This document shows, piece by piece, positions 1-32,500 of a stretch of DNA of 32,500 nucleotides. The translations under genes and the position numbers were made by a program. Source of the DNA: Elusimicrobiota bacterium (GTDB taxonomy: Bacteria > Elusimicrobiota > Elusimicrobia > UBA1565 > UBA9628). The notes beneath the pieces were generated by a model that saw nothing but the letters and a program-made list of their open reading frames with translations, ran no database searches and was not told the origin of the DNA. Numbering within the stretch: position 1 is the first letter of the stretch; every line of letters begins with the position of its first letter. The stretch covers positions 1 to 32,500 of the forward strand of contig JABEUV010000125.1 of NCBI GenBank assembly GCA_013044195.1, written 5' to 3'.

Positions 1-1203
1 GACGACGGCCTCCTCGGCGCGCAGGACCTCGAGGATGCTCTGTCGTCCTTCGCGGTACAACGGCCGGACTTCCTCAAGGGACTGGCGCGCGCGCGCCAGA
101 GACTCATCCACGTCGCCGGTCGCGGCGGAGACGCCGCGCACGGCGGCGGCTTGCGAGAGCACTTCGCCGCGGATCGCATCCTCCAGGCCCGCGCGCGCCT
201 GCGTCGCGGCCGCGGTTGCGGCGCGGGCGCGATCGCGCCGCGAGAAATAGGCGGGGTCGCCGAACGGCACGTTGGCGCGCAGGCCGAACATGCGCGCGCC
301 GGCGCCGGCGTCCAGGCCGTCGCTGGTCGTCTGCAGAGCGGCGAAGGCGTCGATGACGGGCAGAAGGCTCTGCGCCGCTCCGCGCTCGCGCACGCCGGCT
401 TGGTCGCGGCGCAGGCCCGCCGCGCGCAGGTCCGGACGAGATTCCAGGGCCGCGGCGACAAGCGCGTCGTCGCCCTCGACCGGCGGCGACCAGGGGCCGA
501 GCGCGCCGGCCGGCTCCGGCGCCGGACCGCCCAGCAACGCGGAGAGTTGGGCCGTGTGCGCGGCCTCTTCGGCGGCGGCGCGTTCGCGGCGCGCGCGCAG
601 GCCCGCAAGGATGGCGAGTGCGGCCTGGTGGTCGGAGCCGAGTACCAGGCCCTGTTTTTTAAGCCGTTCCGCGCTGGCCACTTCTTTTTCGGCCGAGGCG
701 ATGCGCGCGTCGATTTCCTTTACAAGAGCACGGTCGCTCAGGCCGGAGAGGTACGCGTCGGCGGCGCGCAGACGCACGCCCTGGGCCGCCGCTCCGCCCA
801 TGGCCTCGGCTTCCTTTGCCGCGAGCGCCGCCTCGTCGTGCGCGCGAGTCAGCGCGAAGCCGGTAAACAGCGGCACGCCCAATTCCAGAGCGCCCTGAAC
901 CGCGGTCTGGTAGCCGGGCTGGTTGAGCGTGACGGGGTTGAAGTCGGCGGAGGTCACGCGTCGTTCCTGAAGAAGAGTTCCAAACGCGAAGAGCGGATCG
1001 TCGCTGCGCAGGACGGAGCCGTTGGCCGATAGGCTGGGCAGGCGGCTCATCGTCGCCTCGCGGGCCGCAGCCTCGGCCTGCTCGCGTCGGGCGCGGGCTT
1101 CGGCCACCGCGGGCGAGCGCGCGACCGCGGCCGCCACCACGGACGACAAGTCGGCGGCGGAGGCGGTCGTGGAGAGCAGTAAAAGAAAAGCCACGTGTTT
1201 CAT
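1..1203 (-). CDS. TolC-family outer-membrane efflux/secretion channel (3' end beyond window)
   Basis: This reading frame is absent from the ORF track because it runs off the left edge. I translated it by hand from the ATG at 1203; 401 codons are open without a stop. It begins with a signal peptide (MKHVAFLLLLSTTASAADL) and continues with the long amphipathic Ala/Glu/Arg helices typical of TolC/outer membrane efflux proteins, including a duplicated half pattern (DAYLSGLSDRALVKEI near residue 150; SILEVLRAEEAVV near the window edge). The family forms trimeric channels that span the outer membrane and periplasm and work with RND, ABC or MFS pumps. A GAGGTG Shine-Dalgarno sequence lies 8 bases before the ATG. 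It is 74 bases downstream of the rhodanese gene on the same strand. The pump partner is probably off the left edge. Family assignment is firm; substrate is unknown. Confidence 0.85.
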   Translation of the reverse strand, partial: MKHVAFLLLLSTTASAADLSSVVAAAVARSPAVAEARARREQAEAAAREATMSRLPSLSANGSVLRSDDPLFAFGTLLQERRVTSADFNPVTLNQPGYQTAVQGALELGVPLFTGFALTRAHDEAALAAKEAEAMGGAAAQGVRLRAADAYLSGLSDRALVKEIDARIASAEKEVASAERLKKQGLVLGSDHQAALAILAGLRARRERAAAEEAAHTAQLSALLGGPAPEPAGALGPWSPPVEGDDALVAAALESRPDLRAAGLRRDQAGVRERGAAQSLLPVIDAFAALQTTSDGLDAGAGARMFGLRANVPFGDPAYFSRRDRARAATAAATQARAGLEDAIRGEVLSQAAAVRGVSAATGDVDESLARARQSLEEVRPLYREGRQSILEVLRAEEAVV

Positions 1204-1277
1204 CGGGCGTTCACCTCGGGAAAATTCTCACGATTCTTTGATGCGGGCGCGGGCGAAAAGATTCGCGCGCCGCGCCG

Positions 1278-1643
1278 TCAGCGGCCCAACGCCCGCGCCG
1301 CGTTCGTCCAGGGACCGACGTTGACGACCTCGCGAAACCCCAGGCGGCGCAGCGCTCCGGCCGCCAGCGCGCTGCGCGCGCCCGACGCGCAACAGACGAC
1401 GACCGGCTTGTCTGCGGCCAGCTCGCGGTGCCGCCGCTCCAGCTGAGACAGCGGGATGTTCACGCTGCCTCGGACGGCCCCGGACGCGAACTCTTCCGGG
1501 CCGCGCACGTCGACGACGACGGCGCCGCGCTTGATCAGTTCTGGCAGGCGGGCGGCGGCCGCGCGGAATTTAAAGAAGCGCCAGCCGAAATAGGCGGCGA
1601 GAAGGGCCGGGCCCAGCCAGCGCGACCAGGCGTCGGCGCTCAT
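1278..1643 (-). CDS. Membrane-anchored rhodanese-like sulfurtransferase
   Basis: 121 aa when started at the ATG at 1643; the track ORF extends upstream only as an open-frame artefact. Residues 8-24 form one hydrophobic segment (WLGPALLAAYFGWRFF) followed by basic residues, so the protein is probably anchored in the inner membrane with the rhodanese domain in the cytoplasm (positive-inside inference). The domain (about 35-121) contains VVDVRGPEEF and an active-site loop VCCASGARS, matching CxxGxR with catalytic Cys85. Rhodaneses carry sulfane sulfur as a cysteine persulfide between donors and acceptors. Its ATG overlaps the stop of the upstream methyltransferase (ATGA, 1640-1643), so the two are translationally coupled. 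It closes the tsdA-like sulfur operon, which fits a sulfane-sulfur role. Confidence 0.88.
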   Translation of the reverse strand: MSADAWSRWLGPALLAAYFGWRFFKFRAAAARLPELIKRGAVVVDVRGPEEFASGAVRGSVNIPLSQLERRHRELAADKPVVVCCASGARSALAAGALRRLGFREVVNVGPWTNAARALGR

Positions 1644-2257
1644 GAGGAGACGCCTTTGCGCGCCAGTACCTGGACCACCGCGCTGGAGCCGCCGTGGCCG
1701 CGGCCTTCTTGAACGTCGCGGTCGAGCTCGCGCCGTATTTCGAACGACAGTCCGTCCAGTTCCCGCCGCAGAGCCTCCGCCGTGGGCATTAGCGCGGGAT
1801 TCTGCGGCCCGCCGGCGCCGCGTCCGATCTGCGCCGGGCGATAGGCTTCCAAGATGAAAACGCCCCCGGGCTTGAGCCCGGCGACGCAGTCGCGGTGCAG
1901 GGTCCGGCGCAGTTCCTCGGGGACGTGGCACCAGATCGAAACGATCGCGTCCCAAAAGCCGGGCTCGATGCGGTAGTCCGCCAGGTCCGCGCGGACGGCC
2001 GCCGCCTTCACGCCGCGCTCCGCGGCCAGGCGCGCGAGCTTGTCCAGGCCGGCTTGGGAGCCGTCGACCGCGGTCACGTCCAGACCTTGTCGGGCCAGAT
2101 GCACGGCGTTGCGGCCTTCGCCTTCGGCCAGGCACAGGACGCGTCCGCCGGGGCGGATCGCCGCGGCGTGCTCACGCAAAAAATCGTTGGGTTCGACGCC
2201 GTAGTAATAGTCCGCGCCGCCGTAGCGTTCGTTCCAAGGGTCGACGGTTTTCGTCAC
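1640..2257 (-). CDS. Class I SAM-dependent methyltransferase
   Basis: 205 aa from a GTG at 2257, which I prefer to the track start because the longer form would run over 100 bases into the preceding gene. The protein begins VTKTVDPWNERYGG. The SAM-binding motif I is seen as VLCLAEGEGRNA (about residues 40-51), motif II acid as VTAVDGS, and the post-motif region as LKPGGVFILEAY. The WNERY...EPNDFL start and the GEGRNA loop are typical of small-molecule methyltransferases of the TehB/thiopurine-like type. The substrate cannot be read from sequence. Position between a periplasmic binding protein and a rhodanese suggests a thiol, sulfide or another chalcogen compound, but this is inference from context only. 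The stop overlaps the rhodanese ATG. Confidence 0.85.
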   Translation of the reverse strand: MTKTVDPWNERYGGADYYYGVEPNDFLREHAAAIRPGGRVLCLAEGEGRNAVHLARQGLDVTAVDGSQAGLDKLARLAAERGVKAAAVRADLADYRIEPGFWDAIVSIWCHVPEELRRTLHRDCVAGLKPGGVFILEAYRPAQIGRGAGGPQNPALMPTAEALRRELDGLSFEIRRELDRDVQEGRGHGGSSAVVQVLARKGVSS

Positions 2258-2297
2258 ATCTCTTGGATGCGCGGCGGCGCGAAAGGATTCAGAACGT

Positions 2298-3275
2298 TCA
2301 TCGAATCGGGCGCGGCTCCGATTCGTCCGACCGGGCGGGCACGAAGCCGTGGGCGGCGTAGGCGTCGCGCGCGGGGGCCGTTTCAAGGAAGCGCAAGAAC
2401 GCGCTTGCACCGGCGGCGTGACGCGCTCCCGTGATCGGCGTGATCAAGTAGGACACCTGGTCGCGCAGGCTGTCCTGAGGAGGCAGGTCCACGCCCGCGA
2501 TCGGCAGACCGTGCGCGGCGGCGTTGCGGATCTCCGTCTTCCACACCAGTCCCACGTCGGCGCGGCCGGCGGAAATGTCGGCGGGGATTTCGCGGTGATG
2601 TACCGCGGTAAAGTAGACGTGCGCGACCGGCCGGCAGGCGCGGCAGACCTGGCCTGCGGTCAGGTCCTTCCAGAGGCCGAGGCGCTCCAGCACCTTGCGC
2701 CCGTAGACGCTCATGATCCCCTCGTCGACGGGGTTGGGCAGTTCGACGCGCAGATCCGTGCGGCGCAGATCCTTCAGGCCATGCACGTCCTTCGGATTTC
2801 CGCGCGCCACCATCAGCGCCAGTTCGTTGTGCAGATAGACGCGGTAGTCGCTCGCCAGTCCCGCTTTTTTGAGCGCGCGCAGGTGTGCCAGGTCCACCGT
2901 CGCGTAGGCGTCCGGCCGCATCGGGTAGGACTTGCCCGCGTAGCGCCAGCCGCCTTTGAGAATCGCCTGCGCGATCAGGCCCGGAGGCAACGTGATCACG
3001 CCGATCGCGGCGGCCTTCGGATTTTCTTTTTGGAACGCGCGCAGCACGTCACCCATGGCGAAGTACTGGTTTCCGGCGACCCAGAGATCCAGGTCCACGC
3101 CGGACTGCATTCTCTCCAAGGCGGCCGGACCCGACAGCGTCCGGCCGCCGCTCAGGAAGACGCGCAGGTCCGAGTCGTGGCCGGCCGGAATCTGGACCAG
3201 CGCCGCGCGCGCCGAAATCGCCGCGCACAGCGCCAGCGCGGCCAGTGGGACGCAGCGGCGAAGTCCCGAGATCAT
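2298..3275 (-). CDS. Periplasmic substrate-binding protein, ModA/type 2 PBP-like
   Basis: 325 aa with a signal peptide (about residues 1-24, CVPLAALALCAAISARA). The body has type 2 periplasmic-binding-protein features seen in oxyanion binders such as ModA: VFLSGG and DLDLWVAGNQ near the start, LALMVARGNP, ELPNPVDEGIMSVYG in the middle and ISAGRADVGLVW late. A CxxC pair (CRAC, Cys211/Cys214) sits before AHVYFTAVHH and is unusual for a simple solute binder; it could be a redox or metal site. No ABC permease or ATPase gene is adjacent, so it may act as a periplasmic carrier rather than a transporter component. A strong TAAGGAG Shine-Dalgarno precedes the ATG and includes the stop codon of the DsrE gene (TAA), so the two genes are coupled. 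Ligand unknown; a sulfur oxyanion is plausible from context. Confidence 0.8.
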   Translation of the reverse strand: MISGLRRCVPLAALALCAAISARAALVQIPAGHDSDLRVFLSGGRTLSGPAALERMQSGVDLDLWVAGNQYFAMGDVLRAFQKENPKAAAIGVITLPPGLIAQAILKGGWRYAGKSYPMRPDAYATVDLAHLRALKKAGLASDYRVYLHNELALMVARGNPKDVHGLKDLRRTDLRVELPNPVDEGIMSVYGRKVLERLGLWKDLTAGQVCRACRPVAHVYFTAVHHREIPADISAGRADVGLVWKTEIRNAAAHGLPIAGVDLPPQDSLRDQVSYLITPITGARHAAGASAFLRFLETAPARDAYAAHGFVPARSDESEPRPIR

Positions 3276-3285
3276 GGCGTGCTCC

Positions 3286-3741
3286 TTAGGCCGACGGGTG
3301 TATGTAGGCCCAGCCGTCGCCCTGCCGGATCACCAGTTCCCCCATCGCCGAGGGCACGACATGGATGAACGGGTACAGCGTCGCGGGGTCGACCTTGAGT
3401 TCGTGCAAAGTGTTGTTGCACTGCGCAAGGATCGCGCCGCGGCCGGCCAGCGCCTTGAGGTCCTCTTCCAGACCGTTGCCCTGCTCATAGATCTTGTAGC
3501 CGCGGCTGTTGGCGATGAGCTCCACTTCGACGCGTCCCTTCAGCCTTGGGTCGTCGAACACGTTGCGCATGTTGTTGAGGGTCTTCTTGAACACGCCCGG
3601 CGCGTCCGTGTCCACGTGGAAGATCACGCGGTAGTGCTTGTGCTGGGGCTGGGCTCCATGGAAATCCGGCGCGGGCGCGGCGGCGGCGGCGGCGGAAACG
3701 GCCAAGGCCAAGGCGGCGGCCTTCAGGGTCTTTGCTTTCAT
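3286..3741 (-). CDS. Periplasmic DsrE-family protein
   Basis: 151 aa. Residues 1-22 are a signal peptide (MKAKTLKAAALALAVSAAAAA), so it acts in the periplasm, unlike cytoplasmic DsrE/TusD. The mature part has the DsrE/DsrF-like fold pattern: YRVIFHVDTDAPGVFKKTLNN at the start, VEVELIANSRGYKIY in the middle and the signature ILAQCNNTLHEL with Cys108 as the candidate sulfur-carrying cysteine. DsrE-family proteins bind sulfur as cysteine persulfides or organise sulfur transfer. AAAGGAGGACTCATG gives a strong ribosome site. It follows the TsdA-like cytochrome by 16 bases and precedes the binding protein by 10, which is a tight operon. Family is convincing; precise partner is not known. Confidence 0.87.
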   Translation of the reverse strand: MKAKTLKAAALALAVSAAAAAAPAPDFHGAQPQHKHYRVIFHVDTDAPGVFKKTLNNMRNVFDDPRLKGRVEVELIANSRGYKIYEQGNGLEEDLKALAGRGAILAQCNNTLHELKVDPATLYPFIHVVPSAMGELVIRQGDGWAYIHPSA

Positions 3742-3757
3742 GAGTCCTCCTTTGTCT

Positions 3758-4522
3758 TTAGTAGCGCGCGTCCTCGGGTTTTCCGCCTTTCGGCCAGTCT
3801 TGGGACTTCGCGGCGAAATCGGGGCGGGGCTGGGAGATCATGAACGCGGCGACGTCGCGCGCCTGCTGGTCGGTGAGGCTGCCTTCCGCGCCCTGCGGCA
3901 TGTTGAAGCGTATAAATTTTTCCGCGGGATGCAGGCGCGCCATCCCCGCGCCGATGTTGAACGAGTCGCCGCCCCACACCGGGGGCACTTCCACATAGGG
4001 GTCGTCGTCCAGGTCGCGCTTCCCGGCGCCGTCCTTGCGGTGGCATTGAGCGCAGCGGGCGGCGTAGAGCGCGGCGCCGGCGCGGACGTTCGGCGGTCCG
4101 GCTTTCAGGGGAGCCGCGGCGACGCGCGGCCCGGCGCTGGAAATCGAGACGATATAGGCGAGGATGTCGTGCATCGCCGGAGAATCGGGGGGCAAGGCCT
4201 TGCCGTTGAGGCTGCGCTTGAAGCATTCGTCCACGCGGTCGGCCAAGGTGACCACGCGCCCTTCACGCGCCCGGTACTTCGGAAAGGCGGACGCGGCGCC
4301 GGTCAAGGGCAGGGCCGACGCGCGGCGGCCGCCGTCCAGGTGGCAGTTCTCGCAGCTGAGCCGGGGGCCGGCGTAGGCGGGCTGTAGTATGCGCGTGCGC
4401 GTCAGAAGCGCCAGCCCGCGCTCGGCCGCTCGGCCGTCTTCGGCGTTCGCCCGCGCGGCCAACATGCCCATAATCATTAGGAGCGCGACGGTGCGCGACG
4501 GTCGAAAGCCGGGGGTGGTCAT
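3758..4522 (-). CDS. tsdA: Dihaem cytochrome c, TsdA-like thiosulfate dehydrogenase
   Basis: 254 aa from the ATG at 4522 (MTTPGFRPSR); this keeps a normal signal peptide (VALLMIMGMLAARANA), while the track start adds 19 residues. Two haem c sites are visible: CENCH (57-61) and CAQCH (157-161). Between them lies PKYRAREGRVVTLADRV followed by ECFKRSLNGKALPPDSP, the pattern of TsdA/SoxXA-like haem domain 1, where the cysteine of the CF-RS-NG motif (here Cys100) is an unusual haem ligand in TsdA. In domain 2 FIRFNMPQG (Met208) matches the TsdA haem 2 methionine ligand. TsdA oxidises thiosulfate to tetrathionate, or the reverse, in the periplasm. It leads a five-gene sulfur operon and diverges from a LysR regulator. 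TATAAT lies 6 bases before the ATG, suggesting a leaderless mRNA. A haem c enzyme with other substrates remains possible. Confidence 0.82.
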   Translation of the reverse strand: MTTPGFRPSRTVALLMIMGMLAARANAEDGRAAERGLALLTRTRILQPAYAGPRLSCENCHLDGGRRASALPLTGAASAFPKYRAREGRVVTLADRVDECFKRSLNGKALPPDSPAMHDILAYIVSISSAGPRVAAAPLKAGPPNVRAGAALYAARCAQCHRKDGAGKRDLDDDPYVEVPPVWGGDSFNIGAGMARLHPAEKFIRFNMPQGAEGSLTDQQARDVAAFMISQPRPDFAAKSQDWPKGGKPEDARY

Positions 4523-4528
4523 AAGCTT

Positions 4529-4552
4529 ATTATAGCGGCGAGAAAATATAAT
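4529..4552. promoter_or_regulatory. Back-to-back -10 elements and palindrome between tsdA and lysR
   Basis: A perfect interrupted palindrome ATTATA-N12-TATAAT. Read on the minus strand, the left arm is TATAAT 6 bases before the tsdA ATG. Read on the plus strand, the right arm is TATAAT 38 bases before the lysR ATG. The same symmetry resembles an AT-rich LysR-type operator, so regulator binding would cover both promoters. The 68-base spacer is strikingly AT-rich in a 70% GC neighbourhood. Promoter and operator roles are inference from sequence alone. Confidence 0.5.
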
Positions 4553-4590
4553 CGCTAGTAATGTTTTTTTATAACGCATAAAATAAATTT

Positions 4591-5505
4591 ATGAACGCGC
4601 GGCGCTTTCCATTCGACCCGGGGCTTCTCGAGGCGCTTCTCGCCGCCGCGCAGACGGGGCGAGTCACGGCGGCCGCGCGCGAGTTGAACCTGACCCAGCC
4701 CGCGGTGACGGCGCGCCTGCGCCGTCTGGAACGCGCCGTGGGCGCGCCGTTGCTGGCGCGTTCGGCGCGCGGCGTGACCTTGACCCCGGCCGGTCGCGAA
4801 TTGTGCGAGCGCGCGCGGAAGATCCAGGCGCTTTTGGAAGAAGGCGCGGCCGCCGTCGCGGGCGCTCCGTCCCCGACGGGACGCTTGGCCTTGGCCGCGA
4901 GCACGACCATCGCCTCCTACGTCCTGCCGCCGCTCTTGGCGCGCTTCCGCGCCGCCTACCCGCGCATCGCGCTGTCGCTGTCGGTCGGCAATACGGAGGA
5001 GGTGCTTGAGCGGGTTCGCAGCGGCATCGCGCCGCTTGGACTTGTCGAGGGTCACGGCCGCGCTCCGGCGGTGCGTCTGGAGCCGTTTTTGGAGGACGAG
5101 ATCGTCGCGGTGCGCTCTCCGCGCTCGGCCGTCGCGGTGCGCGGGCCCGCCGACCTGGCGCGCCAGACCTTGCTCTGGCGCGAGCGTGGATCCGGCACGC
5201 GCGCCGTCGTCGAGAGGGCGCTCGGCCACGCCGGCGGGCGCCGTCGCGGCTCCGCCGGCGACGTGGAACTCGGCGGCACCGAAGCGATCAAGTCCGCGGC
5301 GGCCGCGGGCCTGGGCGTGGGCTTCGTCTCGCGCTGGGCGCTCCAGGGCGACGCCGCGGGACGCCTGGCGATTCTGTTGGTTCCCGGGCTGTCGATCCGG
5401 CGCGTGTTCCGCTGGGTCCTTCCGGCCGCGGCGCTGTCGGGGACCGCGGCGGTATTCCGCGACTTCGCGCGCGCGCATCCGCCCGCGCTGAATACCGGCG
5501 TCTAG
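4591..5505 (+). CDS. LysR-family transcriptional regulator (CysL/CysB-like)
   Basis: 304 aa. The N-terminal winged helix-turn-helix is clear at about residues 10-68 (LLEALLAAAQTGRVTAAARELNLTQPAVTARLRRLE, then GAPLLARSARGVTLTPAG). The effector-binding half (about 92-295) contains LALAASTTIASYVLPPLLARF, RERGSGTR and GVGFVSRWAL. The RE-GSGTR motif is common in CysL/CbbR-like members that sense small anions or sulfur and carbon metabolites. It is divergent from the TsdA-like operon across a 68-base AT-rich spacer, the usual arrangement for a LysR regulator and its target. Its stop codon overlaps that of the convergent osmC-like gene. No Shine-Dalgarno sequence is evident before the ATG. Control of the sulfur operon is inferred from position. 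Confidence 0.9.
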   Translation: MNARRFPFDPGLLEALLAAAQTGRVTAAARELNLTQPAVTARLRRLERAVGAPLLARSARGVTLTPAGRELCERARKIQALLEEGAAAVAGAPSPTGRLALAASTTIASYVLPPLLARFRAAYPRIALSLSVGNTEEVLERVRSGIAPLGLVEGHGRAPAVRLEPFLEDEIVAVRSPRSAVAVRGPADLARQTLLWRERGSGTRAVVERALGHAGGRRRGSAGDVELGGTEAIKSAAAAGLGVGFVSRWALQGDAAGRLAILLVPGLSIRRVFRWVLPAAALSGTAAVFRDFARAHPPALNTGV

Positions 5506-5897
5506 CCGGGCTCGGCGACGATCTCGAAGTCGGGCGGGGCTTGCATGTGCTTCTTGACCGTGCACAGCGCCGCGGCCGCCGCCACGCTGTCGCGGTATTT
5601 CTCCGGGAAATCCTTGGGCAGGCGGATGCGTAGAACGACCTTGGACACGCGGTGCGCGGCCTCGTCCCAGACGGCGGTCTGGGTCAGTTCCAGGCCCTCG
5701 GTCGGCAGGCCGCGCTTGCGGCAGAAGCTGAGCGCGAACAGTCCCGCGCAGGTGCCCAGCGAGGCCAGGAACAGCTCGAAGGGCGACGGAGCGGAGCCGT
5801 CGCCGCCGGCGTCGACGGGTTGGTCGGTCGCGACGGTGAAGCCTCCGAACTCGGCCGAAACTTTCTTGTTGCCGGGGAAGCGGATGGTCATTTCCAT
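5502..5897 (-). CDS. OsmC/Ohr-family peroxidase-like protein
   Basis: 131 aa. The OsmC fold signature is complete: SPFELFLASLGTCAG with Cys50, followed 62 residues later by AALCTVKKHM with Cys112. These two cysteines are the peroxidatic/resolving pair in OsmC and Ohr, which reduce organic hydroperoxides in the cytoplasm; the closest subgroup by eye is the YhfA-like OsmC proteins. AAAGGAAAT lies about 8 bases before the ATG at 5897. The gene starts 5 bases after the stop of the anti-sigma gene, so it is the third gene of the sigma/anti-sigma operon and a likely output of that circuit. Its TAG stop overlaps the TAG stop of lysR in the palindrome CTAG. Confidence 0.9.
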   Translation of the reverse strand: MEMTIRFPGNKKVSAEFGGFTVATDQPVDAGGDGSAPSPFELFLASLGTCAGLFALSFCRKRGLPTEGLELTQTAVWDEAAHRVSKVVLRIRLPKDFPEKYRDSVAAAAALCTVKKHMQAPPDFEIVAEPG

Positions 5898-5902
5898 AAG
5901 GG

Positions 5903-6208
5903 CTATTTCCTTTTCGCGGCCGGGCCGCGGCGCAGAGCCGTCAGCAGGGAGCGTCGCGCGGCGGCGGGGGGCCGGACGCCGCGCTTGAGGCCGCGAAGCG
6001 CCGCGACCGTGCGCTCCAGGCTTTCAAGCACGCGCGCGCAGGGCAGGCAGGATTTCCGGTGGGCGGCCACGACGCGTCTCTGCGCGGCGGGAAGCTCCCC
6101 ATCCAGATAGTCGCACAGCAGAGCGACGCGGCGCCGACAGGACAGCCGTTCCATGTCCATGCTCTTTTTGAGATGCGCGGGGGAGCGGAAGGGTTCGCGA
6201 GACGTCAT
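5903..6208 (-). CDS. Soluble zinc-finger anti-sigma factor (zf-HC2, ZAS type)
   Basis: 101 aa from the ATG at 6208, which overlaps the sigma factor stop (ATGA, 6205-6208); the 226-aa track ORF is an upstream open-frame extension. Residues 25-60 (RRRVALLCDYLDGELPAAQRRVVAAH, then RKSCLPCARVLE) give the ZAS motif H50-x3-C54-x2-C57, with Cys24 or Cys32 as the further zinc ligand. There is no transmembrane segment; the tail is short and basic (RRSLLTALRRGPAAKRK). Soluble ZAS proteins, such as RsrA, can sense oxidants by losing zinc and releasing their ECF sigma. Coupling to the sigma gene and to an OsmC peroxidase favours a thiol or peroxide stress switch, though redox sensing is inferred. Confidence 0.86.
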   Translation of the reverse strand: MTSREPFRSPAHLKKSMDMERLSCRRRVALLCDYLDGELPAAQRRVVAAHRKSCLPCARVLESLERTVAALRGLKRGVRPPAAARRSLLTALRRGPAAKRK

Positions 6209-6795
6209 GAGGACTGAGAGGCGAAGGCCTTCTCCAACTCGGCGCGCAGAAACAGCCGGCCGCGGTGGAGGCGCGATTTCAGCGCGGGCACGCTGAGCTT
6301 TAGAATCTTGGCGGCCTGGGCGGCGGGCAGCTGTTCGACGTCGCGCAGAGTCACGACGAGGCGATACTCCACGGGCAGGCGCGAGAGCGCCGCGGCGACC
6401 GCGGCCGAGAGCTCCTTCTTGCCGGCGGCTTCCTCGGGGGTCGGCTCCCCATCGGCGACGTGATGGGCGGGTCCCTCGCCGTGGTCGTGACCGTGAGGGC
6501 GGTCGAGGAGGGCGACGAAGGGCTCGCGCTTGCGGCGGCGGTGGCGCATGAAGCACAGGTTCGAGGCGATGCGGTACAGCCACGTGCTTAATTCGGAGTC
6601 CTCGCGGAAGCTCTTGAGCTTGCGAAACGCCGTCAGGAAGGTTTCCTGATAGACGTCGTCGGCCTCGGCGGGCATGGACGAGCAGACGCTGCGGACCAGG
6701 CGGTAGATTCGGTCTTCGTGGCGGCGCACGAGCTGGGCGAACGCGTCCGCGTCCCCGGCCCGGCTGCGCGCGATCAACTCATTTTCCCCGGTCAT
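6205..6795 (-). CDS. ECF-type RNA polymerase sigma factor
   Basis: 196 aa. Sigma region 2 spans about residues 20-90 (AFAQLVRRHEDRIYRLV, DDVYQETFLTAFRKLKSF, STWLYRIASNLCFMRHRRRKR). Region 4 spans about 130-185 (ALSRLPVEYRLVVTLRDVEQL, then AKILKLSVPALKSRLHRGR). The linker carries a histidine-rich stretch, HGHDHGEGPAHH (101-112), which is not a normal part of the family and could bind metal. The gene is first in the operon with the anti-sigma and osmC-like genes. TAGAAT lies 9 bases before the ATG and no Shine-Dalgarno sequence is visible, so translation may be leaderless. It is transcribed divergently from the DUF2892-cydAB unit. Confidence 0.92.
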   Translation of the reverse strand: MTGENELIARSRAGDADAFAQLVRRHEDRIYRLVRSVCSSMPAEADDVYQETFLTAFRKLKSFREDSELSTWLYRIASNLCFMRHRRRKREPFVALLDRPHGHDHGEGPAHHVADGEPTPEEAAGKKELSAAVAAALSRLPVEYRLVVTLRDVEQLPAAQAAKILKLSVPALKSRLHRGRLFLRAELEKAFASQSS

Positions 6796-6804
6796 CTGAA
6801 GAGG

Positions 6805-6810
6805 ATTCTA
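6805..6810 (-). promoter_or_regulatory. -10-like TAGAAT before ECF sigma gene
   Basis: TAGAAT (within TATATAGAAT) ends 9 bases before the ATG at 6795. It is one of eight such hexamers 6-9 bases from a start codon in this window. No convincing -35 element is visible. Confidence 0.4.
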
Positions 6811-6908
6811 TATAATCGCCGAAGGGGAGAACCCTTTCCTTGTCGGCGGCATCCTAAAATATCACGGGCGATACGGCGCAAGTCCGTCGGTTGATTCGAG
6901 GAGACGAT

Positions 6909-7118
6909 ATGACCAAAAACATTCATCCGTGGGAGCGCGGCGTGCGCGTGGTCGCGGGGGCGTTTCTGATGAGCCTGGCCTTCTGGGGGCCGAAGAGCTA
7001 CTGGTTCCTGATCGGCGTGGTGCCTCTGCTGACCGGCCTGCTTGGTTGGTGCCCGCCGTACGCGCTGTTCGGCATCAACACTTGCCGTCTGGGTTCCGGC
7101 AAGAACGTCGCAAAGTAG
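6909..7118 (+). CDS. Small membrane protein, DUF2892 (YgaP-like) type
   Basis: 69 aa from the ATG at 6909; the track start (TTG, 6891) is less likely because GAGGAG lies 5 bases before this ATG. The protein starts MTKNIHPWERGVRVVAG and has two hydrophobic segments (about 14-30 and 33-53) ending in CPPYALFGINTC. The start (I-P-ERG-R---G) and the two-helix hairpin followed by the CP-Y-L-GI-TC motif match the DUF2892 inner-membrane domain, found alone or fused to rhodanese as in YgaP. It lies 24 bases upstream of cydA on the same strand and is probably co-transcribed. Role unknown; a link to sulfur or respiratory functions is contextual. Confidence 0.85.
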   Translation: MTKNIHPWERGVRVVAGAFLMSLAFWGPKSYWFLIGVVPLLTGLLGWCPPYALFGINTCRLGSGKNVAK

Positions 7119-7142
7119 ACGTTAGGAGTCGGGAGGACCGGC

Positions 7143-8564
7143 ATGGATGTCGTCACGCTGTCGCGCCTTCAGTTCGCGCTGACGGCGATGTTCCATTACT
7201 TGTTCCCGCCGCTGTCCATCGGCCTGGGCGCGTTGCTCGTCTTGATGGAAGGCGCCTACCTGCGCACCGGGGACAAGGACTGGGAGAGGCTGGCCCGTTT
7301 CTGGACCAAAGTCTTCGCCGTGAACTTCGCGGTCGGCGTGGCCACGGGCATCGTGATGGAATTCCAGTTCGGCACGAACTGGTCGACGTACTCGCGCTTC
7401 GTCGGCGACGTGTTCGGCTCCGCGCTGGCCGCCGAGGGGATCTTCGCCTTTTTCCTGGAGTCTGGTTTTTTGGCGGTACTGGTCTTCGGCTGGGACCGCG
7501 TGTCCAAGGAGATGCATTTCACCGCGACCACGTTGGTCGCCCTCGGCGCGACGTTCTCGGCGGTGTGGATCGTCGTGGCCAACTCCTGGCAGCAGACGCC
7601 GGCCGGTTACGCATTGGTCGCGCACGGCGGGGTCGTGCGCGCGGAGATCACGGATTTCTGGGCGATGGTCTTCAATCCGTCCAGCGTGGAGCGTCTGGTC
7701 CATGTTCTGCTGGGCGCCTACGCGCTGGGCGGGGCGTTCGTGGCCAGCGTCTCGGCCTTCTACGTCCTGCGCGGCCGCCATGGCGCGCTGGCGCGCAAGT
7801 CGCTGACGCTTGCGGTGCTGTTTTCCGCCGCCGCGTGCTTGGCTCTGCCGCTGTCGGGCGACACTCAGGCGCGCACGGTCGCGCGCACCCAGCCGGCCAA
7901 GCTGGCGGCGTTCGAGGGACTCTATAAAACGTCGGCGCACGCGCCGCTGTCCTTGATCGGACTGCCCGACGACGCGCGCCAGGAGACGCGATTTTCCGTC
8001 GCCGTGCCGGGCCTGCTGAGCTTTTTGGTTCACGGCCGCGCCGACGCGGCCGTGACCGGCCTGGATGCCTTCCCGGCTCGGGATCGTCCGCCCGTGGCCG
8101 CGTCCTTCTTTCTTTACCACGGGATGGTGGGCGCGGGCATGCTCCTGGCCGCGCTGTTCGCGGCGGCGGCGTGGCGTCTGCGCGGCGGCCGCCTGTTCGG
8201 CGACCGCCGCCTTCTTCGGGCGCTCGTCTTCGGCGTCGCCGTTGCTTTCGCGGCCAATCAGTTGGGCTGGGTCGCGGCCGAGGTCGGCCGCCAGCCGTGG
8301 ATCGTCTACGGGCTTCTGCGCACGAAGGACGCGGTCTCGCGTTCCGTGCCCGCAGCCTACGTCGCCGCCTCCATCGCGATGTTTTCCGTGATTTATGCGC
8401 TGTTGTTCGCGGTCTGGGTGACGGTGCTCAACGACAAGATCGCTCATGGCCCCGACGAGGGTCCGCAGCCCGCGCATGAGCCGGGCGGGTGGCTGGGCGC
8501 TGCGGGCGAGTTGGCCGATCCGGGCGGCGCGTCCTTGACCCAGGCCAAGGAGGACGAGCGATGA
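7143..8564 (+). CDS. cydA: Cytochrome bd ubiquinol oxidase subunit I
   Basis: 473 aa, a multi-pass inner-membrane protein. Conserved haem and quinol elements are visible: [22 protein letters not shown] with His18, MEFQFGTNW (72-80), a helix with Glu98 and Glu106 (the conserved acidic pair for the haem b595/d pocket), [19 protein letters not shown] with His187 (haem b558 ligand), and [20 protein letters not shown], the CydA signature. It is shorter than the E. coli protein (522 aa), consistent with a short Q-loop as in many bd-type and cyanide-insensitive oxidases. The enzyme oxidises quinol and reduces oxygen to water with high oxygen affinity. GGGAGGA gives a good ribosome site. The stop overlaps cydB (ATGA at 8561). 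Confidence 0.97.
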
Positions 8565-9577
8565 ACCTGCGCGTCGTGTGGTTCGTTCTTCTCGGCGTCC
8601 TGCTGGCGGGCTACGCGATCCTGGACGGCTTCGACCTGGGCGTGGGCATACTGCACCTCGGCGCGCGCGACGACCGCGAGCGGCGGATCTTCATGAACTC
8701 CATCGGACCGTTGTGGGACGGCAACGAGGTGTGGCTGGTGACCTTCGGCGGCGCGCTGTTCGCGGCGTTCCCGGACGCCTACGCCACCGCGTTCTCCGCG
8801 TTCTATCTGGCCTTCATGCTTCTGTTGTGCGCGCTGATCTTTCGGGCCGTGTCCATGGAGTTCCGCGGCAAGCGCGAGTCCGCGGCTTGGCGGCGCGCGT
8901 GGGATTTTGCGTTCTTCGCGGCCAGCCTGACCGCGGCCCTGCTCTTCGGCGTGGCCGTAGGCGACTCGATGCTGGGCATCCCGATCCGCGCCGACCATGA
9001 GTTCTCGGGCGGCTTGCTCGATCTGCTGCGCCCGTACGCGTTGCTGGTCGGCGCGCTGAACGTCTCGCTGTTCGCGCTGCATGGGGCGCTTTATCTCCAC
9101 CTCAAGACGGAAGGCGGGCTTCAGCGCCGCGTGCGCCGCTGGATGTGGCATGCGTTCGGCGTGTTTTTGACGTTGTATCTGCTCACGACCATCGTCACGT
9201 TGATCCGCGTGCCGCGGGCGGTCGTGAACTTCGAGCGCATGCCGTGGCTGTGGGGGATCGTCGCGGCCAACGTGCTGGCGCTGGCGAACATCCCGCGCGC
9301 GATGTTCCTGCGCCGTCCCGGCCAGGCGTTCGCCTCTTCGGCCGTGGCGATCGCGGCGCTGGTCGCGCTGTTCGGCGCGGCGCTGTATCCCAACCTGATC
9401 GTCTCAAGCCTGGATCCCGCCTGGAGTCTGACGCTCGAGAGTGCGGCGTCGTCGAACAAGACCCTTGGGATCATGGCCTTCATCGCCGGTCTGGGCCTGC
9501 CGTTCGTGCTGGCTTATACCGGGATCGTGTATTGGGTGTTCCGCGGCAAGGTGGAGCTCGGCAAGTTCAGCTACTGA
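8561..9577 (+). CDS. cydB: Cytochrome bd ubiquinol oxidase subunit II
   Basis: 338 aa from the ATG at 8561 ([11 protein letters not shown]); the track start 24 codons earlier is inside cydA. The signature regions are YAILDGFDLGVGILHL, IGPLWDGNEVWLVTFGGALFAAFPDAYA, and the late SLTLESAASSNKTLGIM followed by LPFVLAYTGIVYWVFRGKV. These are diagnostic of CydB, which forms the membrane heterodimer with CydA and stabilises the haems. The 4-base overlap with cydA ensures coupled synthesis. No cydX or cydDC assembly genes are seen in the window. Confidence 0.97.
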   Translation: MNLRVVWFVLLGVLLAGYAILDGFDLGVGILHLGARDDRERRIFMNSIGPLWDGNEVWLVTFGGALFAAFPDAYATAFSAFYLAFMLLLCALIFRAVSMEFRGKRESAAWRRAWDFAFFAASLTAALLFGVAVGDSMLGIPIRADHEFSGGLLDLLRPYALLVGALNVSLFALHGALYLHLKTEGGLQRRVRRWMWHAFGVFLTLYLLTTIVTLIRVPRAVVNFERMPWLWGIVAANVLALANIPRAMFLRRPGQAFASSAVAIAALVALFGAALYPNLIVSSLDPAWSLTLESAASSNKTLGIMAFIAGLGLPFVLAYTGIVYWVFRGKVELGKFSY

Positions 9578-9584
9578 AATGCGC

Positions 9585-9590
9585 TAGAAT
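9585..9590 (+). promoter_or_regulatory. -10-like TAGAAT before acyltransferase gene
   Basis: TAGAAT lies 8 bases before the ATG at 9599, in the 21-base gap after cydB. The short distance implies a leaderless or near-leaderless transcript. No -35 hexamer is apparent. Confidence 0.4.
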
Positions 9591-9598
9591 GGCCTCCC

Positions 9599-10066
9599 AT
9601 GGACGCGCCCTTCTCCCGCATCGCGCCGGACGTCGAGCTTGGACGCGACGTCAAGATCGTCGGCTGGGCCAACCTGTACGGTTGCGCCATCGGCGACGAG
9701 ACGCGCATTGGCCCGTTCGTCGAAGTCCAGCGCGGCGCGCGCGTGGGCGCGCGCGTGAAGCTCTCGTCTCATAGCTTCGTCTGCGCGGGCGTCACGATCG
9801 AAGACGAGGTCTTCGTCGGTCACGGCGTGATGTTCATCAACGACAAGCGTCCGATCGCGGCCCAGGACGGTCGCCTGACCGGCGACGCGGACTGGACGCC
9901 GCTGAGCACACGCGTGAAAAAGGGCGCCTCCATCGGCTCCGGCGCGTTGATCATGGGCGGCGTCGTCATCGGCGCGCGCGCGGTCGTCGGCGCGGGCGCG
10001 GTCGTCACGCGCGACGTGCCCGACGGCGCCACCGTCGCCGGCGTGCCCGCGCGGGCCTTGAAATAA
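9599..10066 (+). CDS. Hexapeptide-repeat sugar N-acyltransferase (WlbB/WbpD-like)
   Basis: 155 aa. Left-handed beta-helix repeats fill most of the chain (IAPDVELGRDVKIVGWANLYG, CAIGDETRIGPFVEVQ, GARVGARVKLSSHSFVCAG, then GASIGSGALIMGGVVIGARAVVGAGAVVTRDVPDGATVAGVPAR). The segment SHSFVCAGVTIEDEVFVGHGVMFINDKRP resembles WlbB/WbpD, which acetylates the 3-amino group of UDP-2-acetamido-3-amino-sugar uronates, using acetyl-CoA. The next gene is a DegT-type aminotransferase that could supply that amine, as in the wbp/wlb O-antigen pathways. The exact sugar is inferred. The required dehydrogenases are not in this window. Confidence 0.85.
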   Translation: MDAPFSRIAPDVELGRDVKIVGWANLYGCAIGDETRIGPFVEVQRGARVGARVKLSSHSFVCAGVTIEDEVFVGHGVMFINDKRPIAAQDGRLTGDADWTPLSTRVKKGASIGSGALIMGGVVIGARAVVGAGAVVTRDVPDGATVAGVPARALK

Positions 10067-10087
10067 CCCGGCCCGCCGGCGAAATGA

Positions 10088-10093
10088 TAGGAT
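10088..10093 (+). promoter_or_regulatory. -10-like TAGGAT before aminotransferase gene
   Basis: TAGGAT lies 7 bases before the ATG at 10101 within the 34-base gap. No Shine-Dalgarno sequence is visible between it and the ATG. Weaker than the TATAAT and TAGAAT cases. Confidence 0.3.
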
Positions 10094-10100
10094 CGCGACG

Positions 10101-11228
10101 ATGAGCACGGCCTCCGCGGCGGGCGTCATCCCGCTTGTCGACCTTCAGGCGCAGTACCGCGCCCTCAAGCCCGAGATGGACCGCGCCATCATCGCGGCCG
10201 TCGAGAGCGGGCAGTTCGTGCTGGGCCCCGCGGTGGAACAGTTCGAGCGGGACTTCGCGGCCTACCTGGGCGTCAAGCACTTCGTCTGCTGTCAGTCGGG
10301 GACCTCGGCCATCGCGCTGATGCTGCGCGCGGCCGGGCTGGGGCCGGGCGACGAGGTGCTGACCACGCCGCTGACCTATTTCGCGACCACCGAAGGAATC
10401 GTGGAGGCGGGAGCCGCGCCCGTCTACGCCGACGTGGACCCGCGCACGCTGAACCTGGATCCGGCGAAAGTAGAGGCCGCGCTGACGCCGCGCGTGAAAG
10501 CGATTCTGGCCGTGCATCTCTACGGCCAGCCCTCGGACATGGACGCGCTGGCCGCGCTGGCCCGGCGGCGCGGGCTGAGGCTGTTCGAGGATGCCGCGCA
10601 GGCCGCGGGTTCCGTGCATCGCGGGCGTATGGCGGGGGCGCTGGGTCAGGCCGCGTCCTTTAGTTTTTATCCCGGCAAGAACCTGGGCGCTTACGGCGAC
10701 GCGGGCGGCGTGGCCACCGACGACGACGCGGTGGCGCTGGGCGTGCGGCGTCTGCGCAACCACGGCTGCGACGTGAAAAATCACCACCTGCTGGCCGCCG
10801 GCAACGAGCGCCTGGAGACCATCCAGGGCGCGGTGCTGGGCGTGAAACTGCCGCGGTTGGACGGCTGGAACGTGGCGCGCCGCCGCCACGCGGAGGAGTA
10901 TCGCCGGGCGCTGGCTTCCATCCCCGGACTTTCGTTCGTGGAAGAAGCGCCGGGCATGATCTCGAACTATCACCTGTTCGTGGTGCGTCACGCGCGCCGC
11001 GACGCCCTCTTGGAGTTCCTGCGCGCGCGCAGCGTCATGGCCGACATCCATTACCCGCTGGCCAGCCATCTCCAGCCGGCGCTGGGCGCCCGGCGCGGCA
11101 AGCCCGGCCAATTTCCCGTCGCGGAGAAAGCCTGCGCCGAGGTTTTGTCCCTGCCGATGTATCCGGAATTGACGGACGCCCAGATCGAGCGCGCCGCGGC
11201 CGCGGTGCGCGACTTCGCGCGCGCATGA
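10101..11228 (+). CDS. DegT/DnrJ/EryC1/StrS-family PLP sugar aminotransferase (WbpE/WecE-like)
   Basis: 375 aa. Typical order of motifs: IPLVDLQAQYRALKPEMD at the start, FVCCQSGTSAIALMLRA (PLP phosphate region, about 61-77), GDEVLTTPLTYFAT, LRLFEDAAQAAGS with the PLP ring-binding Asp, and SFYPGKNLGAYGDAG with the Schiff-base Lys193. The family transfers an amino group from glutamate to keto-sugar nucleotides in surface-glycan or antibiotic sugar synthesis. Adjacent to a WlbB/WbpD-like acetyltransferase it probably makes a 3-amino-sugar that is then acetylated. It ends with an ATGA overlap into the following glycosyltransferase gene. Confidence 0.95.
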   Translation: MSTASAAGVIPLVDLQAQYRALKPEMDRAIIAAVESGQFVLGPAVEQFERDFAAYLGVKHFVCCQSGTSAIALMLRAAGLGPGDEVLTTPLTYFATTEGIVEAGAAPVYADVDPRTLNLDPAKVEAALTPRVKAILAVHLYGQPSDMDALAALARRRGLRLFEDAAQAAGSVHRGRMAGALGQAASFSFYPGKNLGAYGDAGGVATDDDAVALGVRRLRNHGCDVKNHHLLAAGNERLETIQGAVLGVKLPRLDGWNVARRRHAEEYRRALASIPGLSFVEEAPGMISNYHLFVVRHARRDALLEFLRARSVMADIHYPLASHLQPALGARRGKPGQFPVAEKACAEVLSLPMYPELTDAQIERAAAAVRDFARA

Positions 11229-12883
11229 AGCGGGGCCGCCGTTCAAGGTTGGACGGCACGGCCGCCGCGCTTCCGTTCCTTCTTCTGGCGCTGGCGGCCG
11301 TTCCGCGCTTGGCGGGCTTGGCCTACGGTCTGCCGCACGTTTACAACGCCGACGAGCCGCACTTGCTCAACATGGCCGTGTCGCTGTCCGGAGGACTGCG
11401 GCCGTTCTCGTTTAAGTACCCGACGTTGTGGCCCGAGATTCTGGCCGCGGCCTACGGCGCGTGGTTTTCGCTGTGGTCCGTCTTCGGCTTGCGGCGCAGC
11501 GTCGGAGAGTTCGCGGCTCTCTACGCCTTTCATCCGACCGGCTTCTATCTGATCGCGCGCGGTCTGTCGGTGGCCAGCCAGTTGGGTGCTTTGTTTATGG
11601 TCGCGCGGCTGGAGCGCGAAGACAAGTCTCGCTGGCCGTTCGGCGCGGCATTGTTGGCGCTCTCGCCGACGCTGATCGAGTTGGCGCACGCGGCCAAGCC
11701 GGACTCCCTGATGTTCTTATTCACGGCGGGAGCCTTCGCGGCGGCCCTGCGCTTTCAAGCCGACGGCCGCCGCTTTTGGCTGTTGGCGTCGGCATTGTTG
11801 GCGGGCCTGGCCTGCTCCACGCAATACACGGCGGCACCCGCCGAGCTGGTGGTGCCGCTGGCCTGGCTGTTGGGTGAGGACGGCCCGGCGCCGCTCACGT
11901 GGCTGATTCAGGCCGCGCTGGTTTCCGTTTTGGGCTTCGCGTTGGGCACGCCCTATGCGCTGATCGACCACGCGCGCTTCCTGGCGGACTGGAGCGACTA
12001 CGCCGACCTGGGCCGACTGCGCGCGCACGACGCGGCGCGCACGGGCGCGCTCGTCCTAAAAAACGTTTGGTGTTTCGCGGGCGAAGGCTCGCTCGGCGGT
12101 TTCGCGGCGCTATTGGGCGCGGGCCTGCTCCTACGCCGCGCGCCCAAGCGGGCCTTGCTCTTGCTTGTTCCCATCGCCGCCTACGCGGCGGTGCTGGCTT
12201 CCAGCTTCGACGGCGGCGTGCCGCGCTACTTGTTGGGCGCGTTCGTGCCGCTGGCGCTCCTAGCCGGCGAAGGCCTGTCCTGGGCGGCGGGACGTCCGGC
12301 GTGGCGACGCAGTTTGGTGGCCGCGTTGGCGTTGGCGCCGGGACTGGTGCTGGCCTGGAGTATGGACGCGGATTTTCTGGCGCCCGACACGCGCGCGCAG
12401 GCGGCGGCGTGGCTGTCGGCCCACGTGCCCGCGGGGGCCACGCTCCTACTCGATGAGCCTCACGCCGGTCCTTTCGCGACGATGGACCGCGACCAGTGCG
12501 AGGACCTGGCCGCGCGCCTACAGCGCGCCGGCTCTCCGCGCGCGCGACTTCTGCGCGCTATGGCCGCGCATCATCCCGGCGGCGGCTGGCGCATCCTGCG
12601 CGTGCGCCGCTCCGCCGCCGACCTGTGGTCGGCCCCGCGCCACGTCGCGCTGTCGCAGGCCGACGGCGATTTCCTGGACGTCCGCCCGGGCCTGGACGTC
12701 GCGCGCGCGGCGCGCGTCGACTGGGCGGTCACCTCCAGCTACGGCGCCGACCCCAGTCGCGCGCGCGAGCTTGCGACCTTCTTCGACGAATTGGCCGCGA
12801 ACGCCGACCTAGTCGTGGAGTTCAAGCCCATCCCCGGCCGCGTCGTGGGCCCGTGGCTGCGCGTTTATCAACTGCGGCGCTGA
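11225..12883 (+). CDS. GT-C fold membrane glycosyltransferase (ArnT/PMT-like)
   Basis: 552 aa; ATG overlaps the aminotransferase stop (ATGA, 11225-11228). About ten hydrophobic segments occupy residues 10-385. The first periplasmic loop carries an acidic pair in VYNADEPHLLNMAVSL (about 39-54), the place where GT-C enzymes have the catalytic acid, and FSFKYPTLWPE follows as in ArnT-like proteins. The last third (about 390-552) is a soluble, probably periplasmic domain (LLLDEPHAGPFATMDRDQ, WAVTSSYGADPS). GT-C enzymes transfer sugars from polyprenyl-phosphate donors on the periplasmic face. Acceptor unknown; a role in surface glycan assembly is supported by neighbours. Confidence 0.8.
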   Translation: MKRGRRSRLDGTAAALPFLLLALAAVPRLAGLAYGLPHVYNADEPHLLNMAVSLSGGLRPFSFKYPTLWPEILAAAYGAWFSLWSVFGLRRSVGEFAALYAFHPTGFYLIARGLSVASQLGALFMVARLEREDKSRWPFGAALLALSPTLIELAHAAKPDSLMFLFTAGAFAAALRFQADGRRFWLLASALLAGLACSTQYTAAPAELVVPLAWLLGEDGPAPLTWLIQAALVSVLGFALGTPYALIDHARFLADWSDYADLGRLRAHDAARTGALVLKNVWCFAGEGSLGGFAALLGAGLLLRRAPKRALLLLVPIAAYAAVLASSFDGGVPRYLLGAFVPLALLAGEGLSWAAGRPAWRRSLVAALALAPGLVLAWSMDADFLAPDTRAQAAAWLSAHVPAGATLLLDEPHAGPFATMDRDQCEDLAARLQRAGSPRARLLRAMAAHHPGGGWRILRVRRSAADLWSAPRHVALSQADGDFLDVRPGLDVARAARVDWAVTSSYGADPSRARELATFFDELAANADLVVEFKPIPGRVVGPWLRVYQLRR

Positions 12884-12897
12884 GACCCTCCATACCG

Positions 12898-13449
12898 CTA
12901 TCGCTCAAGGGCGAGGAGGCTCGGTATAATTTTTGCCCCGGCGCGCTTCATGGCCCAGAGTGCGAGGCGCTTCTTCCAGGCGGCGTTGGTCGCGACGGCG
13001 TTTTCGATGACATGAACGGCGTAGCCCCGCGCGACTGCTTCGACTGCCGTTGAGCGGACGCAGCCTTCCGCGAAGACGCCCAATACGTAAAGCTCTTGAA
13101 CGCCGTGCGCGCGAAGGTGCCGTTCGAGTTCTGGATTTGAGAATGCGCTCGGGCTGCTCTTGGCGATGACTTTTGCCGAGCCGTCAATTATAAGCCGCGC
13201 ATCAAGTTCCGCGCCGGCGCTGCCGGCAACAGCGGCTCCTTTGCGAAAGAAGTTGGCAATTCGCGCCGTCACAGGAAACTGGTTCAGCACGAGGATTGGC
13301 AGCGCTTTGGCGAGGACCCTCTTTGAGAGCACCTCGTTTGCTGCCTGAAGCACGGCCTCGGCTCCGGACCGATCCACCGGCATGCGGCCGCTTTCGCAGT
13401 TGAGGAAGTCTTTCTGAAGATCCATGAGGAGTGCGGCGGATTTCGGCAT
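12898..13449 (-). CDS. Isochorismatase-like cysteine hydrolase
   Basis: 183 aa from the ATG at 13449, which has AGGAG six bases upstream; the longer track ORF is an artefact. The catalytic triad of the family is visible: Asp10 (ALLMDLQKDF), Lys97 (VIAKSSPSAF) and Cys130 (VFAEGCVRSTAVEA). Members hydrolyse amides or isochorismate-type ethers, for example nicotinamidase, N-carbamoylsarcosine hydrolase and biuret hydrolase; the substrate cannot be told here. Sampled lines are about 60% GC compared with over 70% in the flanking glycan genes, and the gene is on the opposite strand to both neighbours, so it may have been acquired. It lies downstream of the SUMF1 gene and a decayed helix-turn-helix ORF. 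Confidence 0.88.
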   Translation of the reverse strand: MPKSAALLMDLQKDFLNCESGRMPVDRSGAEAVLQAANEVLSKRVLAKALPILVLNQFPVTARIANFFRKGAAVAGSAGAELDARLIIDGSAKVIAKSSPSAFSNPELERHLRAHGVQELYVLGVFAEGCVRSTAVEAVARGYAVHVIENAVATNAAWKKRLALWAMKRAGAKIIPSLLALER

Positions 13450-13463
13450 ACATGTCTCCTGGT

Positions 13464-13679
13464 TCAGCCGGCGAGCCGGTACGTTGTGGCGCGGGTCCGG
13501 CCTTCGCGGAGGACCAAGCCGGCGTCGACAAGGGGTTTGACGATCTGCCTTACGCGCGCGCTCGGCCCTTGTCGCGCAGGAAGCGCAAGATGTCTCCTGT
13601 CGCTGGGCCAGCCGCATCCGCGGTGCCTTTGCGGTCAATGACGCGATTGGGTTTGGTCTTGTAGCGGCCCGTCGGTCCC
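13464..13679 (-). pseudogene. Frameshifted winged-helix DNA-binding fragment
   Basis: Two adjacent minus-strand frames join into one sensible peptide. The upstream frame reads RYKTKPNRVIDRKGTADAA then GDILRFLRDKG, and runs into a stop. The next frame continues as PSARVRQIVKPLVDAGLVL then REGRTRATTYRLAG and stops at 13464. Adding one G to the GGG run in GACAAGGGCCG fuses them into a typical winged helix (helix, recognition helix, wing). No start codon is obvious upstream in the first frame, so the 5' end is unclear and may overlap the SUMF1 gene. It could be a real one-base deletion in a decaying gene or a consensus error. Coordinates at the 5' side are approximate. Confidence 0.4.
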
Positions 13680-13688
13680 GGCGCACCT

Positions 13689-14525
13689 TCAGCGGACCGG
13701 CCGAAACGACAGGCTGTCGGCGCGGAGGGGGCTGACAAATTCGCGGTGCGCCGACCGCGCGATATCTTCGTCCCGGCGCCAGGAGCCGCCGCGAGTGATC
13801 CGGTTGGGGCCTGTAGCTTCCCAAGCGCTGCCGTCCGTCGGCGCTGCGTCGTATGTGAGATGAAACCCATCTTCCACCCACTCAAACGCGTCGCCCGCCA
13901 TGTCGCACAGGCCCTGCTTCGTGTTTCCCGACGGCTTCGAGCACGCCGGTGCCGTCGCGGTATAACCGCAGTCTCCAATCACCGCATTGCTACAGGTCGC
14001 GACCTCGTTACCCCACGGATAATCCCATTTCTTGCCGGCGCTTCGTGCGGCGTATTCCCACTCCGCCTCGCTGGGAAGCCTGCCGCCCACCCACCGTGAA
14101 AACGCATGCGCCTGGTTCCAGTCGACGCACACCACGGGCTGGTCGTTGCCCTTGAATGAGGCAGGCAGACGCCCCTTCGCTCCAGCCGGGCCGTTGTAGC
14201 AGGTCCCGTCCGAGTAATGCGCTGCCGTGCACACCCCCGCAGCCACGCAAGCATTGTACTGCTTGTTCGTCACCAAGGTCTTGGCCATTTGAAAAGACTT
14301 GATCGTCACTCGGTGCTTGGGCCTGAAATCTTTGTCGCCCATCGTGAACGTTCCGCCCGGAATTCTCACCCACCGGATGCCAGCCTTTCCCGCAATCGTC
14401 GCCTTCGGCGGCGACAGGCGAGACCTCTCCGAGTCTTGCGCCTGCGCCGGACGCGGCAACCACGACGCCGACGACAAGATAAGCCCCAAGGCGAGGATCG
14501 TATGTTTTCGAGTAGACATTTTCAT
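13689..14525 (-). CDS. Secreted SUMF1/formylglycine-generating-enzyme-like domain protein
   Basis: 278 aa with a signal peptide (about 1-29, ILALGLILSSASWLPRPAQA). The SUMF1 fold is clear: RWVRIPGGTFTMGD, MAKTLVTNKQYNACV, PVVCVDWNQAHAFSRWVGG, RLPSEAEWEYAARS, YPWGNE, GLCDMAGDAFEWVEDG and RGGSWRRDEDIARSAHRE. The two catalytic cysteines that a true formylglycine-generating enzyme has just after the GGS region are missing, so copper-dependent sulfatase maturation is unlikely. Such SUMF1-like secreted proteins have varied or structural roles. The gene is in the lower-GC, minus-strand segment; one sampled line (14281) is 52% GC. Met3 is an alternative start. No sulfatase is encoded nearby. Confidence 0.88.
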   Translation of the reverse strand: MKMSTRKHTILALGLILSSASWLPRPAQAQDSERSRLSPPKATIAGKAGIRWVRIPGGTFTMGDKDFRPKHRVTIKSFQMAKTLVTNKQYNACVAAGVCTAAHYSDGTCYNGPAGAKGRLPASFKGNDQPVVCVDWNQAHAFSRWVGGRLPSEAEWEYAARSAGKKWDYPWGNEVATCSNAVIGDCGYTATAPACSKPSGNTKQGLCDMAGDAFEWVEDGFHLTYDAAPTDGSAWEATGPNRITRGGSWRRDEDIARSAHREFVSPLRADSLSFRPVR

Positions 14526-14774
14526 TTCGCCGCTACGAGGATTACGAAATAGGAGAAATTAACCTACTTCTACCGGCAACCGCCTTCATGGGCGCAGGAT
14601 AGCCCCTATCCCCGATCGACGTCAAGGCATTTTTTCGCGCGCCGGAGTCATCATCCCCGTGCTTGCGGCGGCCGCGCCAATGGCGGGGCGATAGACGCCG
14701 AAGCTCTTCCGGCGCAGTCCGGCGCGGTCGATGCTGAGACAGCCGCAAGGCGCGTATCCTATAATCGACGGGCC
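14526..14774. other. Divergent intergenic region between SUMF1 gene and GT2 operon
   Basis: About 250 bases without a convincing gene. It begins AT-rich next to the SUMF1 start and becomes GC-rich toward the GT2 gene, so the compositional boundary of the inserted segment probably lies near 14640. A minus-strand open frame here ([19 protein letters not shown]) has no start or ribosome site and I do not recognise it. The GT2 promoter lies at the right end. Confidence 0.5.
14760..14765 (+). promoter_or_regulatory. -10-like TATAAT before GT2 operon
   Basis: A consensus TATAAT ends 9 bases before the ATG at 14775. It would drive the 9-kb glycan/que operon from a transcript with almost no leader. 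The -35 position lacks a good match. Confidence 0.5.
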
Positions 14775-15527
14775 ATGGCCAAGCCCAAGGTCGTCGTCGT
14801 CATGCCCGCTTACAACGCGGAGAAGACGTTGGAGCGCACGATCCGCGATATACCGCCGGGGTCGGTCGACGAGGTGATTTTGGTCGACGACCGCTCCAAG
14901 GACGGCACCGTGGCGCTGGCGCGCAAGCTGGGACTGACCGTCATCGAGCACGAGCGCAACAAGGGCTACGGCGGCAACCAGAAGACGTGCTACGCCACGG
15001 CGCTGGCGCGCGGCGCGGATGTGGTGGTCATGGTTCATCCCGACTACCAATACGACTCGCGCCTGGTGCCGATCATGGCGGCGCTGATCGACGACGGCAT
15101 CTGCGACATGGTTTGCGGCAACCGCATCCGCACGCGCGCGGAGGCGCTGGCGGGCGGGATGCCGCGCTATAAATATCTGTTCAATCGCCTGCTGACGGCT
15201 TTCGAAAACAGCGTCACCGGCCAAAATCTTGGGGAATGGCACTCCGGACTGCGCGCGTACTCGCGGCGCTGCCTGGAGACCGTGCCCTGGGAGCGCAACT
15301 CCGACGACTTCGTCTTCGACCAGCAGTTCCTGATGCAGGCGGCCTACCTGGGCCAGCGCATCGGCGACGTGCCGGTGGCGGCGCGCTATTTCGCGGAGGC
15401 CTCGTCCATTAATTTTCGGCGCTCATGCGTCTATGGTCTGTCCGCGCTGGTCTGCCTGGGTCAGTTCGTACTGCAAAGCCTCGGCCTCATGCGCTTCGCG
15501 CTGTTCGAGCCGAAGGCCGCGCGGTGA
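14775..15527 (+). CDS. Family 2 glycosyltransferase (dolichol-phosphate mannosyltransferase-like)
   Basis: 250 aa. GT-A features: [21 protein letters not shown] at the start, [12 protein letters not shown] with the nucleotide-binding Asp38/Asp39, [21 protein letters not shown], and MVHPDYQYD (88-94) in place of the DXD metal motif. [15 protein letters not shown] and [14 protein letters not shown] follow the pattern of DPM1/polyprenyl-phosphate sugar synthases. One hydrophobic segment near the C-terminus (about 219-245) anchors it to the membrane. The likely role is to make polyprenyl-phosphate sugar for the GT-C enzymes encoded in the same operon. It is the first gene of that operon and its stop overlaps the next start (GTGA). 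Confidence 0.92.
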
Positions 15528-17446
15528 GCGGCCTGCTGGGCGCGGCGCTGACGGCGGCGCTGGCCGCCGCGGCGAGCGCCGATGGTCCTTGGGCCGCGTT
15601 CGCGCCGGGATTGGTACCGCTCATACTTCTTGTTTTCCTGGCCGCCGCTGCGGCGTGCGCGGGCCGCCGCGTTCTGCGCGCGCTGGGCCCGGCGGAGCTC
15701 GACGAACTGGAGACGACGGTCGCCGGGGCCACGTTGGGCCTGGGACTTCTCGCGCTCGGCGTCTTCGCGCTGGGTGCCGTCGGGCTGCTCAAATCCTGGG
15801 CCGTGTCCTTATTGCTGGCCGCTCTGTGGCTGTCCGGTTGGTCGGAGGTCAACGCCTTCGGCGCGGCTCTGGCCGAAGGCGTGCGGCGCGCGCGCGCGCG
15901 GCCGTGGTTGTGCGCGCTGATCGGACTGCCCTTGCTTGCGGCGTTGTGGGCGTGCTTGGCCCCGCCGCATCAGTACGACGCGCTGGTCTATCATCTGGCC
16001 TTGCCCCAGGAGTACCTGCGCGCCGGAAACGTGAAGCCGCCGGACGGGCTGGTGTTCGCCCACTTCCCGCAAAATGGGGAAATGCTTTTCACGCTGGCAT
16101 TGGCTTTGGGCTCCGACTTGCTGGCGCAGATGCTGGTGTGGCTGGCCTCCGCGTTGACCATCGCGTGGCTGTTGACCTTCGGTCGGCGGCTGACGGCCGC
16201 AGCACCATGGGCCGCGGCGCTGATCGCCACGCACACGGCGGTGCTGACGTTGTCCTCGACGGCGTATGTCGAGCCGCTGGTGATGCTGTGGACGACGGGC
16301 GCGCTGCTGGCGTTCGAGGCGTCGCAGGAAGGCCGCGAGCGCGGCCTGCTGATCCTGTCGGCGGCGTTCACGGGCTTGGCGCTGGGCACGAAATACTACG
16401 CGGGCTTATTGGCCGTCGCCATCGTCCTGCGCCTTCTTTGGCGCGATCGCGTGAAATCTGCGATTCTGTTCTCGGCCGTCGCGCTGGGACTGTTCGCGCC
16501 GTGGCTGATTAAAAACGGAATTTATATCGGCAATCCGGTGTTCCCGTTTTTGTATCAGATATTCCCGGCCACGAAAATCGGCTGGACGTCGCAGTTGGCC
16601 TCCGGATATTTCTCGGTGCTGACCGAGTACGGCCACGCACGCGGCTTCTGGCGGGACCTGGCGTCCTTGCCGGTTCTCCTTCTGCGCAATCCGCTGCGCT
16701 TCGGCGGCGGCATGGACGTACTCGGCGATCTGGGCTGGGACCTGACGTTGTGGCTGTGGCCGCTGGGACTGTGGGCCGCGTGGAAAGGCCGCGGGCCGAA
16801 AGGCTTGGCCGCGTTGACCGTGCTGTACGTCGCGGGCTGGTTTTCAACCGGCGTGGTCCTGCGTTTTTTAACCGCGCTGGCGCCCGCGCTGGCGCTGGTG
16901 GGCGCGGCCGGTGCCGCGGACTGGCACGCGCGGGCCGGGACGCCGGCGCGCGCGCTTTCCGCGGCCGCCGCGGGCGCGCTGATCGCCGCGCACCTGTTCT
17001 TGTTTCTCTATGTGCACGCCGTGTTCGGCGATCAGAACGTGTTGCTGGCGCTGCAGACGCGGGGTGAGTTTTTGTCCCAGAGGCTGGACTATTATCCCTG
17101 CGCGCGCTACGCCGCCGATTTTCTGGGCAAGGACGCGGACGTGCTGGTCGTCGGCGAACAACGCGGCTACTACCTGGACGTGGCCCACCGTCCGGCGACC
17201 GTGCACGCGCCGAACCTCTACGTGACGCGCGCCGATGAAGCCGCCTCGCCCGCGGCGCTGGCGGAGGCGCTGCGCGCCGATGGCTTTACGCACCTCCTGT
17301 TCGTGCCGCGCGAGGCCGCGCGCCTGGGCGAGGGGGAGGGCGCTTTCACCGAGACCGGCAAGGCCAACTGGCTGGGCCTCGAAAAGAATCTGAAGACCGT
17401 CTACCGCGGCCCGGCCTGCCTGGTCGCCGCGCTGGAGGCGCCGTGA
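15524..17446 (+). CDS. GT-C fold multi-pass membrane glycosyltransferase
   Basis: 640 aa from the GTG at 15524, which overlaps the GT2 stop (GTGA); the track start at 15425 lies inside the GT2 gene. There are about twelve hydrophobic segments. An acidic first-loop motif, [17 protein letters not shown], followed by [12 protein letters not shown], is typical of PMT/ArnT-like GT-C enzymes, and [14 protein letters not shown] matches a later conserved helix. The C-terminal ~110 residues ([22 protein letters not shown] onward) form a soluble domain. Such proteins transfer sugar from polyprenyl-phosphate donors at the periplasmic face; pairing with a DPM1-like GT2 is a common two-step arrangement. 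Acceptor unknown. Its stop overlaps the next GTG. Confidence 0.82.
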
Positions 17447-18495
17447 TTGCCCTGGCCGCGACTATCAGCGACCCGCTTCTCTGCGCGATCGTCTTCGGCG
17501 TCGCCGCGATGATCACCTTCATCCTGACGCCGCTCGTGCGGCTGGTTTCTTTGCGCTCCGGCATACTGGACGCGCCGAATTCCGCGATCAAGACCCACAC
17601 GGCCCCCACGCCCGTCTTCGGCGGCGTGGCGATCTGGGCGGGCTTTGTCGGCGCGATGCTGCTCCTGCGCCTGACCACGAATTTTCCCACCGGCACGCTT
17701 TCCAATCTGCGCGCGCTGGTGCTTGGCGGCACCTTGGTCTTCGCGCTGGGCTTGGCCGATGACCTGCGCCGCCCGCAGGGCTTGGACTACAAGCCGAAAT
17801 TCCTGGTGCAGTTTCTCGCGACGGCCCTTCTGGTCCTCTACGGCCTGCACATCCATTTCATCCGTCCGGCGTGGGTCGCCGTCGGCGTCACTTCAATCTG
17901 GGTCGTCGGCATCACCAACGCGCTGAACCTGCTCGACATCATGGACGGCCTGGCGGCGACGCAGGCGGCGGTCGCGGCCCTGGGTTTCTTGTTCGTGACC
18001 TTGCCGTATGAGCAGCACTACGTGAAGTTCGCCGCGGCGGCGATCGCGGGTTCGGCCCTGGGATTTCTGCCGCGCAATCTGTCGCGCCGCCATAAGATCT
18101 TCATGGGAGACTGCGGCGCGCTGACGTTGGGCTTTCTGCTGGCCAGCGTGTCGGTCGGCGCGCATTATTCCGAAGTCAACGACGTGGGCGTGTTCGCGCC
18201 GCTCTTGATCCTGGGCGTGCCGATCTTCGACACCTTGTTCGTCAGCGTCCTGCGCCTCAACCAGGGCAAGTCGCCGTTTCTCGGCTCGAAAGATCATTTC
18301 GCCCTGCGCCTGGAGCGTTTGGGGCTTTCACGCGGCGCGGTCGTGCTCGTCTCGGCGGCGGTGGCGGCGTTGCTGGGCGTCTGCGCGTTTTTCGCCACGC
18401 AGTGGCCGCCGCGCTGGGCGCTGGGGTTGTATGCGCTGGTCGCGGCGGCGTTGCTTTGGGCCGCCCGCCGCCTGGCGCGGGTCACGATGCGATGA
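17443..18495 (+). CDS. Polyprenyl-phosphate sugar-1-phosphate transferase (WecA/MraY family)
   Basis: 350 aa from a GTG overlapping the previous stop (GTGA, 17443-17446). About ten membrane segments. Family motifs: THTAPTPVFGGVAIW (51-65), FALGLADDLRRP with Asp106/Asp107, NALNLLDIMDGLA (159-171), KIFMGDCGAL with Asp223, and SKDHFALRLERLG, the HRL-like motif. The WecA group starts glycan chains by moving GlcNAc-1-P or a related sugar phosphate from UDP-sugar to undecaprenyl phosphate on the cytoplasmic face. The context is O-antigen-like, not peptidoglycan, so WecA-like is preferred to MraY. One oddity: the usual FLPYN before the MGD motif reads FLPRN, and the Ser after GD is Cys. Confidence 0.93.
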   Translation: MIALAATISDPLLCAIVFGVAAMITFILTPLVRLVSLRSGILDAPNSAIKTHTAPTPVFGGVAIWAGFVGAMLLLRLTTNFPTGTLSNLRALVLGGTLVFALGLADDLRRPQGLDYKPKFLVQFLATALLVLYGLHIHFIRPAWVAVGVTSIWVVGITNALNLLDIMDGLAATQAAVAALGFLFVTLPYEQHYVKFAAAAIAGSALGFLPRNLSRRHKIFMGDCGALTLGFLLASVSVGAHYSEVNDVGVFAPLLILGVPIFDTLFVSVLRLNQGKSPFLGSKDHFALRLERLGLSRGAVVLVSAAVAALLGVCAFFATQWPPRWALGLYALVAAALLWAARRLARVTMR

Positions 18496-19850
18496 ACGTC
18501 GACGTCCTGATCCTCGGTGGCGGCTTGGCGGGACTGTCGACCGCCTATCATCTGGGCGCGTCGGGCGCGGGCTCGCGCCTGGTCGTCGAGGCCAAGGACC
18601 GCGTGGGCGGCACCGCGGGCTCCGAGGCGCACGGCGGCTTCACGTTCGACTACACGGGACACCTGCTCCATCTGCACGACGCCCACGGCCAGGCGCTGGT
18701 GCTTGACCTACTCAAGGGCAATCTTGCGGAGCATCAGCGCCGCGCGTGGATCTACTCGCACGGCGTCCACACGCGCTATCCGTTCCAAGCCAACACGCGC
18801 GGCCTTCCCGCCGCGGTGGTGGCCGACTGCGTGGCGGGATTCTTGGAAACGGCGCACCGCCCCGACGCGCCCGCGCGGCGTCCCGATTTTCTCTCTTGGT
18901 CGCGGGCCACGTTCGGCGCCGGGATCACGCGGCATTTTATGAAGCCGTACAACGAGAAGCTGTGGCGCGTGCCGCTGTCGCGGCTGACCACCGAGTGGCA
19001 GGGCCGCTTCGTGCCCAAGCCCTCGCCGGCGGAGGTGGTCTACGGCGCGCTCGTCGACCAGAATAAATTGTTCGGCTACAACGCCGGCTTCCGCTATCCG
19101 GTGCGCGGCGGCATTCAGTCCCTGCCCGACGCGCTGGCGGCACGGCTGGAGCCCGGCGTGGTGCGCGTCAACGCGCGCGTGGAGGCGGTGGACCTGCGCG
19201 AGAAGGTGGCGGTCGTGGCGGGCTTGGGAGAGGTGCGCTACGAGCGCCTGGTCAACACTTTGCCGCTCGTCGACTTTCTGGATCTTGCCGCGCCGCTTCC
19301 GGCCGACGTGAAGGCCGCGCGCCGCCGCTTGCGCTGGAACACGGTGTGGAACCTCAACCTTGGGGTGGCGCGCGCGGGCGTGTCCGACAAGCATTGGGTC
19401 TACTACCCGGAGAAGCGCTTCCCGTTCTACCGCGTGGGATTTCCCGGCAACTTCTCCTCCGCGCTGGCGCCCGCGGGCGGCAGTCCGCTCTACGTCGAGG
19501 TCGCCCGGCCGGGCGGCGCGCGTGTGGACGTGCCCGCGCTTGAGCGCGCGGTCCTGCGCGGCCTGCGCGACGCCGAGGTGCTGCGCCCGCGCGACGAACT
19601 GGCGGTCAAGGCCTGGATGCCGATCAAGGTCGGCTACGTGGTCTACGATTTCGCGCGCGCGCCCGCGCTGGCGACGATTTTCCGTCACACGTCCGCGCTC
19701 GGCGTCGAGTCCATAGGCCGCTACGGCGCGTGGAAGTATTCGTTCATGGAGGAGACGATTCTCGACGGCAAGCGCTGCGCCGAGCGCCTGCTGGGAAAAT
19801 CCTCGGCCGCCGCCGAGGAGAACTTCGCCCCTTTGGAGTCCCCTAAATGA
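18492..19850 (+). CDS. FAD-dependent oxidoreductase, UDP-galactopyranose mutase/PPOX-like
   Basis: 452 aa from the ATG at 18492 (ATGA overlap); the track form adds 30 codons inside the previous gene. The N-terminus is a Rossmann dinucleotide site (VLILGGGLAGLSTAYHLG, then EAKDRVGGTAGS). Mid-protein motifs FDYTGHLLHL, HTRYPFQANTRGLP and FMKPYNEKLWRVPLSRLTTEW resemble the UDP-galactopyranose mutase and amine-oxidase-like subgroup found in glycan clusters, as does the C-terminal IGRYGAWKYSFMEETILDGK. The exact reaction cannot be fixed: it could be ring contraction of a UDP-sugar or a desaturation/oxidation of a lipid-linked sugar. Its place in a glycan operon supports carbohydrate chemistry. Confidence 0.85.
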   Translation: MNVDVLILGGGLAGLSTAYHLGASGAGSRLVVEAKDRVGGTAGSEAHGGFTFDYTGHLLHLHDAHGQALVLDLLKGNLAEHQRRAWIYSHGVHTRYPFQANTRGLPAAVVADCVAGFLETAHRPDAPARRPDFLSWSRATFGAGITRHFMKPYNEKLWRVPLSRLTTEWQGRFVPKPSPAEVVYGALVDQNKLFGYNAGFRYPVRGGIQSLPDALAARLEPGVVRVNARVEAVDLREKVAVVAGLGEVRYERLVNTLPLVDFLDLAAPLPADVKAARRRLRWNTVWNLNLGVARAGVSDKHWVYYPEKRFPFYRVGFPGNFSSALAPAGGSPLYVEVARPGGARVDVPALERAVLRGLRDAEVLRPRDELAVKAWMPIKVGYVVYDFARAPALATIFRHTSALGVESIGRYGAWKYSFMEETILDGKRCAERLLGKSSAAAEENFAPLESPK

Positions 19851-20629
19851 TGAAGCTTGACCGGCCGCTGTGCGTCTTCGACCTGGAGGCCACCGGCACC
19901 GACGTCGCCCAAGACCGCATCGTCGACATCTGCGTTCTGCGCCTGGAACCGGACGGGACCGAGACGTTGTGGCAGTCCTTGGTCAATCCCGGCGTGCCGA
20001 TCCCGCCCGAGGCGACCGCCGTGCACAAGATCACAGACGCCATGGTCGCAAGCGAGCCCGCGCTGAAGGATCTTGCGCCCAAGATTCTGGAGATATTCGA
20101 CGGCGCCGACGTGTCCGGCTTCAACGCCGTGAAATACGACATTCCCTTGCTGACCAACGAGCTCAAGCGCGCGGGCTTCGACTGGCCGTCTTCGGGACGG
20201 CGCCTGGCCGATTCATTTACGATCTTCCAGCGCAAGGAGCGCCGCGACCTGACTTCCGCCTACAAGTTCTACTGCGGCAAGGACCTGTCCGGCGCGCACC
20301 GCGCCGAGGCCGACGTGCGCGCCGCAGCCGAGGTGCTGTTCGCCCAGGTGGAGCGCTACGCCGACCTGCCCAAGGACATGGAAGGCCTGGCCGCGTTCTG
20401 CGCGCAGGTTGACGCCTCGCGCGTGGACGCCGAGGGCAAGTTCGTCTGGCGCAACGGCGAGGCCGTCTTCGGCTTCGGCAACAAGCATAAAGGCAAGAGC
20501 CTGCGCGAGGTCGTGGCCTCCGACGGCGGCTACGTGCGCTGGATGATCGACAAGGGCAATTTCAGCGCCGACGTGATCAAGATCTGCCGCGACGCTCTGG
20601 CGGGAACTTATCCGGCCAAGAAAGCGTGA
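19847..20629 (+). CDS. DnaQ-like 3'-5' exonuclease (DEDDh)
   Basis: 260 aa; ATG overlaps the previous stop (ATGA, 19847-19850). The exonuclease motifs are complete: Exo I CVFDLEATGTD (Asp12, Glu14), Exo II GFNAVKYDIPLL (Asp98), and Exo III HRAEADVRAA (His151, Asp156). The family removes nucleotides from 3' ends of DNA or RNA. After the catalytic domain (about 1-175) there is a C-terminal module, FGFGNKHKGKSLREVVASDGGYVRWMI, seen in DnaQ-like exonucleases of several phyla and resembling a short DNA-associated domain. It sits between glycan genes and queC with only 13 bases to the latter, so it is co-transcribed. A link to the que genes is not established. Confidence 0.92.
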   Translation: MMKLDRPLCVFDLEATGTDVAQDRIVDICVLRLEPDGTETLWQSLVNPGVPIPPEATAVHKITDAMVASEPALKDLAPKILEIFDGADVSGFNAVKYDIPLLTNELKRAGFDWPSSGRRLADSFTIFQRKERRDLTSAYKFYCGKDLSGAHRAEADVRAAAEVLFAQVERYADLPKDMEGLAAFCAQVDASRVDAEGKFVWRNGEAVFGFGNKHKGKSLREVVASDGGYVRWMIDKGNFSADVIKICRDALAGTYPAKKA

Positions 20630-20642
20630 CGCACCCGGAGCC

Positions 20643-21320
20643 ATGAAAAAGCAAATGAAAGTGGTCGTCTTGCTGTCCGGCGGCCTGGACTCGACCACGG
20701 CGTTGTATTGGGCGAAAGCGCGCGGCTATGCGCCGGTCGCGCTGGCGATCCGCTATGGCCAGCGTCATATAAAAGAACTCTCGGCCGCGCGCGCGGTCGC
20801 GCGGCGCGCGGGGGTGCCGCTGCACGAGGTCGCGCTATCCCTGCCGTGGCTCGGCGTCTCCTCGCTGACGAACAAAACGCTGAAGCTTCCGGACATTCCG
20901 CTTTCGAAGATCGGGCGCGGCGGCATTCCCTCCACGTATGTGCCGGGACGCAACACCATGTTCCTGGCGTTGGCGGCGTCTTTGGCCGACGCCACCGGAG
21001 CGGGAGCCATCGTGATCGGGGCCAATGCGCTCGACTACTCGGGCTATCCGGACTGTCGGCCATCGTTTTTAAACGCCTTCTCGAAAGTCGCCAAGCTCGG
21101 CACGCGCGTGGGCGCGGAGGGCGGGACGCTGAAGGTGCTGGCGCCGCTCCTGCGGCTGGATAAAAAAGGCATCGTGCGCCTGGCGCGGCGCGTGGGCGCG
21201 CCGCTGGAGCTGACCTGGTCCTGCTACGCGGGCGGCGCGCGGCCGTGCGGCGCGTGCGACTCCTGCCGCCTGCGCGCCAAGGGCTTTCGCGAGGCCGGAA
21301 CGGAGGATCCCGCGCTGTGA
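20643..21320 (+). CDS. queC: 7-cyano-7-deazaguanine synthase
   Basis: 225 aa. The PP-loop ATP site is VVVLLSGGLDSTTALYWA (7-24). Other QueC signatures are AIRYGQRHIKEL, YVPGRNTMFLALAAS, IGANALDYSGYPDCRPSF and the four-cysteine zinc site Cys194, Cys202, Cys205, Cys208 (SCYAGGARPCGACDSC). QueC converts 7-carboxy-7-deazaguanine to preQ0 with ATP and ammonia, on the route to queuosine in tRNA (or to 7-deazaguanine DNA modifications). CGGAG is only 2 bases before the first ATG, so Met5 at 20655 is an alternative start. It is coupled to queE (GTGA overlap). queD and queF are not in the window. Confidence 0.96.
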   Translation: MKKQMKVVVLLSGGLDSTTALYWAKARGYAPVALAIRYGQRHIKELSAARAVARRAGVPLHEVALSLPWLGVSSLTNKTLKLPDIPLSKIGRGGIPSTYVPGRNTMFLALAASLADATGAGAIVIGANALDYSGYPDCRPSFLNAFSKVAKLGTRVGAEGGTLKVLAPLLRLDKKGIVRLARRVGAPLELTWSCYAGGARPCGACDSCRLRAKGFREAGTEDPAL

Positions 21321-22036
21321 ACGCGTCCGCGCTCAAGCTGTCGGAGGCGGCGCGCGCGCGCGTCGTCGAGGTTTTCTCGTCCTTGCAGGGGGAGGGCGCC
21401 TACGTCGGCGAGCGGCAGATCTTCGTGCGCCTGGGCGGCTGCAACCTGCACTGCGACTACTGCGACGAGCCGGACACGATCGCCATCCCCTCGGGAACGG
21501 TCTGGTCGGCCGAGCGCGTGAAGAAGGCGATCATTTTCCTAACGACACAGAGGACTCATCGTTCTGTTTCATGGACGGGGGGCGAGCCGCTGCTGCACCC
21601 GGCGTTCCTGAAGTCGATGATGGCGTGGGCGCGGACGCGCGGGTTGAAGAATTACCTGGAGACCAACGGCACCTTGCCCAACGCCCTGCGCGCGCTTGCG
21701 CCGCTGTGCGACGTGGTGGCCATGGACGTCAAACTGCCCTCGGCGACCGGACGGGAAACGTGGAAGGCGCATCGCGAGTTTCTGTCCGTCGCGCCGCGCG
21801 GCACGTTCGTCAAGGTCGTGCTCACCGCGCGCTCGACCGAGGCCGAGTGGCGGCGGGTGCTGGCGCTGATGCACGCGGCGCCGCGGGTGCCGCTGGTGCT
21901 TCAGCCCGCCACGCCCGGCTTCGGCGCCGACGCGATCTCGCCCGCGCGCTGTCTCTCGTTTGAAACGCGCGCGCGCCGCGTCCTGCGCGACGTGCGCGTC
22001 GTGCCGCAGTGGCACCACCTGTGGAAGGTGCGTTGA
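21317..22036 (+). CDS. queE: 7-carboxy-7-deazaguanine synthase (radical SAM)
   Basis: 239 aa from the GTG at 21317, which overlaps the queC stop (GTGA). FSSLQGEGAYVGERQIFVR is the QueE lead-in, followed by the radical SAM cluster motif GCNLHCDYCD with Cys42, Cys46 and Cys49 (CxxxCxxC), then WTGGEPLLHP and YLETNGTLP. QueE contracts the ring of 6-carboxytetrahydropterin to 7-carboxy-7-deazaguanine, the step before QueC. The C-terminal VVPQWHHLWKVR is also family-typical. The gene is followed by a TTGA overlap into a GT-C membrane protein, placing the que pair inside the glycan operon. Confidence 0.96.
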   Translation: MNASALKLSEAARARVVEVFSSLQGEGAYVGERQIFVRLGGCNLHCDYCDEPDTIAIPSGTVWSAERVKKAIIFLTTQRTHRSVSWTGGEPLLHPAFLKSMMAWARTRGLKNYLETNGTLPNALRALAPLCDVVAMDVKLPSATGRETWKAHREFLSVAPRGTFVKVVLTARSTEAEWRRVLALMHAAPRVPLVLQPATPGFGADAISPARCLSFETRARRVLRDVRVVPQWHHLWKVR

Positions 22037-23901
22037 ACCGCCGCGCGGCCTGGGCCGCGCTGGCCCTCGCGGCCGGGTGGGCGTGGCTGGCGGCGGGCGC
22101 GCTCTCCGGGCGCGAGGCGTTCCTGCCGTCGCGTCCGCCCGCGCGCTGGATGCGCGTTTCCGACGAAGCGGTGCTGACCATTCATCGAGACGTGCCCGGC
22201 TACGCGCGCTATCGGACGCGCTTCGAAGCACCGCGCGGCGGAGTCAAGGCCGAGTTGGACGTGCGCGCGCGCGGCGAGACGGAGATCGTGCTGGACCGCC
22301 GCCTGGTGGCCCCGCCCGCGGAGGCCCCGGGCGGGTCCACGAGCGTGCGCCGCGCGACGTTGAACGCGGGGCCGGGGGCGCACGTGCTTCTCGTGATCGT
22401 GCGTGCGGCGCTCGGTCCCCCGACGTTGTGGGCGCAGGCGCCCGCGTTGGGAGTCTACTCCGGCGCGCGCTGGGAGGCGAGCGCCGACGACGGCCGCGTG
22501 TGGGCGCCCGCGTGCGACGCCGAACAGCCGCTGCGCGCCGACGAGTTCTCGGCCTTGCCCGGCGCGGACGAAGGTTTTCGCGCGACGGCGCTGTGGACCG
22601 TGCCGTTTCTCTTTCTCGGCGTCTGGCTTTCGCGCCGCACGCGCGACGCGGCCGGTGCGCGGGAAGCCGGCCGCGCGGCGTCCGCCGTCGCCGCTGTCGC
22701 GTGGCTGACGTTGGCCGCCGCGGCCTTCGCGTTCCTGCGTCCGGGGCTGGGCTACGACGCGTATTGGCACGCGGACTATACCGAACGCCTGGTGCGGACC
22801 TGGCGCCTGCCCGCGCCGGGAGACGCCTGGCAGACGTTTCAAGCGCCGTTGTACTACGCGCTCTGCGTGCCGCTCTGGCTGCTGGCGCACGCGCAGGGCC
22901 GGGAGCCGGAGCCGCTCATGCGTCTGCCGAGCCTTCTGTCGGGCTTCGCGCTGGGCTGGGCGTGTCGGCGTTTCGTCTCCGCCGCGCGGCCGGGGCGTCC
23001 GGATCTGGCGCTCGCGGCCGGCCTGTTCGGCTGGTTCTGGCCGGCGAATCTCTTCATCGCGCAGACGCCCAGCAACGAACCGCTGGCGGGAGCGCTGGCC
23101 GCGCTCCTGCTCGCGGAATGCGCGCGCGTCGGACCCGCGCCGCTGAAGGCCGGGAGGTCGGCGTGGCTCGGCGCGCTGTGCGGCGCGGCGTTTCTGACCA
23201 AGGCGACGGCGGTTCTCGTCCTGCCGCCCGCGTTTCTGCTGCTTCTGCCCGTCGCGCGCCGCTCGCGCCGGCCGGCCGCGCTCGTCGCGGCGTTCGCGGC
23301 GGCGGCGTTCGTCGTCGGCGGCTGGTTTTACGCGCGCACGTGGGCGCTCTACGGCGCGCCGTTCATCGGCGGTTGGGACCCGACACGCGGCATCCGCTGG
23401 TGGCAGGATCCGGGCTATCGGACCGCAGGGGATTTCCTGCGCTTCGGCGCGGCGTTGTATCGGCCGTTCTACGCGGGGCTTAAAGGTTTTTGGGACGCGC
23501 TGTATTCGACGTTCTGGTGCGACGGCTGGCAGGCGGGCGTGCCGTCCCTGGTCTGGCTGCCGCCGCGTCCGTTCGATTGGCAGGCGGCGGACGCTTGGTG
23601 GGGCTTGATCCCGACGGCGCTGATCGCCTTGGGCGCGCGCCGCGCTTTCACGCGACGCGACGCGGCCTCCGGCGCGGCGCTGGCCGGTATTTTCTGCGGC
23701 GTCCTCGCGCTGGCGCGTCTGTTTCTGGCCGCGCCGATCTATTCGACGGTCAAGGCCAGTTATCTGCTCGGCCTGGGGCCGCTGTTCGCTCTGCTGTTGG
23801 CCGACGGGTTGGACGCGCTGGCGGGCCTGCCGCGCGCGGCGGCGTGGGCCGCGACCGCCGCTTGGGCCGCGGCGGCCTTTCGCGGCGCGCTGCCCTTGTA
23901 A
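22033..23901 (+). CDS. GT-C fold membrane protein with N-terminal extracytoplasmic domain
   Basis: 622 aa if started at the TTG at 22033, which overlaps the queE stop (TTGA); GTG at 22021 is another choice. After a first hydrophobic segment (about 5-20) there is a soluble domain of about 170 residues (YARYRTRFEAPRGGVKAEL, VLLVIVRAALGPP), then about ten membrane segments. The GT-C catalytic loop is seen as GLGYDAYWHADYTERLVRTW followed by TFQAPLYYALCVPL. QTPSNEPLAGALAALLLAE and FLTKATAVLVLPPAFL are typical later helices. Likely a polyprenyl-phosphate-dependent glycosyltransferase or dedicated periplasmic modifier of the glycan. The TAA stop coincides with the T-tract of the opposite-strand RNA terminator. 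Confidence 0.8.
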   Translation: MNRRAAWAALALAAGWAWLAAGALSGREAFLPSRPPARWMRVSDEAVLTIHRDVPGYARYRTRFEAPRGGVKAELDVRARGETEIVLDRRLVAPPAEAPGGSTSVRRATLNAGPGAHVLLVIVRAALGPPTLWAQAPALGVYSGARWEASADDGRVWAPACDAEQPLRADEFSALPGADEGFRATALWTVPFLFLGVWLSRRTRDAAGAREAGRAASAVAAVAWLTLAAAAFAFLRPGLGYDAYWHADYTERLVRTWRLPAPGDAWQTFQAPLYYALCVPLWLLAHAQGREPEPLMRLPSLLSGFALGWACRRFVSAARPGRPDLALAAGLFGWFWPANLFIAQTPSNEPLAGALAALLLAECARVGPAPLKAGRSAWLGALCGAAFLTKATAVLVLPPAFLLLLPVARRSRRPAALVAAFAAAAFVVGGWFYARTWALYGAPFIGGWDPTRGIRWWQDPGYRTAGDFLRFGAALYRPFYAGLKGFWDALYSTFWCDGWQAGVPSLVWLPPRPFDWQAADAWWGLIPTALIALGARRAFTRRDAASGAALAGIFCGVLALARLFLAAPIYSTVKASYLLGLGPLFALLLADGLDALAGLPRAAAWAATAAWAAAAFRGALPL

Positions 23902-23952
23902 AAAGCAGGAGGCGTCGAGACCGGCGCCCACGAGGGGCCGCCTCGACGCCTC
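23900..23952 (-). terminator. Rho-independent terminator of the ncRNA
   Basis: GAGGCGTCGAG (23909-23919) and CTCGACGCCTC (23942-23952) form a perfect 11-bp stem, with further GC pairing in the loop. On the minus strand the stem is followed by CTGC and TTTTT (23904-23900). On the plus strand no T-run follows, so it works best for the minus-strand RNA, though it may also block read-through from the convergent glycan operon, whose TAA stop lies within the T-tract. Confidence 0.8.
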
Positions 23953-24140
23953 TTGACAAACCCGCCCCGAACCCGCAACGCCGACGCGCCCCGGCGTATC
24001 CACGTCCGCGCGCCTAAGCGACGGCACGGCTTGCGGACCGACGTACGTCCACTTCACGTCCCTGCGCCGGTTGCGGCCTCAGCCTCGTCCCGGCGTCCGT
24101 CTGCGGCCCCGTCGCCACCAGCGGGATCGGGGCGGGTTAC
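23900..24140 (-). ncRNA. Unassigned structured non-coding RNA, ~240 nt including terminator
   Basis: A complete RNA-gene anatomy lies on the minus strand. The promoter is TTGACA-N16-TATACT (24174 to 24147), giving a start near G24140. The transcript opens GUAACCCGCCCCGAUCCCGC; bases 3-14 pair perfectly with UCGGGGCGGGUU at 171-182, then after one U/U mismatch CCCGC pairs with GCGGG, a 17-bp closing helix around about 145 nt. Inside are candidate hairpins CGCCGG/CCGGCG, GGC-UGAG-GCC and GUCCGC/GCGGAC, plus the palindrome GACGUACGUC. After the helix comes UUUGUCAA and a strong terminator with T5. No plausible protein is encoded. The ~182-nt core with a long closing stem recalls 6S RNA in size and shape, but I could not find signature segments of 6S, SRP RNA, tmRNA or RNase P, so the family is left open. 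Confidence 0.72.
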
Positions 24141-24146
24141 GTTTTG

Positions 24147-24174
24147 AGTATAACCCCAAAAATTCCCCTGTCAA
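24147..24174 (-). promoter_or_regulatory. Sigma-70 promoter for the ncRNA
   Basis: TTGACA (24174-24169), 16-base spacer, TATACT (24152-24147). Together with the promoter facing the other way it is the best sigma-70 match in the window, and it stands in an AT-rich patch inside GC-rich DNA. The expected start is about 7 bases beyond the -10, two bases before the closing helix begins. Confidence 0.75.
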
Positions 24175-24190
24175 GACCCAAAAATCGGCG

Positions 24191-24218
24191 TTGACAATTT
24201 CGCGTTTCGTGTTATGAT
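24191..24218 (+). promoter_or_regulatory. Sigma-70 promoter for the secreted hypothetical gene
   Basis: TTGACA (24191-24196), 16-base spacer, TATGAT (24213-24218). The gene starts at 24257, leaving a leader of about 30 bases with GAGGTG before the ATG. The two -35 boxes of this and the ncRNA promoter are back to back, 16 bases apart. Confidence 0.7.
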
Positions 24219-24256
24219 AAAAACACGTTCAACCCCGCGCCCGACGAGGTGCCCCG

Positions 24257-24745
24257 ATGATCAAGATCCTGCTGGCCGCCGCGATTCTCTCCGCCGCGAC
24301 CGCCGCTCACGCCCAGGCCGTCGCCTGTCCCGCCAACCCCGACCTCGACGGCAAGGCGTTCGCGCTGTGGATCACCAGCAACGCGAATCCGGACGCGGTT
24401 CCGTGCGCCTCGCGCCTTTTTCCTTCCTCCTGTACCGACACCAACGGCCAGGACGTGCGCGTCTACTCCAGCCCCGACGGCCGCTACTCCGCGGTCATGG
24501 CTTACAGCGACACGGCCGATAGCGGCGTGACCGTTTACCTCCGGCTGGCGAATGCCGCCGGCGTGGGCTCCGGAAGCGTGGCGTTGGCGACTTACCCGTA
24601 TCAGCGGGCGTTTTACCGCGGCGTGGGCGTCGACGACGTCCAGGTCTTCGACACGGCCGCCCAGACGACGACGGCGATCGGCAACGTGATGCTGATTCCC
24701 GTCGACGCTCTGACCGCCAACGGCCAAGCGCAGTGTCCGCAATAA
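24257..24745 (+). CDS. Secreted hypothetical protein
   Basis: 162 aa with a clear signal peptide (MIKILLAAAILSAATAAHAQA, about 1-20). The mature part is small, beta-rich in appearance, neutral to acidic and low in Lys/Arg, with four cysteines (ACPAN, VPCAS, SSCTD, and QCPQ at the end) that could form two disulfides. A run of motifs such as VRVYSSPDGRYSAVMAYSD and VQVFDTAAQTTTAIGNVML suggests a beta-propeller-blade or lectin-like fold, but I recognise no family. It has its own strong promoter and a GAGGTG ribosome site, so it may be well expressed. Function unknown; periplasmic, outer-membrane or extracellular location is inferred from the signal peptide. Confidence 0.8.
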   Translation: MIKILLAAAILSAATAAHAQAVACPANPDLDGKAFALWITSNANPDAVPCASRLFPSSCTDTNGQDVRVYSSPDGRYSAVMAYSDTADSGVTVYLRLANAAGVGSGSVALATYPYQRAFYRGVGVDDVQVFDTAAQTTTAIGNVMLIPVDALTANGQAQCPQ

Positions 24746-24749
24746 GTCT

Positions 24750-24857
24750 TCAGCGCCAATAGGCCGTCCGCGGCCGCGGTTCTCTTGGGTAAGAGATGAG
24801 CGCGCGGCCGCTTGCGTTCCAGCCGCGCTCCGCCAGGATCGTCAGATAGAGAAACAT
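24750..24857 (-). CDS. Possible 35-aa small protein
   Basis: Too short for the ORF track. ATG at 24857 reads MFLYLTILAERGWNASGRAL then ISYPREPRPRTAYWR and stops at 24750. GGAGG lies 7 bases before the ATG, among the best ribosome sites in the window, and no other gene covers this 240-base gap. A TATGTT -10-like element is upstream. I know no family. It could instead be a leader peptide or chance; the strong Shine-Dalgarno is the main support. It is convergent with the secreted hypothetical gene, 4 bases after that stop. Confidence 0.35.
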   Translation of the reverse strand: MFLYLTILAERGWNASGRALISYPREPRPRTAYWR

Positions 24858-24973
24858 GGTCGAGCCTCCGGCCCGCGCGTGAGCGTCCTCGCGGCGCCGC
24901 TTAACATACGCGGCGGCCCCCCATTTTGTTCCATCGAAAGTTCGGCGCGCGCCGATCCCGCGCGGGTAAAAGA

Positions 24974-24979
24974 TAGAAT
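24974..24979 (+). promoter_or_regulatory. -10-like TAGAAT before gmhB-like gene
   Basis: TAGAAT lies 6 bases before the GTG at 24986, which would make the transcript start at or next to the start codon. No Shine-Dalgarno sequence is visible. Confidence 0.4.
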
Positions 24980-24985
24980 CGCGGC

Positions 24986-25546
24986 GTGAAGCGAGCCAAG
25001 GCGCCGCGCCGCGCCGTTTTTCTCGACCGCGACGGGGTGATCAACCGCGAGGTCGACTACTTAAGCCGCGTCGAGCAATTGGAAGTGCTCCCCGGCGCGC
25101 CCGAGGCCATGAAGGCGCTGCGCGCGGCGGGCTTCAAAATCGTCGTGGTCACCAACCAGTCCGGCGTGGCGCGCGGGTATTTTTCCGTCGCCCAATTGGG
25201 ACGCATCCACCGGGAACTGAAGCGGCGGCTGGCGCGCGCGGGCGCGAAATGGGACGCGCTCTATTTCTCGCCGCACGCGGCGGACAGCCGTAACCCCCTG
25301 CGCAAGCCCGGCATCGGCATGCTGCTGAAGGCCAAGAAGCGCTTCGGTCTGGACCTGAAGTCGAGCTGGCTTGTCGGCGACACGACGACGGACGTGCAGA
25401 CCGCGCGTAACGCCGGGTGTTCCGCCGTTCTGGTCCGCACGGGCAAGGGCGGGCGCGACGGCCGCTACGCCGGCGCGAAGCCCGACAAGGTCTGCCGCGA
25501 CCTCGCGTCGGCCGCGGCCTGGATCATCGCACGACGGGAAAATTAG
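24986..25546 (+). CDS. gmhB: HAD-family heptose-bisphosphate phosphatase (GmhB-like)
   Basis: 186 aa from a GTG. HAD motifs: AVFLDRDGVIN with catalytic Asp14/Asp16, VVVTNQSGVARG (54-64), RKPGIGMLLKA with Lys107, and LVGDTTTDVQTA with Asp132. This set matches GmhB (D-glycero-D-manno-heptose 1,7-bisphosphate 7-phosphatase) and the related HisB N-terminal domain. GmhB normally has a zinc loop Cys-x-His...Cys-x-Cys before RKP; here it reads YFSPHAADSRNPLRKP, keeping the His but no cysteine, so zinc binding is probably lost. Heptose synthesis fits the LPS exporter genes immediately downstream. Another HAD-IIIA sugar phosphatase activity is possible. Confidence 0.85.
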   Translation: MKRAKAPRRAVFLDRDGVINREVDYLSRVEQLEVLPGAPEAMKALRAAGFKIVVVTNQSGVARGYFSVAQLGRIHRELKRRLARAGAKWDALYFSPHAADSRNPLRKPGIGMLLKAKKRFGLDLKSSWLVGDTTTDVQTARNAGCSAVLVRTGKGGRDGRYAGAKPDKVCRDLASAAAWIIARREN

Positions 25547-25552
25547 TACGAT
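25547..25552 (+). promoter_or_regulatory. -10-like TACGAT before ABC permease gene
   Basis: TACGAT is placed directly after the gmhB-like stop codon and 6 bases before the ATG at 25559. It is weaker than the other examples, and the gene may simply be co-transcribed with gmhB. Confidence 0.25.
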
Positions 25553-25558
25553 GCGGCG

Positions 25559-26341
25559 ATGAGCGGCGAAGGCGGCGCCGGGACTTTCCCCTACGGCCAC
25601 CTGCTTTGGGAGATGACCCGCGGCGAGGTGCTTCTGCGCGACCAGGGTACGGCGCTCGGTTTTTTGTGGACGCTTCTGCATCCCGCGCTGATGTTCGTCG
25701 TTCTCTACGGCGTCTTCGCGCGCTGGGTGGCCAAGGCGGTCGACGGCTACGTGCTCTACCTGCTGGCCGGACTGTTCCTGTGGAATTTTTTTCAGAAGGC
25801 GACCACCTACGCGCTCGGCAGCTTCAAGCGCGCGCGGGGCACGGTGCTCAATTACCGATTCCCGCGCGAAATCGTGGTGCTCTCCGCGGTGGGCGCCGTG
25901 TTGTGGTCGTCTTTGATGGAGATGGCGGTGCTCTTGGCGGCCGCCGCCTTTCTGGGGCAGACGCCGCGCGCCAGTTGGCTACTCCTGCCCGTGATCTTGG
26001 CCGTGGAGCTGGAACTGGCGTTGGGCGTCGGCCTGTTTCTGGCGGTCGGCGCCGTCGAGTTTCAGGATGTGGAGCGCATCTGGGAAGTGTTGTGTGCGGC
26101 GCTGTTCTACCTGACGCCCGTGTTCTATCCCCTGGCGGCGCTTTCGCCGCGGCTCCAGGCGCTGCTGCGCTTTAATCCCCTGGTGCTCATTCTGGAGCTG
26201 TTTCGAGCGTGCCTGACGGCGGGTTCGTTTTCGGCGGAGCGGCTGGCCGGCGCGGCGCTGGGCGGAGCCTTGCTGAGCGCGGCGGGCGTCGCGCTGGTCC
26301 GGCGGCGGCAATTTCAATTGGCGGACAAGCTTCTCGTGTGA
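25559..26341 (+). CDS. ABC-2 type polysaccharide/LPS exporter permease (Wzm-like)
   Basis: 260 aa. The N-terminal cytoplasmic part (HLLWEMTRGEVLLRDQGTALG) leads to six hydrophobic segments: FLWTLLHPALMFVVLYGVF, VLYLLAGLFLWNFFQKA, VVLSAVGAVLWSSLMEM, LLPVILAVELELALGVGL, ALFYLTPVFYPLA and the last near 230-248. FLWTLLHP, NYRFPREIVVLSAV and LFYLTPVFYP are hallmarks of Wzm/TagG/KpsM-type permeases, which export lipid-linked O-antigen or other polysaccharide across the inner membrane. Its stop overlaps the ATPase start (TGATG), so the two subunits are made together. The wzm symbol is not assigned because the substrate is unproven. Confidence 0.93.
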   Translation: MSGEGGAGTFPYGHLLWEMTRGEVLLRDQGTALGFLWTLLHPALMFVVLYGVFARWVAKAVDGYVLYLLAGLFLWNFFQKATTYALGSFKRARGTVLNYRFPREIVVLSAVGAVLWSSLMEMAVLLAAAAFLGQTPRASWLLLPVILAVELELALGVGLFLAVGAVEFQDVERIWEVLCAALFYLTPVFYPLAALSPRLQALLRFNPLVLILELFRACLTAGSFSAERLAGAALGGALLSAAGVALVRRRQFQLADKLLV

Positions 26342-27084
26342 TGTCCGGCAAGATCGCGCTGGAAGCGCGCGGGCTGGGCAAGAAATTCACCATCGGCGCG
26401 CGCGAGGAGCGGCGCACGGTCATGGAGGCCGTCGCCCGGACTTTGACCGGCAGCGCGCCGCGGCGCGACCTTTGGGCGGTGCGCGGGCTGGACCTGACGG
26501 TCGAGCGCGGCGAGATATTGGGCGTGATCGGCGAAAACGGCGCGGGCAAGAGCACTTTGCTTCTTCTGCTGTCCCGCATTCTTGGGCCGTCGGAAGGGAC
26601 GCTACGCGTGTTCGGAAAGACCGATCCGTTTTTTCAGCTGGCGGCGGGACTGCGCCCGCGCCTGAGCGTGCGCGACAACATGGCGCTCTGCGCGGCTCTG
26701 CTCGGCCTGTCCCGGGCGGACTTCCAGCGTCGGCGCGAGGAGATCGTCGCCTTCTCGGAGTTGGGCGAATACCTTGAAGCGCGTCTGGGTGAGTTGTCGA
26801 CGGGGCTGGCCGCGCGCCTGCCGTTCGCGGCGGCCATTCACGCCGATCTGGACATTATTCTTGTCGATGAGATGCTGTCCGTGGGGGATTTAAAGTTCAA
26901 GGCCAAGTGCTTCAAGGCGTTCCGATCCTTGGCCGCCCAGGGCAAGACGATCGTGGTCGTCTCCCACGATCTGGACTCGGTGCGCGCCCTGTGCGCTCGC
27001 TCGCTGTACCTGCGCGGCGGCCGCGCGGAATTCCTGGGCGAGACCGGCGAGGCGATCGAGCGGCTTAAGACCGCGGCTCGATGA
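26341..27084 (+). CDS. ABC polysaccharide exporter ATP-binding protein (Wzt-like)
   Basis: 247 aa from the ATG at 26341; the track form begins inside the permease gene. Walker A GENGAGKST (64-72), signature ELSTGLAARL (151-160, the degenerate form usual in Wzt/TagH/KpsT), Walker B DIILVDE (171-177), D-loop SVGD, and H-loop VVVSHD (His209). DLWAVRGLDLTVERGEILG before Walker A is also typical of the group. The chain stops after the nucleotide-binding domain, lacking the C-terminal carbohydrate-binding domain that some Wzt proteins use to recognise capped O-antigen, so export should not depend on a terminal cap. The gene overlaps the convergent pqqD-like gene by 20 bases at the 3' ends. Confidence 0.94.
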   Translation: MSGKIALEARGLGKKFTIGAREERRTVMEAVARTLTGSAPRRDLWAVRGLDLTVERGEILGVIGENGAGKSTLLLLLSRILGPSEGTLRVFGKTDPFFQLAAGLRPRLSVRDNMALCAALLGLSRADFQRRREEIVAFSELGEYLEARLGELSTGLAARLPFAAAIHADLDIILVDEMLSVGDLKFKAKCFKAFRSLAAQGKTIVVVSHDLDSVRALCARSLYLRGGRAEFLGETGEAIERLKTAAR

Positions 27085-27370
27085 GCCCGTCTTTGCTCAA
27101 CTGAGCGACGATCGCCACGACGTCGCCTTCGATCTTTGCGGGCGTTTCGTCGAACTCTGAACTCAACTTCTCGGCGACGGCCGCGACGGACAGCCCCGCA
27201 TTGAGCCCTTCCCAGACGGCGCGCGCGGTCTCGTTGAGCGAGTAGTAGGCGCTGCTGCGCAGATCCAGGACGACGCCCTCGTCTTCGATACGCCGGAAGG
27301 CCGTGTGAGCCGCGCGCTTGAATCTTTGCTCAGCCGAATCTTTTTTCTGCACGGGACGTAAAGTTAGCAA
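27065..27370 (-). CDS. PqqD-family peptide chaperone-like protein
   Basis: 101 aa if started at TTG 27370; GTG at 27352 is equally possible and neither has a good ribosome site. The core FRRIEDEGVVLDLRSSAYYSLNETARAVWEGLNAG followed by VAEKLSSEFDETPAKIEGDVVAIVAQLSKDGLIE is the PqqD/RRE-like winged helix: three strands, then the helices with conserved LN--A--VW. PqqD proteins bind RiPP precursor peptides and deliver them to radical SAM or other modifying enzymes. No precursor or SPASM-type partner is seen nearby; the only radical SAM gene (queE) is 5 kb away and unrelated in role. Similar orphan PqqD genes are known from polysaccharide clusters. Partner unknown. Confidence 0.85.
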   Translation of the reverse strand: MLTLRPVQKKDSAEQRFKRAAHTAFRRIEDEGVVLDLRSSAYYSLNETARAVWEGLNAGLSVAAVAEKLSSEFDETPAKIEGDVVAIVAQLSKDGLIEPRS

Positions 27371-27508
27371 ATATGAGCGCGCCCCCGTCCTGCTCTAGGC
27401 GGGGGCCCGCTTCTTCGAAGGGCGTCTTGGGCCTGGGTCCTTTCCCGCGGGCCTGCCTGGGCCTTTCGTCCCAATCCGCTCTTCGGCGGGCGCTTATATA
27501 ATGCCGAC
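27371..27508. promoter_or_regulatory. Divergent intergenic region with GC-rich hairpin
   Basis: About 140 bases between the divergent pqqD-like and protease genes. GCCCCCG (27381-27387) and CGGGGGC (27400-27406) form a 7-bp hairpin with a 12-base loop containing CTCTAG. No T-run follows on the plus strand. Next come repeated GGGCCTGGG / GCCTGGGCC units (27429-27462). A hairpin in the upstream region of two divergent genes cannot end either one, so a regulatory or RNA-leader role is more likely, but unproven. The protease -10 lies at the right end. Confidence 0.35.
27497..27502 (+). promoter_or_regulatory. -10-like TATAAT before metalloprotease gene
   Basis: A consensus TATAAT 6 bases before the ATG at 27509. 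With a normal start-site distance the mRNA would begin at the A of the ATG or within a base or two of it. No -35 match and no Shine-Dalgarno sequence are visible. Confidence 0.5.
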
Positions 27509-30500
27509 ATGAGACTGCTTGCTCTCGCGCTGGCCGCGTCGTTCTGCGTTCCCGCGCCCGCTCTTGCCGCCGAGTTGGCGCGCGTCGAGCCGGTGCCGAC
27601 GGGCGTCGTGGACGCCGTTGCGCCGCAGTCGCTCGGGGCGGCCGCGCTTCTGACGCCCGGAGCCGCGGTCCCCATCGCCGCGCTGGATTGCGCCGGATGT
27701 TTGGCCGCCTCGGCGGCACCGGCCGCTTTGACCGCGGCGCCGATGACGCTCGGCGCTCCCGCCGCGGCCGCCGAGCCGGCGGAGACGCCGTCGCAGGCTT
27801 CGGCGGCGCCGGCTACGGAGGCCGCCGTCGGCGAGACGGCGCGGCAGCAAGCCGAGTCCGCGCGCAAGCTTGCCGTCTCGGCGCCCGCGCCGGCCGCGGG
27901 GGAAAAATCGTTTTCCGCGCTGCGCCGTTTTTTTGACGGGTCCCATCGGCAGGCCGTCTCCGAAGAGAGTCCCGTCCGTGCGGACGCGGAGGCCGGCGCG
28001 GCGGCTCCGCTGGCCGCCGGGTCGCCGTCGGTCCGCCGGGACGATTTCGTGCCGGAGGCCGCTCAATCTTCGCCGACGCGAACGTCGGCTTTGCGGGCCC
28101 GCGCGGTCGCCGTTCTTTCGGTCGTCGCGGCCGCCCTGCCGCTGACGGCGCTCGATCCTTCCTTTCTGGCGGCCGCGGGTCTGACCCCGGCAACGTGGCT
28201 TGCCGCCGCGGGCTTCGCGGTCGGCGCGCTCGGCGCGCGCCGCGCCGCGGCTGCGGCGCAGGACGTCGAGGCCTTGGCTCCGGCGGCGCGCGCGCTGGCC
28301 GGGCCGGGCGTCGTGTTCGCGGGCGCGGCCGTCGGCGCGGCCATGGCCGCGCTGGCTCTGTGGTCGCCGGCCGCCGCCGCCGTCGCGGCGACCGTCGCGG
28401 TGTTTTCGGCGGCGCGCGAGGCCGGTTTGCTGCGCGCTTTCGAGCGGGACCGTTCGGCCGGAAAAGGCTCCGCGCCGCTGCTGCGGATTACCGGCGCAGA
28501 AGGTTCCCGCCGCGTGCGGATTGCGCCGGGTCAATTCGGCCGCTTGCGCCTGCTGACGGCGGCGCTGGAGCGCGGCCTGGGCGAGAAGATGCTGCACGCG
28601 GGTTTGGCGGCGGAGACGCAGAGGCTCGTCTACTTGCGGCGCGACGGAGATTTTGTGGAATTGGTCGCGCGCGGCCACGCCGTGCGCGCGTCCGCCGGCG
28701 CGCCGCTGTCGCGGGCGCTGCGGGAAGCGGCGGGAGACTCCACGATCGCCCGCGCGCGCGTCCTTTCCGAGAATCCCGTTACGGGCGAAGTCGAGGCGTC
28801 TCTCGACGATCTCTTCCTGGGCGACGTTTTCGGCATGCGCGCGCAGGTGGAGTCCGCCTATGCGGGCGCCTACGAGATGGACGAGAACGAAAGCTCCGTG
28901 GTCGGGGCCAAGGCCTACCCGCGCAACTTGGAGTTGTCGACGCGCCAGATCTATGTCCGCAAGCCGGATCAGGAGCCGGGCGGGGAGACGCGCCTGCCCG
29001 ACGACGGACGCATCGCGCTGTCTCTGCGCGTGAGCTTCGATGCGCTGCCCCAGCCGGGCTACCGGCCGCGGCGGGCGGACCCGCGCGTCGGCTACTTCGC
29101 GACCACCTACGAAGACTGGAGCGACGATCGCCGCGCGCGCTTGGAGACCAGCCTGATCCAGCGCTGGCGCCTGGAAAAGGTGGACCCGAACGCGGCCGTC
29201 TCGCGCGTGAAGAACCCGATCGTGTACTGGATCGACCCCAGCGTGCCGCCCGAATACCGCGCCGCGGTGGCCGCCGGCGTGCTGGGCTGGAACCGGGCTT
29301 TTGAAAAAGCGGGACTGTTGGGGGCCGTGGAGGTCCGTATGGCGCCGGACGACGGGAGCTTCGATCCCGACGATGCGCGCTTCAACGTGATCCGCTGGTA
29401 CTTGGATAAGGACGCGAGCTACGCGATCGGGCAGGTCCGCGTCGATCCGCTGACGGGGGAGATCTTCGGGGCCACGGTCGCCATCTCGGCGCTGCATGTG
29501 CGTTCCGCGCTGGGGGCCACGTTCCGCGACATCGGCGGCGACACCGAGCGCGCCGCGCACGTTTGCGCGGGCGGCTGTGGCCGCGCGTCGGCGGCGGCGG
29601 GGCCGGCGCAGATGACCGCGGACATCGTCGAGGCGCGCGGCGGCCTGAACCCGGAAGACAGCGAACGCTTCCTACAGGATTACATCACGGACCTGACTCT
29701 TCACGAGGTCGGCCACACGTTGGGACTGCGCCACAACTTCCTTGCCAAGACGTGGAAAAACGAAGAAGAGCTTTCCCAGCCGGGCCCGGTCGCCGCGTCG
29801 GTGATGGACTATCTGCCGCCGAACGTCGCCGCGCCGGGCCATGCGCAGGGGCCGTTCTGGAATCCCCAGATCGGACCTTACGACGAATGGGCGATCGCCT
29901 ACGGCTATACGGATTTCGGTGCCTCGGCGGCGGCGGAGGAAGCGGGCTTGCGCAAACTTGCCGATCGTTCCGGCGAGCCGGGCCTGGACTACGCGACCGA
30001 CGAGGATTTGGTGGATATAGATCCCGACACGCGGCCCTGGCACATCGGCCGCGACGCGCTGGCTTTCGCGCGCGGGCGCTTCGAGACGGCGCGCGAGCTG
30101 TGGTCGTGGCTGGAGACTCGGCGCCCCGCCGCCGGCGAGGACCATTCTTCCCTCTATCGCCAGTTCGTGCGCGCGTGGCGCGGCGACCTGGAAGCGGCGC
30201 GCCTGACCGCGGACGTGGTCGCGGGCATGTCCTACCGCCGACGCGCGGGCCCCGGCGAGCCGCCGTTTTCGACCATCCCCGGCGCGCGCAAGCGCGCGGC
30301 GCTGGCCCTGCTGGACGCGCAAGTTTTTTCCGACGCGCCGTTTTCCGCCAGCGCTGAACTCAAGCGGCGCCTGGACGCGGGGCGCGGCGGGACCGTGGAC
30401 GACCAGTGGCCGGAACTCTCCTATGTCTCCTACGACGACATGATTCTGGCTTTGCGCGACGACGTGCTGGCGCGCCTGCTGGATCCGGCGACCTTGCAGT

Positions 30501-30865
30501 TGGTCGACGATTCCGCGCGTCTGGCGTCGCGCGCCGAAAAACCGTTGACCGCGCGCGAGCTGCTGGACGCGGTCGCGCGCTCGGTTTGGAAGGAGACGGC
30601 AGGGCCGACGCGCAAACGCCCGCGGACGATCTCGGTTCCCCGACGGATGCTCCAGGAAGCCTACCTCAACCGGATGATCGCGCTGGCCTATCCGCGCGCC
30701 GACGAGGAAACGCCGCTGATCTCCGCGCAGGCGCGCGGCCGCTTGGAGGCTTTGGCCGGGCGCTTGAAGGCGGCGCTGAAGCTGTCCTGGGACCGCGACT
30801 CGCGCGAGCATCTGGGGCAGTCCCTGGCCAAGCTGTCCCGCGCGGCCCAGTATTACGAGCCCTGA
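27509..30865 (+). CDS. Large secreted/envelope zinc metalloprotease (met-zincin, DUF4953/DUF5117-like)
   Basis: 1118 aa. A signal peptide (MRLLALALAASFCVPAPALAA) is followed by about 170 Ala/Pro/Val-rich residues of low complexity, then two hydrophobic stretches (about 190-250 and 265-305: TWLAAAGFAVGALGARR; FAGAAVGAAMAALALWSP). The remaining ~800 residues look like the DUF5117-DUF4953 metalloprotease family: WRLEKVDPNAAVSRVKNPIVYWID, GWNRAFEKAGLLGAVEVRM, FNVIRWYLDKDASYAIGQVRVDPLTGEI, and the zinc site HEVGHTLGLRH (His732, Glu733, His736, His742) with the later Met-turn SVMDYLPPNVA. The active site is therefore intact. The protein is probably anchored in or exported across the inner membrane. 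Its target is unknown; such proteins are often digestive or surface proteases. Confidence 0.88.
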   Translation: MRLLALALAASFCVPAPALAAELARVEPVPTGVVDAVAPQSLGAAALLTPGAAVPIAALDCAGCLAASAAPAALTAAPMTLGAPAAAAEPAETPSQASAAPATEAAVGETARQQAESARKLAVSAPAPAAGEKSFSALRRFFDGSHRQAVSEESPVRADAEAGAAAPLAAGSPSVRRDDFVPEAAQSSPTRTSALRARAVAVLSVVAAALPLTALDPSFLAAAGLTPATWLAAAGFAVGALGARRAAAAAQDVEALAPAARALAGPGVVFAGAAVGAAMAALALWSPAAAAVAATVAVFSAAREAGLLRAFERDRSAGKGSAPLLRITGAEGSRRVRIAPGQFGRLRLLTAALERGLGEKMLHAGLAAETQRLVYLRRDGDFVELVARGHAVRASAGAPLSRALREAAGDSTIARARVLSENPVTGEVEASLDDLFLGDVFGMRAQVESAYAGAYEMDENESSVVGAKAYPRNLELSTRQIYVRKPDQEPGGETRLPDDGRIALSLRVSFDALPQPGYRPRRADPRVGYFATTYEDWSDDRRARLETSLIQRWRLEKVDPNAAVSRVKNPIVYWIDPSVPPEYRAAVAAGVLGWNRAFEKAGLLGAVEVRMAPDDGSFDPDDARFNVIRWYLDKDASYAIGQVRVDPLTGEIFGATVAISALHVRSALGATFRDIGGDTERAAHVCAGGCGRASAAAGPAQMTADIVEARGGLNPEDSERFLQDYITDLTLHEVGHTLGLRHNFLAKTWKNEEELSQPGPVAASVMDYLPPNVAAPGHAQGPFWNPQIGPYDEWAIAYGYTDFGASAAAEEAGLRKLADRSGEPGLDYATDEDLVDIDPDTRPWHIGRDALAFARGRFETARELWSWLETRRPAAGEDHSSLYRQFVRAWRGDLEAARLTADVVAGMSYRRRAGPGEPPFSTIPGARKRAALALLDAQVFSDAPFSASAELKRRLDAGRGGTVDDQWPELSYVSYDDMILALRDDVLARLLDPATLQLVDDSARLASRAEKPLTARELLDAVARSVWKETAGPTRKRPRTISVPRRMLQEAYLNRMIALAYPRADEETPLISAQARGRLEALAGRLKAALKLSWDRDSREHLGQSLAKLSRAAQYYEP

Positions 30866-30887
30866 CTTTTTTTGATAAAAAGGGTGG

Positions 30888-31466
30888 ATGAAAAACCTTG
30901 GATGCGCGGCGGCGCTGGTTCTGATCCTTCCTGGAGCGTGTTGTGCGGCGTCCTCCGCGCCCGCGCCCGACCTTCCCGCGGCGGCGGCTCCGTACTGGCT
31001 TAAGGCCTATTCGACCGTGCCGTTTCGCGAGACGTGGAGCGAGAATCTCACCGTCGGGAATTTGGGAAAAGACCTGCCGCGCGCGCTGAAGGCGATCAGG
31101 GCGGGAGGCGGTCTTCTCGACGGCAAGCTGAAAACGTTCGTGTCGAGCCGGACGGCGCGCACTCAGCAACTGGTCTTGACGGTTCCGCGCGCGCGCGCGG
31201 CGGCCCTACAGGCCCGTTTGCGCAAGATCGGGACCTTGTCCGTGCCGACGGTGGGCGTGATCGGCGCGCCGATCCCGCGCGCGGAGGTGAAGGCGAAGAT
31301 CGACGCTCTGATGAAGGAGCGCGTGGATCACGCCGCTGAGTTCGACAAAATGCCCGTGACGCGCGCGGTGAACGAAGAGGTTCTGGAGAGCCTTCTGCGG
31401 GCCGAGGACGCGGCGAAATCCGACTCCGAAAACGTGCGCGTGGACCTGCTGGTACGCCAGCGCTGA
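30888..31466 (+). CDS. Secreted hypothetical protein (weakly DUF4349-like)
   Basis: 192 aa with a hydrophobic signal sequence (MKNLGCAAALVLILPGACCAAS); Cys18/Cys19 could be a lipobox but the preceding residues fit poorly. The body is alpha/beta: a segment with QQLVLTVPRARAAALQARLRKIGTLSV resembles the strand-helix unit of DUF4349 proteins, where a peptide of the form VP...L..L...G recurs. The C-terminal third (EVKAKIDALMKERVDHAAEF through VLESLLRAEDAAKSDSENVRVDLLVRQR) is helical then ends in a strand. AAGGGTGG before the ATG serves as a ribosome site, 22 bases after the protease stop, so it is likely co-transcribed with the protease and might be a partner or inhibitor, which is inference from position only. 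Confidence 0.75.
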   Translation: MKNLGCAAALVLILPGACCAASSAPAPDLPAAAAPYWLKAYSTVPFRETWSENLTVGNLGKDLPRALKAIRAGGGLLDGKLKTFVSSRTARTQQLVLTVPRARAAALQARLRKIGTLSVPTVGVIGAPIPRAEVKAKIDALMKERVDHAAEFDKMPVTRAVNEEVLESLLRAEDAAKSDSENVRVDLLVRQR

Positions 31467-31479
31467 CGCGCGCGAACTT

Positions 31480-32500
31480 TCAGACGGAAGCGCCGGCGCG
31501 TCTCACCAGTCGGCCTATGGTCAACCCTTGCACCAGGATCGAGAAGACCACAACCGTATACGTGATCGTGACGATGGCGTCTCGCCAGCCTCCGCGCGGC
31601 ACGGACAGCGCCATTGCGACGGCAAGTCCTCCGCGCAGGCCTCCCCAGGTGAGGATCCAATCCGACTTGCCTAGGGGCGTTCCCTGTCGGCGCAAAACGC
31701 GCAACGGCGCGCTCACGCTGATGTAGCGTGCGGCGAGGACCAGTGGAATCGCAATCAGGCCGGCTGCCAGATACCGCAGGCGGACCTCGAGAACCAGCAT
31801 CTCCAGCCCCATCAGGACGAACAAAATCGCATTCAACAGTTCGTCGATCAACTGCCAGAACTCGTCGAGGTGAATCCGCGTCGTCTCAGGCAGGGCGAAG
31901 GTTCGCCCATGATTGCCGATGAGCAGACCCGCGACGACCACGGCCAGGGGCCCCGACACATGAAGAGCCGAGGCCGCGGAGTAGGTTCCCATGACGAGAG
32001 CGAGCGTGGTCAGGATTTCGGATTGATAATGATCGACGTTCTTGAGCATCCAGTAGGCGACGGACCCCGTCGCTAAGCCGAGGAGCATTCCTCCGACGGC
32101 TTCGCGAAGGAACAGAAGCGCAGCGCCCGCAAGGCTCGGTCGGCCGCGAGCGGCCAGTTCGAGAATCACCAGGAAAATCACGACGCCGACGCCGTCGTTG
32201 AGCAGCGATTCCGCGACGATGGTGGTCTCAAGCGAGCGGCTCATTCCGGCCTTCCGCACGATCCCGATGACGGCCACGGGATCGGTCGGCGAGATCAGGG
32301 CTCCGAAGAGCAGGCAGGCGATAAGGGGAAGCTCGACGCCGATCAACGCGAAGAAGAAACGCGCGGAGAAGCCGATGATCAAGGTTGACAACAAGACGCC
32401 GACGGACGCCAGGGCGCCGACAAGATATTTCTGCTCAAGCAGTTCGACCAGGTTCACCTGCAGAGAGCCGGCGAAGAGGAGGAAGCTCAGCATGCCCGAC
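31480..32500 (-). CDS. CPA1-family Na+/H+ antiporter (N-terminus beyond window)
   Basis: The frame stays open to the right edge, so Met at 32493 is internal; roughly the first 60-70 residues are missing. Visible family features are LSFLLFAGSLQVNL, LLFGALISPTDPVAVIGIV (the DP of the ion site), TTIVAESLLNDGVGVVIFLV with the Asn-Asp pair diagnostic of CPA1/NhaP-type exchangers, LLNAILFVLMGLEML and ILTWGGLRGGLAVAMALSVP. About nine to ten membrane helices remain. The protein exchanges cytoplasmic Na+ (or K+) for protons. Sampled lines are near 60% GC, lower than the adjacent protease gene. It is convergent with the secreted hypothetical gene (13 bases apart). Confidence 0.93.
   Translation of the reverse strand, partial: SGMLSFLLFAGSLQVNLVELLEQKYLVGALASVGVLLSTLIIGFSARFFFALIGVELPLIACLLFGALISPTDPVAVIGIVRKAGMSRSLETTIVAESLLNDGVGVVIFLVILELAARGRPSLAGAALLFLREAVGGMLLGLATGSVAYWMLKNVDHYQSEILTTLALVMGTYSAASALHVSGPLAVVVAGLLIGNHGRTFALPETTRIHLDEFWQLIDELLNAILFVLMGLEMLVLEVRLRYLAAGLIAIPLVLAARYISVSAPLRVLRRQGTPLGKSDWILTWGGLRGGLAVAMALSVPRGGWRDAIVTITYTVVVFSILVQGLTIGRLVRRAGASV

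Follow-up and report, generated by a model that had tools for sequence, protein, structure and literature searches.

The window analysed here comes from an Elusimicrobiota MAG of 92% completeness, where it makes up the initial 32.5 kb of contig C41 (40.6 kb), and contains five successive minus-strand genes encoding an exported dihaem cytochrome c of the TsdA type (thiosulfate dehydrogenase/tetrathionate reductase; 3758-4522), a secreted DsrE-like protein (3286-3741), an orphan periplasmic substrate-binding protein (SBP; 2298-3275), a cytoplasmic class I SAM methyltransferase of the Slr1183 type with a GTG start (1640-2257), and a single-domain rhodanese (1278-1643). The original prediction gave the distances between these genes as 16, 10, 40 and -4 bases, all of which are exact, the last being a 4-base ATGA overlap in which the rhodanese start lies inside the methyltransferase stop. 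Four of the five products score above the curated cut-off of a Pfam family (SoxA-TsdA_cyt-c, 46.7 bits; SBP_bac_11, PF13531, 120.3 bits; Methyltransf_25, 52.6 bits; Rhodanese, PF00581, 59.0 bits), and inspection by eye places signal peptides on the cytochrome, the DsrE-like protein and the SBP, and one N-terminal membrane anchor on the rhodanese.

Downstream of the rhodanese by 74 bases, also on the minus strand, lies a TolC-family outer membrane efflux protein (about 1-1204; TIGR01844, 63.5 bits) that is cut by the contig end. The closest relative (L023) has the order rhodanese-TolC-RND with an identical 74-base gap, and TolC is probably a continuation of the five-gene transcription unit, with the RND pump following in relatives. 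On the other side, a LysR regulator (4591-5505, plus strand) diverges from tsdA; by score it is of the YeiE/CbbR/selenium-metabolism type, with all of these scores below cut-off, and its orthologues adjoin the cytochrome, DsrE and SBP genes in four relatives (L023, L025, L027, L150). The 68-base gap between tsdA and lysR (4523-4590) is AT-rich; the palindrome ATAAATTTAT lies where lysR begins, and a TATAAT stands 7-12 bases ahead of the tsdA ATG. The operon is further adjoined, over 5502-9577, by genes for an OsmC-like protein (5502-5897, minus strand; PF02566, 61.3 bits), a zf-HC2 anti-sigma factor (5903-6208, minus) and an ECF sigma factor (6205-6795, minus), both from domain searches, and, from the gene listing, a small DUF2892-like membrane protein (6909-7118, plus) and the cytochrome bd oxidase genes cydA (7143-8564, plus) and cydB (8561-9577, plus).

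The identity of the cytochrome is consistent across several lines of evidence. Its best PDB match is TsdA of Allochromatium vinosum (AvTsdA; 4wqc, 166.7 bits), with SoxA (1h31) reaching just 24.8 bits, and it has two CxxCH haem sites (CENCH 57-61 and CAQCH 157-161). Cys100 and Met208, which had been singled out as special ligands, are present and align with the AvTsdA haem ligands (Cys on haem 1, Met on haem 2). AvTsdA uses Cys123, Arg109, Arg119 and Ser127 (precursor numbering), of which the two arginines and the serine contact thiosulfate (PMC4423706); in an alignment without gaps in that stretch, these correspond to Cys100, Arg86, Arg96 and Ser104 of the window protein, and all four are retained in every Elusimicrobiota relative examined. 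A maximum-likelihood tree separates SoxA by a branch with 100/100 support and places the window cytochrome together with AvTsdA and MpTsdBA (from Marichromatium purpuratum); in that part of the tree the branching order has little resolution, and three outgroup cytochromes on long branches are loosely attached there. With ligands, active-site residues and phylogeny all in agreement with the earlier assignment, we regard the window cytochrome as a genuine TsdA with predicted TsdA activity. It shares with the TsdA proteins of A. vinosum and Campylobacter jejuni, and with TsdBA, the dihaem c architecture, the Cys ligand on haem 1, the Met ligand on haem 2 and an active site of two Arg (or Lys/Arg) plus Ser, and it groups with both TsdA and TsdBA references in the tree; it differs in being partnered by a secreted DsrE plus an SBP, whereas in TsdBA the partner is TsdB.

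The DsrE-like protein itself scores 17.8 bits against the DsrE Pfam model, under the cut-off of 22.7, while its homologues in the alignment exceed that cut-off, and a PDB sequence search recovers the DsrE fold of MTH1491 (1l1s, E=8.6e-16). Its sole cysteine, Cys108, is invariant in 23 of 23 aligned sequences and is the putative conserved sulfur-binding cysteine of the DsrE/YchN family. A precedent for such a role comes from Metallosphaera, in which DsrE3A reacts with tetrathionate but not with thiosulfate, forming a Cys-S-thiosulfonate that is handed on (PMC4175335). The dsrE3A-dsrE2B-tusA clusters of sulfur oxidisers such as Metallosphaera cuprina resemble the window in linking a DsrE-fold sulfur carrier to tetrathionate chemistry, although the window protein is a secreted one with just one cysteine, and its partner is an SBP where the M. 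cuprina cluster has TusA.

For the SBP, a PDB search by sequence gave no match, and its fold was instead assigned from an AlphaFold (AF2) model (pLDDT 93.7), which Foldseek identifies as a type II periplasmic binding protein, with ModA-type proteins first (4kd5, TMt 0.86) and a sulfate-binding protein further down the list. The window protein has the fold and the SBP_bac_11 domain of the ModA/sulfate-binding family; it differs in its own conserved loop motifs, in a CxxC insertion and in the gene neighbourhood, as no ABC permease or ATPase genes adjoin it in the window. All 42 close homologues have the motifs GNQ, TLPPG, PNPxxEG and HHRE (226-229 in the window protein) together with the CxxC, whereas distant homologues keep GN-[QY]-F, T[LI]PPG, PNPxxEG and HHR[EQ] but lack the CxxC along with the short insertion that contains it, including those that lie beside TsdA-like and DsrE-like genes in Bacteroidota. 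The CxxC noted in the original prediction does exist (C211-C214), but as a clade-specific insertion, perhaps a disulfide, that is unlikely to be core chemistry, and we rejected it as a general redox or sulfur site of the family. Since the motifs are kept where the CxxC is lost, the ligand pocket is the likely common function.

We assessed how widely these genes recur by searching 295 genomes of the phylum and scanning approximately 85,000 species genomes more broadly. Within the phylum, seven relatives of the window genome, which belong to a single family, have the SBP (53-74% identity), and in six of the seven TsdA, DsrE and SBP genes stand in the same order, the seventh locus being interrupted by a contig end. 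In total this trio occupies 11 loci: seven in Elusimicrobiota (counting the window), one in an unclassified MAG (L070), and three on Bacteroidota plasmids (two Hymenobacter, one Spirosoma) on which cytochrome, DsrE and SBP again follow in order. The wider scan returned 45 SBP loci, mostly from Betaproteobacteria and Alphaproteobacteria. In 21 of these 45, mostly in Proteobacteria, a DsrE gene is found no more than 1 kb from the SBP, and extending the flanks to up to 7 kb brings the number with any DsrE to 22, indicating that the association is local rather than background; approximately half of the SBP loci have no DsrE nearby, and several have no sulfur gene at all in the flank examined. The sulfur-oxidation context that had been proposed for the two proteins is supported, with SBP genes beside sox genes (L052, L057, L059, L062; SoxB 855, SoxY 167 and SoxC 634 bits), TauE (L058, L061, L069) or a TsuA-like transporter (L065), and distant SBPs beside DoxD in Gluconobacter and beside TsdA-like cytochromes in Bosea, Methylobacterium, Paraburkholderia and Burkholderia. 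Matches to the TsdA model in L052, L057 and L062 were left out of the trio count, as the SoxA and SoxD cytochromes there could cross-match.

The five-gene set does not recur as a unit in the same way. It had been put forward as a single operon, but synteny recovers it only in the window and, with SQR inserted, in one congener (G161, in the order LysR-TsdA-DsrE-SBP-SQR-methyltransferase-rhodanese-TolC-RND), and we therefore rejected the idea that the five genes are conserved as a system in exactly this form; what is conserved is the trio and, separately, the methyltransferase-rhodanese pair. The pair is absent from the trio loci of genus g2, and in the congener G261 (L144) the METHYLTRANSFERASE and rhodanese pair, with its 4-base overlap, stands alone. 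Relatives that lack the trio at this position carry the sigma factor, anti-sigma factor, SQR, TolC and RND genes, with a DUF2892-like gene in two and cydAB in one (L145, L147). The anti-sigma and sigma genes of the window are kept in L145, L146 and L147, and cydAB adjoins this scaffold in L145. The window retains the sigma factor, anti-sigma factor, cydAB and TolC, and the trio and methyltransferase-rhodanese genes occupy the place of SQR. The island is thus composed of two modules, LysR-TsdA-DsrE-SBP and methyltransferase-rhodanese, on an older scaffold of ECF sigma/anti-sigma, SQR, TolC-RND and cytochrome bd genes, which in congeners is possibly a sulfide-stress regulon.

We consider it moderately probable that the locus is an island for handling sulfur compounds in which two modules have been co-opted together, covering periplasmic thiosulfate/tetrathionate interconversion, handling of the product by DsrE and SBP, and clearance of sulfane sulfur or sulfide by the methyltransferase and rhodanese. 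The mechanism of TsdA proceeds via a Cys-S-thiosulfonate (PMC4423706), and in the periplasm the window enzyme would interconvert two thiosulfates and one tetrathionate through this intermediate at Cys100 on haem 1, while haem 2 would exchange electrons with the respiratory chain. By analogy with DsrE3A of M. cuprina, tetrathionate or a different reactive product could donate a thiosulfonate or sulfane group to Cys108 of DsrE, and the SBP, with no adjoining permease gene, may either capture a sulfur oxyanion or act with DsrE as a carrier. At the inner membrane and in the cytoplasm, the membrane-anchored rhodanese and the co-translated methyltransferase would handle sulfane sulfur or sulfide, the latter enzyme perhaps S-methylating sulfide or a small thiol; as a relevant activity, the rhodanese PspE makes sulfane sulfur from thiosulfate (PMC10215317). 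Given that relatives carry SQR at the ECF-sigma/RND/cytochrome-bd locus into which the set has been inserted, its most likely role in the cell is to tolerate reduced sulfur compounds and to use them as auxiliary substrates.

The rest of the genome (92% complete) was searched for further components. There is no SQR orthologue, DoxD or DsrA in it and no SoxB above cut-off (best score 284 bits against a cut-off of 550), in accord with the earlier remark that neither sox nor dsrAB genes are in view; TusA is present only below cut-off, while haem-copper oxidases number two and YeeE/YedE is represented by two half-size genes that form a pair. The Sox pathway (judged by SoxB) and the reverse Dsr pathway (judged by DsrA) are thus not supported, and as a candidate tetrathionate-forming enzyme of an S4-intermediate pathway the genome has TsdA but no DoxD. 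With an SQR orthologue, DoxD and a SoxB above cut-off all missing, no complete pathway can be reconstructed. The 284-bit match is a 5'-nucleotidase-like protein on another contig (L178:1-1630; G000:C73), possibly a SoxB-like enzyme similar to those in the Bacteroidota islands.

It is also possible, though in our judgement rather unlikely, that the two modules are merely adjacent and functionally unrelated, the trio performing thiosulfate chemistry and the methyltransferase and rhodanese serving with TolC-RND in general detoxification of metalloids, thiols or xenobiotics. Such a separation would fit the solitary pair in G261, the trio loci of genus g2 that are without it, and weak TehB-like matches. 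The rhodanese has a recognisable domain, PDB matches and, by eye, an active-site Cys in a CxxxxR loop (CASGAR), and the methyltransferase is similar over its whole length to Slr1183 (2kw5/3mer; 190.9 bits, residues 7-200). To our knowledge, the Slr1183 family has a solved structure and no assigned function, and papers naming Slr1183 do not treat its function in their titles or abstracts. What argues against a separation of the modules is that on Hymenobacter and Runella plasmids the methyltransferase family accompanies a TsdA-like cytochrome, DsrE, TauE, YeeE and MBL or rhodanese. Other plasmids place it beside a rhodanese (Enterobacter), cydAB (Paracoccus), TauE/TusA/DsrE/rhodanese (Sporosarcina, Cytobacillus) or rhodanese/FAD oxidoreductase/RND (Asticcacaulis), in favour of the sulfur-handling island; 2 of the 10 methyltransferase neighbourhoods viewed (Sphingopyxis, Aulosira) are without a clear sulfur link, which counts against it. 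Plasmid sulfide-detoxification islands (SQR, rhodanese/PDO, TauE, YeeE) share with the window a rhodanese, a Slr1183-type methyltransferase and RND or cytochrome bd neighbours, but have SQR and PDO, neither of which is in view in the window. Three Bacteroidota plasmid sulfur islands (L159:807-7375, L162:1063-12579, L169:705-8170) contain TauE, MBL or rhodanese, YeeE, a Slr1183-type methyltransferase, a TsdA-like cytochrome, an OprD porin and DsrE, and two of them also a 5'-nucleotidase-type protein. Adjacency of SBP and methyltransferase genes in two betaproteobacteria (L050, which was scanned, and L073) was discounted, the methyltransferases there being different or unverified.

The direction of the TsdA reaction bears on a further alternative, tetrathionate respiration, in which TsdA would act mainly as a tetrathionate reductase, DsrE and SBP would supply or sense tetrathionate, and the other genes would guard against the reduced sulfur that results. 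The TsdA of C. jejuni works as a tetrathionate reductase in vivo and has K252-x-N254-M255 at haem 2, where A. vinosum TsdA has K208-M209 (PMC5146829). The corresponding environment in the window protein, R205-x-N207-M208, is nearer to the former, with Asn rather than Lys ahead of the haem-2 Met, so that the reaction could run in the tetrathionate-reducing direction. However, the Asn-Met motif is weakly diagnostic, occurring also in MpTsdBA and in most of the TsdA-like sequences compared, and sequence thus does not give the direction; SBP-DsrE homologues moreover adjoin oxidative sox genes and terminal oxidases, and we consider a primarily respiratory role distinctly unlikely. A role for the SBP in binding molybdate or tungstate for a molybdoenzyme, incidental to TsdA, is highly improbable: ModA proteins are its best fold matches, but it scores 22.5 bits against the TIGR01256 modA equivalog cut-off of 62.5, its family has motifs of its own, and its neighbourhood lacks ABC genes and is linked to DsrE, TsdA, sox and DoxD.

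Returning to the reading as a two-module island for sulfur-compound handling, the most interesting element is the DsrE-SBP pair that recurs as a partner of TsdA and of Sox, for which we found no description in the literature searched; nor did literature searches on Slr1183, on Elusimicrobiota with TsdA and on DsrE and SBP with thiosulfate turn up the trio. The onward passage of sulfane sulfur or tetrathionate beyond the first periplasmic step has yet to be settled; according to a 2024 study of SoxT (PMC11582611), the remaining sulfur enters the cytoplasm ‘by unknown means’. The trio points to an undescribed step of sulfur handling outside the inner membrane, and its secreted DsrE and orphan SBP, which accompany TsdA or Sox across no fewer than three bacterial phyla, offer concrete candidates that can be expressed. 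A more speculative extension, which we think unlikely in its full form, would have DsrE and SBP carry tetrathionate-derived sulfur as a general periplasmic pair, a missing component found with TsdA in some phyla and with Sox in others, with the co-located methyltransferase a dedicated sulfide or persulfide methylase. The locus also makes a genomic case for thiosulfate/tetrathionate metabolism in Elusimicrobiota, a little-known phylum, and the Slr1183 methyltransferase family is now placed in sulfur-handling neighbourhoods.

Several further features were observed in passing. At five of the SBP loci (L038:4821-5531, L043:4975-5685, L055:4912-5571, L050 and L073) an anti-sigma factor gene adjoins an ECF sigma gene and diverges from DsrE-SBP. 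The L038 protein combines an N-terminal zf-HC2 domain with a C-terminal DsrE domain, both scored, and the other four are its homologues, which suggests a sulfur-responsive anti-sigma factor. Elsewhere in the window, tandem QueC-like and QueE-like genes (20643-22036) and a small PqqD-like protein (27065-27352), which adjoins a pair of genes for an ABC-2 type polysaccharide exporter, were recognised by eye.
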